Below, piece after piece: positions 1 to 64,000 of a stretch of 64,000 nt of DNA. A program made the translations under genes and the position numbers. The stretch spans positions 62,001 to 126,000 of the forward strand of contig NZ_JANFNY010000002.1 of NCBI RefSeq assembly GCF_024437745.1, in the 5' to 3' direction. The stretch comes from Roseomonas sp. GC11 (GTDB taxonomy: Bacteria > Pseudomonadota > Alphaproteobacteria > Acetobacterales > Acetobacteraceae). Below the pieces are notes generated by a model that was given only the letters and a program-made list of their open reading frames with translations, was not told where the DNA came from and searched no databases. Position 1 is the stretch's first letter. Each line of letters begins with the position of its first letter.

Positions 1-82
1 CATGACGGCCGGCCAGCCGCCGCGCCCGTACACGATCGGCCACCACAAGGCGTTCCTCCTGCGGCGGAGGGTCGGCGCATGA
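1..82 (+). CDS. 3' end of an upstream ICE gene, probably DUF2840 family (partial)
   Basis: Only the last 26 or so codons are inside the window, reading to a TGA at 80-82. This stop overlaps the ATG of the next gene as ATGA, which suggests translational coupling. The visible tail is basic and arginine-rich (ending FLLRRRVGA). In ICEs with this gene order a DUF2840 protein of unknown function usually lies directly before the TraF-type peptidase, and that context is the main reason for the call. The tail alone is too short to prove the family. Confidence 0.5.
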   Translation, partial: MTAGQPPRPYTIGHHKAFLLRRRVGA

Positions 83-624
83 GCCGCTTCGGCTACGTGA
101 TGGTCACCTACGTGATGACCATGGGAGTGGCGATCGTATCGTTCGTCCATTTCCCGACCAAGCTCATCTGGAACGCGTCCGCGAGCACGCCGATTGGCCT
201 CTACAGCATCGCGCCCACGCGCCATCTCGAAGTCACAGACCTGGTCGCCGTCCGTGCGCCCGAGCAGTTCGCCGCCCTCATGGTCGAGCGCGGCTACATC
301 GGTCGCGGCGTGCCGCTGATGAAGCGCGTCGCGGGCGTGCCGGGACAACAGGTCTGCCGTCGCGATCATGCGATCACGGTCGACGGCGTGCCGATGGGCG
401 ACGCGCTCGACCGCGATCATCTCGGCCGTCCGCTGCCCGTCTGGCAGGGCTGCCGCCGCATCGGCGAGGACGAGCTTTTCCTGATGAACTGGTTGGTCCC
501 CGACAGCCTCGACGGCCGCTATTTCGGCCCGCTGCCGACCAGCACCGTGATCGGCCGGGCGACCCCGCTCTGGACCGATGAAGACGGCGACGGCCGCTAC
601 GTCTGGCGCGCGCCGACCCACTGA
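79..624 (+). CDS. traF: S26 family signal peptidase, conjugative TraF type
   Basis: A 181-residue membrane-anchored serine peptidase related to RP4 TraF, which processes and cyclises the conjugative pilin; here the likely substrate is TrbC at 8262-8594. One N-terminal transmembrane segment (about residues 7-25) is followed by the S26 motif around residues 32-42 (NASASTPIGLY), with Ser36 the expected nucleophile. The LMKRVAGVPG block has Lys82 as the expected general base. Length fits TraF rather than the housekeeping LepB. It starts at ATG 79, overlapping the previous stop, and is followed 36 bp later by DUF736. It belongs to the DNA-processing half of the conjugation genes. Confidence 0.88.
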   Translation: MSRFGYVMVTYVMTMGVAIVSFVHFPTKLIWNASASTPIGLYSIAPTRHLEVTDLVAVRAPEQFAALMVERGYIGRGVPLMKRVAGVPGQQVCRRDHAITVDGVPMGDALDRDHLGRPLPVWQGCRRIGEDELFLMNWLVPDSLDGRYFGPLPTSTVIGRATPLWTDEDGDGRYVWRAPTH

Positions 625-660
625 CCTGCCGCCTCCAATCCCCCACCGAAGGAGACCACC

Positions 661-1011
661 ATGACGCAGATCGGCCAATTCACCCGCACCAAATCCGGCT
701 ATTCCGGGCGGCTCACCGTGCTCGGCATCGATGCTGAACTCGTCCTTGTTCCGGCCGAGGCGTCCGATGCCGAGAATGCGCCGGACTACCGTGTGCTGCT
801 CGACGGCGAGGAAGGCAGCGAGGTCGGCGCCGGCTGGAAGCATGTCGGCGAGCGTGCCGGCGACTACGTCTCCGTGCAGCTCGACAGCCCGCTGTTCCCA
901 CGTCCGCTGCGCGCCAATCTCTTCCGCGCCAGCGACGACAACTCCACCTGGGGCCTGCATTGGTCGCGGCCCGCCAAGCCGCGCCCCAACACGCGCGACA
1001 GCGAGGACTGA
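661..1011 (+). CDS. DUF736 domain-containing protein
   Basis: This 116-residue protein covers the whole DUF736 family. The N-terminus (MTQIGQFTRTKSGYSGRL) and the C-terminal block ending in LHWSRP are typical. DUF736 proteins are common in alphaproteobacterial ICEs and plasmids beside traF and the relaxase; their function is unknown. A good ribosome-binding site (AAGGAG) lies just before ATG 661. The gene ends three bases before the GTG of the lytic transglycosylase, so the two are probably cotranscribed. No membrane segment or catalytic motif is visible. Confidence 0.85.
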   Translation: MTQIGQFTRTKSGYSGRLTVLGIDAELVLVPAEASDAENAPDYRVLLDGEEGSEVGAGWKHVGERAGDYVSVQLDSPLFPRPLRANLFRASDDNSTWGLHWSRPAKPRPNTRDSED

Positions 1012-1014
1012 GCG

Positions 1015-1791
1015 GTGCGCGGCCCGCATCGATCGCAGCATCATCGGAGCGGCACGGACAAGTCCCGTGCCGCCTCCCGGCTGCTCCTCCTTCTCTTTTC
1101 CGGCCTGCCGATCGCCGCTTCGCCAATGTCGCCGGCGCAGGCTCAGACCGTGCCGCCGGTTCCGGCCGAGGCGAGCACCCAACTCGCCGGCTTCGTGAGC
1201 GAGGCCTCGCAGCGGTTTGGCGTTCCGGTCGCCTGGATTCGCGCGCTCATGCGTGTCGAAAGCGCCAACGACGCGCGCGCCGTCTCGCCCAAGGGCGCGA
1301 TGGGCCTGATGCAGATCATGCCCGACACCTGGGCCTATCTGCGCACCCGCTATCGCCTTGGCAGCGATCCGTTCGATCCCCGCGACAACATCATCGCGGG
1401 AACGGCCTATATGCGCGAACTCTACGATCGCTACGGCGCGCCGGGCTTTCTCGCCGCCTACAATGCCGGACCCGGACGGTACGACGACTACCTCGCGAAC
1501 GGCCGCGCGTTGCCGGCCGAGACGCGCGCCTATGTCGCCCAGCTCACGCCCCTTGTCGGCGGCGAAGCGTCTCCGGCCATCGTCACTGTTGCTGCTGCCG
1601 ATCCGCTGGCGTGGACGCGCGCACCGCTCTTCATCGGCGCCTCTGATCGCGGTCCGGGCGCAGATCCGGTACGGGCCGATGCGCGGGCGCGTGACGGCGA
1701 CACCGCGGCGACACCACGTGATGCGGCGGCCGATGCGAACCCGACTGGCGGCCTGTTCGTCTCCCGCCGGGAGCCTGCAGGCCCGCGATGA
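1015..1791 (+). CDS. Lytic transglycosylase of the conjugation system (VirB1/TrbN-like)
   Basis: A 258-residue exported SLT-family enzyme expected to open peptidoglycan locally for assembly of the mating pore. The GTG start at 1015 gives a basic N-terminus and a hydrophobic signal segment (about residues 22-47, ending AQAQ). The SLT domain spans about residues 58-165. Glu82 in RVESAN is the expected catalytic acid, and the GLMQIMP and AYNAGPG motifs are both present. The C-terminal 80 residues are low-complexity. The oriT region and relaxase lie immediately downstream, a layout common in this ICE class. Confidence 0.88.
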   Translation: MRGPHRSQHHRSGTDKSRAASRLLLLLFSGLPIAASPMSPAQAQTVPPVPAEASTQLAGFVSEASQRFGVPVAWIRALMRVESANDARAVSPKGAMGLMQIMPDTWAYLRTRYRLGSDPFDPRDNIIAGTAYMRELYDRYGAPGFLAAYNAGPGRYDDYLANGRALPAETRAYVAQLTPLVGGEASPAIVTVAAADPLAWTRAPLFIGASDRGPGADPVRADARARDGDTAATPRDAAADANPTGGLFVSRREPAGPR

Positions 1792-2035
1792 CTGTCTCAC
1801 CCGTCCATCGCAGCGTGGCGAACCCCAGCGCAGTGTGGAGGGCGTTGGGAGGGAGGACCGGAAACACAACCGCACGATGGCAGGATAAAGGGGCGCGATG
1901 TGCGCCTTGGTTCGGTTGTGCTTTTTCAAGGGGTTATGGCGCGATTTCGCGAGGTGCGCCTGATCGGCGCAGCCTGCGCATCGGCGCATCCTCAAGCAGA
2001 ATCATCGCGTTGGCGCGATGTGCGGAGCGTCGGGC
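1792..2035. other. Putative origin of transfer (oriT) with nic site
   Basis: This 244-bp segment between the transglycosylase and relaxase genes has no convincing gene. On the minus strand it reads TATCCTG/C (plus positions 1887-1880), matching the YATCCTG/Y nic core of RP4/VirD2-type (MOBP) relaxases. Just 5' of it on that strand is a hairpin with arms GGCGC/GCGCC (1892-1896 and 1902-1906). An outer 8-bp inverted repeat, CACAACCG/CGGTTGTG (1865-1872 and 1913-1920), encloses both. The 13-mer GGCGCGATGTGCG recurs at 1892-1904 and 2012-2024, and its first 8 bases recur at 1938-1945. Cleavage is predicted between plus positions 1881 and 1880 on the minus strand, so the relaxase gene would enter last. 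This is an inference from motif and position. Confidence 0.72.
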
Positions 2036-3772
2036 ATGACCGACGAGCACGATTTTCGCATCCGGCCAGGCCGCATCCGCTCGACCAGCGCGCAGCGGGC
2101 GCGGCCCTTCATCGCCCAGGCGCTCGCGGCCGCTCAGCGCGCCGGCGGCAGCGTCTCCCGGCAAGGGAAGATCGGGTCGGGCGCGCGGTCCCGGTTCGGG
2201 CGCGGACAGCGCGCCTCGATCCAGGCGAACCGCCTCATCACCGCGCGCTCGCGCGGTGCGGTCATCAAGGCGCGCGTCGTCCGTCATGGCGCGCGGTCCG
2301 CGCCGCTCTCGACGCATCTCGATTATCTCCGCCGCGATGGCGTCACCCGCGACGGGGAGAAGGCCCGGCTGTTCGGTCCGGGCGGGGATGACGTCGACGC
2401 CAAGAACTTTGCGGAGCGGTCCGAGGAAGACCGCCACCATTTCCGCTTCATCGTCTCGCCGGACGACGCGCTGGAAATGTCCGATCTCAAGGGCTTCACC
2501 CGTGAGCTGGTCGGCCAGATGGAGAAGGACCTCGGCACGCGGCTCGAATGGGTCGCGGTCGATCACTGGAACACCGAGCATCCGCATGTCCATCTGATCG
2601 TCCGCGGCGTGCGCGACGACGGCGAGAACCTGGTCATCTCGCGCGACTATATAAAGGAGGGCATGCGCGATCGGGCGCGCGACCTGATCACCCAGGAGCT
2701 GGGGCCGCGCACCGATCAGGAGATCCGGCGGACGCTGGAGCGCCAGATCGACGCCGACCGCTGGACCAACCTCGATCGCCAGCTCGCCCGCGATGCCTAT
2801 CGCACCGGCGTCATCGATCTCACCCCGCATCCCGATCAACAGCCCGACGAGTTCCATGCGCTGAAGATCGGACGGCTGCGTAGGCTCGAAGGGCTCGGGC
2901 TCGCTGACGAGATCGGGCCGGGACAATGGACCATTTCGAACAAAGCCGAGGCGACCCTGCGCGAGCTCGGCGAGCGCGGCGACATCATCAAACGCATCCA
3001 CCACGGTCTGACCGAGCGCGGCATCGAGCGTGGCGCGGCGAGCTATGTGCTCGCGTCCGAGAGCCTCAGCGATCCGGTGATCGGGCGTCTGGTCGCCCGC
3101 GGCCTCGACGACGAGTTGAAGGGCACGGCCTTCGCCGTCGTCGACGGCGTCGACGGCCGCACCCATCACATCAAGCTGCCCGATCTCGATGCGGCCGGCG
3201 ACAGCGCGCCGGGCTCGATCGTTGAGCTTCGGAAGTTCGATGACGCGCGCGGCCAGCGCCGCGTGGCGATCGCGGTGCGCTCCGACCTCGACATCGAGCG
3301 GCAGGTCACCGCGACTGGCGCCACCTGGCTCGACCGGCAGAATATCGCCCGCGAGCCGGCAGCTCTCGGCGGCGGCTTCGGCGCCGAGGTGCGTGACGCC
3401 ATGGACCGGCGAGCCGAGCATCTTGTTGGCCAGGGCCTCGCCGAACACCAAAAGCGTGGCGTCAGTTTCCAGCCCGGCCTGGTCGACACGCTGCGACGTC
3501 GCGAACTCGAGGCGGTTGCCCAGCGCATCGCCGCTGAGACCGGACGGCCGCAGGTCAAGCCGGAGTCCGGCGAATATGTCACCGGCACCTACCAGCGGCG
3601 GCTGAACCTCGCGAGTGGCCGCTTCGCCATGATCGACGACGGGCTCGGCTTCAGCCTCGTGCCCTGGACGCCATCAATCGAGAAGCAGCTCGGCCGTCAC
3701 GTCTCCGGCGTCTCCCGGAGCGACGGCGGCGTCGACTGGAGCTTCGGCCGCCAGAGGGGGCTCGGCCTGTGA
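2036..3772 (+). CDS. Relaxase/mobilisation nuclease, VirD2-like with DUF3363
   Basis: This 578-residue protein is the likely relaxase that nicks oriT and pilots the transferred strand. About residues 60-200 form the VirD2-like relaxase domain, with the metal-binding motif HPHVH at residues 182-186; the rest matches the DUF3363 C-terminal region. The nucleophilic tyrosine is not assigned with certainty. ATG 2036 is preferred because GGAG lies at 2024-2027; an in-frame ATG at 2018 would add six residues and lies inside the repeated oriT 13-mer. The coupling-protein gene starts 28 bp downstream. Confidence 0.9.
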   Translation: MTDEHDFRIRPGRIRSTSAQRARPFIAQALAAAQRAGGSVSRQGKIGSGARSRFGRGQRASIQANRLITARSRGAVIKARVVRHGARSAPLSTHLDYLRRDGVTRDGEKARLFGPGGDDVDAKNFAERSEEDRHHFRFIVSPDDALEMSDLKGFTRELVGQMEKDLGTRLEWVAVDHWNTEHPHVHLIVRGVRDDGENLVISRDYIKEGMRDRARDLITQELGPRTDQEIRRTLERQIDADRWTNLDRQLARDAYRTGVIDLTPHPDQQPDEFHALKIGRLRRLEGLGLADEIGPGQWTISNKAEATLRELGERGDIIKRIHHGLTERGIERGAASYVLASESLSDPVIGRLVARGLDDELKGTAFAVVDGVDGRTHHIKLPDLDAAGDSAPGSIVELRKFDDARGQRRVAIAVRSDLDIERQVTATGATWLDRQNIAREPAALGGGFGAEVRDAMDRRAEHLVGQGLAEHQKRGVSFQPGLVDTLRRRELEAVAQRIAAETGRPQVKPESGEYVTGTYQRRLNLASGRFAMIDDGLGFSLVPWTPSIEKQLGRHVSGVSRSDGGVDWSFGRQRGLGL

Positions 3773-3800
3773 TCACCATCCCAAGCGAAAGGACCTCGCC

Positions 3801-5795
3801 ATGTCCGCTACCAAGATCCTCTGGGGCCAGATCCTCACGGTCTTTGCCATCGTCCTGTTGACGACCTGGGGCGCCACGCAGTGGACAGCCTACCGTCTCG
3901 GCTTCCAGCCCCAGCTCGGACCGCCCTGGTTCATGCTCGGTCATTGGCCGATCTACTATCCGTGGTCCTTCTTCCCCTGGTGGTATTTCTACGACGCCTA
4001 CGCGCCGCCGATCTTCGTCGAGGGCGCCTATATCGCGGCGTCCGGCGGCTTCATCTCAATCGCCGTCGCCATCGGCATGTCGGTCTGGCGAGCCCGCGAG
4101 GCGAAGAATGCCGAGACCTTCGGCTCGGCGCGCTGGGCCCGCCATGACGAAGTGCGCGGCGCCGGCCTGCTCGGCGAGGACGGCGTGGTGCTCGGCAAGT
4201 TCGACCACGCCTATCTCCGGCACGACGGGCCTGAGCATGTGCTGTGCTTCGCGCCGACCCGGTCCGGCAAGGGCGTCGGCCTCGTCGTGCCGTCGCTGCT
4301 CACCTGGCCTGGCTCGGCGATCGTCCACGACATCAAGGGCGAGAACTGGACGCTGACCGCAGGCTTCCGCGCCCGCCATGGCCGCGTGCTCCTCTTCGAC
4401 CCGACCAACGCGAAGTCGGCCGCCTACAATCCGCTGCTCGAGGTGCGCCGCGGCGAATGGGAGGTCCGCGACGTGCAGAACATCGCCGACATCCTGGTCG
4501 ATCCGGAAGGCAGCCTCGAAAAGCGAAACCACTGGGAGAAGACCAGCCACGCGCTGCTGGTCGGCGCGATCCTGCATGTGCTCTATGCCGAGGAGGACAA
4601 GACGCTCGCCGGCGTCGCCGCCTTCCTCTCCGATCCGAAGCGGCCGATCGAATCCACCTTGGCGGCGATGATGAAGACCGCCCATCTCGGGGAGAGCGGA
4701 CCGCATCCGGTAATCGCGTCGGCCGCCCGCGAGCTGCTCAACAAATCCGACAACGAACGCTCCGGCGTGCTCTCGACCGCCATGTCATTCCTCGGCCTCT
4801 ATCGCGATCCCGTCGTAGCCGAGGTGACGCGCCGCTGCGACTGGCGCATCGCCGACATCGTTGGTGCCAAGCAGCCGACCAGCCTTTACCTGGTCGTGCC
4901 GCCGTCGGACATTGCCCGGACCAAGCCGCTCATCCGCCTCATCCTCAATCAGATCGGCCGGCGTCTGACCGAGGATCTCAAGGCCAAGGGCAACCGGCAT
5001 CGGCTGCTGCTGATGCTCGACGAGTTCCCGGCGCTCGGCCGGCTCGACTTCTTCGAATCCGCGCTCGCCTTCATGGCGGGCTATGGGTTGAAGGCGTTCC
5101 TGATCGCGCAGTCGCTGAACCAGATCGAGAAGGCCTACGGGCCGAACAACTCGATCCTCGACAACTGCCATGTCCGCGTCAGCTTCGCGACCAACGACGA
5201 ACGGACCGCCAAGCGCGTCTCCGACGCACTCGGGACCGCGACCGAGATGCGCGCCATGCGCAACTATGCCGGCCATCGGCTCTCGCCGTGGCTCGGTCAC
5301 CTGATGGTGTCGCGCTCGGAAACCGCGAGGCCGCTGCTCACGCCCGGCGAGATCATGCAGCTCCCGCCCGCCGACGAGATCGTCATGGTCGCGGGCACGC
5401 CGCCGATCCGCGCGAAGAAGGCGCGCTACTACGAGGATCGCCGCTTCAAGGATCGGATCACGGCGCCGCCGGCGGTCACCAGGCCGACGCAGCCGGGAAT
5501 GGACGATTGGAGCCGTCTACCACTTCCAGCCCGGCCGGCGAGCGCGGTGTCGCCAGGCGCGGCTGTCATCGAGGATGGTGGTGACGAAGATCCGACCGGA
5601 TCGGAACGTCGCTACCAACCGGAGCTGGAACGCGCCGCGCCGGTCGAGAAGAAGGCGCCGATCGAGAACGAGTTCGACGGCGGATTCGACGACGAGGCCG
5701 ATGACGACGCGGCCCGGATCAGCCGCGCCAACCAGATCATGCAGGGCGTGGCGCGTCAGGTCTCGCTCGACCCGAACGACGGCATGGAGCTGTGA
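3801..5795 (+). CDS. traG: Type IV coupling protein TraG/VirD4
   Basis: A 664-residue inner-membrane ATPase that links the relaxase-DNA complex to the Trb secretion channel. Hydrophobic segments at about residues 8-28 and 72-95 form the membrane anchor. The Walker A motif PTRSGKGV is at residues 152-159 and the Walker B motif MLDEFPALG at about 404-412. The IAQSLNQIEKAYG stretch is characteristic of the family. The C-terminal 100 residues are acidic and poorly conserved. Length is normal for TraG. It is followed 7 bp later by the CopG-like gene. Confidence 0.95.
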   Translation: MSATKILWGQILTVFAIVLLTTWGATQWTAYRLGFQPQLGPPWFMLGHWPIYYPWSFFPWWYFYDAYAPPIFVEGAYIAASGGFISIAVAIGMSVWRAREAKNAETFGSARWARHDEVRGAGLLGEDGVVLGKFDHAYLRHDGPEHVLCFAPTRSGKGVGLVVPSLLTWPGSAIVHDIKGENWTLTAGFRARHGRVLLFDPTNAKSAAYNPLLEVRRGEWEVRDVQNIADILVDPEGSLEKRNHWEKTSHALLVGAILHVLYAEEDKTLAGVAAFLSDPKRPIESTLAAMMKTAHLGESGPHPVIASAARELLNKSDNERSGVLSTAMSFLGLYRDPVVAEVTRRCDWRIADIVGAKQPTSLYLVVPPSDIARTKPLIRLILNQIGRRLTEDLKAKGNRHRLLLMLDEFPALGRLDFFESALAFMAGYGLKAFLIAQSLNQIEKAYGPNNSILDNCHVRVSFATNDERTAKRVSDALGTATEMRAMRNYAGHRLSPWLGHLMVSRSETARPLLTPGEIMQLPPADEIVMVAGTPPIRAKKARYYEDRRFKDRITAPPAVTRPTQPGMDDWSRLPLPARPASAVSPGAAVIEDGGDEDPTGSERRYQPELERAAPVEKKAPIENEFDGGFDDEADDDAARISRANQIMQGVARQVSLDPNDGMEL

Positions 5796-5802
5796 GGCGC
5801 CC

Positions 5803-6237
5803 ATGGCCAATCCATCGAAGAAGCAGCGCCTGTCGGTCTATCTCGAACCCGAGGTCATGAAGGCGCTCGCTGCCCATGCGGCCCGGCGCGATCAATCTCG
5901 CTCGCTGATCGCCGAGGCGGCAATCGCATCCTTCCTCTCCCCGGATGCTGCCGAGCGCCAAGAAGCGGCGACGACCAAGCGCCTCGACCAGCTCGACCGT
6001 CGCATGACCCGAATGGAGCGGGACGTCGGCATCTCGATCGAGATGCTCGCCGTGTTCGTGCGGTTCTGGCTGACCACCAACCCGCCGCTGCCCGAGCCCG
6101 CGCAGGCGGCAGCACGCGCCCAGGCGGGTGAGCGTTACGACGCGTTCGTCGCAGCGGTCGGCCGCAGGCTCGCCAAGGGTCCTAAGCTCCGGCAGGAGAT
6201 TTCCGAAGACATTAACGCGGTGAGCGGCGACAACTGA
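5803..6237 (+). CDS. CopG/ribbon-helix-helix family protein
   Basis: A 144-residue protein whose N-terminal 50 residues (KKQRLSVYLEPEVMKAL and the following RRDQSRSLIAEA) look like a ribbon-helix-helix DNA-binding fold. The remainder is mostly helical, with a probable coiled coil around residues 60-85. Small CopG-type proteins commonly sit between traG and trbB in these ICEs, where regulation of the trb operon or an accessory relaxosome role is suspected; neither is shown here. ATG 5803 is the first in-frame start after the traG stop at 5795. Here the usual next gene, trbB, is displaced by an inserted gene. Confidence 0.8.
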   Translation: MANPSKKQRLSVYLEPEVMKALAAHAARRDQSRSLIAEAAIASFLSPDAAERQEAATTKRLDQLDRRMTRMERDVGISIEMLAVFVRFWLTTNPPLPEPAQAAARAQAGERYDAFVAAVGRRLAKGPKLRQEISEDINAVSGDN

Positions 6238-6288
6238 CGGATATGCTAATAGTACCCCAGCAACGCCGTAGAATGGAGACTTACAGCA

Positions 6289-7011
6289 TTGTCGATCCAC
6301 ATTTCCCATGACCAGAAATCGGGGCGTTGGTCCTTTTCTTATAGTCGCCATCTATTCGTCGCCGTCGGCATGGTGTTCCTGGCCGGCGGCATAGCGGCGC
6401 TTGCCGGGCCTTGGTGGCTACCCATCGCTGCGTTCGTTTTCGGAAAGATCGACGTCAAGATCGACTCGTCTGCCAACTATTGGGTAGCGGCTATCCTGAT
6501 CGTAGTCGGCCTATCAATCCTGGCATTCAAATTCTTCGTGCTCGATAAATGGGCGCACCGTCTGGCAATCGACAAAGAGACGATCGCCCGATCCCCTCCG
6601 GCAGCGCGGGAAGTGAAACGCTATTTCGATGATCTTCTAGACGACCACTCTTATCGCTCGAGTTTCGATACGCACTTCTATCGCGCGTACAATCAGTTCT
6701 CGGACGCTGCTAACGCTCTCCAAGACACAAAAACGGCGGCTCTCTTCAATACGTTTTCCACCGATGCAATGGCGTTACACCATTTTGTCGCACCGAATTT
6801 CTTCGTGTTCCCCGACAACCAAGGGCCCAATCCGGACTACCGGTATTGCTTAGCCCCACACATGAACATCGACCGGGACATGGTCTCCTCCGAGGTGAAG
6901 AAGGTTGAGCAGTACGACGAGTTGAAACGCGAACTCGCCGAGCGCGTCGCACAAGCTCGGCAATCCTACGACGCTTTTGTCCGTCGACTTAAGAAGCTTG
7001 GACATATCTAG
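6289..7011 (+). CDS. Unrecognised two-helix membrane protein, inserted ICE cargo gene
   Basis: A 240-residue protein that I do not recognise. The likely start is TTG 6289, with GGAG at 6275-6278; no in-frame ATG gives a sensible N-terminus. Two hydrophobic segments (about residues 24-54 and 62-84) are followed by a basic turn and a soluble domain of about 150 residues, rich in aromatic residues and ending in a charged helix (about 200-240). No catalytic motif is apparent. Base composition is clearly less GC-rich than the flanking tra/trb genes. It separates copG from trbB, which are normally adjacent, so it looks like an inserted cargo gene. Entry exclusion, phage defence or another accessory role are guesses only. 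Confidence 0.6.
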   Translation: MSIHISHDQKSGRWSFSYSRHLFVAVGMVFLAGGIAALAGPWWLPIAAFVFGKIDVKIDSSANYWVAAILIVVGLSILAFKFFVLDKWAHRLAIDKETIARSPPAAREVKRYFDDLLDDHSYRSSFDTHFYRAYNQFSDAANALQDTKTAALFNTFSTDAMALHHFVAPNFFVFPDNQGPNPDYRYCLAPHMNIDRDMVSSEVKKVEQYDELKRELAERVAQARQSYDAFVRRLKKLGHI

Positions 7012-7281
7012 CGGCCCTGACGTTAGTCGCAAGTTCGCCTGGGCCGGCGCGTCTTGGTCTGACGCGACGCTAGGAGTCCCCAGGACAGCGATCCCGCGCG
7101 CGACGCGCAATAAGCAGTGATTGCGGCGACTCAAGTATTCGGCGATTCCGCCGAACGCCTGTCTTTGTACGCCACGGCACGACAAGCAAAACAACCTGTT
7201 GCCGAAGACCATTTTCCGGTTCTCTTAATCATCCCCGATCCAGGGACGGCCTGACGCGGTCCCGCCAAGAACGGGGACAAC
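7012..7281. promoter_or_regulatory. Intergenic region upstream of trbB, probable trb promoter
   Basis: A 270-bp gap with no gene I can support on either strand. It precedes the tightly packed trbB-trbI operon, where almost all junctions overlap or lie within 15 bp, so the operon promoter is most likely here. The right part (about 7170-7235) is locally AT-richer. I see no clear operator or terminator. The segment may have arrived partly with the inserted gene upstream. Confidence 0.4.
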
Positions 7282-8265
7282 GTGGCCGTCTATTCCGAGA
7301 AATCTGAGGCGATACTTCGCGGAGCCCGCATGCTGCGGACCGCGCTCGGCCCTGCCATCACTGGGTTTCTCGCTGAGGCCGGCGTCGTCGAGGTGATGCT
7401 CAACCCTGACGGCCGTCTCTGGATCGACCGGCTTTCGGAAGGCCTTTCCGACACGGGGCAGCGGCTCTCGGCGGCCGATGGCGAGCGCATCGTACGCCTG
7501 GTTGCCCACCATGTCGGCGCCGAGGTCCACGCGGGCAATCCGCGCGTCTCGGCCGAGCTGCCGGAAACGGGAGAGCGGTTCGAGGGCCTGCTGCCGCCCG
7601 TGGTGGCCGCACCGGCCTTCGCGATCCGCAAGCCTGCGGTGGCCGTTTTCACGCTGCAGGACTATGTCGCCGCCGGCACCATGACGGTCGAGCAGGCCGA
7701 GATCCTGCGCCAGGCGGTCGCCGACCGCCGCAACATCCTCGTCGCCGGCGGCACCTCCACCGGCAAGACGACGCTGACCAACGCGCTGCTCGCTGAGGTC
7801 GCGAAGACCTCCGACCGCGTGGTGCTGATCGAGGACACCCGGGAACTGCAATGCGCCGCGCCGAACCTGGTCGCCATGCGGACCAAGGACGGCGTGGCGA
7901 CGCTCTCCGATCTCGTCCGCTCGTCGCTGCGCCTTCGGCCAGACCGCATTCCGATCGGCGAGGTGCGCGGCGCCGAGGCGCTCGACCTGCTCAAGGCCTG
8001 GGGCACCGGCCACCCGGGCGGGATCGGCACCATCCACGCCGGCACCGCGCTCGGCGCGCTGCGGCGCCTCGAGCAACTTATCCAGGAAGCCGTCATCACC
8101 GTCCCGCGCGCGCTGATCGCCGAGACGATCGATCTCGTCGCGGTCCTCTCGGGCCGCGGTTCGACCAGGCGCCTGGCCGAACTCGGTCGCGTCGAGGGGC
8201 TTAGCCCTGACGGCGACTACCGCGTCCGCCCCGCAACCGAGCCCCCCGAAGGAGAACCCGCATGA
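7282..8265 (+). CDS. trbB: P-type conjugative transfer ATPase TrbB
   Basis: A 327-residue VirB11-family secretion ATPase, a hexameric cytoplasmic motor for pilus assembly and substrate transfer. An N-terminal domain (about residues 1-130) precedes the RecA-like domain, with Walker [10 protein letters not shown] at residues 156-164, an Asp box VLIEDTREL near 182-190, and the [14 protein letters not shown] motif near 238-251. It starts at GTG 7282 with GGGGA at 7273-7277. Its stop overlaps the ATG of trbC by 4 bp. Length is typical. Confidence 0.95.
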
Positions 8266-8594
8266 TCCGCCGTACCCTGCATTTTCGTCGCCATGTAGCG
8301 ACAACCGCATCCGTCATCCTGGCCAGTGTGCTGCTGGCCCCGGCCGCCCACGCCTCCGGCTCCTCGATGCCGTGGGAAGCACCGCTGCAATCGATCCTCG
8401 AATCGATCGAGGGGCCGGTCGCCAAGATCATCGCGGTGATCATCATCATCGTCACCGGTCTGACGCTTGCCTTCGGCGATACCTCGGGTGGCTTCCGCCG
8501 CCTGATCCAGATCGTCTTCGGCCTGTCGATCGCCTTCGCTGCGTCGAGCTTCTTCCTGTCCTTCTTCTCGTTCGGCGGCGGAGCGCTCGTCTGA
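8262..8594 (+). CDS. trbC: TrbC/VirB2 family pilin precursor
   Basis: A 110-residue prepilin. The signal sequence (about residues 10-31, ending AAHAS) precedes a mature peptide with two hydrophobic helices (about residues 53-71 and 80-105). This is the VirB2/TrbC pattern. TraF at 79-624 is the likely processing peptidase. It overlaps trbB by ATGA and trbD by TGATG, indicating translational coupling. Confidence 0.92.
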   Translation: MIRRTLHFRRHVATTASVILASVLLAPAAHASGSSMPWEAPLQSILESIEGPVAKIIAVIIIIVTGLTLAFGDTSGGFRRLIQIVFGLSIAFAASSFFLSFFSFGGGALV

Positions 8595-8875
8595 TGGCGG
8601 GCCTAATCGAGAGCGGCGGCGACGTGCCGGGCTACACCGTCCCGGTCCACCGGGCTTTGACCGAGCACATCCTGCTCGGCGGCGCGCCTCGAGCAATTGC
8701 CATCCTCAACGGCACACTCGCTGCCGCTCTCGGTCTCGGTCTGCGCCTCTGGCTGGTCGGCCTTGGTCTTTGGGCAATCGGCCATTTCGCCGCCGTCTGG
8801 GCGGCCAAGCGCGACCCGCAATTCGTCGACGTTGGTCGCCGGCATCTCCGCATCCCCGGTCACCTGAACGTCTGA
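8594..8875 (+). CDS. trbD: Conjugal transfer protein TrbD (VirB3-like)
   Basis: A 93-residue inner-membrane protein of the VirB3/TrbD family. The N-terminal stretch (GYTVPVHRALTEHILLGGAPR) is the usual TrbD opening and is followed by a hydrophobic region of one or two helices (about residues 36-68). It works with the TrbE ATPase in pilus assembly. ATG 8594 overlaps the trbC stop, and the gene ends 9 bp before trbE. Longer readings upstream in this frame are antisense or overlap artefacts over trbC. Confidence 0.92.
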   Translation: MAGLIESGGDVPGYTVPVHRALTEHILLGGAPRAIAILNGTLAAALGLGLRLWLVGLGLWAIGHFAAVWAAKRDPQFVDVGRRHLRIPGHLNV

Positions 8876-8884
8876 GGCGCGCCT

Positions 8885-11323
8885 ATGCTGAACCTTGCCG
8901 AATACCGCCGCACCTCAAACCGTCTCGCGGATTTCCTGCCATGGGCGGCGCTGGTCGCTCCCGGCGTGGTCCTCAACAAGGACGGCTCGTTTCAGCGTAG
9001 CGCGCGCTTCCGCGGACCCGACCTGGACTCCTCCGTGCAGGCCGAGCTGGTTGCCGTCGCGGGTCGGCTCAACAGCGCCTTCCGCCGACTCGGTAGCGGC
9101 TGGGCGATCTTCGTCGAAGCGCAACGCCACGCCGTCGGCGCCTATCCGGCGAGCCGATTTCCCGATGCGGCTTCGGCCATGGTCGATGCCGAGCGGAAGG
9201 CCGACTTCGAAGAGGACGCCGTCCACTACGAGTCGAGCTACTTCCTGACGTTCACCTTCCTGCCGCCGGCCGAGGATGCCGCGCGCGCCGAGAGCTGGCT
9301 TTACGAAGGCAAGGCCGAGCGAGGCGTCGACGCCTGGGAGGCGCTGCGCGGCTTCGTCGACCGCACCGATCGCATCCTGCAGCTCGTCGAAGCCTTCATG
9401 CCGGAGTGCGGGTGGCTCGATGATGTCGAGACCCTGACCTATCTGCACTCGACCGTCTCGGCGAAGCGCTACCGCGTGCGCGTTCCCGAGACGCCGATGT
9501 ATCTCGACGCGCTGGTCGCCGATCAGCCGCTGACTGGTGGCCTCGAGCCGCGCCTTGCCGAGGCCCATCTGCGCATTCTGACGATCGTCGGATTTCCGAC
9601 CGCGACGACGCCCGGCATCCTCGACGATCTCAACCGTCTCGCCTTTCCCTACCGCTGGTCGACGCGGGCGATCCTGCTCGACAAGACCGACGCCACCAAG
9701 CTCCTAACCAAGATCCGGAGGCAGTGGTTCTCCAAGCGCAAGTCGATCGCCGCGATCCTCAAGGAGGTGATGACCAACGAGGCGAGCGCCCTGGTCGATA
9801 CCGATGCCGCTAACAAGGCTGCGGATACCGACCTGGCCCTGCAGGAACTCGGCGCAGACTATGCTGGCCAGGCCTATGTCACCGCGACGATCGCCGTCTG
9901 GGACAACGATCCCCGCGTCGCCTCGGAGAAGCTCCGTCTCGTCGAGAAGGTGATCCAGGGCCGCGACTTCACCGCGATGCCCGAGACGATCAACGCGGTC
10001 GACGCTTGGCTCGGATCGCTGCCCGGCCACGTCTACGCCAATGTCCGTCAGCCGCCGATCTCGACGCTCAATCTCGCCCACATGATCCCGCTTTCGGCGG
10101 TGTGGGCGGGGCCGGAACGGGATGAGCACTTTGGTGCGCCCCCCTTGCTCTACGGCAAGACCGAAGGGTCCACCCCGTTCCGGTTCTCCATCCATGTCGG
10201 CGACGTCGGCCACACCCTGGTGGTCGGCCCGACCGGCGCGGGCAAGTCCGTGCTGCTGGCGCTGATGGCGCTGCAGTTTCGCCGTTACGCCGGCGCGCAG
10301 GTCTTCGCCTTCGACTTCGGTGGTTCGATCCGCGCCGCCGCCATCGCCATGGGCGGCGACTGGCACGACCTCGGCGGCGGCCTCTCCGAGGGCTCGGCCG
10401 ACAGCGTCGCGCTTCAGCCGCTCTCCCGGATCGACGAGGCGGCCGAACGCGCCTGGGCCGCCGACTGGATCGTCGCGATCCTGATGCGCGAAAGCGTGCA
10501 GGTGACGCCCGAGGTCAAGGAACTGATCTGGACGGCGCTGTCGTCGCTGGCGAGCGCGCCCGTTGCCGAGCGCACCATGACTGGCCTGTCGGTGCTGCTG
10601 CAGTCGAACGACCTGAAGCAGGCGCTGCGCCCATATTGCGTCGGCGGACCCTATGGCCGGCTGCTCGACGCCGAGAGCGAGCATCTCGGCGTCGCCACCG
10701 TCCAGGCCTTCGAAACGGAAGGCCTGATCGGGACGGCCGCGGCCCCGGCGGTGCTCTCCTATCTCTTCCACCGCATCGAGGACCGCCTGAACGGCGAGCC
10801 GACGCTCATCATCGTCGACGAAGGCTGGCTTGCCCTCGACGACGAGGGCTTCGCCGGCCAGCTCCGCGAGTGGCTGAAGACGCTGCGCAAGAAGAACGCC
10901 AGCGTCGTCTTCGCCACCCAATCGCTCTCCGACATCGACGGCTCGGCAATCGCGCCCGCCATCATCGAGAGCTGCCAGACCCGGCTCCTGCTGCCGAACG
11001 AACGGGCGATCGAGCCGCAGATCACCGCGATCTACCGGCGCTTCGGCCTCAACGACCGGCAGATCGAGATCCTCGCGAGGGCCATGCCCAAGCGCGACTA
11101 TTACTGCCAAAGCCGCCGCGGCAACCGGCTGTTCGAGTTGGGCCTCGCCGATGTCGCGCTCGCGCTCTGCGCGGCGTCCTCCAAGACTGATCAGGCCGCC
11201 ATCGACCGCATCGTCGCTGAACACGGGCGAGATGGCTTCCTCGCGGCGTGGCTGCGCCATCGCGGTGTCGACTGGGCGGCCGACCTCATTCCCAACCTCA
11301 CCAACCTGGAGAGCCAGCCATGA
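8885..11323 (+). CDS. trbE: Conjugal transfer ATPase TrbE (VirB4)
   Basis: At 812 residues this is the large VirB4-type ATPase that energises T4SS assembly. The N-terminal CagE/TrbE domain covers about residues 1-400. The C-terminal ATPase has Walker A GPTGAGKS at residues 448-455 and Walker B LIIVDEGWLAL near 640-650, followed by the conserved FATQSLSDI segment. Length is full for the family. Its end overlaps the ATG of trbJ at 11320. Confidence 0.95.
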   Translation: MLNLAEYRRTSNRLADFLPWAALVAPGVVLNKDGSFQRSARFRGPDLDSSVQAELVAVAGRLNSAFRRLGSGWAIFVEAQRHAVGAYPASRFPDAASAMVDAERKADFEEDAVHYESSYFLTFTFLPPAEDAARAESWLYEGKAERGVDAWEALRGFVDRTDRILQLVEAFMPECGWLDDVETLTYLHSTVSAKRYRVRVPETPMYLDALVADQPLTGGLEPRLAEAHLRILTIVGFPTATTPGILDDLNRLAFPYRWSTRAILLDKTDATKLLTKIRRQWFSKRKSIAAILKEVMTNEASALVDTDAANKAADTDLALQELGADYAGQAYVTATIAVWDNDPRVASEKLRLVEKVIQGRDFTAMPETINAVDAWLGSLPGHVYANVRQPPISTLNLAHMIPLSAVWAGPERDEHFGAPPLLYGKTEGSTPFRFSIHVGDVGHTLVVGPTGAGKSVLLALMALQFRRYAGAQVFAFDFGGSIRAAAIAMGGDWHDLGGGLSEGSADSVALQPLSRIDEAAERAWAADWIVAILMRESVQVTPEVKELIWTALSSLASAPVAERTMTGLSVLLQSNDLKQALRPYCVGGPYGRLLDAESEHLGVATVQAFETEGLIGTAAAPAVLSYLFHRIEDRLNGEPTLIIVDEGWLALDDEGFAGQLREWLKTLRKKNASVVFATQSLSDIDGSAIAPAIIESCQTRLLLPNERAIEPQITAIYRRFGLNDRQIEILARAMPKRDYYCQSRRGNRLFELGLADVALALCAASSKTDQAAIDRIVAEHGRDGFLAAWLRHRGVDWAADLIPNLTNLESQP

Positions 11324-12084
11324 AAATGCGTGTCCCTCGCGCGGCGCTCGCTGCCGCCATTCTCGCCGCGCCGCTGTCGGTGTCGCCCGTGCTGATCGCG
11401 CCGGCCTCGGCCCAGTGGATCGTTTATGATCCCACCAACTATGCGCAGAACCTGCTGTCGGCGACCCGCGCGCTGCAGCAGATCAACAACCAGATCACGT
11501 CGCTTCAGAATGAAGCGACGATGCTGATCAACCAGGCGCGAAACCTCACGAGCCTGCCGTTCTCCTCGCTCCAGCAGCTTCAGCAGTCGGTTCAGCGGAC
11601 CCAGCAGCTCCTCGGCGAGGCTCAACGCATCGCCTACAACGTCCAGAACATCGACCAGGCCTTCCGCACGAACTACGGGGCCGGAAGTGCCTCGATGAAC
11701 GCGTCAGACCAGCAACTCTTGGCCCAAGCGAAGGAACGCTGGAACAACACGGTGTCGGGACTCCAAGACGCGATGCGCGTCCAGGCTGGCGTCGTCGGCA
11801 ACATCGACACCAACCGCACGCAGATGTCGGCGCTGGTCGGCCAGAGTCAGGGCGCGACCGGGGCCTTGCAGGCGACGCAGGCGGGCAACCAGCTTCTCGC
11901 GCTGCAGGCCCAGCAGCTCGCCGATCTCACCGCCGTCGTCTCCGCCAACGGTCGGGCCCAGGCGCTTGCCGAGGCGGAGCGCTCAGCCGCCGCCGAGCAG
12001 GGCCGCGAGCAGCGCCGCCGCTTCCTGACGCCGGGCGTCGGATACCAGCCCGGCAACGCGCAGATGTTCCTGGGCAGCAACTGA
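11320..12084 (+). CDS. trbJ: P-type conjugative transfer protein TrbJ
   Basis: A 254-residue periplasmic VirB5-like protein, expected to be a minor pilus component. ATG 11320 gives a signal peptide ending around residue 31 (APASAQ). The mature part is largely helical with many Gln and Asn residues (about residues 45-230) and a basic end. WIVYDPTNYAQNL just after the signal peptide is typical of TrbJ. An earlier in-frame start at 11248 lies inside trbE and would destroy the signal peptide, so it is not used. Confidence 0.92.
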   Translation: MKMRVPRAALAAAILAAPLSVSPVLIAPASAQWIVYDPTNYAQNLLSATRALQQINNQITSLQNEATMLINQARNLTSLPFSSLQQLQQSVQRTQQLLGEAQRIAYNVQNIDQAFRTNYGAGSASMNASDQQLLAQAKERWNNTVSGLQDAMRVQAGVVGNIDTNRTQMSALVGQSQGATGALQATQAGNQLLALQAQQLADLTAVVSANGRAQALAEAERSAAAEQGREQRRRFLTPGVGYQPGNAQMFLGSN

Positions 12085-12094
12085 GGGCGCGGCG

Positions 12095-12481
12095 ATGGAC
12101 GGAAAGATCCTGGCTCGCATCGGCGCCATCGGCTTCGTGACCTTCGCGATCACGGCGACGGCGATCGAACTTTCCCGCAAGGACGAGCCCCGGCTCTACC
12201 GAAGCGTCGCCGCGGCAACCGAAACGGGCGTCGACCCGCTGAAGACCGAGCTGCGGCGCTGCCGGCAGCTTGGGGAAGCCGGCACCCGTGATCCCGCCTG
12301 CCTTCAGGCTTGGGCGGATAACCGCGACCGCTTCCTGAAGCCGTCGCAGGCCCTGCAGCCGCAGCCGGCTCCGCAGGCGCCCGGCCCGCAGGGTCAGCCG
12401 CAGAACCCTCCGGCCGCCCGCGACCCCGCCGCCAACGAGACCGCGCCAGCGATCGACTCCCACATGAACGAGGCGCGTTGA
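12095..12481 (+). CDS. TrbK-alt entry-exclusion-like protein
   Basis: A 128-residue protein in the position of trbK. The N-terminal hydrophobic segment (about residues 8-26) may be an anchor or an uncleaved signal. A conserved central part contains two cysteines (ELRRCRQLG and DPACLQAW), and the tail is Pro/Gln-rich. This pattern matches proteins annotated as putative entry exclusion protein TrbK-alt in alphaproteobacterial trb operons. Unlike classical TrbK it has no lipobox. A role in blocking uptake of a second ICE copy is inferred from family and context. Confidence 0.78.
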   Translation: MDGKILARIGAIGFVTFAITATAIELSRKDEPRLYRSVAAATETGVDPLKTELRRCRQLGEAGTRDPACLQAWADNRDRFLKPSQALQPQPAPQAPGPQGQPQNPPAARDPAANETAPAIDSHMNEAR

Positions 12482-12485
12482 AACC

Positions 12486-13841
12486 ATGGGCGGCACCGGC
12501 GTCATCGACCATTTCCTGGAGGTCTTCACCCGCTACATCGACAGCGGCTTCGGCCTTCTCAGCGGCGAAGTGGCTTTCATCGCCACCACGCTGATCGTGA
12601 TCGACGTGACGCTCGCCGCCTTGTTCTGGAGTTGGGGCGCCGACGACGACATCATGGCGCGCCTCGTCAAGAAGACGCTGTTCGTCGGCGTCTTCGCCTA
12701 CCTGTTTGGCAATTGGAACAACCTAGCCCGCATCATCTTCGAGAGCTTCGCGGGCCTCGGCCTCAAGGCGTCGGGGACCGGCTTCACAATCGCGGACATG
12801 ATGAGACCCGGAAAGGTCGCCCAGACCGGCCTCGATGCCGGGCGGCCGCTGCTCGATTCTATCTCCGATCTCATGGGCTATTGGAGCTTCTTCGAGAACT
12901 TCATTCAGATCGCGGTGATGCTGCTCGCCTGGGCACTGGTGCTGCTCGCCTTCTTCATCCTCGCCATCCAGCTTTTCGTCACCCTGATCGAATTCAAGCT
13001 GACGACGCTCGCCGGCTTCGTGCTCATTCCCTTCGGTCTCTTTGGCAAGAGCGCTTTCATGGCCGAGCGCGTGCTCGGCAACGTCATCTCCTCCGGCATC
13101 AAGGTGCTGGTCCTCGGCGTCATCATCGGCATCGGATCTAGCCTCTTCTCCGAGTTCACCGCCGGCTTCGGCGGCCGCACACCGACGATCGACGAGGCGA
13201 TGGCGATCGTGCTCGCGGCACTGACCTTGCTCGGCCTCGGCATCTTTGGCCCCGGCATCGCCAACGGCCTCGTGTCCGGAGGCCCGCAGCTCGGCGCCGG
13301 CGCTGCGGTCGGAACCGGGCTTGCCGCAGGTGGCATGGTCGCGGCCGGAGCTGCCACAGTCGGCGCTGTCGCTTCCGGAGGTTCGGCGCTCGCAGGAGGC
13401 GCCGCGGCCGCCGCCCGCGGAGGCGCTGCCCTCGCGGGCGGAGCTTCCACCGCATACAGCCTGGGCGCTGCAGGGCAGACGGGCGCCTCGGGCGTGGTTA
13501 GCGGCCTAGGCGGCGTCGCCCGGGCCGCCGGTTCCGCTGCCACATCGCCGCTTCGGCGCGCGGCCGAGCGCGCGTCGAGCATGCGCTCCAGCTTCGCCGA
13601 TGGAGCCCGGTCCGCCTTCGAGTCGACCGGGGGCTCCTCGACCATGGGCACCGTTGGCGAAGCGGCGAACGATGCCGCACCGAGCCCTGCCGGTGGCGGC
13701 GATCAACCGCCTGCCTGGGCCCGCCGCATGAAGCGCTCGCAACAGATGAGCCACGCAGTCTCGACCACCGTCCATGCGGTGCGCAGCGGCGACAGCCACG
13801 GCGGCGGCTCCCCCATCAATCTTTCCGAAGGTGACCGCTGA
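12486..13841 (+). CDS. trbL: P-type conjugative transfer protein TrbL (VirB6-like)
   Basis: A 451-residue polytopic inner-membrane protein of the VirB6/TrbL family. About six hydrophobic helices lie between residues 25 and 265. A long Ala/Gly-rich low-complexity tail (about 270-350) and a hydrophilic C-terminus follow, as usual for TrbL. It forms part of the inner-membrane channel. Its TGA overlaps the ATG of trbF (TGATG at 13839-13843). Confidence 0.93.
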   Translation: MGGTGVIDHFLEVFTRYIDSGFGLLSGEVAFIATTLIVIDVTLAALFWSWGADDDIMARLVKKTLFVGVFAYLFGNWNNLARIIFESFAGLGLKASGTGFTIADMMRPGKVAQTGLDAGRPLLDSISDLMGYWSFFENFIQIAVMLLAWALVLLAFFILAIQLFVTLIEFKLTTLAGFVLIPFGLFGKSAFMAERVLGNVISSGIKVLVLGVIIGIGSSLFSEFTAGFGGRTPTIDEAMAIVLAALTLLGLGIFGPGIANGLVSGGPQLGAGAAVGTGLAAGGMVAAGAATVGAVASGGSALAGGAAAAARGGAALAGGASTAYSLGAAGQTGASGVVSGLGGVARAAGSAATSPLRRAAERASSMRSSFADGARSAFESTGGSSTMGTVGEAANDAAPSPAGGGDQPPAWARRMKRSQQMSHAVSTTVHAVRSGDSHGGGSPINLSEGDR

Positions 13842-14524
13842 TGTTTCGACGACCCTCGACGCACTATGGAAAAGCTCCCGAACCCGAAACGCCGTACCAG
13901 CGCGCCGCCCAGGTCTGGGACGACCGCATCGGCTCGGCCCGCGTGCAGGCGCGCAACTGGCGCTATATGGCCTTCGGCTCGCTCTTCCTGTCGGCGGGGT
14001 TCGCGGCCGCGCTGGTTTGGCAGTCAGCGCGCGGCACCGTCGTTCCGTGGGTCGTTCAGACCGACCGGCTCGGCCAGGCGCAGGCGATAGCCCCAGCGAC
14101 GCCAGACTACCAGCCGACCGACCCGCAGATCGCATTCCACCTCGCGCGCTTCATCGAGCAGGTTCGCTCGATCCCGGCGGACGCGATCATCGTTCGCCAG
14201 AACTGGCTGCGCGCCTACGACTTCACGACGGACCGGGGAGCGGCCGCGCTCAACGATTATGCGCGCTCGAACGATCCCTTCACCAAGGTCGGCCGCCAGC
14301 AGATCGCGGTAGACGTTTCCAGCGTGATCCGCGCCTCTCCCGACAGCTTCCGGGTCGCATGGACCGAGCGCCGCTACGAGAACGGCCAGCTCGCCGAAAC
14401 GACCCGATGGACGGCGATCCTTACCATCGTCGTCCAGATTCCGCGCAACGCCGACCGGCTGCGCGCAAATCCGCTGGGGATCTACGTCAACGCAATTTCA
14501 TGGTCACGGGAGCTGGGGCAATGA
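13841..14524 (+). CDS. trbF: Conjugal transfer protein TrbF (VirB8-like)
   Basis: A 227-residue bitopic protein with a short cytoplasmic N-terminus, one transmembrane helix (about residues 43-63) and a periplasmic VirB8/TrbF domain that includes NDPFTKVGRQQIAVDVSSVIR. It is a nucleation factor of the transfer channel. Length is normal. The stop at 14522-14524 overlaps the trbG ATG, so the two are translationally coupled. Confidence 0.93.
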   Translation: MFRRPSTHYGKAPEPETPYQRAAQVWDDRIGSARVQARNWRYMAFGSLFLSAGFAAALVWQSARGTVVPWVVQTDRLGQAQAIAPATPDYQPTDPQIAFHLARFIEQVRSIPADAIIVRQNWLRAYDFTTDRGAAALNDYARSNDPFTKVGRQQIAVDVSSVIRASPDSFRVAWTERRYENGQLAETTRWTAILTIVVQIPRNADRLRANPLGIYVNAISWSRELGQ

Positions 14525-15549
14525 CGATGCCGATTTTCCGTAAAGCCGGAGAACCGGCTTTCCGTACTCACACATTGGCGGCCTTGCTGCTTTCCGCCAC
14601 AGCGGTGGCGGGCTGCGCGACGACGCAGAAGCCGCCCGAGATCAGCTACGACGACGCGCCGGCCGCCGTGCAAACCGTCGATCCTCCGGCACCCGTCACG
14701 GTCGTCGAACTGCCGAGGCCCCTTCCGCTGCCCGGACAGATGAAGCCGGTCGAGCAATCGCGGCGAGCGCCCGAGCCGGCCGACCCCACGGCGCGGGTCA
14801 ATCAGGCCAATGCCGCCGCCCGCATCCAGCCGGTGCGCGATGGCTTCATCAACTCGATGCAGGTCTATCCCTTTACGCAAGGGGCGCTCTATCAGGTCTA
14901 CACGGCCATCGGGCAGATCACCGACATCGCGCTCCAGCCCGGAGAGCAGCTCGTCGGCTCGGGGCCGGTGGCTGCCGGCGACACGGTGCGATGGATCATC
15001 GGCGATACGCAGAGCGGTTCCGGCGCGACGCTGCAGGTGCACATCCTGGTGAAGCCGACGCGGGCCGAACTTATGACCAATCTCGTCATCAACACCAACC
15101 TGCGCACCTATCACATGGAGCTGCGCTCGACAGAGCGCACCTATATGGCCTCCGTCTCCTGGCAATATCCGCAGGACCAACTCATCGCGCTGCGCCGCCA
15201 GAACGCCGAGGCACAGGCCACCCAGCCGGTGGCCACCGGCGTCGATCTCTCGCGCATCAACTTCCGCTACGAGGTGACCGGCGACCGCGCCGCGTGGCGG
15301 CCGCTGCGCGCCTATGACGACGGCCGGCAGGTCTTCATCGAATTCCCGAGGGGCATCGGCCAGGGCGAAATGCCACCGCTCTTCGTCGTCGGCGCCGAGG
15401 GCACCACTTCTGAACTCGTCAACTATCGGGTCCGCAACAACTACATGATCGTCGACCGGCTGTTCGCAGCCGCAGAGCTGCGCTTCGGCTCCGGCGACAC
15501 GCAGAAGCGTGTCCGGATCACGCGCACCGACGGGAGGCCCGCGTCGTGA
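14521..15549 (+). CDS. trbG: P-type conjugative transfer protein TrbG (VirB9-like lipoprotein)
   Basis: A 342-residue VirB9/TrbG-type outer-membrane core component. ATG 14521 gives a signal peptide with a lipobox (TAVAGC, Cys at about residue 35), so it is probably a lipoprotein. A proline-rich linker precedes the VirB9-like domain (about residues 115-340, containing YPFTQGALYQVYTA and the C-terminal NYRVRNNYMIVDRLF). An ATG at 14527 would also serve. It overlaps trbI, which starts at GTG 15546. Confidence 0.92.
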   Translation: MTMPIFRKAGEPAFRTHTLAALLLSATAVAGCATTQKPPEISYDDAPAAVQTVDPPAPVTVVELPRPLPLPGQMKPVEQSRRAPEPADPTARVNQANAAARIQPVRDGFINSMQVYPFTQGALYQVYTAIGQITDIALQPGEQLVGSGPVAAGDTVRWIIGDTQSGSGATLQVHILVKPTRAELMTNLVINTNLRTYHMELRSTERTYMASVSWQYPQDQLIALRRQNAEAQATQPVATGVDLSRINFRYEVTGDRAAWRPLRAYDDGRQVFIEFPRGIGQGEMPPLFVVGAEGTTSELVNYRVRNNYMIVDRLFAAAELRFGSGDTQKRVRITRTDGRPAS

Positions 15550-16751
15550 CCGATGACCGGAACGATGAAGAAGAAGCCGGCGCGCCGCTGACGGGATCGG
15601 CGCCGGAGGCGGCCGCCCCGATGCGGCTGCGCGCCGAGGCTCCGCGTGTCACGCGGCTGTCGCGCAAGGTACTGGCGGGGCTCGGCCTGGCGGCGAGCCT
15701 CGGCCTCGGCGGCGCACTGGTCTACGCGCTCCAGGCCCGCAACGCCGGGCGTCCGCACGAGGAACTCTATTCGACCGACAACCGCTCGACCGCGGACGGC
15801 CTCCAGGGCCTGCCGCGAGACTATACCGGCGTGCCCCAGCTCGGGCCTCCGTTGCCCGGCGATCTCGGTCGGCCGATCGTCAGCGCTCAGAATCGTGGCC
15901 AGCCCGTGCCGACGCCCGGCGTCGCGCCAGTGCAGCCCGGTATCAGCCCGGAAGAGCAGCGCCAGCTGCAGGAGATCAAGACGGCGCGAACCAGCCGGCT
16001 GTTTGCGGCCTCGGAGGCGCGCACAACGACGCCGGCGACGACGAGCACGCCGACCCTGGCGCAGCCCGATCTAACGAGCCTTGGCCTCGCGCCGGCGGCG
16101 ACGCCTACGGCCCAGGAGCGCCAACACGCGTTCCTCAACGCTCCGGTCGACCGGCGCACCGTTGCGGCCGACCGCGTCGCCGCGCCGGCATCGCCGAACA
16201 TCCTGCAGGCGGGCGCGGTCATCTCGGCCGCGCTGGTCACCGGCATCCGTTCGGACCTCCCGGGTCAGATCACAGCCCAGGTCACCGAGAACATCTATGA
16301 CAGCCCGACCGGCCGCATTCTGCTCGTGCCCCAGGGCACCCGCGTCATCGGCCAGTACGACAACAACGTCCAATTCGGACAGAGCCGCGTTCTCCTGGTC
16401 TGGAACCGCCTGATCTTCCCGAACGGCCGCAGTATCGTGCTCGAGCGCCAACCAGGCGCGGACGCCGAGGGCTACGCCGGTCTTCAGGACGGCGTTGACT
16501 ACCACTGGTGGGATCTGGCGAAGGCCGCCGGCCTCTCGACGCTGCTCAGCGTCGGCGCCGAACTCGCCACCAACGACGACGACCGGCTGATCCAGGCTAT
16601 CCGCAACGGCGGTCAGGACACGATCAACGACGCCGGCCAGCAGATCATCCGCCGCCAGCTCAACATTGCGCCGACGCTGACGATCCGACCGGGCTTCCCC
16701 GTCCGCGTCATCGTCACCCGCGATCTGGTGCTCGAACCTTACGGAGCGTAA
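15546..16751 (+). CDS. trbI: Conjugal transfer protein TrbI (VirB10-like)
   Basis: A 401-residue VirB10-family channel protein spanning the envelope. A cytoplasmic N-terminus, one transmembrane helix (about residues 39-60), a proline-rich periplasmic stretch (about 80-190) and the TrbI beta-barrel domain (about 205-400) are all visible. The GQITAQVTENIYDSPTG and LLVPQGTRVIGQYD motifs are characteristic. It starts with GTG overlapping the trbG stop and is followed one base later by the DUF2274 gene. Confidence 0.94.
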   Translation: MTDDRNDEEEAGAPLTGSAPEAAAPMRLRAEAPRVTRLSRKVLAGLGLAASLGLGGALVYALQARNAGRPHEELYSTDNRSTADGLQGLPRDYTGVPQLGPPLPGDLGRPIVSAQNRGQPVPTPGVAPVQPGISPEEQRQLQEIKTARTSRLFAASEARTTTPATTSTPTLAQPDLTSLGLAPAATPTAQERQHAFLNAPVDRRTVAADRVAAPASPNILQAGAVISAALVTGIRSDLPGQITAQVTENIYDSPTGRILLVPQGTRVIGQYDNNVQFGQSRVLLVWNRLIFPNGRSIVLERQPGADAEGYAGLQDGVDYHWWDLAKAAGLSTLLSVGAELATNDDDRLIQAIRNGGQDTINDAGQQIIRRQLNIAPTLTIRPGFPVRVIVTRDLVLEPYGA

Positions 16752-16752
16752 A

Positions 16753-17001
16753 ATGACGAAGCTGAAGCTCGGTGCGATCGCCGACGACAAGCCGGTCAAG
16801 GTGACGGTCGAGCTGCCAGCTCCTGTACATCGGGATCTCGTCGCCTATGGCGAAGTCTTGGCGCGCGAGACCGGCCGCCCGGTCGCCGATCCCGCGAAGC
16901 TCATCGCCCCAATGGTACAGCGGTTCATCACCACCGATCGTGCATTCGTTAAAGCAAAAAGAGCTCTTCTTGCGAGTAAATCAAACCTTGGGTCAGAGTG
17001 A
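16753..17001 (+). CDS. DUF2274 domain-containing protein
   Basis: An 82-residue protein that closes the trb operon. The segment KLKLGAIADDKPVKVTVELPAPVHRDLVAYGE, followed by KLIAPMVQRF, is typical of DUF2274, a small family found almost always directly after trbI. Function is unknown; the fold may resemble ribbon-helix-helix proteins. The last 10 residues run into AT-rich sequence and overlap the 3' end of the opposing LysR gene by 9 bp, so the original C-terminus may have been altered at a recombination junction. Confidence 0.82.
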   Translation: MTKLKLGAIADDKPVKVTVELPAPVHRDLVAYGEVLARETGRPVADPAKLIAPMVQRFITTDRAFVKAKRALLASKSNLGSE

Positions 17002-17886
17002 CGATTGGATCAAAGAAATGAAGTTTTTCAACGTAGCCCGCTTGTTATCTCGTCGCCAAACGAGGCTGGACACCACTGTGTCGCCACCATCCTTTATAGG
17101 GACGAATTTCACCTTAGGATAAACAGTGGCTGTAGCTGACAACGGCACCAGAGTTATGCCGAGTCCACTTCCTACCATATGCAGCAAATTATCTCGACCA
17201 ACGTCATGAATGACAATTTTCGGGAAAAATCCAAGAGATGATAAATTCCTGATGATTATTCCCCTCACGTCGGGACCTGCATCTCGGAACGAGACTAGGA
17301 ATTTCTCTGACTTTAAATCATTCCATAATACGTAATCATGTTCTACAAAATGTGATTTCATGGAGATCGCAACGCAAATTTTATCATCTGATAGTATGTG
17401 CATGTCGCATCCACGCGGGCACTCTGCACCAGAAATCAACGCTATATCAACAGACCCTTTTATAACGCCGTTTATATTCGATTCAGAGGTGGAGTCTTCT
17501 ACGTAAACATCAATGTCTGGGAACTGCTCTACGAAGCTTTCTATGCATTTATTAAATCCGGCATACTCTAAAGACGTTATAAGTCCGACAGATATTTGGC
17601 CAGAATGCCCGCGCTTTGCAGCCAGCACCTCTCGATTTGCCCTCTCCATCACCTCAGCGGCCAAGCGAGCCTCCGACAGAAAGCGATGTCCGATTTCGGT
17701 GATGCTGACGCCCTTTCTGTTGCGTTCGAAGAGCTCGATTCCCAGTCGGCTTTCCAGCATCTGAACGCGCCTGCTCAACGTCGATTGGGATAATCCAAGA
17801 TGATGCGCTGCGCGACGGAAACTACCAAAGTCAGCTATCGACAGCGCATACTTTAAATATCTAAAATCGAGTGAAATATCCGGCAT
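16993..17886 (-). CDS. LysR family transcriptional regulator, AT-rich
   Basis: A 297-residue LysR-type regulator. The N-terminal winged helix-turn-helix (about residues 4-62, FRRAAHHLGLSQSTLSRRVQMLE) is followed by an effector domain (about 90-295) that starts GQISVGLITSLEY. ATG 17886 is preferred over GTG 17904 because LDFRYLKYALSIADFGSF is the normal N-terminus. The gene is strikingly AT-rich beside the trb operon, indicating a separate origin. It is convergent with and overlaps the DUF2274 gene. It could regulate the ICE (a LysR-type traR is known in Tn4371-like ICEs) or unrelated genes; the sequence does not decide. Confidence 0.85.
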   Translation of the reverse strand: MPDISLDFRYLKYALSIADFGSFRRAAHHLGLSQSTLSRRVQMLESRLGIELFERNRKGVSITEIGHRFLSEARLAAEVMERANREVLAAKRGHSGQISVGLITSLEYAGFNKCIESFVEQFPDIDVYVEDSTSESNINGVIKGSVDIALISGAECPRGCDMHILSDDKICVAISMKSHFVEHDYVLWNDLKSEKFLVSFRDAGPDVRGIIIRNLSSLGFFPKIVIHDVGRDNLLHMVGSGLGITLVPLSATATVYPKVKFVPIKDGGDTVVSSLVWRRDNKRATLKNFISLIQSSL

Positions 17887-17948
17887 GGTTTTGGTCCGTC
17901 GCACGTCAGAACCAGCCCGTAATTTGCGGGCGTTCGATCTTACCGCGC

Positions 17949-18779
17949 TTAGTTCGGCCCAAAAGCCTCATCGCAGACGTCTCGCCATCCCCGCCATCCC
18001 GAGAGGCGCTCCGTGTAATCATTCTCAATTGCTTCGAGAGCGCCATTTCCGAAGAACGCGCGAAGCGGCGGATTCTCAGTGTCGACCAGCTTGAGCATTG
18101 CCGCGGTAGAGTCTTGTGGATCGCCGGGCGTCATTGTGCCGAACATTTGAAGGATGCCTGTGCGGACACCATCGTACTCGTCCATAGGTTCAGCCTGCTT
18201 TGCCGAGGGGCCTGACCAGTCCGTGGCGTATGGCATCGGCTCTATCAGTGTTACCTTGACGCCAAATTCTCTGACCTCGGCGGTAAGGGCCTGACTCATG
18301 CCTTCAAGGGCCCACTTTGACGCGTTGTAGATGCCGAAGAACGGGAATGCCGTGACGCCACCAATAGAAGACACCTGGATAATGTGGCCGCTACCTTGTG
18401 CGCGCAGGTGCGGCAGCGCCGCCTGAGTGACCCAAAGCGCGCCGAAGAAATTCGTATCGAACTGCTCGCGCGCCTGTGCTTCAGACACCTCTTCGACCAT
18501 GCCGAAGAGACCATAGCCCGCATTGTTGATGACGACATCAAGTCGACCGAAATGTGCGACTGCGGCCCCAACGGCGCGCTTTGCCGAGGTGGGATCGGTG
18601 ACATCAAGTTCCAGTGGAAGAACCTGATTACCGTATTGCTCGACAATGGGCTTGAGAGCGCCAATGTTGCGCGCCGTGGCAACCACTCGGTCGCCACGAG
18701 CGAGAGCAGCCTCTGCCCAGACACGGCCGAAACCACGTGACGTGCCGGTAATGAACCAGACCTTTGAATTAGCAGACAT
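17949..18779 (-). CDS. SDR family NAD(P)-dependent oxidoreductase
   Basis: A 276-residue classical short-chain dehydrogenase. The nucleotide-binding motif TGTSRGFG is near residues 11-18, followed by NNAGYG, the catalytic-serine region VSSIGG, and the YNASK motif with catalytic Tyr and Lys. ATG 18779 has AGAGGTG upstream. It is the last gene of a minus-strand group with the hydrolase at 18841 and the NmrA-like gene at 20148. The substrate is unknown. The TSRGFGR variant and length fit the group often annotated as SDRs acting on small carbonyls or steroids. Confidence 0.87.
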   Translation of the reverse strand: MSANSKVWFITGTSRGFGRVWAEAALARGDRVVATARNIGALKPIVEQYGNQVLPLELDVTDPTSAKRAVGAAVAHFGRLDVVINNAGYGLFGMVEEVSEAQAREQFDTNFFGALWVTQAALPHLRAQGSGHIIQVSSIGGVTAFPFFGIYNASKWALEGMSQALTAEVREFGVKVTLIEPMPYATDWSGPSAKQAEPMDEYDGVRTGILQMFGTMTPGDPQDSTAAMLKLVDTENPPLRAFFGNGALEAIENDYTERLSGWRGWRDVCDEAFGPN

Positions 18780-18840
18780 GTTCACCTCTGTGCTGCCCTC
18801 GTCGCAGAGGGCGATCAAGTTTGGCGTTGTCGAGAGGGAA

Positions 18841-19959
18841 TTACGATTTCAGATGCAGATCGAAGAACGCGTCGATTCGGTCGAACGGGATCTTGTCGTC
18901 CCGGTCGTATAGATCCGTGTGAATGGCATCCTTGACGATCAGCAGTTCCTTCGGTTCCTCCGCCGCCCTAAGAGCATCCTCGCTGAAGTAGCGGGAATGG
19001 GCTTTCTCCCCAGCGATGAGCAGAAGAGGACGCGGCGAGATCTCGGCAATGCGCGTCAGCATGGGCATGTCTACGAAGGGCAGCGGCGTGGTGGCGGTAA
19101 AGGCGCCTTCGGAGTTCAGCGACCGCTTGTGGAAGCCGCGCGGCGTCCGATAGAAATCGAAATACATCTTCACGACGGGATCGGTAACACCATCAAGCGT
19201 GGCCGGCAGGAAGCTTGGGCCGGCGCCCGGCGCACCATTCTTCGCATCCACCCAGCGCTGCTGGCTGATGTGCTCCAGCATGCCCGTGCGTCCCGCAAGG
19301 TCGACCTTGTCGTAGTAGCCATTGGCCATCAGGCGGGAGATATCGTACATGCTGATGGCGACGATGGCCTTGATGCGTTTGTCGACCGCCGTCGCATTCA
19401 GGGCGAAGCCACCACCGCCGCAAATCCCGAGGACGCCGATGCGCTGCTGATCCACATTGGGGAGCAAGCCGACGTAATCGACGGCCGCGCTGACATCTTC
19501 CGTATTAATCTCAGGTGAAGCCAAATTGCGTGGCTCGCCGCCGCTCTCGCCAGTATAGGACCGGTCGAATGCGATGGTCACGAAGCCTCGCTCAGCCATC
19601 ATTTGCGCATAGCGACCCGAGACCTGCTCTTTGACGGAACCGAAGGGTCCGTCGACCACAAGAGCCGCCAGCCGCTGATTGGCCCGTCCCTGCGGCTCAT
19701 AGAGATCAGCCGCCAACGTAATACCGTAACGGTTTTTGAAGGTCACTTTCTGGCAGTTGACCTTGGGGTTTTGGGGAAAGATCTTGTCCCATCCCTGGAT
19801 CGGTCGGCTTGCTGCCCCGGGAGCGCGTGACACGCTGCCTTGAGCCCAGGCAGAGCGCGCCATGACCAGCATCGCCGCTCCTCCGACGAGCGTGTTGGTC
19901 ATGAAGCCTTTGCGGCTGAGGCCGCGGGGAGGCGTATTGAACGGTGTTTCTTCGGTCAT
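18841..19959 (-). CDS. Exported alpha/beta hydrolase, dienelactone-hydrolase-like
   Basis: A 372-residue protein with an N-terminal export signal (about residues 14-40, SRKGFM followed by a hydrophobic run to AWAQ) that resembles a Tat signal but has RK instead of RR. The alpha/beta hydrolase domain follows. The nucleophile elbow reads LGICGGGG, with Cys in place of Ser, as in dienelactone hydrolases and related YcjY-type proteins; the C-terminal HTDLYD supplies the probable catalytic His. ATG 19959 has GAGAG upstream. It lies 61 bp before the SDR gene in the same direction. The substrate is not predictable. Confidence 0.82.
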   Translation of the reverse strand: MTEETPFNTPPRGLSRKGFMTNTLVGGAAMLVMARSAWAQGSVSRAPGAASRPIQGWDKIFPQNPKVNCQKVTFKNRYGITLAADLYEPQGRANQRLAALVVDGPFGSVKEQVSGRYAQMMAERGFVTIAFDRSYTGESGGEPRNLASPEINTEDVSAAVDYVGLLPNVDQQRIGVLGICGGGGFALNATAVDKRIKAIVAISMYDISRLMANGYYDKVDLAGRTGMLEHISQQRWVDAKNGAPGAGPSFLPATLDGVTDPVVKMYFDFYRTPRGFHKRSLNSEGAFTATTPLPFVDMPMLTRIAEISPRPLLLIAGEKAHSRYFSEDALRAAEEPKELLIVKDAIHTDLYDRDDKIPFDRIDAFFDLHLKS

Positions 19960-20147
19960 GGCGCTCTCTGCGAACAGGATGGTTGCGTTTGCGATGATCG
20001 TTGGCGCGGGAACCGCCCGCGCCAGGGCCGCAAGTTGCGTGCGTCGTCGACGAAGCCGAGCGGGTCGCAACGCGGATCTTCCTTCGAGTGGCTGTGTCTG
20101 CGGGCCTGGGCGTCTCGACGCGAACCGTCGTCGACGCCCAGGGCATT

Positions 20148-21032
20148 TCAGACCAACGCCATGGTCTTGCTGTTGCGGCGAACGATCGCGGCGATGGCTT
20201 CCTCGACACCGATCCGGCCGACGCGCTTGGTCGTTCCTGCGTCCTCGAACGAGAGCCAGCCCTCGTTGAAGCCATCGAGGCAATTCATCCACATCTCGGG
20301 ATCCTTGATCCCCTGCTGACGGAAGATGCCTTCCCAAGCCGCATGCGGAATAGCTTGGGCCCCTACATCACGCCCCAGCGCCTTCCCGAAGGCCCTGGCG
20401 ATGTCCTGCGGCGAAACCAGGCCCGGGCCATGCAGTTCGACGATACGGTGCCCCGTCCAGTCCTCCATCAGGAGTTCACCTGCAGTCCGGCCGGCATCAA
20501 CAACAGAGACCATCGGAAGCGCCCGGTCGACCGGTTGAAGGAAGGAGTGAATGACGCCCTCATTCGTCGCGCTGGCCACATCCCACTCGGCGTTTTCGAT
20601 GTACCAGGCGGGCCGCAGGAAGGTGATCGGCAGATCGACGTCCGCCAGTTCCTTCTCGAGGATGGTGAGTTCGCTGATCGTATTGCGTTGCGTAGACTGA
20701 GCACCCACGCTCGACAGAGCGACGACCTTGCCCGGACGCGCCGCCATGATCGCCGCGCGATAGGCCGCGACGATGGCTCGCGCTTTCGGCAGATCCTCCG
20801 GCTGATCAAGGCTCGGCGGTACGACGAGCATCACGCCTTCGCATCCCGAAAACGCCTTCGTCAGGGCGTCGCGGTCTTCCATCGTGGCCAAAGCGATCTC
20901 ACATCCGCGATCTGCCCAGGCCTGAGCCTTGCCGGCATCGCGCGCGATGATCCGGACGGCCTTCCCCTGATCCACAAGGGTGCTAGCGGCAGCGCCGCCC
21001 ACGCGGCCCGTGGCCGCAGTCACTGCAAACAT
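20148..21032 (-). CDS. NmrA-like NAD(P)-binding protein
   Basis: A 294-residue atypical SDR of the NmrA/NAD(P)H-azoreductase type. A Rossmann motif (TAATGRVGG) opens the protein; the middle (LSSVGAQ and FLRPAWYIEN) matches the family. It lacks the YxxxK pair of classical SDRs, so it may be a reductase of quinone-like substrates or a redox sensor. It is the first gene of the minus-strand cargo operon and diverges from the LysR gene at 21141, a typical regulator-target arrangement. Confidence 0.84.
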   Translation of the reverse strand: MFAVTAATGRVGGAAASTLVDQGKAVRIIARDAGKAQAWADRGCEIALATMEDRDALTKAFSGCEGVMLVVPPSLDQPEDLPKARAIVAAYRAAIMAARPGKVVALSSVGAQSTQRNTISELTILEKELADVDLPITFLRPAWYIENAEWDVASATNEGVIHSFLQPVDRALPMVSVVDAGRTAGELLMEDWTGHRIVELHGPGLVSPQDIARAFGKALGRDVGAQAIPHAAWEGIFRQQGIKDPEMWMNCLDGFNEGWLSFEDAGTTKRVGRIGVEEAIAAIVRRNSKTMALV

Positions 21033-21140
21033 CTGAAGTTCCTTTAACGAAAATCTCTTCGCTAGGGTCTTCGCATATTTGCATTGTGGATTTTAGCGCT
21101 ATTATGTCTGCATAGATTTGACTCAAAGTCCGGAATTCAC
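21033..21140. promoter_or_regulatory. Divergent promoter region between NmrA-like and LysR genes
   Basis: This 108-bp AT-rich gap separates the divergent genes and should hold both promoters and the LysR operator. A short imperfect dyad TATG-TCTG-CATA lies at 21103-21114. This fits the location of a LysR site, but the arms are only 4 bp, so the operator assignment is weak. Confidence 0.4.
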
Positions 21141-22034
21141 ATGAGTTACGACAGCCGCCTGCTCTCCGGCGTGACAGTGTTGATGGCCGTTGTCGAAGCA
21201 GGAACGATGGCTCGCGCTGCCGAAGCTCTCGGCCTAACTCCCTCCGGGGTCGGGCGCGCTATAGCTCGGCTCGAGACTAGGATCGGCGTGCGCCTTCTGG
21301 ACAGGACAACCCGTTCACTGCGGCTGACTGAAGAGGGGCGACGGTTCTATGAACAGGTCGGCCCGCATTTGGACAGCATTGAACAGGCAGCGATGGAGGC
21401 TTCCGGCTCAGCTGGAGTGGTCCGCGGCCGCTTAAGGGTCAACGTTGCCCCGATCGTATCACAGACCATCCTGTCCAATCGCCTTGGGGAATTTCTAGCC
21501 AGCTATCCCGAGGTGCGGCTCGAAATGATTATGAGGGACGCCGTAGGCGACCTCGTTGCCGACGGCTTTGATATGGCTCTTCGGTTCGGCGACCCACCTG
21601 AGACGCTGATCGCTCGCAAGCTAGCCGACATGCGAGTTATAACAGCCGCGTCGCCATCATACCTGGAGCGCAGAGGAAAACCGGCTCATCCATCTGATCT
21701 CGCTACCCACGACACGATCGACTTTTGGGATCCGTTGCGATCGCGAGCCTATGATTGGGAGTTCAGGCGTGGCGATGAGGTGCTTCCAATCAAGACCAAC
21801 GCACGCCTCATGACGTCCGATGCAGCTACGATGCTGTGGGCATGTCTCGCTGGCGTCGGCATTTGTCAGATACCCCCTGTAGGTGCAGAGCATCATTTTC
21901 GCGAGGGTCGGCTAGTCGACTTGTTCCCCGACTGGCCTGGTGAGCGCTTTCCGCTATTTGCGCTTTATCCTCCTCGTCAACAACACTCGGCAAAAGTTCG
22001 AGCATTTGTCGAATTTGTAGAAGCGATAATTTGA
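21141..22034 (+). CDS. LysR family transcriptional regulator (cargo module)
   Basis: A 297-residue LysR-type regulator. The helix-turn-helix is near residues 20-42 (TMARAAEALGLTPSGVGRAIARLE), followed by the recognition segment RIGVRLLDRTTRSLRLTEEG, as in the AaeR/DmlR-like subgroup. The effector domain covers about residues 88-290. ATG 21141 is the natural start; an upstream in-frame codon at 21084 adds residues outside the family. Divergence from the NmrA-hydrolase-SDR genes suggests that it regulates them. Confidence 0.88.
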   Translation: MSYDSRLLSGVTVLMAVVEAGTMARAAEALGLTPSGVGRAIARLETRIGVRLLDRTTRSLRLTEEGRRFYEQVGPHLDSIEQAAMEASGSAGVVRGRLRVNVAPIVSQTILSNRLGEFLASYPEVRLEMIMRDAVGDLVADGFDMALRFGDPPETLIARKLADMRVITAASPSYLERRGKPAHPSDLATHDTIDFWDPLRSRAYDWEFRRGDEVLPIKTNARLMTSDAATMLWACLAGVGICQIPPVGAEHHFREGRLVDLFPDWPGERFPLFALYPPRQQHSAKVRAFVEFVEAII

Positions 22035-22499
22035 CCGAAATCTTCGATAATCCGAGAAACGAATGAGCCGCATCCGGCATGCCGATTGGGACTCGTTGTA
22101 TATTTATTGCCTGCCGGACAGAAGTGACTAACGCAACCTCTGATCACCATGGATAGGGCCTCGTAGCATCAGAAGGACTTCACCTGCACGCTTTCGTACT
22201 CGAGAACATCAATAAGTGCCGCGCGGTGTCGCGGGATCAATCGACTCTGGCGTGGAGCCCCGCGTGTCACTGACGCCCGCGCCAACGCTTGCGTGTCGAT
22301 ATACTCTCGGATGTTCCCAGGGCTCACACCTTTTGGGCTCGACCATCAGCGCGTACTCGCCCCCTATGCTGCACCTGACGGCCAAGGGGAGCCCGCCAAT
22401 GTGTACGCTACGGCCCGAAAATGCCGCACCGCATTTCGGAGGGGCTTCCAGTATCAGCAGCTATCGTTCTCAATCGCCCTAGCAACGATGGAGATTGAG
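22035..22499. other. Intergenic stretch without a supported gene
   Basis: About 465 bp between the cargo LysR gene and the AlpA-like gene. Short open frames exist but none has a recognisable product or good start. The left third (about 22080-22120) is AT-richer and could hold the promoter for the AlpA-like gene or remnants of a recombination event. I see no hairpin with a T-run. Confidence 0.35.
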
Positions 22500-22784
22500 A
22501 TGGCGATAGCGGAAACGAGGCAAATCAGGAGAACCATCCGGCGCCACCAACTGCGTGAGATGGTGCCACTGGCTGACAGTACGATCTATGAAATGGAGCA
22601 GCGTGGTGAATTCCCGCGACGCTTCGCGCTCTCCCCAAGATGCATTGTCTGGGACCTGGCCGAAGTCGAAGGATGGCTGGAGACACGGCGAGCGGCGCCT
22701 GTTCGTCGCGCTCAGCACCCCGATGTCACAAAGCGGAAGACGCGTCCCGTTAAAGCGCGGGATCAAGCTCCATCAGAGGCATAG
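22500..22784 (+). CDS. AlpA family phage regulatory protein/excisionase-like
   Basis: A 94-residue AlpA-type winged-helix protein. LREMVPLADSTIYEMEQRGEFPRRFALSPRCIVWDLAEVEGWLETR covers the family signature. AlpA proteins activate integrase genes or act as excisionases in P4-type islands and ICEs. ATG 22500 is chosen because GGAG lies at 22490-22493; an ATG at 22488 and longer upstream readings are less likely. Its 3' end overlaps the opposing integrase gene by 35 bp. Role: probable directionality or expression control of excision. Confidence 0.85.
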   Translation: MAIAETRQIRRTIRRHQLREMVPLADSTIYEMEQRGEFPRRFALSPRCIVWDLAEVEGWLETRRAAPVRRAQHPDVTKRKTRPVKARDQAPSEA

Positions 22785-24006
22785 CCGGCGGCAGCAGAGT
22801 TGGGGCATGCTTCCGGCCATCTACCCAAGCGTCCACGATGTCGGCCCACTCTTGCATCATATGGCGGCGCTGCACCTCATATTCCGCCTTGTTGTATACG
22901 CCCCGCGATGACCGACCGTCTTCATGCGCCAGGCACTTTTCGATCCAGTCGCGATTGAAGCCCAGCTCATTGAGTAGGGTCGATCCAGTCCGTCGCAGGT
23001 CGTGGACCGTGAATGGCTCGAGCGGCAGCCCATCTTCCCTGGCCTGCTCCACAACGGAATAAGTGACACGGTTGAAAGTCGCTCGAGACATTGGAGCATC
23101 GGCGTCGTAACGCGAAGGCAGCAGATACCGGGAGTTGCCGGCGCAGGTCTTGAGCGCAATCATAATGTCGAGAGTCTGGCGGCACAGATAGACGTTGTGC
23201 GCCTTCGACCGCTTCATCCGCTCCTTGGGAATCGTCCAGACGGCGTTCTCGAAGTCGACCTCGTCCCACACCGCGTCCTGCAGTTCGCTCTTGCGCACCA
23301 TCGTCAGCAAGAAGAGCCGCATTCCGAGCCGGATCGTCGGCAACGTCGCGACCTTTTCCAGCTCCTTCAACATCACTCGAATTTCCGCAGGCGAGAGCGC
23401 CCGATCCTTTGGCGTGAATGTCGCGATCGATGCGGGGCCTACGTCATCGGCCGGATTGGCAACCTTCTCTCCATGCAAGATCGCGAAGCCATAGATCTGC
23501 TTCAGGATATCCCGGACATGGATCGCTGTCGCCGGCGCGCCCCGATCGACAATCTTCCCGCAGTGGGCGCGAAGATCGTCTGGCGTGATCTCCGTGAGAA
23601 GGCGGTTGCGCCAGACTGGCAGTAGCTCACGCTCGAAAATGGAGCGACGCATCGCTCGGGTGCTGTCCGCCATCGGTGCATTGACCAGCCATTTTTCGCC
23701 GAACTCGCCGAAGCTCTTCGCTTCCTTGATACGACGCTTTTCGCGCTGCTTCTCAATGGCTGGCGACCGGCCCTCGCTGATCGCTCGCTTCGCATCCAGG
23801 CAGAGCTCCCGGGCTCGCGCCAGCGAGATTCCGTCTCGCCCGTATTTGCCCAAGTAGACCGTCTCGCGCCGCCCATTCAGCCGATAGTCCAGCCTGAACG
23901 AAAGGGCGCCTGACGGTGCGACGCGCACATACATGCCGTCGCGGTCCGTCACCTTGTACATTTTCTCTTTAGGTTTCAGTGCCTTGATCGCTGCATCCGT
24001 CAACAT
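22750..24006 (-). CDS. int: Tyrosine-type integrase of the ICE (P4-like, DUF4102 arm domain)
   Basis: A 418-residue site-specific recombinase expected to integrate and excise the ICE at guaA. The N-terminal arm-binding DUF4102 domain (about residues 1-85) is followed by a SAM-like core-binding domain (about 98-185) and the catalytic domain (about 200-385), with the full residue set Arg238, His335, Arg338, His361 and Tyr371. ATG 24006 has a GGAGGTG ribosome-binding site. It reads away from guaA, 292 bp downstream of the guaA stop and in the same direction. Repeated AGTACCGTCA sites flank its promoter. Confidence 0.93.
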   Translation of the reverse strand: MLTDAAIKALKPKEKMYKVTDRDGMYVRVAPSGALSFRLDYRLNGRRETVYLGKYGRDGISLARARELCLDAKRAISEGRSPAIEKQREKRRIKEAKSFGEFGEKWLVNAPMADSTRAMRRSIFERELLPVWRNRLLTEITPDDLRAHCGKIVDRGAPATAIHVRDILKQIYGFAILHGEKVANPADDVGPASIATFTPKDRALSPAEIRVMLKELEKVATLPTIRLGMRLFLLTMVRKSELQDAVWDEVDFENAVWTIPKERMKRSKAHNVYLCRQTLDIMIALKTCAGNSRYLLPSRYDADAPMSRATFNRVTYSVVEQAREDGLPLEPFTVHDLRRTGSTLLNELGFNRDWIEKCLAHEDGRSSRGVYNKAEYEVQRRHMMQEWADIVDAWVDGRKHAPTLLPPAMPLMELDPAL

Positions 24007-24020
24007 GCTGTGCCACCTCC

Positions 24021-24133
24021 AAAAAGTACCGTCACGCGGTTTTTGGGGGCTCTCGTCGGAAAAGTCTGCGTATTGTCAGCAGCTTAGCGTAAAAAAAGTA
24101 CCGTCAGGAGCCTCATCTCTCCTGACGGTACTT
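24021..24133. repeat. Probable integrase/excisionase arm sites (repeated AAAAAGTACCGTCA)
   Basis: The 14-mer AAAAAGTACCGTCA occurs at 24021-24034 and 24093-24106, 72 bp apart, and a third, inverted copy of its core (TGACGGTACTT) is at 24123-24133. The first copy lies just upstream of the int ribosome-binding site, so occupancy could also control int expression. Repeated short sites beside a P4-like integrase gene are typical arm-type binding sites. The function is inferred. Confidence 0.6.
24091..24133 (-). terminator. Rho-independent terminator of guaA (minus strand)
   Basis: A perfect 15-bp inverted repeat (24096-24110 and 24119-24133, loop of 8) is followed on the minus strand by seven T residues (plus 24097-24091). 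This is a textbook intrinsic terminator for transcripts arriving from guaA and would insulate int. The stem also contains two of the AGTACCGTCA sites, so it may serve recombination as well. Confidence 0.7.
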
Positions 24134-24298
24134 CCAAATTTCGCCGCGATCAATATGAGCAAGGGCCGTCAGCGGGGCCGACGGCTCCGATCTATGCCCA
24201 CCGATAGACATCGATAGATGACGACAGGAAAATTTATTTTTATCAGTGGGTTATGTCGAACTCTGGCGTAGTATCGGATACGCTCGGACACGCCAAAA

Positions 24299-24320
24299 TC
24301 ATTCCCACTCGATGGTGCCG
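24299..24320. other. Probable ICE attachment site at the 3' end of guaA
   Basis: The guaA stop codon and last codons mark the boundary between ICE-type and host-type sequence. The 3' end of guaA is an established integration site for genomic islands with tyrosine integrases, and the integrase gene is adjacent. The exact core cannot be fixed because the second copy lies beyond the left edge of the window. The coding end is intact, as expected if the island carries the replaced terminal bases. Confidence 0.62.
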
Positions 24321-25873
24321 GGGGGCTTGCTGGTGATGTCGTAGGTGACGCGGTTGATGCCGCGCACCTCGTTCACGATGCGCCCGGCCACGCGGGTCAG
24401 GAACTCCATCGAGAAGGGATAGACATCGGCGGTCATGCCGTCGGTGCTGGTGACAGCGCGCAGGGCACAGGCCTGGTCATAGGTGCGGCCATCGCCCATC
24501 ACGCCCACGGTGCGCACCGGCAGCAGCACGGCGAAGGCCTGCCAGATCGCGTCGTACAGGCCGGCGGCGCGGATTTCTTCCAGGTAGATGGTGTCCACCT
24601 TCTGGAGGAGCTGCACCTTCTCGCGCGTCACCTCGCCGGGGATGCGGATGGCCAGCCCCGGCCCCGGGAAGGGGTGGCGGCCGACGATCTCCTCCGGCAG
24701 GCCGAGTTCGCGGCCGAGCGCGCGCACCTCGTCCTTGAACAGGTCGCGCAGCGGCTCCACCAGCTTCATCCGCATGTCCTCGGGCAGGCCGCCGACATTG
24801 TGGTGGGACTTGATGGTGACGGAGGGGCCGCCGGTGGCCGAGACACTCTCGATCACATCCGGGTAGAGCGTGCCCTGGGCGAGGAAGTCGGCGCCGCCGA
24901 GCTTGGCCTGCTCCTCCTCGAACACCTCGATGAAGAGGCGGCCGATGGTCTTGCGCTTCTTCTCGGGGTCGGTGACGCCGGCGAGCTGGCCCAGGAAGAG
25001 GTCCGAGGCGTCGCGGTGCACCAGCTTGATGTTGAAGCGGTCGCGGAAGGTGGCCACCACCTGCTCCGTCTCGCCCGCGCGCATCACGCCGTGGTCGACA
25101 TAGATGCAGGTCAGCTGGTCGCCAATCGCCTCATGGATCAGCACGGCGGCCACCGAGGAATCGACGCCGCCGGAGAGGCCGCAGATCACCTTGCCGCTGC
25201 CGACCTGGGCGCGGATGCGGGCGATGGCCTCGGCGCGGAAGGCGGCCATGGTCCAGTCGCCCGCGCAGCCGCAGACGCCATGGGTGAAGTTCTTCAGCAG
25301 CGCCGCGCCATGCGGGGTGTGCACCACCTCCGGGTGGAACTGGATGCCGTAGAAGCGGCGGCTATCATCGGCCACCATGGCGTAGGGCGCGCCCTCGCTC
25401 ACCGCGACGATGCGGAAGCCCTCGGGCAGGGCGGCGACGCGGTCGCCATGGCTCATCCACACCTGCTCGCGCGCGCCGGGGGACCACAGCTCGCGCGTCA
25501 GGGCGCAGGCTTCCCTCACCTCGACATAGGCGCGGCCATATTCCTGGTGGTCGCTCTTCTCGACCCGCCCGCCGAGCTGCATGCACATGGTCTGCTGGCC
25601 GTAGCAGATGCCAAGGACGGGGATGCCCATCTCGAACACCACCTGCGGCGCGCGGGGGCTGCCCTCATCCACCGTGCTGGCCGGGCCGCCGGAGAGGATG
25701 ATGCCCCGCGGCGCGAAGGCCTGGATGCGCGAGGCCTCGGCCGTGAAGGGCCAGATCTCGCAATAGACCCCGGCTTCCCGCAGGCGCCGCGCGATCAGCT
25801 GCGTCACCTGGCTGCCGAAATCGAGGATGAGGATGCGGTCGTGATGGACGCTGGGGGAGGTCAGGTCGGTCAT
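24299..25873 (-). CDS. guaA: GMP synthase (glutamine-hydrolysing)
   Basis: A 524-residue enzyme converting XMP to GMP with ATP and glutamine, the last step of GMP synthesis. The N-terminal class I glutamine amidotransferase domain has the triad Cys90 (GICYGQQ), His180 and Glu182. The ATP pyrophosphatase loop SGGVDSS is at residues 234-240, and the C-terminal dimerisation domain ends in the usual [11 protein letters not shown] 25873 gives the normal N-terminus; an open extension upstream is not conserved. Full length despite the island at its 3' end. Confidence 0.97.
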
Positions 25874-26010
25874 GCGGGCTTCCACCACAGTCCTGTTTCG
25901 ATGGCAAGGCTTTCGCGCGCCACAACAGGGTTGCGAAGGTGGCACCCCTCTTGATCCGCGCGCCCGCCCCCGCCACCGTGGCGGTCCAGAGCCCGCAGGA
26001 GCGCTTGCCC

Positions 26011-26733
26011 ATGACCTGGTCCATCGTCGCGCATGATCCCGGGACGGGGGCCTTCGCCGTCGCCGTCACCACCTGTGCCTTCGCGGTGGGCGCCTCCTGC
26101 CCGCATGTGCGGGCGGGCGTTGGCGCGGTGTCCACCCAGTCCTTCACCAACCGCTATCTGGCGCCGGCGGTGCTGGACGGCCTGGCGCGCGGCCTGCACC
26201 CGGCGGACGCCATCCAGGGCGCCCTGGCCGGGGACAAGGGCAGCGACATGCGGCAGATCCACGCCGTGGACATCCACGGCAACACCGCCGTCTGGACGGG
26301 GGAAAGCTGCGTGTCCTGGGCGGGCAGCGAGGCCGGGCCGGGCTTCTCGGTGGCGGGCAACATGCTGGCCGGCCCGGCCGTGGTGGCCGACACCGCCGCC
26401 AGCTTCCGCGCCGCCGCCACCCTGCCCCTGCCGGAGCGGCTGATGGCGGCGCTGGAAGCCGGGCAGGCCGCCGGCGGCGACCGCCGCGGCCGGCAATCCG
26501 CCGCCATGAAGCTGGTGACGACGGAAGATTTCCCCGATCTCGACCTCCGCGTGGACGACCATGCGGAGCCGCTGGCGGAACTGCGCCGGCTGGTGACCAT
26601 CTGGCGCAGGGACCGTGCCCCGGCCCTGGCCTTCGCCCCGCGCAAGGGCGACCCCTCGGGCCTGATCGACAAGACCATGTACGAGGCCGGCTGGCGCGCG
26701 CGCGGCCTGGATCTGGCCTTTCCGGGCCGCTGA
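26011..26733 (+). CDS. DUF1028 domain-containing protein (Ntn-hydrolase-like)
   Basis: A 240-residue protein of the DUF1028 family, which has an Ntn-hydrolase-like fold and unproven activity, often near peptide or amino-acid degradation genes. The start [28 protein letters not shown] and the [18 protein letters not shown] segment are typical. ATG 26011 has AGGAG at 25997-26001. It diverges from guaA with 137 bp between the starts. A composite hairpin repeat follows its stop. Function is not assigned. Confidence 0.85.
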
Positions 26734-26820
26734 GTTTTTTTCAGTCTGGCGTCCCGCCTCCGGCTATCCGCGAGACGCCAACTGAAAAAGTTTTTTGGTT
26801 CTTTTTTCCAAAAAAGAACC
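26734..26820. repeat. Type I composite hairpin repeat, copy 1 (bidirectional terminator)
   Basis: Begins one base after the DUF1028 stop. Hairpin A is an imperfect long stem around GGCGTC/GACGCC, bordered by TTTTTCAG and CTGAAAAA. Hairpin B (26797-26820) is a perfect inverted repeat with 11-bp arms and a 2-nt loop, containing TTCTTTTTT/AAAAAAGAA. It lies between convergent genes, so it can terminate both. Confidence 0.8.
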
Positions 26821-26845
26821 CTTTCTTTCAAACTCCCTAAACCAT

Positions 26846-27760
26846 CTACCGCCCTGGCGGCCTGTCGCGATCCGGGCGCCCGCCGGGTGGTCCACCGGGT
26901 GGTCCACCGGGCGGGCGCCCTGGTGGTGGCCCTGGTGGTGGCCCACGATCCATGCCCGGCGGGCGCGGCGGCGGGGGCGCGGGCGGCGGGTCGCGCCGGG
27001 GGGGCGGCTGGAATCCGGCGCCGGGCGGCGGCGGGCGGAACCCAGGTCCTGGCGGTGGAGGCCGGAATTCCGGCGTATTTGGCGGCGGCCGGAAGCCGGG
27101 GGCCATGGGTGGCGGGCGGAACTCCGGGGCAATCGGCGGTGGCCGGTAATAGCCGGGCGGCGGCGGCGGTGGTGGCCTGTAATAGCCGGGCGGCGGCGGT
27201 GGCGGCGGCCTGTAATAGCCGGGCGGCGGCGGTGGCGGCGGCCGGTAATAGCCGGGCGGCGGCGGCGGTGGTGGCCGGTAATAGCCGGGCGGCGGCGGTG
27301 GCGGCGGGCGATAGGGGTAGCCCGGCGGCGGTGGCCGGTAATAGGCCGGCGGCGGGTAGCGCTGCTCCCAGCGGTAGCGTTCCCGGTACCAGGCGCGCTC
27401 GCGGTAATAGGAGTCCCAATAGCTGCCGAGGGCGAAGCCCACCAGCGGGATGCCCACCACCGCCGCGACCAGGGGCAGCGAGACCATCCCGCGCTCCTGC
27501 GTCAGCATTTGCAGATAGTTGCCATCCAGCCAGCCACGATCCGGGCCGATGCCGATATCGCACCACGCATAATCCTGCGTGCAGCCGAAGACCTCGACGG
27601 TGGAGCCGGCCTCGATGCCGGCGACCACGGGGAAGTCTCCGCCCGGCCCGGCGAAGAGCTTTAGCGGGGCGGAGACGATGGCCTGCTCCGCCATGGCCCG
27701 GCCGGAGAGCAGGGGCAGGGCCAGCAGGGCCGCCGACAAGGCCAGGAGAGCGCGTTTCAT
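26846..27760 (-). CDS. SH3b-domain protein with proline-rich tandem repeats
   Basis: A 304-residue exported protein. A signal peptide (about residues 1-22, ending AMAE) precedes a bacterial SH3-like domain (about 24-85, with two Cys that could form a disulfide) and a short hydrophobic stretch (about 93-110, VSLPLVAAVVGIPLVGFALGS). The C-terminal half is almost all proline: five perfect copies of an 11-residue unit PPPPPPPGYYR, then Pro-Gly-Phe variants and a Pro-Gly-Arg tail. Such proteins may bind cell wall or associate with the envelope. Exact function unknown. ATG 27760 is chosen for the signal peptide. Confidence 0.8.
   Translation of the reverse strand: MKRALLALSAALLALPLLSGRAMAEQAIVSAPLKLFAGPGGDFPVVAGIEAGSTVEVFGCTQDYAWCDIGIGPDRGWLDGNYLQMLTQERGMVSLPLVAAVVGIPLVGFALGSYWDSYYRERAWYRERYRWEQRYPPPAYYRPPPPGYPYRPPPPPPPGYYRPPPPPPPGYYRPPPPPPPGYYRPPPPPPPGYYRPPPPPPPGYYRPPPIAPEFRPPPMAPGFRPPPNTPEFRPPPPGPGFRPPPPGAGFQPPPRRDPPPAPPPPRPPGMDRGPPPGPPPGRPPGGPPGGPPGGRPDRDRPPGR
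27145..27320. repeat. 33-bp coding tandem repeat (five copies)
   Basis: A run of near-identical 33-bp units inside the SH3b gene encodes five consecutive PPPPPPPGYYR units. Being a multiple of three, copy-number change would keep the frame, so the locus may vary in length between strains. Confidence 0.8.
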
Positions 27761-28046
27761 CCAGATTCCTCCCGCCCGATGGGGCGGCCAGGGAAGACGG
27801 CCAGGAGGGCTGGCCCGGCTGCCGGGCATCCCTGTCCTCGTCCTAGGGGTGGATAGGGGATGAAAGTGTTAAGAGTGGGGCCAAAAAGAAGGCCCTGGCC
27901 TTGCTGCCAGAGCCACGGAAAAGGCGCCACGGAAAAGGCGCCACGGAAAAGGCGCCACGGAAAAGCCGCCACAGAATTAAGATGCCGCTCGGCGGGCGCC
28001 ACGGCATGGGCGCGGGTGGCCGGGCACGAGGCCCGGCCCCAACGGG
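27761..28046. repeat. Intergenic region with 14-bp tandem repeats between the SH3b gene and infC
   Basis: A non-coding stretch of 286 bp. At 27912-27967 the unit GCCACGGAAAAGGC is repeated four times head to tail (the last unit differs by one base). Each junction creates GGCGCC, so the array can form small hairpins. It lies downstream of infC and upstream of the SH3b gene, both on the minus strand. No gene is supported here; function of the array is unknown. Confidence 0.75.
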
Positions 28047-28586
28047 TTACTTGGGCGCCAGCACCATGATCATCTGGCGGTTCTCCAGGCGGGGCATCTG
28101 CTCCACCTTGGCGAGCTCGGCCAGTTCGGTGCGGATGCGCTCCAGCACCTTCACGCCAAGGTCCTGGTGCGCCATTTCACGGCCGCGGAAGCGCAGGGTG
28201 ACCTTCACCTTGTCGCCTTCCTCGATGAAGGACTTCGCGGCCCGCATCTTCACTTCGTAATCGTGGTCATCAATGTTCGGGCGAACCTTGATTTCCTTGA
28301 TCTCGACGATCTTCTGCTTCTTGCGGGCCTCGTTGGCCTTCTTCTGCTGCTCGTACTTATACTTGCCGTAGTCGAGGATCTTGCAGACCGGCGGCACGGC
28401 GTTGGGGCTGATCTCCAGGAGATCCATGCCCACCTCATAGGCGCGCAGCAGGGCCTCGCGCGCGCTCATCACGCCGATCATCTCGCCGTCCTGGTCGATC
28501 AGGCGCACCTGCGGGACGCGGATCTCCTCATTCACCCGCGGTCCGTCGCGGGGCGGCAGCTGGTTCGGAATAGGGCCTCGGGCCAG
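28047..28586 (-). CDS. infC: Translation initiation factor IF-3, apparent CTG start
   Basis: IF-3 prevents subunit joining and checks the initiator tRNA and start codon. The two domains (about residues 18-90 and 98-179) are complete, including [39 protein letters not shown] at plus position 28535 would yield a truncated N-terminus. The in-frame upstream sequence encodes [16 protein letters not shown], the usual alphaproteobacterial IF-3 opening, beginning at CTG (28586-28584), six bases after AGGAG (28593-28597). A rare start codon in infC is the known basis of autoregulation (AUU in E. coli). This gives 179 residues. It lies 53 bp after thrS. Confidence 0.93.
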
Positions 28587-28639
28587 AGTCGGCTCCTGTC
28601 GCTGTTGGAACGAAATCAGACTGTCTTATGGTGCAGGGG

Positions 28640-30595
28640 TCAGCCCGCTGCAACCTCTGCGTTGGGCTTCAGATCGGGAGGCGTGGCCTCCGCCGCAAGG
28701 GTGGCCACGGCCTCCTCCAGCGACATCGTCACCTGGTCCCGCCCGGGCAGGCGGCGCAGCACCACCTTGCCTTCCTCCGCCTCGCGGCGGCCGATCACGG
28801 CCAGCACGGGCACGCGCTGGTCGATATGGTCCACCACCTTGCGGTTGATCTTCTCATTGCGCAGGTCGAGCTCGACGGAGAGCCCGGCCTTCTGCAGCGC
28901 CGCCGCCACCTGGCGGGCGAAGGGCGCCGCCTCGTCCACGATGGTTGCCACCGCCACCTGCACCGGCGCCAGCCAGAGCGGGAAGCGCCCGGCATGCTGC
29001 TCGATCAGGATGCCGATGAAGCGCTCGAAGCTGCCCAGGATGGCGCGGTGCAGCATGACGGGACGGTGGCGGTTGCCATCCTCCCCCACATACTCGGCAT
29101 CCAGCCGCTCCGGCAGCACGAAATCCACCTGCAGCGTGCCGCACTGCCAGTCCCGGCCGATGGCGTCGCGCAGCACGAATTCGAGCTTCGGGCCGTAGAA
29201 GGCGCCCTCCCCCGGGTTCAGCTCGTATTCGACGCCGGCGATGCGGCAGGCTTCCTTCAGCGAGCCCTCGGCCTTGTCCCAGATGGCATCCGTGCCGGCG
29301 CGCTTCTCCGGCCGGTCGGAGAACTTCACGCGGAATTCGGGGAAGCCCAGGTCACGGTAGATGGCCGAGAGCAGGGCGACGAATTCCACCGTCTCGGCGG
29401 CGATCTGGTCCTCCGTGCAGAAGATGTGCGCGTCATCCTGCACGAAGCTGCGCACGCGCATGATGCCATGCAGCGCGCCGGAGGGCTCGTAGCGGTGGCA
29501 GGCGCCGAACTCGGCCATGCGCAGCGGCAGTTCGCGGTAGCTGCGCAGGCCGTGGTTGAAGATCTGCACATGGCAGGGGCAGTTCATCGGCTTCAGGGCC
29601 AGGATGCGGTCCTTCTCGGACTCGTCATCCACGGTCGCGATGAACATGTTCTCCCGGTACTTGTCCCAGTGGCCGGAGGCCTCCCACAGGCGGCGGTCCA
29701 CCAGCTGGGGCGTGCGCACCTCCTGGTAGGCGGCGGCGTCCAGGCGGCGGCGCATGTAGTTCTGCAGCGTGCTGTAGAGGCGCCAGCCCTTGGGGTGCCA
29801 GAAGATCGAGCCCACCGCCTCCTCCTGGAGGTGGAAGAGGCTCATCTCCTTGCCGATCTTGCGGTGGTCGCGGCGCTCCGCCTCCTCCAGCTGGTGGAGA
29901 TAGGCGTCGAGTTCCTTCTGGTCGCGCCAGGCGGTCGCGTAGATGCGGCTCAGCATGGCGTTGCGGTGGTCGCCGCGCCAATAGGCGCCGGCCACCTTCA
30001 TCAGCTTGAAGGCCGTGCCGATATCGCCCGTGCCGCGCATATGCGGGCCGCGGCAGAGGTCCAGCCATTCGCCCTGGCGGTAGATGCTGATCGGCGCATC
30101 CTCCGGCAGGTCACGGATCAGCTCGGCCTTGTAGCGCTCGCCCTTGGCCTCGAAGAAAGCAATGGCCTGCTCGCGCGGCCAGACCTCGCGCACGAAGCTG
30201 GCGTTGCGCGCGACGATCTCGCGCATCTTCGCCTCGATCTTCGGGAAGTCCTCCGGCGTGAAGGGCTCGTTGCGCGCGAAGTCGTAATAGAAGCCGTTCT
30301 CGATGGCCGGGCCGATCGTCACCTGCGTGCCGGGGAACAGCTCCTGCACCGCCTCGGCCAGCACATGGGCGGCATCGTGGCGGATCATCTCCAGCGCCTC
30401 AGGGTCCTTGCGCGTGATGAAGCGCAGGGAAGCATCCGAGTCGATGACATGCGACAGGTCGCGCAGCACGCCATCCACCTGCATGGCCAGGGCGGCCTTG
30501 GCCAGGCCCGGCCCGATGGCGGCGGCCACGGTCGTGCCCGTCACGGCCTCGTCAAAGACGCGGACGGACTGGTCGGGCAGCGTGATCGCAGGCAT
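28640..30595 (-). CDS. thrS: Threonine-tRNA ligase
   Basis: A 651-residue class II synthetase that charges tRNA-Thr. The N-terminal TGS domain (about residues 1-60) and the editing domain with [10 protein letters not shown] (about 70-225) precede the catalytic core, with motif 2 around [31 protein letters not shown], and the C-terminal anticodon-binding domain (about 545-640). Zinc ligands are visible (Cys in MNCPCH and the later His residues). ATG 30595 gives the normal start MPAITLPD. Order thrS-infC is conserved in many bacteria. Confidence 0.97.
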
Positions 30596-30752
30596 AGGTC
30601 GGGTTTTCCCAGGGTAAGGGTCTTTCGGGCGGCGGACCATGAGCGCCCAAGGCAGATGCGTCAACGCCAAAAGGGTTGACTTATCCTGAAAGGTGGGACG
30701 CGGGGGCCGCGCGGCCGCTCATGGCAGGGAAAGAGAAATTTTCAGGTAAGGA

Positions 30753-30875
30753 AGATTTTTCTTTTTCTGAAGAAAAAGAAACAAAAAGACTTTTTTCAGT
30801 CTGGCGTCCCGCCTCAGGCCATCCGCGGGACGCCATCTGAAAAAAGTTTTTTGGTTCTTTTTTTCAAAAAAGAAC
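30753..30875. repeat. Type I composite hairpin repeat, copy 2 (full three-hairpin form)
   Basis: The most complete copy, in the order C-A-B. Hairpin C (30758-30781) has perfect 11-bp arms. Hairpin A (about 30797-30840) pairs CTGGCGTCCCGC with GCGGGACGCCA and is bordered by TTTTTTCAG and CTGAAAAAA. Hairpin B (30854-30875) has perfect 10-bp arms. It lies just 3' of the last gene of the cytochrome oxidase operon and upstream of thrS. The remaining gap 30671-30752 shows nothing further. Confidence 0.8.
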
Positions 30876-30889
30876 GAGACCTTTTTCCC

Positions 30890-31078
30890 TCAATGCTTGC
30901 GGGCATCCGCCTCGTCATAGGTCAGCTTCACCAGGAAAAGAGCGAAGCCGACGCCGAAGACGAAAAGGCTGAGGGCGAAGAGGGTCAGCGCCCCATCCAT
31001 CGAGACGCCGGCCTGGAGCAGCCCGGCCAGGGCGATCAGGGCGGAGAAGACCAGGAAGAAGATACGGGTGCGGCTCAT
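30890..31078 (-). CDS. Small two-helix membrane protein at the end of the cco operon
   Basis: A 62-residue protein with two hydrophobic helices (about residues 5-24 and 30-52) and a short charged tail. Its ATG overlaps the ccoS stop as ATGA, so it is translationally coupled to the oxidase assembly genes. I do not recognise the family. Location suggests a role in cbb3 oxidase assembly or stability, or a short accessory membrane subunit; this is inference from context only. Confidence 0.62.
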   Translation of the reverse strand: MSRTRIFFLVFSALIALAGLLQAGVSMDGALTLFALSLFVFGVGFALFLVKLTYDEADARKH

Positions 31079-31242
31079 GGCGGGCCTCGGCGGTGGGTGG
31101 GGCGGGAATCGTCGAAGAGGATGCGGGCGGCGGCGCCGTCCAGGTCGTCATACTGGCGGCTGCGCAGCGTCCACAGGAACAGCAGCAGCGCCAGCAGGCC
31201 GAGGAAGAGCGCCATCGGCACCAGCAGCAGGAGCGCACTCAT
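31075..31242 (-). CDS. ccoS: cbb3-type cytochrome oxidase assembly protein CcoS
   Basis: A 55-residue protein with one N-terminal transmembrane helix (about residues 3-24) followed by the CcoS signature LRSRQYDDLDGAAARILFDD. CcoS is required for heme and copper insertion into the cbb3 oxidase. The ATG overlaps the ccoI stop, and the stop overlaps the ATG of the following small gene. Length is normal for this very short family. Confidence 0.9.
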   Translation of the reverse strand: MSALLLLVPMALFLGLLALLLFLWTLRSRQYDDLDGAAARILFDDSRPTHRRGPP

Positions 31243-33647
31243 GACTTCACCTTCCCCGCCCGCAGCGCGTTGAGGATGACGATGATGGAGGAAGAGGCCA
31301 TCACCAGCGCCGCGATCAGCGGCGTGGCGTATCCGAACACGGCGCAGGGCACGGCGACTATGTTATAGATCAAGCTCATCGCGATATTCTGCCGCGCCAG
31401 CCGCTGCGCCCGCCGCGCCACGCGGATGGCATAGGGCAGGACGGACAGCCCCTCCCCCCGCAGCACGAAATCCGCCGCCGTCTGGGCGAGGTCCGTCGCC
31501 CCCTGCGGGGTGGCGGAGGCATGGGCCAGAGCCAGGGCGGCGGCATCGTTGATGCCATCGCCCACCATCAGCGGCCGGCGCCCGGCCACCGAGAGGGCGG
31601 CGATGCGCTCGGCCTTTTCCTCCGGCGTGGCACGGGCCTGCCAGGGGCCGATGCCGGCGGCATGGGCGGCGGCCTCCACAGCCGGCGGCGCATCGCCCGA
31701 GACGAGTTCCGCCTCCAGCCCAAGCTCGGCCAGGGCGGCGATGGCGGGGGCGGCATCCTCGCGCAGCCTGTCGGCGAAGCGGAAGGGCACCGGGGAGAGG
31801 CCGGGCCGGGCGAACCACAGGGTCAGCCCCTCATCCTCCTGCGCCAGGCCGATGAAGGGGGCGCTGCCCAGCCGGATCTCGCCCTGCGGCGTGGCGACGC
31901 GCAGGCCATGGCCCGGCACCTCCTCCACCGCCGGCGGCGCGGCCGGCGCCTCCGGGCAGGCGGCGACCAGCGCGCGGGAGAGCGGGTGGCGCGAGGCGCG
32001 GGCGATGGCGGCGGCCTCGCGCAGGGCGGAGGCGGGGCGGCCCGGCTCCTCCAGCAGCACGGGGCGGCCCTCGGTCAGGGTGCCGGTCTTGTCGAAGACG
32101 ACATGGCCGGCGCTCGCCAGCCGCTCCAGCCCGGTGGCGGAGGCCACCAGCACGCCGCGCCGGAACAGCGCGCCGCTCGCCGCCACCTGCACCGCCGGCA
32201 CGGCGATGGCGAGGCCACAGGGGCAGGTGATGATCAGCGCCGCGACGGCGGGCACCAGCGCCTCCTGCCAGGAGACGCCGACGCCCTGCCACCAGCCGAG
32301 GAAGGTGCCGAGCGCCACGGCATGCGCCACCGGCACATAGAAGCGCGCCGCCTTGTCGGCGATGGAGACGAAGCGGCCGCGCGCCTGCTCCGCCCGCTCC
32401 AGCAGCCGGGCCATGGCGGCCAGCGAGCCATCCGCCGCCGCGGCGGTGACGCGCAGCGCGAAGGGGTTGCCCAGGTTCACCATGCCGGCGGCCAGGGCAT
32501 CGCCCCGGCGGAAGCGGCGCGGCAGGCTCTCGCCCGTGGTGGCGGCGGTGTCGAGCAGGGCCTCCTCCGCCTCCAGCACGCCATCGAGGCGCAGCCGCTC
32601 GCCGCTGGCCAGCAGGATGCGCTCCCCGGCCTGGATGGCGGCGGCGGGGCAATGGGTGGTGATGCCGCCCGCCTCCAGCCGCTGCACCGTGCCATCCTGT
32701 AGCGCCAGCAGCTCGGCCACCGCCTGGCGGGCGCGGCGGCGGGCGGCGCGGTCCAGCACCCGCCCGGCCAGCAGCAGGGCGAGCAGCGCCGTCGCCCCGT
32801 CGAACCAGGTGTAGGGCCCGTTGCGCAGCGTCTCGGAGAGCGACATCACCGTGCTGGCCAGGATGCCGAGCGAGACGGCGAGGTCCATGTTCGGCCGCCC
32901 CGCGCGCAGGCTCTGCCAGGCGGAGCGGTAGAAGGGCAGCCCCGCCACCAGCACCACCGGCAGGCCGATCAGCGCGGCGAGCCAGTGCATCAGGTGGCGC
33001 GTGGCGGCGCCCATGTCGCCCCCGGCCCAGACGGCGACGGAGACGAGCATGACATTCATCATGCCGAAGGCGGCGATGCCGAGGGCGCGCACCAGTTCCC
33101 GCCCCTCCGCATCCTCGGTGGCGCGCAGGCAGGCGGGGGACCAGGGGGCGGGGCGGAAGCCCAGCCGGGCGACCAGGGCGGCCAGGGCCTTGGCCTTCTC
33201 CGCCCCGCCGCGCCAGTCGATGGTCAGGCGCCGGGCGGAGAGGCTGGCGCGGGCGCGCAGCACCTCCGGATCGGCGGCCAGGGCCTGCTCCACCAGCCAG
33301 ACGCAGGCGCCGCAGGTCAGGCCGCCCACCATCAGCTCCAGCCTGTGGGTGCCGCCCTGGCCGGGGGTGGCGAGGGCGGCGAAATCGGTGTCGGAGGGGA
33401 CCTCAGCGGCGGCATCGGCCGGGCGCAGGGCGCCCGCCGCCATCTCCCGCCGGCGGTAGAAGGCATCGAGGCCGAGGCCGGAGACCAGGGCATGCGCGCC
33501 CTCGCAGCCGGCGCAGCAGAAGCGGCCGGCCCCCTCCGGCAGTGGGGCCGGCCGCGGCGCGGACAGCAGCGCGGGCAGCGGCGCGCCGCAATGCGCGCAG
33601 GCGGCCGGCGCCCGGCTGGCGGAGGGGGCGGGGGCGATGACGTTCAC
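31239..33647 (-). CDS. ccoI: Copper-translocating P1B-type ATPase CcoI/FixI
   Basis: An 802-residue heavy-metal ATPase that supplies copper for cbb3 oxidase maturation. It has an N-terminal Cys-rich motif (CAHCG and CCAGC, about residues 17-47), an HMA domain with CGAC (about 113-116), eight membrane helices, the ion-path motif CPCG, the phosphorylation motif DKTGTLTEG and the hinge motif GDGINDAAALA. The CPC motif indicates Cu+. It starts with GTG 33647 overlapping the ccoH stop. Confidence 0.94.
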   Translation of the reverse strand: MNVIAPAPSASRAPAACAHCGAPLPALLSAPRPAPLPEGAGRFCCAGCEGAHALVSGLGLDAFYRRREMAAGALRPADAAAEVPSDTDFAALATPGQGGTHRLELMVGGLTCGACVWLVEQALAADPEVLRARASLSARRLTIDWRGGAEKAKALAALVARLGFRPAPWSPACLRATEDAEGRELVRALGIAAFGMMNVMLVSVAVWAGGDMGAATRHLMHWLAALIGLPVVLVAGLPFYRSAWQSLRAGRPNMDLAVSLGILASTVMSLSETLRNGPYTWFDGATALLALLLAGRVLDRAARRRARQAVAELLALQDGTVQRLEAGGITTHCPAAAIQAGERILLASGERLRLDGVLEAEEALLDTAATTGESLPRRFRRGDALAAGMVNLGNPFALRVTAAAADGSLAAMARLLERAEQARGRFVSIADKAARFYVPVAHAVALGTFLGWWQGVGVSWQEALVPAVAALIITCPCGLAIAVPAVQVAASGALFRRGVLVASATGLERLASAGHVVFDKTGTLTEGRPVLLEEPGRPASALREAAAIARASRHPLSRALVAACPEAPAAPPAVEEVPGHGLRVATPQGEIRLGSAPFIGLAQEDEGLTLWFARPGLSPVPFRFADRLREDAAPAIAALAELGLEAELVSGDAPPAVEAAAHAAGIGPWQARATPEEKAERIAALSVAGRRPLMVGDGINDAAALALAHASATPQGATDLAQTAADFVLRGEGLSVLPYAIRVARRAQRLARQNIAMSLIYNIVAVPCAVFGYATPLIAALVMASSSIIVILNALRAGKVKS

Positions 33648-34120
33648 CGCACCACCACCCGCTCACGGATATCGAATTCCTCGCCGCGCGGGCCGGTCAT
33701 CACCAGCCGCGCCTCCCATTGCCCGCGCCGCGGCAGGGCGAGCGGCGCGGTGAAGCGGCCCGGCCCCTCGGCGGCGATCTCCAGCGGCACGGTGCCGCCC
33801 TCCAGCGGGCGCTCCATGTCGCCGCGCAGCACGCCGGGCACGGGGGCGCCGGCGCGGTCGCGCAGCTCGACCACCAGCCGCTCCCCCTCCACCCGGAGGG
33901 TGGCATTCCAGCCCAGCGCCTCCTGCCGCGCCGTCTCGGCCAGCACGTCGTTATAGGCGAGGCCGCGGTCATAGGCGTGGCCCTGGGTGACGCCGGTGAA
34001 GGTGGACAGCGCCTTCCAGATGAGCACGCCATTGACGGCGATGACGAGGCCGAGCGCGCCGACAAAGACCCAGGGGATCCAGCGGCCGCGGCGGGGGTCG
34101 AAGGGGATGGTGCCGGACAT
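33644..34120 (-). CDS. ccoH: FixH/CcoH family protein
   Basis: A 158-residue membrane protein required for assembly of the cbb3 oxidase. One transmembrane helix (about residues 14-35) and a periplasmic FixH domain are visible, including HAYDRGLAYNDVLAE and the C-terminal beta-rich part. It follows ccoG by 27 bp and overlaps ccoI by 4 bp. Family and gene order agree. Confidence 0.92.
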   Translation of the reverse strand: MSGTIPFDPRRGRWIPWVFVGALGLVIAVNGVLIWKALSTFTGVTQGHAYDRGLAYNDVLAETARQEALGWNATLRVEGERLVVELRDRAGAPVPGVLRGDMERPLEGGTVPLEIAAEGPGRFTAPLALPRRGQWEARLVMTGPRGEEFDIRERVVVR

Positions 34121-34147
34121 GGGGCTACTCCGTCACTCGGGGGACAG

Positions 34148-35629
34148 TCATTTGGGGGCGAGGAAGACGCTGCGCTCATCCACCGCCGTGGCGCCATCGG
34201 CGCCGAGCAGGCGGAAGCGCACGGGCGTGCTCTCCGGCAGGGTGGCGCCGCGCGGGGCGGTGACGAGCACGCGCCACTGCGTGAGGCTCTCGCGCTGCAT
34301 GGCCAGCACGGGGCGGCCCTGGGCATCGGCGGGCGCCTCCTGCACCGCGAGGCGGAAGCCCGGCGGCGCGTCCAGCACCAGGGTCAGCGCCGCCTCGGGC
34401 CGGCTGCGGTTGCCGAGCTTCAGCGTATAGGCGTTGCGGATGCTGCCATCGGAGAGGCGCACATAGATCGGCGCGCGGTCGCGCAGCACGGCGATGGTGA
34501 CGGTCTCGCGCAGGACGAAGGCGGTCAGCATCACCGCCACCACGCCGCCCAGCACGCCGGCATAGAGCCAGGTGCGCGGGCGGGAGAAGCGCACCGGCTG
34601 GCGCGCCTTCATGCCGCAGACCTGCCGCACCGGGCCGGGCGCCACGCTGGCGGTGGCCGCGTTGCTGGCGGCGAGGTTGGCCAGCGTCTCGAAGGCGACC
34701 AGCCCGGCCGGGCGGTTCAGCTTGGTCATCACCTCGTCGCAGGCATCGATGCAGAGGCCGCAGCCGATGCATTCGAGCTGCTGGCCGTCGCGGATGTCGA
34801 TGCCGGTGGGGCAGACATGGACGCAGGCGCGGCAGTCGACGCAGTCGCCGACACCCTCGGCCTTGGCCTTGCCGCGCGGCTCGCCGCGCCAGGCGCGGTA
34901 GGTGACGACGAGCGAGTTCTCGTCGAGCATGGCCGCCTGGAAGCGCGGCCAGGGGCACATATAGGTGCAGACCTGCTCCCGCGCCCAGCCGGCGAGGAGG
35001 TAGGTGGTGCCGGTGAACAGGCCGAAGAAGAAATAGGTCTGCAGGCTGGCGCCGCCGGTCAGCAGGCTGGCGACCAGCGTCGGCGCGTCCTGGTAGTACA
35101 TGATCCAGGCGCCGCCGGTGGCGGCGGCGATGGCGAGCCACGCGGCATGCTTGGCCAGCTTGCGCAGGAACCTGTCGCGCGACCAGGGCGCGGCATCGCG
35201 CTTCATCCGCGCGTTGCGGTCGCCCTCGATGCGGCGCTCGATCCACATGAAGAGATCGGTCCACACCGTCTGCGGGCAGGCGAAGCCGCACCAGACGCGG
35301 CCGAACAGGCTGGTGACGGCGAAGAGCCCGATGGCGCCGAGCACCAGCAGGCCGGTGATGAAATAGATTTCCTGCGGCCAGATCTCGATATTGAACAGAA
35401 AAATCCGCGCATTGGCGATATCCACCAGCACGGCCTGGCCGGGCATCCCCGGGCCGCGATTCCAGCGCAGCCAGGGGACGAGGTAGTAGAGCGTGAGGCA
35501 CGCGATCAGGATCGCCCACTTGGCGCGCCGCACCCGGCCCTGGACCGCCTTCGGGTAGACCTTCTGGCGGCTGGCGTAGAGCGAGCCTTCTTCCTGGGGG
35601 GCAACGCCCTTGGGGTCGATCCTGCTCAT
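34148..35629 (-). CDS. ccoG: Cytochrome c oxidase accessory protein CcoG/FixG
   Basis: A 493-residue polytopic ferredoxin-like protein linked to copper reduction for the cbb3 oxidase. About five membrane helices surround two Fe-S binding motifs: CVDCRACVHVCPTGIDI and CIGCGLCIDAC (about residues 254-290). A C-terminal periplasmic Ig-like domain covers about 365-490. The gene is separated from ccoP by 6 bp and is read in the same direction, so it is part of one ccoNOQPGHIS operon. Confidence 0.94.
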   Translation of the reverse strand: MSRIDPKGVAPQEEGSLYASRQKVYPKAVQGRVRRAKWAILIACLTLYYLVPWLRWNRGPGMPGQAVLVDIANARIFLFNIEIWPQEIYFITGLLVLGAIGLFAVTSLFGRVWCGFACPQTVWTDLFMWIERRIEGDRNARMKRDAAPWSRDRFLRKLAKHAAWLAIAAATGGAWIMYYQDAPTLVASLLTGGASLQTYFFFGLFTGTTYLLAGWAREQVCTYMCPWPRFQAAMLDENSLVVTYRAWRGEPRGKAKAEGVGDCVDCRACVHVCPTGIDIRDGQQLECIGCGLCIDACDEVMTKLNRPAGLVAFETLANLAASNAATASVAPGPVRQVCGMKARQPVRFSRPRTWLYAGVLGGVVAVMLTAFVLRETVTIAVLRDRAPIYVRLSDGSIRNAYTLKLGNRSRPEAALTLVLDAPPGFRLAVQEAPADAQGRPVLAMQRESLTQWRVLVTAPRGATLPESTPVRFRLLGADGATAVDERSVFLAPK

Positions 35630-35635
35630 CGGGCG

Positions 35636-36511
35636 TTACTCCGCCTCACCGCCGCCCAGCGCATGGACATAGACGGTGAGCATGTTGACCACCGCCGGGT
35701 CCAGCCGCGCGCCCCAGGCCGGCATCACGCCGGCGCGGGCATAGGAGATGCTGTGCACGATGGAAGCCTTGTCGCCGCCATAGAGCCAGACCTGGTCGGC
35801 GAGGTTGGGCGCGCCCATCTCGCGGTTGCCGCGGCCGGTCTCGCCATGGCAGGCCACGCAGTTCTCGGCGAAGAGCGCGGCGCCGCGCTGCGCCGCCGCC
35901 GCATCCTTCGCGCGGCCGGAGAGGCTCAGCACATGCTCGGCCACATCATTCACCTGCGCGGACTTCAGCAGGCCGTCGGCGAGGAAGCGCGGCATGATGC
36001 TGCTGCGCGCCGCGTCATCCTCGGTGTTGCGGATGCCGTGCAGGATGGTGGTCTTGATGTCGTCGAGCTTGCCGCCCCAGATCCAGTCGTCATCGGCGAG
36101 GGTCGGGAAGCCGCCCGGCGCGCCCTGCCCGCCCGCGCCATGGCAGCCGGCGCAGTTGTTGGCGAAGGCGACGCGCCCGCCGGCGAGGGCATAGGCGCGC
36201 ATCTCCGGGTCCGCCACGATCTGCTGCGGCGTCGCCTCGCGCAGGCGGGCCAGGACCGGGGCCTGCTGCTGGGCGCGCTCGGCCATCTCCTGCTGGATGG
36301 CGCCGCGCGCCGTCCAGCCGGTCAGCCCCGTGGCGCCCCTGATCGGCAGCGCCGGGTAGAGCACCACCCAGACCGCCGCGAAGGCGATGGTGGCGTAGAA
36401 CACATAGAGCCACCATTTCGGCAGCGGCGTGTTCAGTTCCTTGATGCCGTCCCATTCATGGCCGGTGGTGTCCCGGCCGCTGACGGCGTCCTTCTCGATC
36501 TTGGTCGGCAT
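35636..36511 (-). CDS. ccoP: cbb3-type cytochrome c oxidase subunit III (diheme)
   Basis: A 291-residue membrane-anchored diheme cytochrome c. A transmembrane helix (about residues 33-56) is followed by two cytochrome c domains with CAGCH (residues 120-124) and CVACH (218-222). Methionine ligands occur downstream of each. It accepts electrons for the catalytic subunit CcoN. It starts two bases after the ccoQ stop. Confidence 0.95.
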   Translation of the reverse strand: MPTKIEKDAVSGRDTTGHEWDGIKELNTPLPKWWLYVFYATIAFAAVWVVLYPALPIRGATGLTGWTARGAIQQEMAERAQQQAPVLARLREATPQQIVADPEMRAYALAGGRVAFANNCAGCHGAGGQGAPGGFPTLADDDWIWGGKLDDIKTTILHGIRNTEDDAARSSIMPRFLADGLLKSAQVNDVAEHVLSLSGRAKDAAAAQRGAALFAENCVACHGETGRGNREMGAPNLADQVWLYGGDKASIVHSISYARAGVMPAWGARLDPAVVNMLTVYVHALGGGEAE

Positions 36512-36513
36512 CG

Positions 36514-36696
36514 TCAGACGCTCCGATGCGGCTGCCGCGGGCGCGGCGCCTCGTCACGCAGGGGGATGGTCGCCACCGCCTCGTAGGTCCGGCGCGTCCC
36601 CGGCCGCATCACCCAGAAGAGGATGAAGGCGAACAGCAGGAAGAACCACACGACCCACAGGGTCTTCAGCAGCGGGTAGAGGGAGACGAGATCCAT
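36514..36696 (-). CDS. ccoQ: cbb3-type cytochrome c oxidase subunit CcoQ
   Basis: A 60-residue protein with a single membrane helix (about residues 9-30) and a short basic tail, in the canonical position between ccoO and ccoP. The motif WVVWFFLLFAFILFWVMRPG is typical. CcoQ stabilises the oxidase complex. Confidence 0.9.
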   Translation of the reverse strand: MDLVSLYPLLKTLWVVWFFLLFAFILFWVMRPGTRRTYEAVATIPLRDEAPRPRQPHRSV

Positions 36697-36709
36697 GGCC
36701 GCGGCCCCC

Positions 36710-37441
36710 TCATTGCTGCCGGACGCGCTCGGGCGTCACATCGCTGAACTTCACCAGCGTGCCGAGCATCTGGAGATAGGAGACGAGCGCGTCCATCTCG
36801 GTGATCTCGCGCGCATCGCCATCGAAGACGCCCTGGCGGGCGCGGGCATAGCGGCGGGCGAAGGCGGTGCCGTCCATCTCCGGCCGCGCCTGGGCTTCCA
36901 GGTCGGCCTTGGCGTTGGCGATCATCTCGTCCGTGTAGGGCACGCCGACGCTGCGCAGGCCGCGCAGGTGGTATTCCACGTCCCGGTAGTCGAGCGGCCG
37001 GTCGAGGAAGGCATAGGGCGGCATCACGCTCTCGGGCACCACGGCGCGCGGGCTGCGCAGATGCGCCGCGTGCCAGTCATCCGAGTAGCGGCCGCCGACG
37101 CGGGCGAGGTCCGGCCCCGTGCGCTTGCTGCCCCACTGGAAGGGGTGGTCGTACATGCTCTCGGCGGCGAGGCTGTAGTGGCCATAGCGCTCCAGCTCGT
37201 CGCGGAAGGGGCGCACCATCTGGCTGTGGCAGGTGTAGCAGCCCTCGCGGATGTAGATGTTGCGGCCCATCTGCTCGAGCGGCGTGTAGGGGCGGATGCC
37301 CTCCACGCGCTCGATCGTCGTCTCCACGGCGAAGAGCGGCACGATCTGCACCAGGCCACCGATGGAGACCGTGATGAGGGAGAGCACCCCCATCAGGATC
37401 AGGTTCTTCTCGATCAGCGCGTGGCTGAAGCGGCGGAACAT
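36710..37441 (-). CDS. ccoO: cbb3-type cytochrome c oxidase subunit II (monoheme)
   Basis: A 243-residue monoheme cytochrome c with one N-terminal transmembrane helix (about residues 14-38). The heme-binding motif CYTCH is at residues 68-72, and [19 protein letters not shown] is a signature of CcoO. It transfers electrons from CcoP to CcoN. It is spaced 13 bp from both ccoN and ccoQ. Confidence 0.95.
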
Positions 37442-37454
37442 TTTTTTCAGTTCC

Positions 37455-38939
37455 TTATTCAGCGGCTGCGGGAAGGGCGGCGGTCACGGCGGGCTGCTTC
37501 GCCGGCTCGTCGCGCACGGTGCGCCACAGGTTGTAGGCCATGAGGATCGCGCCGGTGAGGTAGAGCACGCCGCCCAGCATGCGGATGACGTAGTAGGGAT
37601 GCATGGCGGCGACGGTCTCGACGAAGGAATACTGGAGGAAGCCCAGCTCGTCGTAGGAGCGCCACATCAGGCCCTGCATGATGCCCGAGACCCACATCGC
37701 GGTGATGTAGAGGACGATGCCGAGCGTCGCGATCCAGAAGTGCCAGTCGGCCAGCTTCTTCGAATACAGCTCGGTCTTGCCCCACAGCCGCGGCACCAGC
37801 CAGTAGAGCGCGCCGAAGGTGATGAAGCCGTTCCAGCCCAGCGCGCCGGAATGCACGTGGCCGATCGTCCAGTCCGTATAGTGGGAGAGCGAGTTCACCG
37901 CCTTGATCGACATCACCGGCCCCTCGAAGGTGGCCATGGCGTAGAAGCCGACGGCGGCGACGGAGAAGCGCAGCCCCGGATCGGTGCGCAGCTTGTCCCA
38001 GGCGCCGGAGAGGGTCATCAGGCCGTTGATCATGCCGCCCCAGGAGGGCATCCACAGCATGATCGAGAACACCATGCCGAGCGTCTGTGCCCAGTCCGGC
38101 AGCGCGGTGTAGTGCAGGTGGTGCGGCCCGGCCCAGATGTAGAGGAAGATCAGCGACCAGAAGTGGACGATGGAGAGGCGGTAGGAATAGACCGGCCGCT
38201 CCGCCTGCTTCGGGATGAAGTAGTACATGATGCCGAGGAAGCCGGCGGTCAGGAAGAAGCCCACCGCGTTGTGGCCATACCACCACTGGATCATCGCATC
38301 CTGCACGCCGGAGGCGGCGACGTAGGACTTCACATGCCCGAGCGACAGCGGCAGCGAGATGTTGTTGCCGATATGCAGCATCGCGACGGTGAGGATGAAG
38401 GCGAGGAAGAACCAGTTCGCCACATAGATATGCGGCTCCTCGCGCTTGATGATCGTGCCGCCGAAGGCAACCAGGTAGGTCACCCAGACGACCGTCAGCC
38501 AGAGGTCCACATACCATTCGGGCTCGGCGTATTCCTTGCCCTGGGTGACGCCCAGCACATAGCCCAGCGCCGCCATCACGATGAAGAACTGGTAGCCCGC
38601 GAAGAGGAACCAGCCCATCTCATCCCCGCCGAAGAGGCGGGCGCGGCAGGTCCGCTGCACGACATAGAGGCTGGTGCAGAGCAGCGCGTTGCCGCCGAAG
38701 GCGAAGATCACCGCGCTGGTGTGCACGGGGCGGAGCCGGCCGAAGGTGGTCCACTCCAGGTCGAGGTTCAGCAGCGGGAAGGCGAGCTGCGACGCGACGA
38801 CGACACCCACCAGGAAGCCGACGATGCCCCAGAACATGGTGGCGATGGCCAGCGCCTTGATCGGCCCTTCCACATACGAATCCTGCCGCAGGGTGCCGAT
38901 CTCGGCGGCGAGGCGCGCGGCGTGGCCTCCTTCTGGCAT
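37455..38939 (-). CDS. ccoN: cbb3-type cytochrome c oxidase subunit I
   Basis: The 494-residue catalytic subunit, with about 12 membrane helices and the heme-copper site. His ligands are visible in [35 protein letters not shown] and [12 protein letters not shown]. It reduces oxygen at very low concentration. ATG 38939 is the natural start ([25 protein letters not shown]); the frame stays open far upstream but that part is antisense to the DUF2189 gene and not conserved. A perfect FNR-type box lies 112 bp before the start. Confidence 0.96.
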
Positions 38940-39050
38940 CGTTTTGTCTCCGTCCAGCCCCGGGGGAGCCGCCCCCGCGCGGTCGCACGCCGGGCGTCGG
39001 GGCCGGGGCGCGCTGCTGCCGCAGGGAAGCCGATGGCGGCGCAGCTTGTC

Positions 39051-39066
39051 CTTGATGCGCATCAAG
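39051..39066. promoter_or_regulatory. FNR/FixK-type binding site upstream of ccoN
   Basis: The palindrome CTTGATGCGCATCAAG contains TTGAT-N4-ATCAA (39052-39065), a perfect match to the binding consensus of FNR, FnrL and FixK. Activation of ccoNOQP by this regulator family under low oxygen is well established. The site is in the gap between ccoN (minus) and the DUF2189 gene (plus), and could serve both. Confidence 0.87.
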
Positions 39067-39121
39067 TTTCCGGGAAGGGTTCCGGGGCTAGGCTGCCGCG
39101 GGCCAGTCCTGCCCAGGACGG

Positions 39122-39176
39122 CAAGACGGGGCGGCAAGGCAGACAAGACAGGCAAGACTGGCAAGACAGACAAGAC
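39122..39176. repeat. 9-bp direct repeats (CAAGAC core) before the DUF2189 gene
   Basis: CAAGAC occurs at 39144, 39153, 39162 and 39171 with an exact 9-bp period, plus a further copy at 39122. The array ends 15 bp before the ATG at 39192, so it lies in the leader of that gene. It could be a slippage-prone array or a set of protein-binding sites. Confidence 0.65.
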
Positions 39177-39191
39177 TGGGAGGCAAAGACC

Positions 39192-39992
39192 ATGAACAGC
39201 ACGCAGAGCCACGCCCCGCCCGCCGGTTCCCTGGAAGGCCCGCTGCCCCGCCCGCGCGAGGTGCCGCATGACCAGCCCTGGGTCTGGCTCTCCGCCGGGT
39301 GGAACGACCTCTGGGCCAATCCGGGCCTTGGGCTCACCTATGGCGCGGTGCTGGCGGCGGCGGGCTGGGCGCTCTGCCTCTTCGCCCAGCAGGCGCATAT
39401 GCTCTGGGTGATCCTGCCGGGCACGGCGGGCTTCTTCCTGGTGGCGCCGCTGCTGGCCGCCGGGCTCTACGAGGCCTCCCGCCGCCGCCAGGCCGGGGAG
39501 CCGGCGGGCTGGTCCGGCGTGGCGGAGGGCTTCCGCCGCAATGGCTCGCAGCTGGCCTTCATGGGGGTGGTGCTGCTGCTGATCCACCTCTTCTGGGTGC
39601 GGCTGGCGGGGCTGCTCTTCGCCCTCTGCTTCGGGCCGGGCTTCGCGCCCTCGCTGGAGATGCTGCCGCTGGCCATGCTGCGGGAGGAGCGGCTGATTCC
39701 CTTCCTCATCGCCGGCACCGCCACGGGGGCGCTGCTGGCCGCCCTCACCTTCGGCATTTCCGCCCTCTCCATCCCGATGCTGATCGAGCGCGACATCTCG
39801 GCGGTGGAGGCCATCATCGCCTCCTGGCAGGGGGTGATGGAGAACTGGCGGCCGATGGCGCTCTGGGCCGGGCTGATCGTCCTTTTCACCGGCCTGGCGC
39901 TGATCCCGTTCTTCCTCGGCCTCGTGGTGGCCCTGCCGCTGATCGGCCACGCCACCTGGCACGCCTACCGCGACATCTACCCGCCCAACTGA
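39192..39992 (+). CDS. DUF2189 domain-containing membrane protein
   Basis: A 266-residue inner-membrane protein of the DUF2189 family with about six hydrophobic helices (from about residue 45 onward). [21 protein letters not shown] and the [19 protein letters not shown] segment fit the family. Proteins of this family often lie beside cytochrome oxidase genes, but no function is established. It diverges from ccoN across the region holding the FNR box and may be co-regulated with the oxidase. ATG 39192 follows the 9-bp repeats. Confidence 0.82.
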
Positions 39993-40013
39993 AGGCGGGG
40001 ACACTGAAGGCGG

Positions 40014-40068
40014 GGTCTGGGGAGGCCCTGCCTCCCCAGCGGGGGCCTGGGGGCGGCGCCCCCAGCCT
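40014..40068. repeat. Type II GC-rich double hairpin, copy a
   Basis: Two adjacent stems, around CTGGGGAGG/CCTCCCCAG and CTGGGGGC/GCCCCCAG, joined by CGGGGGC. It lies between the convergent DUF2189 and GNAT genes, consistent with a bidirectional terminator. Confidence 0.7.
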
Positions 40069-40560
40069 TCAGACCGTCCGGGTCATGAACACCAGATCCA
40101 GCCAGCGCCCGAATTTCCGCCCCACCTCGCCGAGCCGCCCGGCCTCCACGAAGCCCGCCTTGCGGTGCAGGGCGATGGAGGCGGTATTCCCCGCCTCGAT
40201 GGCCCCCACCATCACATGCAGCCCGGCGGCGCGGGCGCGCTCCAGCAGCGCGGCCAGCAGCGCCGAGCCCAGGCCGCGGCCCTGCGCGGCGGGGTCCACG
40301 TAAATCGAGTGCTCCACCGTCTGCGCATAGCCGGCGAAGGGCCGGAAATCGCCATAGCTGGCGAAGCCCAGGATCGTATCGCCCTCCGCCACCACCAGCA
40401 CCGGCAGGCCACGGCCCTGCCGCTCCCGCAGCCAGGACAGGCGCGCCTCCAGCGTCGCCTCCTCCGTGTGCCAGACCGCCAGCGTCTCCCGGATCGCCTG
40501 ATTCAGGATCGCCAGAATGGCGGGAAGATCAGCCTCGGTGGCGTCGCGGATCTCGGGCAT
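40069..40560 (-). CDS. GNAT family N-acetyltransferase, phosphinothricin/methionine-sulfoximine type
   Basis: A 163-residue acetyltransferase. The acetyl-CoA binding motif [12 protein letters not shown] (about residues 92-103) and [36 protein letters not shown] place it with the Pat/MddA group, which acetylates phosphinothricin, methionine sulfoximine or methionine sulfone. The natural substrate here is not known. Start ATG 40560 is normal. A stand-alone gene. Confidence 0.86.
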
Positions 40561-40596
40561 GGGCCGTCCATTGATTTGAAAAATAACTGAAAAAAT

Positions 40597-40664
40597 CTGG
40601 GGGAATGAATTCCCCCAGGCCCCCTTCTTCTCTCTGCCAGGGCCGGGCGCCGATGGCGCCCGGC
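40597..40664. repeat. Type II GC-rich double hairpin, copy b
   Basis: A palindrome around CTGGGGGAAT/ATTCCCCCAG (about 40598-40619) is followed by a second stem, CCGGGCGCC/GGCGCCCGG (about 40643-40663). Unlike the other copies it lies between divergent genes (GNAT and M20), so it is not obviously a terminator here. The rest of 40561-40771 shows nothing more. Confidence 0.6.
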
Positions 40665-40771
40665 ATCAGGAATTCCATCATAGGGGACAAAAATCCATAA
40701 TAAGCGCCGGTTGACCGGCGGCAAGCCGCGCCGCAGTTTGCACCCCCTGCGGGACCACCGGGAGAAAGACC

Positions 40772-41980
40772 ATGCGGCAGGATATCCTCGACGCGATCAA
40801 AGCCTTCGAGCCGGAACTGAAAGAGATCCGGCAGGATATCCACCGCCACCCGGAAACCCGCTTCGAGGAGCACCGCACCGCCGCCCTCGTCGCCGAGAAG
40901 CTGCGCGGCTGGGGGATCGAGGTGGCCACCGGCATCGGCGGCACCGGCGTCGTCGGCACGCTGAAGGGCAGGCGGCCGGGGCAGCGCGCCATCGGCCTGC
41001 GCGCCGACATGGACGCGCTGTTCATCCAGGAAGAGAACGGCTTCGCCCACGCCTCCACCGTGCCGGGCAAGATGCACGCCTGCGGGCATGACGGGCACAC
41101 GGCCATGCTGCTCGGCGCCGCGAAGTATCTGGCCGGCAGCCCGGATTTCGCCGGCACCGTGCATTTCATCTTCCAGCCCGCCGAGGAAGCCGGCACCGGC
41201 GCCGCGGCCATGATCCGCGACCAGCTCTTCACCCGCTTCCCGGTGGACTCGGTCTACGGCATGCACAATTCGCCGGGGCTGCCGGTCGGCACCTTCGCCA
41301 CCCGGCCCGGGCCGGTGCTGGCGGGGGCGGATTTCTGGGGCGTGGAGTTCCACGGCACCGGCGGCCATGGCGGCGGCGCGCCGCACCTCGCCACCGATGC
41401 CACCGTGGTGCTCGGGCATTTCCTGCTGGCCCTCCACACCATCCTGCCGCGCAACCTGCACCCCACGGCCAGCGCCGCCCTCTCGGTGGGCCATGTGGCG
41501 GGCGGCAGCTACGGCTCGCCCAACGTCATGCCCTCCAAGGTGGTGGTGCGCGGCACCGCCCGCTATTTCGAGAAGGGCGACCAGGCCATCATCCGCCGCC
41601 GCCTGCAGGAGCTGGCCGAGACCCTGGCCGCCGCCCAGGGCTGCACCGCCACGCTGAGCTATGAGGAGCTCTGCCCCCCCACCGTCAACGCGGCGGAGAA
41701 GGTGCCGGTGGCCGTGGCCGCCGCCGCCGCCCTGGTGGGGCAGGACAAGGTGGGGGAGGTCACCCTCTCCACCGGCGGCGAGGACTTCGCCTTCATGCTG
41801 CGGGAGAAGCCGGGCGTCTTCATGCGCATCGGCAATGGCGTGAACCCGGACGGCAGCTTCCACAACGTCCACACGCCGAAATACGACTTCAATGACGCGA
41901 TCCTGGGCCTCGGCGCCGCCTACTGGGCGAGCCTGGTGCAGCAGGAACTGGGCTGGACCGAGGAGGAGAACCAGGCATGA
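40772..41980 (+). CDS. M20 family amidohydrolase (hippurate hydrolase-like)
   Basis: A 402-residue M20D metallo-amidohydrolase that removes acyl groups from N-acyl amino acids or related amides. Metal-binding motifs include the cysteine site in MHACGHDGHTAM, EEAGTG with the catalytic Glu, and the distal GGEDFAFML. Length is normal. Its stop overlaps the ATG of the downstream peptide-type binding protein (ATGA), suggesting that imported substrates are hydrolysed by this enzyme. Confidence 0.9.
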   Translation: MRQDILDAIKAFEPELKEIRQDIHRHPETRFEEHRTAALVAEKLRGWGIEVATGIGGTGVVGTLKGRRPGQRAIGLRADMDALFIQEENGFAHASTVPGKMHACGHDGHTAMLLGAAKYLAGSPDFAGTVHFIFQPAEEAGTGAAAMIRDQLFTRFPVDSVYGMHNSPGLPVGTFATRPGPVLAGADFWGVEFHGTGGHGGGAPHLATDATVVLGHFLLALHTILPRNLHPTASAALSVGHVAGGSYGSPNVMPSKVVVRGTARYFEKGDQAIIRRRLQELAETLAAAQGCTATLSYEELCPPTVNAAEKVPVAVAAAAALVGQDKVGEVTLSTGGEDFAFMLREKPGVFMRIGNGVNPDGSFHNVHTPKYDFNDAILGLGAAYWASLVQQELGWTEEENQA

Positions 41981-43614
41981 GCCGCAACCCCACCACCCCC
42001 GCGCGGCGCGCGCCTGGCACCCCGCGGCGCGCCCTGCTGGCCGCGGCCGGCGCCATCGCCCTGCTGGCCGGGACCGCCGCCCCGGCGCGGGCCCAGGGGC
42101 AGACCCAGGGGCAGACGCTGACCATGGGCATCTCCGCCCCGCCGGCCAGCATCGACCCGCATTACTACACGCTGACGCCGAGCATCATGCTCTCGCACCA
42201 TATCTTCGACACGCTGGTGAAGCGGGACGAGAATGCGCGGCTGGTGCCGGGGCTGGCCGAATCCTGGCGCGCGGTGGACCCCACCACCTGGGAATTCCGC
42301 CTGCGCGAGGGCATCACCTTCCACAATGGCGCGCCGCTGACGGCGGAGGATGTGGCCTATAGCCTGAAGCGCGTGCCGACGGTGCAGAGCCCCTCCAGCT
42401 TCGCCGTCTATACCCGCGCCATCACCGGCATCGAGGTGGTGGACGCCCGCACCCTGCGCCTCAAGACGGCGGCCCCCTATCCGCTGCTGCCGAGCGATGT
42501 GGCCGCCATCTTCATCCTGCCGCGCGGCCTTGGGGAGAATGTCGCCTCCGCCAGCTTCAACAGCCCGCAGGTGGCGGTGGGCACGGGGCCGTTCCGCTTC
42601 GTCGCCTATGCGCCGAATGACCGCGTCACCCTCCAGCGCCATGACGGCTACTGGGGCAGCAAGCCCGAGTGGGAGAAGGTGGACTACCGCATCATCACCA
42701 ATGCCGGCTCGCGCGTGGCCGCGCTGCTCTCGGGCGATGTGGCGATGATCGACAACGTCCCCACCCAGGACCTGGCGCGCATGCGCAAGGATGACCGGGT
42801 GAACGTGGTGGAGGGCACCAGCCTGCGGCTGATCTTCCTCGGCCTCGACACCTCCCGCGAGGGCGACACGCCGGACATCACCGGCCCGAATGGCGAGAAG
42901 CTGGGCAAGAACCCGCTGCAGGACCGCCGCGTGCGCGAGGCGCTGTCCATCGCCATCAACCGCGAGGCCATCGCCAGCCGGGTGATGGAGGGCTCCTCCA
43001 TCCCCGCCGGGCAGTTCATGCCGCAGGGCGCCTTCGGCTACGACCCTGGCATTCCCGTGCCGCGCTTCGACCCTGAGCGGGCGAGGAAGCTGCTGGCCGA
43101 GGCCGGCTATCCCAACGGCTTCACCATCACCCTGCGCGGCCCGAATGACCGCTACGTCAATGACGGGCAGATCATCCAGGTGGTGGCGCAGATGTGGACG
43201 CGCATTGGCATCAAGACCACCGTCGATGCCCAGCCGCTGGCCACGCTGATCGGCCGCCTCAACCGCTTCGACTCCTCGGCCTATCTGCTGGGCTGGAGCA
43301 ACTCGACGGGCGAGCCCTCCACCTCGCTGCGCGCCGTGCTCGGCACCCGCTCGCAGGAGCGCGGGCTGGGCCTGTCCAATTTCGGCCGCTACTCCAACCC
43401 GGCGATGGACGACATCACCGCCCGCGGCCTGCTCAGCCTCGACGATGCCGAGCGCGAGAAGCTGATGCAGGAGGCCATGCGCAGCGCCATGCAGGAGACG
43501 GGCATCATCCCCATCCACACCCAGAAGAGCATCTGGGCGCTGAAGCGCGGCCTCACCTACATACCGCGCGTCGATGAAATGACCCTGGCCACCGAAGTGC
43601 GCACCACCCGCTGA
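41977..43614 (+). CDS. ABC transporter substrate-binding protein, family 5 (peptide type)
   Basis: A 545-residue periplasmic SBP_bac_5 protein. The signal peptide (about residues 1-36) has twin arginines (TPRRALLAA). The family pattern SIDPHYYTLTP, LVPGLAESW and the central YPLLPSDV and PNGEKLGKNPL segments are clear. No permease or ATPase gene lies nearby, so it is an orphan or uses a distant transporter. It is closely similar to the protein encoded at 58452. Coupled to the M20 gene upstream. Confidence 0.9.
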   Translation: MSRNPTTPARRAPGTPRRALLAAAGAIALLAGTAAPARAQGQTQGQTLTMGISAPPASIDPHYYTLTPSIMLSHHIFDTLVKRDENARLVPGLAESWRAVDPTTWEFRLREGITFHNGAPLTAEDVAYSLKRVPTVQSPSSFAVYTRAITGIEVVDARTLRLKTAAPYPLLPSDVAAIFILPRGLGENVASASFNSPQVAVGTGPFRFVAYAPNDRVTLQRHDGYWGSKPEWEKVDYRIITNAGSRVAALLSGDVAMIDNVPTQDLARMRKDDRVNVVEGTSLRLIFLGLDTSREGDTPDITGPNGEKLGKNPLQDRRVREALSIAINREAIASRVMEGSSIPAGQFMPQGAFGYDPGIPVPRFDPERARKLLAEAGYPNGFTITLRGPNDRYVNDGQIIQVVAQMWTRIGIKTTVDAQPLATLIGRLNRFDSSAYLLGWSNSTGEPSTSLRAVLGTRSQERGLGLSNFGRYSNPAMDDITARGLLSLDDAEREKLMQEAMRSAMQETGIIPIHTQKSIWALKRGLTYIPRVDEMTLATEVRTTR

Positions 43615-43700
43615 TTTCCTCCGGTTTGGCGTCCCGCCTCAGACCTGCGGCGGGACGCCGGCTGAAAAAGTTTTTTGGTTCTTTTTTCCAAAAAAGAACC
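43615..43700. repeat. Type I composite hairpin repeat, copy 3
   Basis: Starts at the stop of the binding-protein gene. Hairpin A pairs TGGCGTCCCGC with GCGGGACGCC and is followed by CTGAAAAA. Hairpin B (43677-43700) has perfect 11-bp arms. The region 43701-43812 that follows holds no gene. Confidence 0.8.
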
Positions 43701-43812
43701 TTCTTTTCCTTAACTTTTTCCTGAGGCACCGCGCCCGGCGCAATCCGCTTGCCCGCCCGCGCCCGGATCCGGCAGGAGACGGATCAAAGCCTGCCGCCGG
43801 GAAAAGACCGTC

Positions 43813-44805
43813 ATGCCGCACCTGCCTCGCCGGGCGCTGCTCGGCGCTGTTGCCCTGCCTTTCCTCGCGCGCCGCGCGCGGGCCGCCGCCTGGCCCAGCC
43901 GGCCCGTGCGCGTCATCGTGCCCTTCGCCGCCGGTGGCACGACCGACATCGCCGCCCATATCCTGGCCGACCACCTGCGCCGCCGCCTGGGCGAGCCCTT
44001 CCGCGTGGAGAACCGCCCCGGTGCCGCCGGCAATCTGGGCGCCGACCACGTCGCCCGCGCCGAGCCGGATGGCCATACCCTGCTGATGCAGGGGCCCTCC
44101 TCCGGCGCCATCAACCATGTGCTCTATGGCGCCGCCATGCCCTTCCGGCCTGAGGCGCTGGCCAGCATCGGCCTGCTGATGCGCGTGCCCAATATCATCC
44201 TGACCAGCCCCGGCCTGCCGGCCCGCACCCTGACGGAGCTGGTGGTGCTGGCGAAGCGCCGGCCGGGGCAGCTCACCATCGGCTCCTCCGGCTTCGGCAC
44301 CACGCTGCACATGACCGGGGAATTGCTGAAGGTCGAGGCCGGCCTCCAGCTCAGCCACCTGCCCTTCCGCGGCGCCGCGCCCATGCTGGAGGAACTGGCG
44401 GCGGAGCGCGTGGACGTGGCGGTGGACAACCTGCCCTCCGCCCTGCGGCTGGTGCGGGAGAAGAAGATCCGCCCGCTCGCCGTCACCTGCCCCGCGCGCT
44501 GCCCCGCCCTGCCCGGCGTGCCCACCACCGCCGAGGCCGGGCTGCCCCGCGTCGAGGCCACCGCCTGGTTCGGCCTCCAGGCCCCGGCCGCCACCCCGCG
44601 CGGCGTGATCGACACGCTGAACGCCGAGCTGAACAGCTTCATCGCCACCCCCGCGAGCTGGGGCAGGCTGGCCGAGATGGGGGCGCTGAAACCCGGCCTC
44701 ACCCCCGGCGGCGGCACCAGCCCCGCCGCCTTCGATGCCTTCCTGGCCGCCGAGATGCGCAAATGGGCCGAAGTGGCGCGCCGCTCCGGCACGCGGGTGA
44801 ACTGA
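43813..44805 (+). CDS. Tripartite tricarboxylate transporter substrate-binding protein (Bug family), 1
   Basis: A 330-residue periplasmic binding protein. After a signal peptide (about residues 1-25) the Bug family hallmarks appear: WPSRPVRVIVPFAAGGTTDI, VENRPGAAGNLGADHVARAEPDGHTLLM and the segment after GSSGFGTTLHMTGE. Ligands of the family are usually carboxylates. No TctA/TctB membrane genes are nearby. It resembles the next gene and probably arose by tandem duplication. Confidence 0.9.
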   Translation: MPHLPRRALLGAVALPFLARRARAAAWPSRPVRVIVPFAAGGTTDIAAHILADHLRRRLGEPFRVENRPGAAGNLGADHVARAEPDGHTLLMQGPSSGAINHVLYGAAMPFRPEALASIGLLMRVPNIILTSPGLPARTLTELVVLAKRRPGQLTIGSSGFGTTLHMTGELLKVEAGLQLSHLPFRGAAPMLEELAAERVDVAVDNLPSALRLVREKKIRPLAVTCPARCPALPGVPTTAEAGLPRVEATAWFGLQAPAATPRGVIDTLNAELNSFIATPASWGRLAEMGALKPGLTPGGGTSPAAFDAFLAAEMRKWAEVARRSGTRVN

Positions 44806-44877
44806 GCGCCACCCCCGCTTGCTGCGACAGCCGGGCACGTCTAGGGATTGGGGAGAACGTTCAAGAAGGATCGCGCA

Positions 44878-45843
44878 ATGACGCTCTCCCGCCGCCTCGT
44901 GCTGGCCGGGGCCGGCCTGCTGGCCACGCCTTCCCTGCTGCGCGCCCAGCCCGCCTATCCCAGCCGCCCCATTCGCCTCGTGGTGCCCTTCCCCGGTGGC
45001 GGCGCCACCGATGTGACCGCCCGCGTCATCGGCGAGCGGCTGAGCCCCCTCCTCGGCCAGCCGGTGGTGGTCGATAACCGCCCCGGCGCCGGCGGGCTGC
45101 TCGGCTGCGACATGGTCGCCAAGGCCGAGCCGGATGGCCACACCCTGCTGATGTGCACCATCGGCACCGCCAGCATCAACCAGTACCTCTACAGCAAGAT
45201 GCCCTATGACCCGCGCGACCTCGCGCCGGTCGCGCTGGTGAACTCGCTGGCCAATGTCGTCGTCGTCCCCGCCAACAGCCGCATCCGCGATATCCGCCAG
45301 CTGCTGGAAGCTGGGAAGAAGGAGGACATGACCTATGGCACCCCGGGCAATGGCACCTCCGGCCATATGTGCGGCGAGCTGATGAAGGTCCGCACCGGCA
45401 CGAAGTTCACGCATGTGCCCTATCGCGGCAGTGCCACGGTGATCCCGGACCTGATCGCCGGCCGCATCGACCTCGCCGTGGACAACCTGCCGCCCTACCT
45501 GCCGCATATCCAGGAAGGCCGCCTGCGCGCCCTGGCGGTGACCAGCAAGGCCCGCTGGTTCGCCCTGCCCGACGTGCCGAGCATGGCCGAGGCCGGGGTG
45601 GAAGGCTTCGAGGCCGAAGCCTGGTTCGGCCTCCAGGCCCATGCCCGCACGCCGAAGGCGATCACCGAGCGCCTCTCCGGCCTGGTGCTCGATATCTGCA
45701 AGGAGGCCGGCGCCATCACCCGCCTGCGCGATGTCGGCTCCGAGCCGCGCCCGCTCGACGCCGCCGCCTTCGGCCGCTTCATCGAGGCCGAGAACGCGAA
45801 GTGGAAAGAGGTCGTCCGCGTCTCGGGGGCGAAGCTCGATTGA
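44878..45843 (+). CDS. Tripartite tricarboxylate transporter substrate-binding protein (Bug family), 2
   Basis: A 321-residue Bug-type binding protein. The signal peptide LSRRLVLAGAGLLATPSLLRAQ has an RR pair. Family motifs YPSRPIRLVVPFPGGGATDVTARV and VVDNRPGAGGLLGCDMVAKAEPDGHTLL are present. ATG 44878 has AAGGA at 44866-44870. It lies 72 bp after the first copy in the same direction and is an orphan with respect to TctA/TctB. Confidence 0.9.
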   Translation: MTLSRRLVLAGAGLLATPSLLRAQPAYPSRPIRLVVPFPGGGATDVTARVIGERLSPLLGQPVVVDNRPGAGGLLGCDMVAKAEPDGHTLLMCTIGTASINQYLYSKMPYDPRDLAPVALVNSLANVVVVPANSRIRDIRQLLEAGKKEDMTYGTPGNGTSGHMCGELMKVRTGTKFTHVPYRGSATVIPDLIAGRIDLAVDNLPPYLPHIQEGRLRALAVTSKARWFALPDVPSMAEAGVEGFEAEAWFGLQAHARTPKAITERLSGLVLDICKEAGAITRLRDVGSEPRPLDAAAFGRFIEAENAKWKEVVRVSGAKLD

Positions 45844-45849
45844 ACGCTT

Positions 45850-46005
45850 CCGGGGAGGCTCCGCCTCCCCGAACCCCTCCGCCGGGGGGACAGGGTCCCC
45901 CCGGACCCCGCCATCAGTTTGGCGCCCACTGATCGCGGGGTCCCCAGAGGAGATTTGGGGTGGCCGTGCCACCCCGGCGGGGGTCAGGGGGCAGCGCCCC
46001 CTGCC
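45850..46005. repeat. Type II GC-rich double hairpins, copy c (two units)
   Basis: Two successive double-hairpin units. Stems include GGGGAGGC/GCCTCCCC, GGGGGGACA/GTCCCCCC, GGGGTGGC/GCCACCCC and GGGGGC/GCCCCC, with the linker CGGCGGGGGTC in the second unit. They fill the gap between the convergent Bug and racemase genes and are well placed as terminators. Confidence 0.7.
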
Positions 46006-46009
46006 GCGC

Positions 46010-46735
46010 TTACCGCAGCAGCGACTCCAGCGCCGGGCTGACCCCGCTCACCTGCCGCCCGCGCGGCGGCGCCATGCTGCCGGCGCTGGCCTTGGGCAGG
46101 CCCAGCCCCACCATGGCCTCGGCCAGCTTCACCGCGCAGGCGATGCCGTCCAGCAGCGGCACCGGGCTGTCCGGGATGCGCGCGGCCATACCGGCCAGGG
46201 CGGCGCCGCCCAGGATCACACTGTCAGCCCCCTGCGCCACCATGCGGGCGATGCTCTCCGCCACCAGGGCGCGCACGCGCTCCGGCTCGCGCACCGCGTC
46301 CTGCGGCGTGGCGGCCACGCCCTCCAGCGCCGCCAGCCGCCCGGACAGGCCGTGCCGCCCGACCAGCTCGCGATAGGTCTCCACCCCGCCCAGCGTCACC
46401 AGCCCGAAGCGCGCCCCCACCATGCAGGCGGTCAGGCAGGCGGCCTCCGTCATGCCCAGCACCGGGCAGGGCATGATCTGCCGCGCCGCCTCCAGCGCCG
46501 TGTCATGGCTGACAGCCAGCACCACGGCATCCACCTGCCCGGCATGCTCGGCCAGCAGTTCCAGCAGCGCGTGGCCGGCGATGATGTTCTCCGCCCGCGT
46601 CGAGATGGCGGCGGCGCCGAAGCGCGGCGTGGCGGGGAGGATCTCCGTCCCCGGCGCGGCGACGGCACGGCCGGCGGCGGCGCAGAGTTCGGAGATCGCC
46701 ACGGTGGTGTTGGCGTTGGCGACGAGGATGCGCAT
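46010..46735 (-). CDS. Aspartate/glutamate racemase family protein
   Basis: A 241-residue protein of the Asp/Glu/hydantoin racemase superfamily. MRILVANANTTVAISE opens the typical fold. Two candidate catalytic cysteines are in the regions MPCPVLGMTEAACLTA and the DGIACAVKLAEA segment. The first canonical cysteine position reads LAVSHDT (Ser instead of Cys), which may mean a changed activity, for example a maleate-isomerase-like or hydantoin-type reaction. ATG 46735 is used. Followed by the TauD-like gene upstream on the same strand (7 bp gap). Confidence 0.78.
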   Translation of the reverse strand: MRILVANANTTVAISELCAAAGRAVAAPGTEILPATPRFGAAAISTRAENIIAGHALLELLAEHAGQVDAVVLAVSHDTALEAARQIMPCPVLGMTEAACLTACMVGARFGLVTLGGVETYRELVGRHGLSGRLAALEGVAATPQDAVREPERVRALVAESIARMVAQGADSVILGGAALAGMAARIPDSPVPLLDGIACAVKLAEAMVGLGLPKASAGSMAPPRGRQVSGVSPALESLLR

Positions 46736-46742
46736 GGCGGGT

Positions 46743-47504
46743 TCAGCTTTCAGCGGCGAGCACGGCGAAGGGTCCGCCCTCCAGGCGGGAGGGCGTGGCG
46801 CGCAGCGGCAGCGCGGAGAGCCCCGGCGCCCGGCTGGCCCAGACCAGGAAGGGGTTGACCGCCAGCACATCACCGGGGCGCAGCGGCAGCTTCAGCGGCA
46901 GGCCAGGCTCGGCCGCCACCAGCTCCAGCGAGGCCAGGGCGCCGCCCAGCGCCGCCGGGTCCAGCGCCGCGCGGTCACAGCGGGCGGAGAAAGTGCCGCC
47001 CGACACGGCGAAGACCGGCAGCGCCAGATCCCCCCCGCTCGGCAGCGGGCGGTAGAGCACCTCCAGCGCCGCGCGGTCGGAACCGAGAAGGATGTTGTGC
47101 AGCGCGGCGGCGGAGAGCAGGGCGATCTCCGTCGGCTCGCGGCAGAGCAGCAGCAGGATGTCGCACGGCTCGGTGTGCCAGGGGCCGGTGGCGGCGGGCA
47201 CGGCGGCGGGGCGGCCCAGCCGGCTGCCCAGCAGGCCGAGCAGCGCCATCGGCTCCGCCGGGCAGGGCAGGCCGCGCAGCAGCGCGAAACCCTGGCCATG
47301 GCCCAGCCGCTCCACCACCTGCCCGAGCAGGGGGGAGAGCCGCGCCAGCGGCGCGCCCGGCGTGGCCAGCGCCGATTCGATCTCGGCCGCGGTGCCGGCG
47401 CCGAGCGGCAGCATCCAGTCCGCCGGCGAGAGCGCCTCGCCGGTCCAGAGATGCGGCCCGGCCTGCGGCACGATGCGGCGGGGGGGAACATAATCTGTCG
47501 TCAT
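46743..47504 (-). CDS. TauD/TfdA-like protein, probably lacking a metal-binding His
   Basis: A 253-residue protein resembling 2-oxoglutarate-dependent dioxygenases of the TauD/TfdA family: GQGFALLRGLPCP, WHTEPCDILLLLC, HNILLGSDRAALEVLYRPL and LPLKLPLRPGDVLAVNPF. The first iron-binding motif is His-x-Glu (HTE) rather than the usual His-x-Asp. At the distal position the expected His before SR appears as Ala (VWASRAPG). It may be inactive as an oxygenase or work differently. It diverges from the M20 gene at 47640 and is followed by the racemase gene. Confidence 0.68.
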   Translation of the reverse strand: MTTDYVPPRRIVPQAGPHLWTGEALSPADWMLPLGAGTAAEIESALATPGAPLARLSPLLGQVVERLGHGQGFALLRGLPCPAEPMALLGLLGSRLGRPAAVPAATGPWHTEPCDILLLLCREPTEIALLSAAALHNILLGSDRAALEVLYRPLPSGGDLALPVFAVSGGTFSARCDRAALDPAALGGALASLELVAAEPGLPLKLPLRPGDVLAVNPFLVWASRAPGLSALPLRATPSRLEGGPFAVLAAES

Positions 47505-47639
47505 CAGGACGGATGATGGCGCAGCCGGGGCGCGGATGCACCATCGCGCTTTCGCGCGCGGCCCCCTTGCGGAGCGCCCCCACCCGGCCGCAGGCTGCGG
47601 CACCGAGCACCGCCACGCTTCCCAGGACAGGAGAGCACG

Positions 47640-48806
47640 ATGGACGCCGAGACACCCCCGGCCGAGCAGCCCGAGGCCCTGCGCGCCCTCGCCCTGCCCT
47701 TCGAGACGGAGGCCCTGCTGGCCGGGCTGCGCCCCTGGGTGGAATGCGAGAGCCCGACCTACGATGCCGCGGCGGTCAACCGCATGATGTCCGTGGCGGC
47801 GCGCGACCTCGCCCTGCTCGGCGCCCGCATCGAGCGCATTCCCGGCCGGATGGGCTTTTCCGACTGCATCCGCGCCCGCTTCCCCCACCCGGACGGGGAG
47901 ATGGAGGGGGGCATCCTCGTGCTCGCCCATCTCGATACGGTGCACCCGGTGGGGACGCTGAAAGCCCTGCCCTTCCGGCGTGACGGCGCGCGCTGCTTCG
48001 GCCCCGGCATCTGCGACATGAAGGGCGGCACCTATGTCGCGGTGCAGGCCATGGCGGCCATCATCCAGGCCGGCATCGCCACGCGCCGCCCCGTCACCTT
48101 CCTGCTCACCGGCGATGAGGAGGTGGGCAGCCCCTCCACCCGCGACCTGATCGAGGCCGAGGCCAGCCGGCACGAGGTGGTGCTGGTGCCCGAGCCCGCC
48201 CAGCGCGACGGCGGCGTGGTGACGGGGCGCTACGCCATCGCCCGCTTCAACCTGCGCGTCACCGGCCGGCCGAGCCATGCCGGCGCCGCCCTCTCCGACG
48301 GGCGCAGCGCCATCCGCGAGATGTGCCGCCAGGTGCTGGCCATCGAGGCGATGACCACCGAGTCCTGCACCTTCTCCGTCGGCGTCGTGCATGGCGGGCA
48401 ATGGGTGAACTGCGTCGCCACCCATTGCGACGCCGAGGCCCTGACCATGGCCCGCCGGCAGGAGGATCTGGACCGCGCGGTGGAGAAGATGCTCAGCCTC
48501 TCCGCCCAGGGCGATGTGCTGCTGGAGGTGCGCCGCGGCGTCACCCGCCCCGTCTGGGAGCCGGACGAGGCGACTCTGGCGCTGTATCGCATGGCGCAGG
48601 GCCTGGCCGGGCGGCTCGGCCTGCCGCTGCCCCATGACAGCGCCGGCGGCGGCTCGGACGGCAATTTCACCGGCGCCCTGGGCATCCCGACGCTGGACGG
48701 CCTCGGCCTCCAGGGCGCGGGCATCCATACGCTCCAGGAGCATATCCTGGTGGACAGCCTCGTCCCCCGCGCCCGCCTCTTCGCCGGGCTGCTGGCCAGC
48801 GTGTGA
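47640..48806 (+). CDS. M20 family metallopeptidase (glutamate carboxypeptidase-like)
   Basis: A 388-residue M20/ArgE-type peptidase. Metal ligands are visible in LVLAHLDTVHPVG, GPGICDMKGG and TGDEEVGS (catalytic Glu-Glu), and in the distal region near GIHTLQEHILVDSL. VTGRPSHAGAALSDGRSAI is the dimerisation-domain signature. It resembles carboxypeptidase G2, which removes C-terminal glutamate. ATG 47640 has AGGAGAG upstream. It diverges from the TauD-like gene. Confidence 0.88.
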   Translation: MDAETPPAEQPEALRALALPFETEALLAGLRPWVECESPTYDAAAVNRMMSVAARDLALLGARIERIPGRMGFSDCIRARFPHPDGEMEGGILVLAHLDTVHPVGTLKALPFRRDGARCFGPGICDMKGGTYVAVQAMAAIIQAGIATRRPVTFLLTGDEEVGSPSTRDLIEAEASRHEVVLVPEPAQRDGGVVTGRYAIARFNLRVTGRPSHAGAALSDGRSAIREMCRQVLAIEAMTTESCTFSVGVVHGGQWVNCVATHCDAEALTMARRQEDLDRAVEKMLSLSAQGDVLLEVRRGVTRPVWEPDEATLALYRMAQGLAGRLGLPLPHDSAGGGSDGNFTGALGIPTLDGLGLQGAGIHTLQEHILVDSLVPRARLFAGLLASV

Positions 48807-48950
48807 GATTTTTTCTGTCAGGGAAGAATGTTCTTTTTTGAAAAAAAGAACCAAAAAACTTTTTTTCAGTTGAGCGGCCCGCTGTGACGGGAGACGGCGG
48901 CAGCCTGAAAGAAAGTCTTTTTGCTTCTTTTTCTTCAGAAAAAGAAGATT
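48807..48950. repeat. Type I composite hairpin repeat, copy 4 (B-A-C order)
   Basis: Hairpin B (48830-48851, arms GTTCTTTTTT type) is followed by the inner stem around GCGGCCCGCTGTGACGGGAGA, then hairpin C (48924-48947) with perfect 11-bp arms. The inner sequence is the inverse of copy 5, defining a second inner subtype. It lies directly after the M20 stop. Confidence 0.8.
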
Positions 48951-49020
48951 TTTTCTACATAAACCGCCATTGACGCCCCATCATATTGCATCGCAGCATC
49001 CGCTTTCCTCACCGATTCGG

Positions 49021-50004
49021 ATGCTGCCCCGCATGCTGACGCGCCGCGCCGCCCTCACGCTTCCCGCCCTCCTGGCCATGCCGGCGCTCGCCCAGGCGCC
49101 CTGGCCCAGCCGCCCGGTGCGGATGGTGGTGCCCTTCGCCGCCGGTGGCAGCACGGATGTCTCCACCCGCCTGCTCGCGCCGAAGATGCAGGAGGTGCTG
49201 GGCCAGCCCGTCGTCATCGAGAACCGCGCCGGGGCCGGCGGCACGCTGGGTTCGGATGCCGTGGCGAAGTCCCCGGCGGATGGCTCGGTCTTCCTGATGG
49301 GCACCATCTCCACCCATGTCCTCGCCGTCGGTCTCTACCGCGAGCGCCTGCCCTATGACCCGGTGAAGGACTTCACCGCCGTGGCGCCCACGGTGCTGGT
49401 GCCCATCTGCATCACCGTGCATCCCTCGCTGGGGGTGAGGACGCTGGCGGAACTGATCGCGCTGCTGAAGGCCAATCCGGGCAAGTATGCCTATGGCACG
49501 GGCGGGGCCGGCGGCTCGGCGCATATCGCGGCCGTCAGCTTCCTCAACGCCATCGGCGCCGAGGCCACGCATGTGCCCTATCGCGGCAGCGCGCCGATGA
49601 TGAACGACCTGGTGGCGGGGCTGGTGGGCATCGGCTTCGACACCCCGGCGCTGATCGCCCAGCACCACAAGAGCGGCGCGCTGCGCTGCCTGGCCATCGC
49701 CACGGATGAGCACTCCACCCTGATGCCGGAGGTGCCGACCGCCGCCGAGGCCGGGCTGCCGGGCTACAAGGCCTATTCCTGGTTCGGCGTCTTCGCCCCC
49801 GCCGGCACCCCCGCCCCCATCGTGGCACGGATGAACGAGGCGGTGCGCGCCGCCGTCACCGACACCGCCACCACCCAGCGGCTGAAGGAGATGGAACTGC
49901 CCCCCATCGAGAAGGGCAGCCCCGCCGATTTCGCCGCCTTCCTGAAGAGCGAACTCGACCTCTGGGTGCCGCTGGTGCGCGCCAGCGGCGCCACGGCCGA
50001 TTGA
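49021..50004 (+). CDS. Tripartite tricarboxylate transporter substrate-binding protein (Bug family), 3
   Basis: A 327-residue Bug-type periplasmic binding protein. After the signal peptide (LTRRAALTLPALLAMPALAQ) come WPSRPVRMVVPFAAGGSTDVSTR and VIENRAGAGGTLGSDAVAKSPADG. The start is ATG 49021 or 49033, both in frame; a longer frame begins at 48970 but lacks a good N-terminus. It is the third orphan Bug protein in 6 kb. It converges with the SDR gene that follows. Confidence 0.89.
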   Translation: MLPRMLTRRAALTLPALLAMPALAQAPWPSRPVRMVVPFAAGGSTDVSTRLLAPKMQEVLGQPVVIENRAGAGGTLGSDAVAKSPADGSVFLMGTISTHVLAVGLYRERLPYDPVKDFTAVAPTVLVPICITVHPSLGVRTLAELIALLKANPGKYAYGTGGAGGSAHIAAVSFLNAIGAEATHVPYRGSAPMMNDLVAGLVGIGFDTPALIAQHHKSGALRCLAIATDEHSTLMPEVPTAAEAGLPGYKAYSWFGVFAPAGTPAPIVARMNEAVRAAVTDTATTQRLKEMELPPIEKGSPADFAAFLKSELDLWVPLVRASGATAD

Positions 50005-50031
50005 GGCGAAGCCCGATCAGGGCGGGGGGCG

Positions 50032-50787
50032 CTATTTCCCCCCGTCCACGCTCAGCACCTGCCCGCTGATCCACTTCGCCCGCTCGCTGGCGAGGAAGGT
50101 AACGGCATCGGCGATATCCTGCGCCTCGCCCAGGCGGCGCAGCGCGATGCCCTCCACCAGCCGCTTCTGCCCCTCCGCGCCATAGCTCTCGAACTGCGCG
50201 ATGGAGGCGGGGTTGGAGGGGATGAAGCCCGGCGCCACCGAATTCACCCGGATGCCATGCGGGCCGAGTTCATGCGCCAGTTGCCGCGTCAGCCCCACCA
50301 GCCCGTGCTTGGCGGCGCAATAGGCCTGGATGCCGGTCAGGCTGCGCTGCAGCCCGGCGCCGGAGGATATCGTCACGATCGCCCCGCGCCCGGCGCGCTT
50401 CATCCCCGGCGCGGCGGCGGCGCAGAGGTTGAAGCAGGCATGCAGGTTGATGTCGAACAGGGCGTGCCAGTCCGCCTCCGGCACCTCGTCCACCGGGCGC
50501 ATCACCTGGCCGCGCACGCCACCCGCATTGGCCACCAGCACGCCGAGCGGCGCGCCGGCGGCTGCCTCCACCCGGCCGATCCAGCCGCGCGCCGCGCCGG
50601 GGGCCGTCAGGTCGAAGGCCTCGGTGGCGATCGCCGTGCCCCCGGCGGTGGCCGCAAGCTCTTCCGCCGAGAGGTCGCAGGCGAAGACCCGCGCGCCCAT
50701 CGCCGCGAAATCCCGCGCGATGACCTGGCCGAAGCCGTGCCCGGCCCCCGTCACCGCCACCACCACGCCGTCGAAGCGGATGTTCAT
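50032..50787 (-). CDS. SDR family oxidoreductase (3-oxoacyl-ACP reductase-like)
   Basis: A 251-residue classical SDR. The cofactor motif TGAGHGFG is near residues 13-20, followed by ANAGG, the Ser of TISSGAG and the YCAAK catalytic pair; the C-terminal SGQVLSVDGGK is typical. Its ATG overlaps the stop of the ApbA-type gene (ATGA at 50787-50784), so they form a two-gene operon for reduction of linked oxo-acid or alcohol substrates. Confidence 0.9.
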   Translation of the reverse strand: MNIRFDGVVVAVTGAGHGFGQVIARDFAAMGARVFACDLSAEELAATAGGTAIATEAFDLTAPGAARGWIGRVEAAAGAPLGVLVANAGGVRGQVMRPVDEVPEADWHALFDINLHACFNLCAAAAPGMKRAGRGAIVTISSGAGLQRSLTGIQAYCAAKHGLVGLTRQLAHELGPHGIRVNSVAPGFIPSNPASIAQFESYGAEGQKRLVEGIALRRLGEAQDIADAVTFLASERAKWISGQVLSVDGGK

Positions 50788-51854
50788 GGCGCCAGAAGCT
50801 CCTTCAGAAGAAGCTCCGTCAGATTGGCGTCGGCCATCGGGCGCGCGCCGGTTTCGCAGGCATGGACCTGGGCGATCAGCCGGTCCAGCGCCGGGGTGGG
50901 GATGGCGTGGCGCCGCCCGGCCTCGGCCACCGGCAGAAGCTGGGCATCCACCTCCGTCCGGCGCCGCCGTACCCAGAGGTCGCGCCAGATGCCGGAATGC
51001 GTCTTCGCATTCGGCCGGTTGAAGGCGACCATGGCCGCCACGCTGGCCGCCGCCGCCGCCTCCGCCGCGCCGGGGGCGAAGGCCGCCGGGTCGAAACCGT
51101 TGAAGCCGAGCGGCGTGACGCCCTCCGCCGCCGCCACGCGCATCACCTCCGTGCCCAGCTCGCGCCAGAGCGGCAGCAGTTCCGGCCGCGCCAGCGCGTC
51201 GGCGATGCCCTTCTCGCCGATGCCCTGGGCGAAGAGCATCGCCGCATAACCCAGCTTGCCCCAGAGGTAGCCCTGGATATTGCCGGTGGTGACGGCATTC
51301 GGCTCGAACAGCGCCAGCAGGCGGTGCAGCGCCTCCAGCCGGGGGGTGATGCGGCCATCGAGTTCGCCCAGCACCAGGGCGCCGCGCCCGCCATAGAGCA
51401 CGCGCCCCGGCGCCAGCCAGTCCGCGCTGAAATTGACGAAGGCACCCACCGTGCGCGCCGCCCCCACCACCTCCGCGATCACCGGCTCGCACAGCCCGTT
51501 CTGGAGGGAGACGACAAAGCCATCCTCCGCCAGATGCGGCAGCAGGGCGCGCGCCGCCTCCGCCGTGTGCTGCGCCTTCACGCAGAGCAGCACGCGGCGG
51601 AAGCGGCCCTTCATCGTCTCCGGCGTCCAGGCCGGGGCGTGGATGGTGTGGTTTTCGATCGGCCCCTCGATGGCGAGGCCGCGCGCCGGGTCGCGGATGG
51701 CGGCGACATGCTCCGCCTCGATATCGCAGAACACCACCGCGTGGCCGGCGCGCACCAGCGCCGCCCCGACGGTGCCACCGATCGCCCCCGCGCCCCAGAC
51801 CAGCACGGGCCCCGCCATGCCCTGCGCCGCGGCGCTCTCTTCCTTCAGTGCCAT
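50784..51854 (-). CDS. ApbA/PanE family 2-ketopantoate reductase-like protein
   Basis: A 356-residue NADP-dependent 2-oxoacid reductase of the ketopantoate reductase family. The Rossmann motif GAGAIGGTVGAALVRAG is near the start (about residues 21-37). CVKAQHTAEAA and LQNGL are conserved, and Lys in GYLWGKLGYAAM is the probable catalytic residue. There are no pantothenate genes beside it, so it may act on another 2-oxo acid in the local catabolic cluster. ATG 51854 is used; MAGPVLVWG 36 bp later is an alternative. Confidence 0.85.
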   Translation of the reverse strand: MALKEESAAAQGMAGPVLVWGAGAIGGTVGAALVRAGHAVVFCDIEAEHVAAIRDPARGLAIEGPIENHTIHAPAWTPETMKGRFRRVLLCVKAQHTAEAARALLPHLAEDGFVVSLQNGLCEPVIAEVVGAARTVGAFVNFSADWLAPGRVLYGGRGALVLGELDGRITPRLEALHRLLALFEPNAVTTGNIQGYLWGKLGYAAMLFAQGIGEKGIADALARPELLPLWRELGTEVMRVAAAEGVTPLGFNGFDPAAFAPGAAEAAAAASVAAMVAFNRPNAKTHSGIWRDLWVRRRRTEVDAQLLPVAEAGRRHAIPTPALDRLIAQVHACETGARPMADANLTELLLKELLAP

Positions 51855-51917
51855 CGGGATTCGCCCCCTTGTTCCGGGAAAGGCTGCGAAAGCCGTGGCG
51901 CTCCGTCAATCCGGCAT

Positions 51918-52002
51918 GATTTTTTCAGGCTGCCGCCGTCTCCCGTCACAGCGGGCCGCCAAACTGAAAAAGTTTTTTGGTTCTTTTTTCCAAAAAAGAA
52001 CT
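51918..52002. repeat. Type I composite hairpin repeat, copy 5
   Basis: TTTTTCAGG, an inner stem of the second subtype (inverse of copy 4), then ACTGAAAAAG and hairpin B (51979-52001). It lies just 3' of the glutathione peroxidase gene (minus strand). Confidence 0.78.
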
Positions 52003-52017
52003 CTTTTCTTTTCCTTC

Positions 52018-52503
52018 TTACAAAATCTTCTCGATCGCCTCCCGCAGCGCCTCCGGCTTGGTGGCGGGGGCGAAGCGGTCCACCACCTCGCCCTGGCGGT
52101 CGATGAGGAACTTGGTGAAGTTCCACTTGATCCCCTCGGTGCCGAACAGGCCCGGCCGCGCCACCTTGAGCGCGCGGAAGAGGGGATGCGCCCCGGCGCC
52201 ATTGACCTCGACCTTGGCGAAGAGGGGAAAGCTCACCTGGAAGCGCGTGGCGCAGAAGGTAGCGATGCTGGCGTCATCCCCCGGCTCCTGGTTGCCGAAC
52301 TGGTTGCAGGGGAAGGCCAGCACGTTGAAGCCGCGCGGCCCGTAGTCGCGCTGAAGCTGTTCCAGCCCGGCATATTGCGGGGTGAAGCCGCAGGCGCTGG
52401 CGGTGTTCACCACCAGCAGCACCTGCCCCTGATAGGCCGCGAGCGGGATGGTTTCCCCATCCGGGCGGCGGGCGGAAAGATCGGCGAGGGGCAGGGCGGA
52501 CAT
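52018..52503 (-). CDS. Glutathione peroxidase family protein
   Basis: A 161-residue thiol peroxidase of the glutathione peroxidase family, detoxifying hydroperoxides. NTASACGFTPQY carries the peroxidatic Cys (not selenocysteine), FPCNQFGNQEPG the conserved Gln, and KWNFTKFLID the catalytic Trp and Asn. The second Cys in FPCNQFG suggests thioredoxin-dependent recycling as in many bacterial members. ATG 52503 is used. Confidence 0.92.
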   Translation of the reverse strand: MSALPLADLSARRPDGETIPLAAYQGQVLLVVNTASACGFTPQYAGLEQLQRDYGPRGFNVLAFPCNQFGNQEPGDDASIATFCATRFQVSFPLFAKVEVNGAGAHPLFRALKVARPGLFGTEGIKWNFTKFLIDRQGEVVDRFAPATKPEALREAIEKIL

Positions 52504-52585
52504 GGCGGGGGTTCTCCCGGAGGATGGGGTTGCCCGGCCTATATCGTGCCGCGGCACGATCCCGCCACCTTACCGGCCGCCGGGC

Positions 52586-53428
52586 TTACCGGCCGCCTTG
52601 GCGGGTGATGTAGATGGCGCTGCCGACGATGAGCGCGGCCCCGCCGGCCAGCCAGAGGTCCACCGCCTCATGGAAGAGCAGCGCCCCGGCCAGCGCGGCG
52701 AAGACCAGCCGCACATAGGAGATGGGCGAGAGCGCCGAGGCATCGGCCAGGCGCAGCGCGTTGATCCAGAGATGCATCCCCGCCGGCCCCAGGATGGAGG
52801 AGCCGGCCAGCAGCGCGGCATTGGTCCAGCCCGGCCAGGCCAGCCCCGGCAGCGCCAGCGGCAGGCTGCCCAGCGTGGTGAAGAGGCCGATATAGAGCAT
52901 GATGGTCTCGGTCCGCTCGGTGCGGGCCAGGGCCTTGGTGGTCAGCACGATGCCGGCGCCGAAGAAGGCGGAGCCGAGCGAGGCCAGCAGGGGCCAGTCG
53001 AGCGGCAGCACCCCGGGCCGCACCACCAGCAGCACGCCGAGGAACCCCACCAGCGTCGCCGCCCAGCGCCGCCAGCCCACGCGCTCCCCCAGCACCGGCC
53101 CGGCCAGGGCGGTGACGAAGAGGACGGAGGTGAAGGACAGCGTTGTGGCCGTGGCCAGCGGCAGGTGCAGGAAGCCCGCGTAATAGAGGCCCCAGCAGGC
53201 GAGCGAGAACACCCCGCGCAGGGCCTGCATCAGCGGCTGGCGGGTGCGCAGGATGCCAAGGCCCTCGCGCGGGACCAGGGGGAGCACCCAGGCGATCTGC
53301 CCCAGCGCGCGGGCCAGCAGGATGGTGTTGCTGGGCACGTCCTGCATCGCCTTCACCATCACCGTTTCCAGGTTGAAGAGGAAAGCGGCGGCGAGCGTCA
53401 GCAGGGCGGCGCGGGCGAGAGGGCTCAT
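52586..53428 (-). CDS. DMT superfamily transporter (EamA family)
   Basis: A 280-residue inner-membrane protein with about ten helices in two EamA repeats (about residues 6-138 and 148-275). ATG 53428 removes an unlikely cysteine-rich extension. EamA proteins export amino acids and other small metabolites; substrate is unknown. It follows the Lrp-type regulator gene in the same direction, 85 bp apart with a hairpin repeat between. Confidence 0.87.
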   Translation of the reverse strand: MSPLARAALLTLAAAFLFNLETVMVKAMQDVPSNTILLARALGQIAWVLPLVPREGLGILRTRQPLMQALRGVFSLACWGLYYAGFLHLPLATATTLSFTSVLFVTALAGPVLGERVGWRRWAATLVGFLGVLLVVRPGVLPLDWPLLASLGSAFFGAGIVLTTKALARTERTETIMLYIGLFTTLGSLPLALPGLAWPGWTNAALLAGSSILGPAGMHLWINALRLADASALSPISYVRLVFAALAGALLFHEAVDLWLAGGAALIVGSAIYITRQGGR

Positions 53429-53477
53429 GCGCGGGGGAGAATGACGCAGGAAGAGAGAAAGACAACAGCACAAAGAA

Positions 53478-53516
53478 AAGTTCTTTTTTGAAAAAAAGAA
53501 CCAAAAAACTTTTTCA
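53478..53516. repeat. Type I composite hairpin repeat, copy 6 (short form)
   Basis: Hairpin B (53480-53502) followed by AAAAAACTTTTTCAG. The TCA of that motif is the stop codon of the Lrp gene on the minus strand, so the repeat abuts or overlaps the gene end. Confidence 0.75.
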
Positions 53517-54008
53517 GATGGGGAGGAGGCCGTCGGTCTTCACTTCGTTCATCACGAAGAAGGTGCGCACCTGCCGCACCCCGGGCATGGCGATCAGCCG
53601 CTCACTGTGCAGGCGGTTGAAGGCGGGCAGATCCTTCACGCGGATCTTCATGAAGTAATCCACCTCGCCAGCCACCAGGACACATTCCAGCACCTGGCTC
53701 ATGCCACGGGCCGAGTCCTCGAAGGCGGCGAAGACCTCGGGGGTGGAGCGGTCCAGCACCACGCCCACCAGCACCAGCGTGCCGCGCTGCACCGCCTGCG
53801 GGTTGATCTGCGCCCGCACGCCCTGGATCACCCCTGTCTCGAACAGCCGCTTCGTGTGGTTCCAGCACGCCGCCGGGCTCAGCCCCACCTCCCGCGCCAG
53901 CTCCGCATTGCTCATCCGCCCGTCCTTCTGGAGCAGGCGCAGGATGCGCTTGTCGAGCGCGCTCAGCTCCTGCGGCTCAGCGTCGGAAGGGTGAAGATTC
54001 TTTGCCAT
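53514..54008 (-). CDS. acdR: Lrp/AsnC family regulator, probable AcdR
   Basis: A 164-residue Lrp-type regulator. The helix-turn-helix (about residues 18-60, LDKRILRLLQKDGRMSNAELAREVGLSPAACWNHTKRL) is followed by an effector-binding RAM domain (about 72-155). It diverges from acdS with 146 bp between them, the arrangement of acdR-acdS in known ACC deaminase loci, where this regulator controls acdS in response to ACC. That parallel supports the symbol. Confidence 0.87.
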   Translation of the reverse strand: MAKNLHPSDAEPQELSALDKRILRLLQKDGRMSNAELAREVGLSPAACWNHTKRLFETGVIQGVRAQINPQAVQRGTLVLVGVVLDRSTPEVFAAFEDSARGMSQVLECVLVAGEVDYFMKIRVKDLPAFNRLHSERLIAMPGVRQVRTFFVMNEVKTDGLLPI

Positions 54009-54154
54009 GAGCGCCGTTTTCGTGAAGGGAAAGGTTTGGTTTCACGGGAAACACGGAAGAAGAATGTCAAAAATTCCTTAACAAAAAAAGCACCTCCGAG
54101 CGGGCCTGGCCTAGGATTTCCGCATCGCACAACGACCATCCGGGGTGGCTCACC
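54009..54154. promoter_or_regulatory. Divergent acdR-acdS regulatory region
   Basis: This 146-bp gap should contain the Lrp-type operator. An inverted repeat CGTGAA (54021-54026) and TTCACG (54041-54046) lies near the acdR start, in a region with further GGTTT/AAACA symmetry. AT-rich sequence at about 54063-54092 is a plausible acdS promoter. The operator is a candidate only. Confidence 0.5.
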
Positions 54155-55168
54155 ATGGCGCTCAATCTCGAAGCGAAGTTCCCGCGCAAGCAGCTGGCCT
54201 TCTGGCCCTCGCCCATCCACAAGCTGGAGCGCCTCTCCCAGGAACTCGGCGTCGAGGTCTGGGCCAAGCGGGATGACATTTCCTCCGGCCTCGCCTTCGG
54301 CGGCAACAAGGTGCGCAAGCTGGAATGGCTGGCCGCCGATGCCCTGGCCCAGGGCTGCGACACGCTGGTCTCCATCGGCAACATCCAGTCCAACCACACC
54401 CGGCAGGTGGCGGCCGTGGCCGCCGTGCTCGGCATGAAGTGCCGCCTCGTGCAGGAGGAATGGACCAAGTGGGAAGACCCGGCCTACGACAAGGTCGGCA
54501 ATATCCTGCTCTCCCGCCTGATGGGCGCCTCCACCGTGCTGGAGGGCGAGGGCTACTCGACCGAGGTGAAGGAAACCTGGCAGCGCGCCCTCGACGAGGT
54601 GCGGCGCGAGGGCGGCAAGCCCTACGCCATTCCCGCCGGCGCCTCGGACCACCCGCTCGGCGGCCTGGGCTACGCCCATTTCGCCGATGAGGTGGCCGCG
54701 CAGGAAGAGCAGATGGGCGTCTTCTTCGACACGGTGATCACCGCCACCTGCACCGGCTCCACCCAGGCCGGCATGGTGGTGGGCTTCGGCGCCCAGGACC
54801 GCAAGCGCAGGCTGATCGGCATCGACACCGCCTGCAACGAGGCGATGACGCGCGCCGCCGTCACCAAGATCGCCCGCGCCACGGCGGAGCTGATCGGCCT
54901 CAACCGCGAGATCCGCGATGAGGAAATCATCATCGACCCGCGCTTCGCCGGCCCCGACTACGGCCTGCCCGATGAGGAGACCATCGCCGGCATCCGCGCC
55001 GCCGCCAGCCTGGAGGCGATGCTCACCGACCCGGTCTATGAGGGCAAGTCGATCGCCGGGCTGATCGCCATGGCGAAGAAGGGCGAGTTCCCGAAGGGCT
55101 CGAAGATCCTCTACGTCCACCTCGGCGGCGCCCCGGCGCTGAACGCCTACCACAACGCCTTCCACTGA
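54155..55168 (+). CDS. acdS: 1-aminocyclopropane-1-carboxylate deaminase
   Basis: A 337-residue PLP enzyme that cleaves the plant ethylene precursor ACC to 2-oxobutyrate and ammonia. All discriminating residues are present: Lys52 (PLP), Ser79, Tyr295, Glu296 and Leu323, equal to Lys51, Ser78, Tyr294, Glu295 and Leu322 of the Pseudomonas enzyme. D-cysteine desulfhydrases differ at the last two positions, so this is a true ACC deaminase. It suggests plant contact. Regulated by the divergent Lrp gene. Confidence 0.95.
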
Positions 55169-55283
55169 GGGCCTGACCTCCCCCTCCCCCGCATGGGGAG
55201 GGGGCGCCTGCCGCCCGCGGCAGCACCAACAACAAGGACGCCACCACGACGGCCCATCGCCTCTCTCACCCCGGAGCGCGCCC

Positions 55284-55763
55284 ATGGGTTGGACGGATCA
55301 TGCGACGGGGGCCGGCCTCGACGAACTGAAGCCGGCCTCGGCCTGGAGTTCTGTATGCCTGGTGGTGGAGGAGGCAGGGCTGGCGCCCGGCCTCCTCGCG
55401 CTGTTGCGCGCCCGCGTGGCGGAGGATGCCGCGCTCTGCCTGCTGGGGCTGCGCGATGCCGCGGCGCTGCGGGCGGGGTGGAGCACCCTCGCCGCCCGGC
55501 GCCTCGCCCGGCCCTGCAAGGCCCGGCATGTGGTGGAGGAGGCGCTCTCCCGCCTGCCCGCCCGCTGCTCCCTGCTGCTGCTGACGCCCGAGGCGGTGGA
55601 GCCGCCCCTCTGGCTCGGCGCCGTGCTCGGCCATCGCGCCCAGCCCGTGCCCCTGCCGGAGGATCTGCCCGGCGCCAGCGCGCGGCTGGAGCAGGGCATC
55701 GTCCACGGCATGCGCGAGGCGCTTCTGCGGGACCCCGCTTTCGCGGAGTGGGTGTCTTCCTGA
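55284..55763 (+). CDS. Hypothetical protein downstream of acdS
   Basis: A 159-residue protein that I do not recognise. It is Leu- and Ala-rich without clear membrane helices or signal peptide; Cys residues occur at scattered positions. ATG 55284 has GGAG upstream. It is separated from acdS by 115 bp and ends at a type I repeat that also terminates prfC. Codon use matches the host, so it is probably real. Function unknown. Confidence 0.6.
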   Translation: MGWTDHATGAGLDELKPASAWSSVCLVVEEAGLAPGLLALLRARVAEDAALCLLGLRDAAALRAGWSTLAARRLARPCKARHVVEEALSRLPARCSLLLLTPEAVEPPLWLGAVLGHRAQPVPLPEDLPGASARLEQGIVHGMREALLRDPAFAEWVSS

Positions 55764-55768
55764 AGAAA

Positions 55769-55807
55769 TGTTCTTTTTTGAAAAAAAGAACCAAAAACTT
55801 TCTTCAG
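55769..55807. repeat. Type I composite hairpin repeat, copy 7 (short form)
   Basis: Hairpin B (55770-55792) plus CAAAAACTTTCTTCAG, located exactly between the convergent ends of the hypothetical gene and prfC. The prfC stop codon is within the terminal CTTCAG. Confidence 0.76.
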
Positions 55808-57429
55808 TTGGTGCCGGATTCCACGCCGTGCTGCTCACGCAGAGAGAGGAACTTCAGCTGCGGCCACTCCTCCTCGGCGCGGCGGCGGCCCCAGTCGGAG
55901 GTGAAGAAGGCCACCGGCTCATTGTCGTGGTCCTCGGCCATCTGGCTCGGGGCGGTGCGCAGGAAGCGCTCCAGCACCGTGCGGTCCTCGGCCGAGACCC
56001 AGCGCATGGTGGACCACGACGTGGCGTCGAAGCCCACCTGCACGCCATATTCGGCCTGGATGCGGCTGGCCAGAACGTCGAGCTGGAGCTGGCCCACCAC
56101 GCCCACCACCGGCTGGCTGCCATCCATCGGGCGGAAGACCTGCACCACGCCCTCATCGGCCAGCTGGTCCAGCGCCTTGCGCAGCTTCTTGGCCAGCATC
56201 GGGTCGTCCAGCCGGATGCGGCGCAGGATCTCGGGCGCGAAGCTCGGCACGCCGCGGAAATTCAGCTCCTCGCCATCCGTCAGCGTATCGCCGATGCGCA
56301 GCACGCCGTGATTGGCGATGCCCACCACATCGCCCGGCCACGCCTCCTCCGCCACCTGCCGCTCCTTGGCGAAGAAGAAGAGCGGGGCGTTGACGGGAAT
56401 GCTCTTGCCGGTGCGCACCTGCTTCAGCCGCGCCCCCTTGCGCAGCCGGCCGGAGCAGATGCGCAGGAAGGCCACGCGGTCGCGGTGGTTGAGGTCCGTG
56501 TTCGCCTGGATCTTGAAGACGAAGCCGGTGAGCTTCTCCTCCTCCGGCTCCACCGTGCGGACATCGGCCTTGCGGGCGGAGGGCGGCGGGGCGAACTGCG
56601 CCAGCCCGTCCAGCAGGTGCTTCACCCCGAAGCCGCGCAGCGCGCTGCCGAAATAGATCGGCGTCAGATGCCCCTCGCGGAAGGAGGCCAGGTCGAAATC
56701 CGGATAGACCGAGGCGAGTTCCATGCCCTCGCGCAGCACATCGCCCTGGCCATGCGGCAGCAGCGCGTCGATGCGCGCATCCTCCGGCCCTTCCAGCGCC
56801 ACGGCGCGCTCGCCGCCCTCGGCGATCAGGCGCAGGCTGGTATCGTGCCGGTCATAGACCCCGGCGAAGGTGCCGCCCGAGCCGATCGGCCAGGTGGCCG
56901 GCGTCACGTCCAGCGCCAGGGTCTTCTCGATCTCGTCGAGCAGCTCCAGCGGCTCCCGCGCCTCGCGGTCCATCTTGTTGATGAAGGTGACGATGGGGAT
57001 ATCGCGCAGCCGGCAGACCTCGAAGAGCTTGCGGGTCTGGCTCTCAATGCCCTTGGCGGCGTCGATCACCATCACCGCAGCGTCCACGGCGGAGAGGGTG
57101 CGGTAGGTATCCTCCGAGAAATCCTCGTGGCCCGGGGTGTCGAGCAGGTTGAAGACCTGCCCGGCATATTCGAAGGTCATCACCGAGGTGGCGACGGAAA
57201 TGCCGCGATCCTGCTCGATCTTCATCCAGTCCGAGCGGGTGCGGCGGCGCTCCCCCTTGGCGCGCACCGCGCCGGCGATCTGAATGGCGCCACCCAGCAG
57301 CAGAAGCTGCTCCGTCAGCGTCGTCTTGCCGGCGTCCGGATGGGCGATGATGGCGAAGGTGCGCCGCCGCCGGGCCTCGGCCGCCGGGCCGGTCTCCTGA
57401 GAAGAATCAAGGTTCTGCAAGGGCTTCAC
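55804..57429 (-). CDS. prfC: Peptide chain release factor 3
   Basis: A 541-residue translational GTPase that recycles RF1/RF2 after termination. The P-loop AHPDAGKTT is at residues 29-37, followed by the switch region RGISVATSVMTF, DTPGHEDF and NKMDREA. Domains II and III are complete. It starts at a GTG (57429) with the nearby GGAG too close for ideal spacing, so the exact start is slightly uncertain. Full-length RF3. Confidence 0.95.
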   Translation of the reverse strand: MKPLQNLDSSQETGPAAEARRRRTFAIIAHPDAGKTTLTEQLLLLGGAIQIAGAVRAKGERRRTRSDWMKIEQDRGISVATSVMTFEYAGQVFNLLDTPGHEDFSEDTYRTLSAVDAAVMVIDAAKGIESQTRKLFEVCRLRDIPIVTFINKMDREAREPLELLDEIEKTLALDVTPATWPIGSGGTFAGVYDRHDTSLRLIAEGGERAVALEGPEDARIDALLPHGQGDVLREGMELASVYPDFDLASFREGHLTPIYFGSALRGFGVKHLLDGLAQFAPPPSARKADVRTVEPEEEKLTGFVFKIQANTDLNHRDRVAFLRICSGRLRKGARLKQVRTGKSIPVNAPLFFFAKERQVAEEAWPGDVVGIANHGVLRIGDTLTDGEELNFRGVPSFAPEILRRIRLDDPMLAKKLRKALDQLADEGVVQVFRPMDGSQPVVGVVGQLQLDVLASRIQAEYGVQVGFDATSWSTMRWVSAEDRTVLERFLRTAPSQMAEDHDNEPVAFFTSDWGRRRAEEEWPQLKFLSLREQHGVESGTN

Positions 57430-57507
57430 TCCGCACGCGCCATCCGGGAGGGGGGATATAGCGCCGATGCCACCCCGGGCGGTAGACCCGCGCGGAGCCA
57501 GGGAATT

Positions 57508-57636
57508 TTCAGAAAAAATGTTCTTTTTTGAAAAAAAGAACCAAAAAACTTTTATCAGTGCAGCATCCCGCCGTGCCGGGAGACGGCGGCAGCCTGAAAA
57601 AGTCTTTTTGCTTCTTTTTCTTCAGAAAAAGAAGAT
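57508..57636. repeat. Type I composite hairpin repeat, copy 8 (B-A-C order)
   Basis: Hairpin B (57520-57542), inner stem around GCATCCCGCCGTGCCGGGA and CCTGAAAAAG, then hairpin C (57611-57634) with perfect 11-bp arms. It is placed 3' of the dCMP deaminase gene and 5' of prfC, both on the minus strand. Confidence 0.8.
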
Positions 57637-57660
57637 GATATTCCATTCAAGCAACCTAAA

Positions 57661-58239
57661 CTATTCAAACAAACCAAAATCAAACACCCCCTGCCGCGCG
57701 GCATAGGGGTCCTCGGCGGCGCGGGCCTCGTCCCGGTTGAGGCCGATGGCGTCGAGCTGGGCGCTGGAGATGGGCACGAACTCCACCCCCGCCTCGCGCA
57801 TCATCTCGATGGCGAGCAGCCCCACCTGGTCCCAGTAGGAGGAAGTGCCAGGCCGCGGCGCGGCGGCGATGACGCGGCGCACGCCGGACTGGATCAGCAG
57901 CGTCGCGCAGACATTGCAGACCGGCTTGCCCACCACATAGACATCACAGTCCCGCGCGTCCCGCCCGGCATGGAGCAGGGCATTCTGCTCGGCATGCAGG
58001 ATCATCTGGAGCTTGCGCGCCTTGTTCTGGAGGCGTTCCGCGCTGTCCTCCACATTGGCGGGGAAGCCGTTGAAGCCGGTGGCGACGATGCGGGAAAAAC
58101 GCTGCTGCACCAGCACGGCGCCGACCTTGGCGCGGGGGTCCTTCGACCATTGGGCGATATGGTGGGCCAGGCCGATATAGCGGCCATCCCAGCGCGCCTG
58201 CTTCTCCGGTCGGCCCTCGAAACTATTCGGGTTGGTCAT
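57661..58239 (-). CDS. Deoxycytidylate deaminase family protein
   Basis: A 192-residue zinc-dependent dCMP deaminase, producing dUMP for thymidylate synthesis. The zinc motif His-Ala-Glu is in ILHAEQNALLHAG and the cysteine pair in KPVCNVCATLL. Length and ARKLQMILHAEQNA fit the dCMP/ComEB-type family. ATG 58239 gives MTNPNSFEGRPEKQARWDGRYIGLAHHIAQWSKDPRAKVGAV. Stands alone between prfC and a binding protein gene. Confidence 0.88.
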   Translation of the reverse strand: MTNPNSFEGRPEKQARWDGRYIGLAHHIAQWSKDPRAKVGAVLVQQRFSRIVATGFNGFPANVEDSAERLQNKARKLQMILHAEQNALLHAGRDARDCDVYVVGKPVCNVCATLLIQSGVRRVIAAAPRPGTSSYWDQVGLLAIEMMREAGVEFVPISSAQLDAIGLNRDEARAAEDPYAARQGVFDFGLFE

Positions 58240-58451
58240 CCATCCCCTGCGGTCTGCCCCTGCTATCTGCACGGCGCGGCGGCAGCGCGCCCAAGCGGAG
58301 TGCAGCAAGCTTCCCGCCAGGGGGCAAGGGGGAGTTCACGACCCGTTGACGAGGCCCGCCCCGCATGCGCCAATCCCCCGCCCCAAGCCACCGGCACAGG
58401 CGGCGGGCAGGAACCCGGCCTTCACACGACAGACTGTCTCGGAGAATGTTG

Positions 58452-60068
58452 ATGCAGAGCCCCGTCACCCGCGCCGCGCTGAGCCGCCGCGCCCTGCTGG
58501 CCACGACGCTCTCGGCCGCCGCCCTGGCAGCCGGTGGCCCGGCGCGCGCCGCGGGCCCCGCCGCCCAGACGCTGAGCCTGGCCGTCGCGGCCCCGCCCAC
58601 CTCGCTCGACCCGCATTACCACACGCTCTCCCCCAACAACATGGTGGCGGAGCACTTCTTCGATAAGCTCGTCCACCGCGACGCGCAGGCGAAGCTGGTG
58701 CCGGGCCTCGCCGAATCCTGGAAGATGCTGGATGACAGCACCTGGGAGTTCAAGCTGCGCCGTGGCGTGAAGTTCAGCAACGGCCAGGAGTTCACGGCCG
58801 AGGACGTGGTGTTCACGCTGAAGCGCGTGCCCAACGTCATCAACAGCCCGGGCTCCTTCTCGATCTATACCCGCGCCATCATCGCCAGCGAGATCGTCGA
58901 TCCCCACACGATCCGCTTCAAGACCAATGGCGTCTATCCCCTGCTGCCGCAGGACCTGAACAACGTCTTCATCATCTGCAAGGCGGTGGGCGATAACGTC
59001 TCCACCGGCGACTTCAACAACGGCAAGGCGGTGATCGGCACCGGCGCCTACCGGCTGAAGAGCTTCTCCCCGGATGACCGCGTCGTGATGACGCGCAACG
59101 AGGAATACTGGGGCGAGAAGCCGGACTGGCAGGAAGTCGTCTACCGCTTCGTCACCAATGACGGCGTGCGCGTGGCCTCGCTGCTGTCGGGCGACGTGCA
59201 GATGATCGACGTCGTGCCGCCTTCCGACATTCCGCGCCTGCGCACCACCCAGGGCATCAGCTTCTCCGAGATCCCGAGCCTGCGCGCGATCTACCTGAAG
59301 CTGGACACGGCGCGCGACGGCAACTCGCCCTATATCAGCGGCCCGAATGGCGAGAAGCTGGACAAGAACCCGCTGAAGGACCTGCGCGTTCGCCAGGCGC
59401 TGTCCATCGGCATCAACCGCGCCGGCATCGTGGACCGCGTGATGCAGGGCGCCGGCCTGCCCACCGGCCAGATGATGCCGCCCGGCGCCAATGGCTATGT
59501 GGCCGACCTGCCGGCCCCGGCCTATGACCTGAACCGCGCCAAGGCCCTGCTGGCCGCGGCCGGCTATCCGAACGGCTTCAGCATCACGCTGACCGGCCCC
59601 AACAACCGCTACGTCAACGACGCGCAGATCATCCAGGCCATTGGCCAGATGTGGCAGCGCATCGGCGTCAAGACGACGGTCGAGGCCGTGCCCTTCTCCG
59701 TCCTGGCCCAGCGCCAGGCGAAGAACGAGATCGGCGCCATGCTGATCGGCTGGGCCACCTCGGGCGAGCCCTCCAGCGCGCTGCGCGGCAACCTGACCAC
59801 CCGCATCCCGGAGAAGGGCTTCGGCACCGTCAACTTCAGCGGCTACACCAACAAGGATGTGGACGCGCTGGTGGAAGAGGGCCTGCGCACGGCGGATGAC
59901 GCCAAGCGCGAGGAGATCTTCAAGAAGGCGATGCGCGTCGCCATGGACGATGTCGCCCTGATCACGCTGCACATGCAGAAGAACATCTGGGCGATGCGCG
60001 GCGGCCTGACCTACGAGGCCCGCGCGGACGAATACACCGTCGCCATGAACGTGAAGGCTCCGAAGTAA
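58452..60068 (+). CDS. ABC transporter substrate-binding protein, family 5 (paralog of 41977)
   Basis: A 538-residue periplasmic SBP_bac_5 protein. The signal peptide contains SRRALLATTLSAAALAAGG. It is closely similar along its length to the protein at 41977-43614 (SLDPHYHTLSP, LVPGLAESWKMLDDSTWEFKLRRGVKF, YPLLPQDLNNVF, SGPNGEKLDKNPLKDLRVRQALSI). ATG 58452 is chosen with GGAG at 58441-58444. No permease or ATPase of the peptide type is adjacent. Confidence 0.9.
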   Translation: MQSPVTRAALSRRALLATTLSAAALAAGGPARAAGPAAQTLSLAVAAPPTSLDPHYHTLSPNNMVAEHFFDKLVHRDAQAKLVPGLAESWKMLDDSTWEFKLRRGVKFSNGQEFTAEDVVFTLKRVPNVINSPGSFSIYTRAIIASEIVDPHTIRFKTNGVYPLLPQDLNNVFIICKAVGDNVSTGDFNNGKAVIGTGAYRLKSFSPDDRVVMTRNEEYWGEKPDWQEVVYRFVTNDGVRVASLLSGDVQMIDVVPPSDIPRLRTTQGISFSEIPSLRAIYLKLDTARDGNSPYISGPNGEKLDKNPLKDLRVRQALSIGINRAGIVDRVMQGAGLPTGQMMPPGANGYVADLPAPAYDLNRAKALLAAAGYPNGFSITLTGPNNRYVNDAQIIQAIGQMWQRIGVKTTVEAVPFSVLAQRQAKNEIGAMLIGWATSGEPSSALRGNLTTRIPEKGFGTVNFSGYTNKDVDALVEEGLRTADDAKREEIFKKAMRVAMDDVALITLHMQKNIWAMRGGLTYEARADEYTVAMNVKAPK

Positions 60069-60112
60069 TTTTTTTCGGGCTGCCGCCGTCCCGTGGCACA
60101 GCGGGGCGGCGC
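60067..60112. repeat. Type I composite hairpin repeat, copy 9 (degenerate)
   Basis: TTTTTTCGGGCTGCCGCCGT followed by a second-subtype inner stem ending in GGGGCGGC. Hairpins B and C are missing. It directly follows the binding-protein stop at 60068. Confidence 0.55.
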
Positions 60113-60157
60113 ATCCGGGCGGGGCGCCGGTGGCCATGTGGTCGCTCTGCCCCCCTG

Positions 60158-60220
60158 AAGGCGGGTGCAGGGGACCCTGTCCCCTGCTGGGGGAGTTTGA
60201 GGGGGCGAAGCCCCCTCAAG
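60158..60220. repeat. Type II GC-rich double hairpin, copy d
   Basis: Stems around CAGGGGAC/GTCCCCTG and GAGGGGGC/GCCCCCTC with the linker CTGGGGGAGTTT, between the convergent binding-protein and ABC ATPase genes. Confidence 0.7.
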
Positions 60221-60231
60221 CCAGCCACGCC

Positions 60232-61014
60232 TTATAAGGCGAAAAGGCCGTGAAAGCGGCCGAGGAAGCTGCGCAGCCGCTCGCTCTCCGGGTTGCCGAA
60301 GATCTCCGCCGGCGGCCCCGCCTGCGCCACCCGGCCCTGATCCATGAACACCACGTGGTGCGAGACATCGCGCACGAAGAGCATCTCATGGCTGACCAGC
60401 AGCATGGTCTGGCCGCTCTCGGCGAGCTGCTGCATCACCGCCAGCACCTCGGCCACCAGCTCGGGGTCGAGGGCGCTCGTCACCTCATCGAAGAGCAGCA
60501 GGCGCGGCTGCATGGCCACGGCGCGGGCGATGGCCACGCGCTGCTGCTGCCCGCCGGACAGCTGATAGGGGTAGTGGCCGCGCCGCGCCTCCAGCCCGAC
60601 GCGCGCCAGCCAGTGGCCGGCGATCTCGCGCGCCTCGGCCTTGGGCTTGCCCAGCACCCTGGTCAGGCCCAGCATGACATTCTCCTCCGCCGTCAGATGC
60701 GGGAAGAGATTGAACTGCTGGAACACCATGCCGATGCGCGCGCGCTGGGCGGAGATGGCGGCCTCGCTCAGCCGCTTCCGCCGCCCGCCCTCCATGCGGT
60801 AGCCGACCGGCTCGCCATCCAGCAGGATCTCGCCCGCGTCATGCTCCTCCAGCAGGTTGACGCAGCGCAGGAAGGTGGTCTTGCCGGAGCCGGAGGCGCC
60901 GATCAGGGAGACCACCTGCCCCTGCGCCACATCGAGGTCGATGCCTTTCAGCACCTCGGTCTCGCCGAAGCTCTTATGGACCTTGCGGGCCTGCAGCAGC
61001 ACATTCCCGGCCAT
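60232..61014 (-). CDS. Amino-acid ABC transporter ATP-binding protein
   Basis: A 260-residue ATPase of the polar amino-acid uptake family (GlnQ/HisP type). Walker A GASGSGKTT (about residues 39-47), the signature LSGGQQQRVAIARA and Walker B LLLFDEVTSALD are complete. It works with the two permeases and the binding protein downstream in coordinate order. ATG 61014 is preferred over the upstream TTG. Confidence 0.94.
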   Translation of the reverse strand: MAGNVLLQARKVHKSFGETEVLKGIDLDVAQGQVVSLIGASGSGKTTFLRCVNLLEEHDAGEILLDGEPVGYRMEGGRRKRLSEAAISAQRARIGMVFQQFNLFPHLTAEENVMLGLTRVLGKPKAEAREIAGHWLARVGLEARRGHYPYQLSGGQQQRVAIARAVAMQPRLLLFDEVTSALDPELVAEVLAVMQQLAESGQTMLLVSHEMLFVRDVSHHVVFMDQGRVAQAGPPAEIFGNPESERLRSFLGRFHGLFAL

Positions 61015-61025
61015 GCGGCCCTCCC

Positions 61026-61697
61026 TCAATAGCGCAGATAGGAGAAGCGCCGCTCCAGCGCCGCGCCAAGCTGCGCGATGGCGGCGTTGATCACCAGGTA
61101 GAAGGCCCCGGCGGTCAGGTAGAAATCGATGATGAGGTAGTTGCGCGCCATCACCTGCTGGCTGGCGAGCAGCAGCTCGACCACGCCGATGACGGAGAGC
61201 AGGGTGGTGCCCTTCACCACCTCCAGCCCGGTATTGACCCAGGGCGGCAGCATGCGGCGCAGCGCCTGGGGCAGGATGACGTCGCGCAGGCGCTGCGGGA
61301 AGCGCAGGCCGATGGCCTTGGCCGCCTCCATCTGCCCGGCGGGCACGGATTCCACCGCGCCGCGCAGCGTCTCCGCCACATGCGCCGTGGCGAAGGCGGA
61401 GAGCGCGATCACCCCCGCCCAGAAGGCCGGCACGTTGATGCCGAAGAGCGCCAGCCCGTAATAGGTGAAGAGGATGAGCACCAGCACGGGAATGCCGCGC
61501 AGCACATCGACATAGAGCCTGGCCAGGGCGCGGGCGATGGGCCCGCCATAGGCCAGCACGAGGCCGAGCAGCGTGCCGCAGAGGGTGGAGGCGAGGATGG
61601 TGAGGGCGGAGCTGCTCACCGTCGCCACGATGCCTGCCCAGAGCGAGAAGCGCGCCTGCCAGAGTTCAAAGAGGAAATCGCCGGGTTGCAGATCCAT
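61026..61697 (-). CDS. Amino-acid ABC transporter permease 1
   Basis: A 223-residue membrane permease of the HisMQ family with about five helices. The EAA loop reads MEAAKAIGLRFPQRLRDVILPQALRRMLPP. ATG 61697 begins the conserved N-terminus; the open frame extends upstream but overlaps the second permease gene in another frame. Located 11 bp from the ATPase start. Confidence 0.92.
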   Translation of the reverse strand: MDLQPGDFLFELWQARFSLWAGIVATVSSSALTILASTLCGTLLGLVLAYGGPIARALARLYVDVLRGIPVLVLILFTYYGLALFGINVPAFWAGVIALSAFATAHVAETLRGAVESVPAGQMEAAKAIGLRFPQRLRDVILPQALRRMLPPWVNTGLEVVKGTTLLSVIGVVELLLASQQVMARNYLIIDFYLTAGAFYLVINAAIAQLGAALERRFSYLRY

Positions 61698-61711
61698 GGC
61701 GGCCGGGCCTC

Positions 61712-62380
61712 TCAGCGGATGCTGGCGTAGCGGCGCTCGACCCGGCGCAGCAGCGCGGCGAGCAGCCAGGCCGTGGCGAGGTAGAGGGCGCTGGCCGTCA
61801 GCCAGACTTCCATGACGCGGAAGGTGTTGGCGTTGATCTGCCGCGCGGTGAAGGTCAGCTCGGGGATGGCGATGGCCGCCGCCAGCGAGGTGTCCTTGAA
61901 CAGCGAGATGAGGTTGTTGCTGATGCTGGGCAGGGTGATGCGGATCATCACCGGCAGCACCACCCAGCGCTGGCGCTGCCAGGGCCGCAGGCCGATGGCC
62001 TTGGCCGCCTCCACATATTGTTTCGGGATGGAGGCGAGGCCGGCGCGGAACACCTCGCACATATAGGCCCCGGCATAGAGGGAGAGGGTCAGCACAAAAC
62101 TCTGGAACTTGTCCATGCCGTAGAGGCCGAGTTCCGGCAGCCCGAAATAGATGAAGAAGATCAGCAGCAGCAGCGGCGTGCAGCGGATGAGTTCGACATA
62201 GCCCCGCACCGGCCATGCCAGCCAGGGTTTGCCCGAGAGCCGCGCATAGGCGCAGGCCAGCCCCAGCGCGCAGCCGATGGCCAGCGACAGCACCGCCAGC
62301 CCCAGCCCCAGCCCGAGGGCCTCGGCGAAGCGGCCGCTGTTGCGGCTGATGACGCTCCAGTCGAAATGATAATCGATCAT
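61712..62380 (-). CDS. Amino-acid ABC transporter permease 2
   Basis: A 222-residue HisMQ-family permease. Its EAA loop is YVEAAKAIGLRPWQRQRWVVLPVMIRITLPSISN. It probably pairs with permease 1 as a heterodimer. It is separated from the first permease by 14 bp and from the binding protein gene by a type II repeat. Confidence 0.93.
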   Translation of the reverse strand: MIDYHFDWSVISRNSGRFAEALGLGLGLAVLSLAIGCALGLACAYARLSGKPWLAWPVRGYVELIRCTPLLLLIFFIYFGLPELGLYGMDKFQSFVLTLSLYAGAYMCEVFRAGLASIPKQYVEAAKAIGLRPWQRQRWVVLPVMIRITLPSISNNLISLFKDTSLAAAIAIPELTFTARQINANTFRVMEVWLTASALYLATAWLLAALLRRVERRYASIR

Positions 62381-62402
62381 GCCCAGCCCTGGCGCGCGGA
62401 TG

Positions 62403-62466
62403 CGGGGGTCCGGGGGAACTCAGTTCCCCCGGCGGGAGGGTCCAGGGAGGGCGGCGCCCTCCCTGG
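62403..62466. repeat. Type II GC-rich double hairpin, copy e
   Basis: Stems around CCGGGGGAAC/GTTCCCCCGG and CCAGGGAGGGC/GCCCTCCCTGG. It lies between the binding-protein stop and the first permease start (minus strand), so it may attenuate read-through and leave more binding protein than permease. Confidence 0.7.
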
Positions 62467-62472
62467 CCGCGC

Positions 62473-63372
62473 TCAGGCGAATTCGCTGGGGAAGCCCACC
62501 TTGGGCGTCGGCAGCTCGATGCCGAACCACTTCTTGTAGGAGGCGGCGAAGTAATCGAAATCCACCCCCATCATGGCTTCCTTGTAGACGGTGTTGACCC
62601 AGTTCAGCCAGGTCGGGTCCCCGGGCTTGACGGCGGAGGCGTAGGAATTGGGCATCCAGCCATAGCCGGCATCGATGAAGCGCCCGGGCGCCTGCTGCAT
62701 CAGCCAGCGGGCGGCGGACTGGTCGGCCAGGTAGGCATCGACACGGCGGGCATTGAGCGCCTGGAGCGTGGCATCCGGGCTTTCGAAGGCGTCCACCTTG
62801 GCCTGCGGCAGGGCCTTGTGGATCCACTCCTCCAGGAAGACGTTCTGCATGCCGCCGACCGTCACGGCATTGCCGGCGGCCTTCATCTCGTCGAAGTTCC
62901 TGTACTTGCCACCGCGCGCCAGCAGCAGCAGCGAGACGCCCTCGCGGTAATAGGGAATGGTGAATTCCACCTGCTGCGCCCGCCCGGCGGTGACGGTCAT
63001 CCACTGCACCACGATGTCCACCTTGTCGGTGATCAGCGAGGGGATGCGGGCGTCGGAGCCCTGCAGCACGAACTCGACCTTGTTCGGATCGTCGAAGAGG
63101 TTCTTGGCCAGCAGCCGGGCCAGGTCGATATCCATGCCCTGGAGCTTGCCGTCCGGCCCCTCGAAATGCCAGGGCGGGTTGGTGCTGCCGGTGCCGACGA
63201 TCAGCCGGCCGCGTTCCTTGATGGTATAGAGGCGGCTTTTGCCGACGGCCTGGGCAAGGGCCGCCCGCGGCGCGAGCAGCGCCGCCGCGCCGCCGAGGGC
63301 CGCCCCCGCCGCGCCGATGCCAAACAGGCCACGGCGCTCCAGGCTGGGCTTGGTGTCATCCTGCTCACTCAT
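62473..63372 (-). CDS. Amino-acid ABC transporter substrate-binding protein
   Basis: A 299-residue periplasmic binding protein of family 3 (SBP_bac_3). The N-terminus has a twin-arginine-like signal (ERRGLFGIGAAGAALGG). LIVGTGSTNPPWHFEGPDGKLQGMDIDLARLLAK and VQWMTVTAGRAQQVEFTIPYY are family hallmarks. First gene of the transporter operon, 76 bp after a DadA-like gene on the same strand. Confidence 0.92.
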   Translation of the reverse strand: MSEQDDTKPSLERRGLFGIGAAGAALGGAAALLAPRAALAQAVGKSRLYTIKERGRLIVGTGSTNPPWHFEGPDGKLQGMDIDLARLLAKNLFDDPNKVEFVLQGSDARIPSLITDKVDIVVQWMTVTAGRAQQVEFTIPYYREGVSLLLLARGGKYRNFDEMKAAGNAVTVGGMQNVFLEEWIHKALPQAKVDAFESPDATLQALNARRVDAYLADQSAARWLMQQAPGRFIDAGYGWMPNSYASAVKPGDPTWLNWVNTVYKEAMMGVDFDYFAASYKKWFGIELPTPKVGFPSEFA

Positions 63373-63448
63373 ATGCGGTCCCCTTCTGTCTCCCGGCATG
63401 CCTTGGCGGCATGTCTTGCGGGAAGGTCAGCAAGAAACCGGCCAGTTG

Positions 63449-64000
63449 TCACGCCAGCGGAGCCATCTCGTTCGCGCGATCCCCGAGCAGGCCGGCGAGG
63501 CGGCGGCCGGAGCCGGCGGCCATGGTCCAGCCGGTATGGCCATGCCCGGTGTTGAGGTAGAGGCCGGGGATGCGGGTGGGGCCGATCCAGGGCCGGCCAT
63601 TCGGCACCATCGGCCGCAGCCCGGCCCAGCGCACCGCGCCCGGCGCCGAGTCGGCCAGCGCCAGCTGCGGGAACAGCTCGCCCACATTGCGCATCAGCGC
63701 GGCGATGCGGCGCGGCGAGGGGGTGGTGTCGTAATCCGCCACCTCGGCCGAGCCGACGATGCGGTAGCGGTCGCCGAGCGGGGTCAGGGCGAATTTGCGG
63801 CTGTCGTCGAGGATGGCCATGCGCGGCCCTTCCGGCCAGACGCTGCGCGGCGTGGTGACGGAAAGCCCCTTCACCGGATAGACCGGCACCTGGATGCCGA
63901 GCGGCGCCAGCACCGACGGCGAGTGGCTGCCGAGGGCCACCACCACGGCATCGCTCTCGATCTCGCCCAGGCTGGTGGAAACGGCAGCGACGCGCCCGCC
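63449..64000 (-). CDS. D-amino-acid dehydrogenase-like FAD oxidoreductase (C-terminal part)
   Basis: The last 183 or so residues of a DAO-family flavoprotein; the N-terminal FAD-binding part is beyond the window. PVKGLSVTTP, RIVGSAEVADYD, WAGLRPMVPNGRPWIGPTRIPGLYLNTGHGHTGWTMAAGSGRRLAGLL is typical of DadA. The ABC amino-acid uptake operon lies immediately downstream on the same strand, suggesting joint use of a D-amino acid or related substrate. Confidence 0.85.
   Translation of the reverse strand, partial: GGRVAAVSTSLGEIESDAVVVALGSHSPSVLAPLGIQVPVYPVKGLSVTTPRSVWPEGPRMAILDDSRKFALTPLGDRYRIVGSAEVADYDTTPSPRRIAALMRNVGELFPQLALADSAPGAVRWAGLRPMVPNGRPWIGPTRIPGLYLNTGHGHTGWTMAAGSGRRLAGLLGDRANEMAPLA

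Follow-up and report, generated by a model that had tools for sequence, protein, structure and literature searches.

A probable origin of transfer upstream of rlxS in a Roseomonas ICE, with repeat units whose dialect follows residue 9 of a CopG-family protein

The origin of transfer (oriT) of ICEMlSymR7A was cloned from the region upstream of rlxS and mobilised by the ICE (Verdonk et al. 2019, as cited in PMC11963761), in an element whose genes run rdfS-traF-msi107, followed by oriT and rlxS (PMC11963761, PMC8627217). In ICEKKS102Tn4677, a member of the Tn4371 family, deletion mapping narrowed the essential oriT to 58 bp of the traF-traI region (positions 261-318); the minimal oriT comprises a conserved 20-mer containing CAAAAGG together with an 8-nt inverted repeat, and the authors propose TraR, not CopG, as the accessory protein (PMC11448139). 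The nic consensus of MOBP systems is (C/T)ATCCTG(C/T) with an adjoining hairpin (PMC3772185). In staphylococcal pWBG749 plasmids, ribbon residue 7 of SmpO alone switches oriT specificity; such switches recur, and mimics occur (PMC8136818). A literature search that covered few subscription papers found no description of a ribbon-helix-helix (RHH) or CopG protein in RlxS or Tn4371 oriTs. To our knowledge, there is neither a nick map nor an accessory protein for the oriT of ICEMlSymR7A.

The window (the whole stretch of 64,000 nucleotides of Roseomonas sp. GC11 DNA that was analysed) begins within a conjugative element with the gene order traF-DUF736-SLT-oriT-rlxS-traG-copG-trb (Table 1), which agrees with ICEMlSymR7A in placing oriT upstream of rlxS in a conserved order. 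Judging from the sequence comparisons below, the region between the SLT and rlxS genes is very probably the oriT of an RlxS-type ICE. A preliminary description had proposed an oriT here, and the proposal gains support from its position, which is that of the oriT cloned from ICEMlSymR7A according to the citation in PMC11963761, and from its core and hairpin, laid out as in the mapped minimal oriT of an ICE of the Tn4371 family (PMC11448139). The relaxase matches Pfam Relaxase and NCBIfam RlxS/MobP3, with a score of 580 bits that lies below the NCBIfam RlxS cut-off of 850; its ORF start at 2018 falls within the last repeat, and named relatives begin at approximately the equivalent of 2036. Encoded upstream of the window are an HTH_17 protein, replication initiator A, a ParA-family protein (weak VirC1 match) and then an 85-aa RHH-like protein, and this last pair, upstream of traF (L183:18672-19564), recalls VirC1/VirC2 at the T-DNA overdrive. 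A tyrosine recombinase gene (22750-24006, minus strand) adjoins guaA, encoding GMP synthase (24299-25945, minus strand), and this is probably where the integrated ICE ends. An ORF of 240 aa (6289-7011), for which a Pfam search gave no match, lies between copG and trbB; because related elements carry other, unrelated genes (HipA, Fic) at this spot, it looks like a cargo site.

Table 1. Features of the putative oriT and its neighbouring genes (columns: feature, position in the window, strand, remarks; a slash within a sequence marks the predicted cut)
traF, S26 peptidase	79-624	+	
DUF736 protein	661-1011	+	
SLT transglycosylase	1015-1791	+	gene-order place is that of msi107 in ICEMlSymR7A (PMC8627217)
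Intergenic region with the putative oriT	1792-2035		between the SLT ORF end (1791) and the relaxase start (ORF 2018; ~2036 by homology)
Left outer arm CACAACCG	1865-1872		no covariation
Nic core, minus strand CCTTTATCCTG/CC	1879-1891	-	predicted cut between 1881 and 1880; conserved in 97/100 relatives; matches the MOBP consensus
Nic-proximal hairpin GGCGC-GATGT-GCGCC	1892-1906		holds repeat unit 1; stem conserved despite sequence turnover
Repeat unit 1, GCGATGTGC	1895-1903	+	dialect B; offset +16
Right outer arm CGGTTGTG	1913-1920		no covariation
Repeat unit 2, GCGAGGTGC	1949-1957	+	offset +70
Degenerate unit GCAGCCTGC	1969-1977		third position of the family, +90
Repeat unit 4, GCGATGTGC	2015-2023	+	offset +136; the likely start codon of the relaxase follows after 12 bp
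rlxS relaxase	2036-3772 (ORF opens 2018)	+	NCBIfam RlxS / Pfam Relaxase + DUF3363
traG coupling protein	3801-5795	+	
copG, 144-aa RHH protein	5803-6237	+	residue 9 is Arg, as in dialect B; candidate accessory factor of the relaxosome

The plus strand carries the core GGCAGGATAAAGG upstream of the RlxS/DUF3363 relaxase gene, and its minus strand, TTTATCCTG/CC, fits the MOBP nic consensus. The TATCCTG/C motif reported earlier on the minus strand is present as TATCCTGC over 1887-1880 and includes the ATCCTG nic hexamer of MOBP oriTs. Taken alone, YATCCTGY was rejected as evidence since it is too common in the window (23 matches compared to 7.2 expected); the family core GGCRRGATAAARG has its sole exact match in the window at the position listed. 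RlxS relatives were fetched by protein similarity, and the 100 with non-redundant upstream regions were retained. Conservation among relatives with the same relaxase had been named in advance as a check on the motif, and a weight matrix whose training set excluded the window located the core GGCNNGATAAA on the plus strand in 97 of these 100 RlxS loci, mostly ~115-190 bp before the first residue of the query. The best core match in the upstream 480 nt outscored every gene-body control in 97 of the 100 loci and kept to a single strand in 98, while no recognisable nic core was found upstream of one RlxS relative with 69% identity (L157). The minus-strand core of the family is TTTATCNNG/CC, with TATCCTG in 36 of 97 loci, TATCTCG in 27, TATCTTG in 22 and others in 12, and many relatives relax the nic hexamer to ATCNNG. 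The window fits the MOBP consensus and the RlxS family is looser; the ATCCTG motif of the preliminary description holds for the window, but the family conserves its own core rather than the hexamer. A covariance model of core and hairpin, with the window in its training set, scored 69 bits at this site compared to 16.6 for the next and found no second convincing site in the 5.25-Mb genome.

The GGCGC/GCGCC hairpin described beside the core is likewise present; on the minus strand it precedes the core by 4 nt, and the locus possesses the MOBP-type inverted repeat immediately 5' of nic. In most elements the stem directly follows the core, with letters that vary between elements. Summed stem length reached 488, compared to 267 +- 9 in shuffles (97 loci, 48 different arms), partner shuffles matched the observed pairing in 1 of 1000, and slid registers were also exceeded; these stem-length and partner-shuffle tests were relied on, and a stem-pair count was set aside because its input had been pre-filtered to sequences with 3 or more of 5 pairs. 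As a single strand, the sequence folds better than all 200 of its shuffles (z -2.65). The arms said to enclose the whole exist as well (CACAACCG and CGGTTGTG), but evidence of a role for them did not emerge: their conservation is found mainly in close relatives, and they were rejected as a covarying structure, with covariation absent and register specificity confined to close relatives.

The 13-mer GGCGCGATGTGCG, noted earlier as repeated beside the relaxase start, occurs at 1892-1904 and 2012-2024 and contains a 9-bp unit. It belongs to a larger set, since the unit occurs a third time (GCGAGGTGC) and, in degenerate form, a fourth time between the two. Elements carry up to four units, and all three dialects of the family use the same fixed offsets from the core (+16, +70, +90 and +136); the first unit falls within the hairpin and the last next to the start of the relaxase. 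The 9-mer at the hairpin centre recurs downstream in 0.76 exact copies per element, compared to 0.0035 when words are shuffled and 0.06 when those of other elements are used. The dialects read GCAAKGTGC (A), GCGAKGTGC (B, that of the window) and GCACGGTGC (C); the copies of one element belong to one dialect, and mixed elements are rare. Dialect clusters on the relaxase tree, where 10 changes are needed compared to the least possible 2. Five distant elements (L251, L261, L265, L272 and L282), with the CopG ribbon RDRMNVYF or a similar one, carry repeats of another kind, centred on GTGCCG/CGGCAC, which may be a fourth dialect.

CopG matches Pfam RHH_1 above the cut-off, and residue 9 opens the match; the ribbon is the DNA-contacting part of RHH proteins. 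Columns of RlxS, DUF736, SLT, TraF and CopG were scored for how well they predict dialect, with the dialect definitions fixed before CopG was inspected. Residue 9 of CopG (Arg, Gln or Lys) predicted the dialect in 83 of the 88 elements with a readable residue, being Gln in 35 of 39 elements of dialect A, Arg in all 31 readable elements of dialect B and Lys in 17 of 18 of dialect C. Leave-one-out accuracy was 0.98 for this residue, followed by 0.88 for the next CopG column and 0.76 for the best RlxS column, while the best column of DUF736, SLT or TraF reached 0.68. RlxS and these three proteins were rejected as readers of the repeats since none has a column that follows dialect. All 19 held-out loci with a callable dialect and a canonical residue agreed (12 of 12 unnamed and 7 of 7 named plasmid loci); the 12 unnamed loci, which were fetched later, are also counted within the 88. 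Exceptions in dialect A have Pro (L049 and L254), Phe (L283) or Arg (L060), two dialect A elements with Pro or Phe being among the later-fetched loci, and a further exception (L158) combines mixed B/C units with Arg. In the closest pairs of unlike dialect, the relaxases are 78-86% alike and the CopG proteins 68-85% alike while residue 9 differs, which favours change in place over gene replacement. Strongly supported branches hold approximately five dialect switches, all in the right direction or neutral; phylogeny therefore limits formal significance, and the sign test does not reach significance by itself. A more distant CopG group (~50% identity, ribbon RDRMNVYF) has Arg at the same position yet uses other repeats, so the residue-9 code is valid only in the nearer subfamily. 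Arg-G, Gln-A and Lys-G are classical protein-DNA contacts. CopG homologues were present in all 67 genomes or records searched. Searches against solved structures and folds returned only weak RHH matches for CopG (E 0.025 or worse), none of them significant, and its structure model is of low confidence (mean pLDDT 67). Two Paracoccus plasmids (L353 and L354) carry copG homologues, with conjugation genes and a recognisable core absent nearby.

It appears likely that these features belong to one system, an RlxS-type oriT nicked on the minus strand, with units bound by CopG and specificity set by residue 9. RlxS would recognise the nic-proximal hairpin and nick the minus strand at TTTATCCTG/CC (1881/1880); the transferred strand is predicted to lead towards traF/parA, so that the tra genes would enter last. 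The 9-bp units, at up to four places, would be bound by the RHH protein of the CopG family whose gene lies between traG and trbB, with residue 9 in the ribbon picking the unit (Arg for GCGA, Gln for GCAA, Lys for GCAC), each facing a constant GTGC half. By analogy with staphylococcal SmpO, CopG is probably the accessory factor of the relaxosome on which oriT specificity depends: in recruiting or positioning the relaxase, it would give the oriT an element-specific address in transfer, and from the last site it would probably also repress rlxS.

This last role could be the only one, with the region being an oriT in which the repeats are merely rlxS transcriptional operators and CopG an ordinary repressor with no part in the relaxosome. 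In each of the three dialects the last unit adjoins the relaxase start, and some copG copies are annotated as CopG transcriptional regulators. However, the nic-proximal hairpin contains unit 1 and more copies occupy the middle of the region, places where known RHH accessory factors bind (PMC8136818), and the operator and relaxosome roles are mutually compatible; we regard a purely regulatory role as unlikely. It is less probable still that CopG merely travels with the dialect and that the reader of the repeats is another protein, be it RlxS, DUF736, an RdfS-like factor or the ParA/small-RHH pair. While the clustering of dialect on the relaxase tree, the VirC1-like ParA and 85-aa RHH-like protein encoded upstream and the requirement of ICEMlSymR7A oriT mobilisation for RdfS (PMC11963761) would suit such a reader, no column of RlxS, DUF736, SLT or TraF approaches CopG residue 9. 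Chance or regulatory sequence (promoter, terminator or attenuator) with no transfer function is a highly improbable source of the motif and repeats, since, common as YATCCTGY alone is in the window, the core, strand, position and hairpin are conserved across distant relatives and two related ICEs have functional oriTs in the same place (PMC11963761, PMC11448139).

The core-hairpin model also detected orphan copies without a nearby relaxase gene. Five loci (L342, L343, L345, L347 and L350) have core and hairpin with rlxS absent within ~4 kb; only a C-terminal fragment of rlxS lies near that of L343, and L345 and L347 have similar flanking sequence. A further locus (L344) has core and hairpin and keeps traF-DUF736-SLT, with rlxS absent. 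It is possible that the orphan copies are oriT mimics on mobilisable islands. With some hesitation, we lean towards a wider reading in which RlxS ICEs share one oriT scaffold with interchangeable address words read by the residue-9 code of CopG, the whole set of words has switched repeatedly, and the orphan copies are mimics exploiting a given address. RlxS-type ICEs are widespread in the Alphaproteobacteria, where they include symbiosis islands and degradative elements, and Tn4371-like elements extend their range to the Beta- and Gammaproteobacteria. A common core would allow their oriTs to be located from sequence, which oriTfinder failed to do in one tested case (PMC11448139), and a one-residue code, if true, would predict which elements mobilise which oriT.

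The exact layout, previously thought to be undescribed, is known in kind, whereas neither the repeats nor the protein likely to read them seems to be described for the RlxS family. ICEMlSymR7A shares with the window traF, DUF736, msi107, oriT, rlxS, traG and trb, with oriT directly upstream of rlxS. The oriT of ICEKKS102 is similarly placed upstream of the relaxase gene, and a conserved core with 8-nt hairpin arms suffices for its transfer. In a Tn4371-type locus of Pseudomonas aeruginosa plasmid pPUV-4, used as a stand-in for ICEKKS102, the equivalent region has GGCAAGACAAAAGG, closely followed by GACGCGGC-ACCGG-GCCGCGTC, at positions 273-306. Since core and hairpin recur there as here, the published minimal oriT and that of the window appear to be one design, although the pPUV-4 core has TGTCTTG rather than TATCCTG and copies of the window's units are absent there. 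The RP4 oriT and the VirD2 T-DNA border likewise combine a TATCCTG/C core with an inverted repeat that immediately precedes it on the 5' side (PMC3772185); compared to these, the RlxS family tolerates ATCNNG and RlxS has DUF3363. The SmpO-oriT system resembles the present one in its RHH protein, several oriT sites, link to a ribbon residue, repeated evolutionary switching and orphan oriT copies. It differs in its unrelated host and relaxase, in having smpO beside oriT and in its two GNNNNC sites, compared to up to four GCNNNNNGC sites and a copG gene ~4 kb from oriT in the window.
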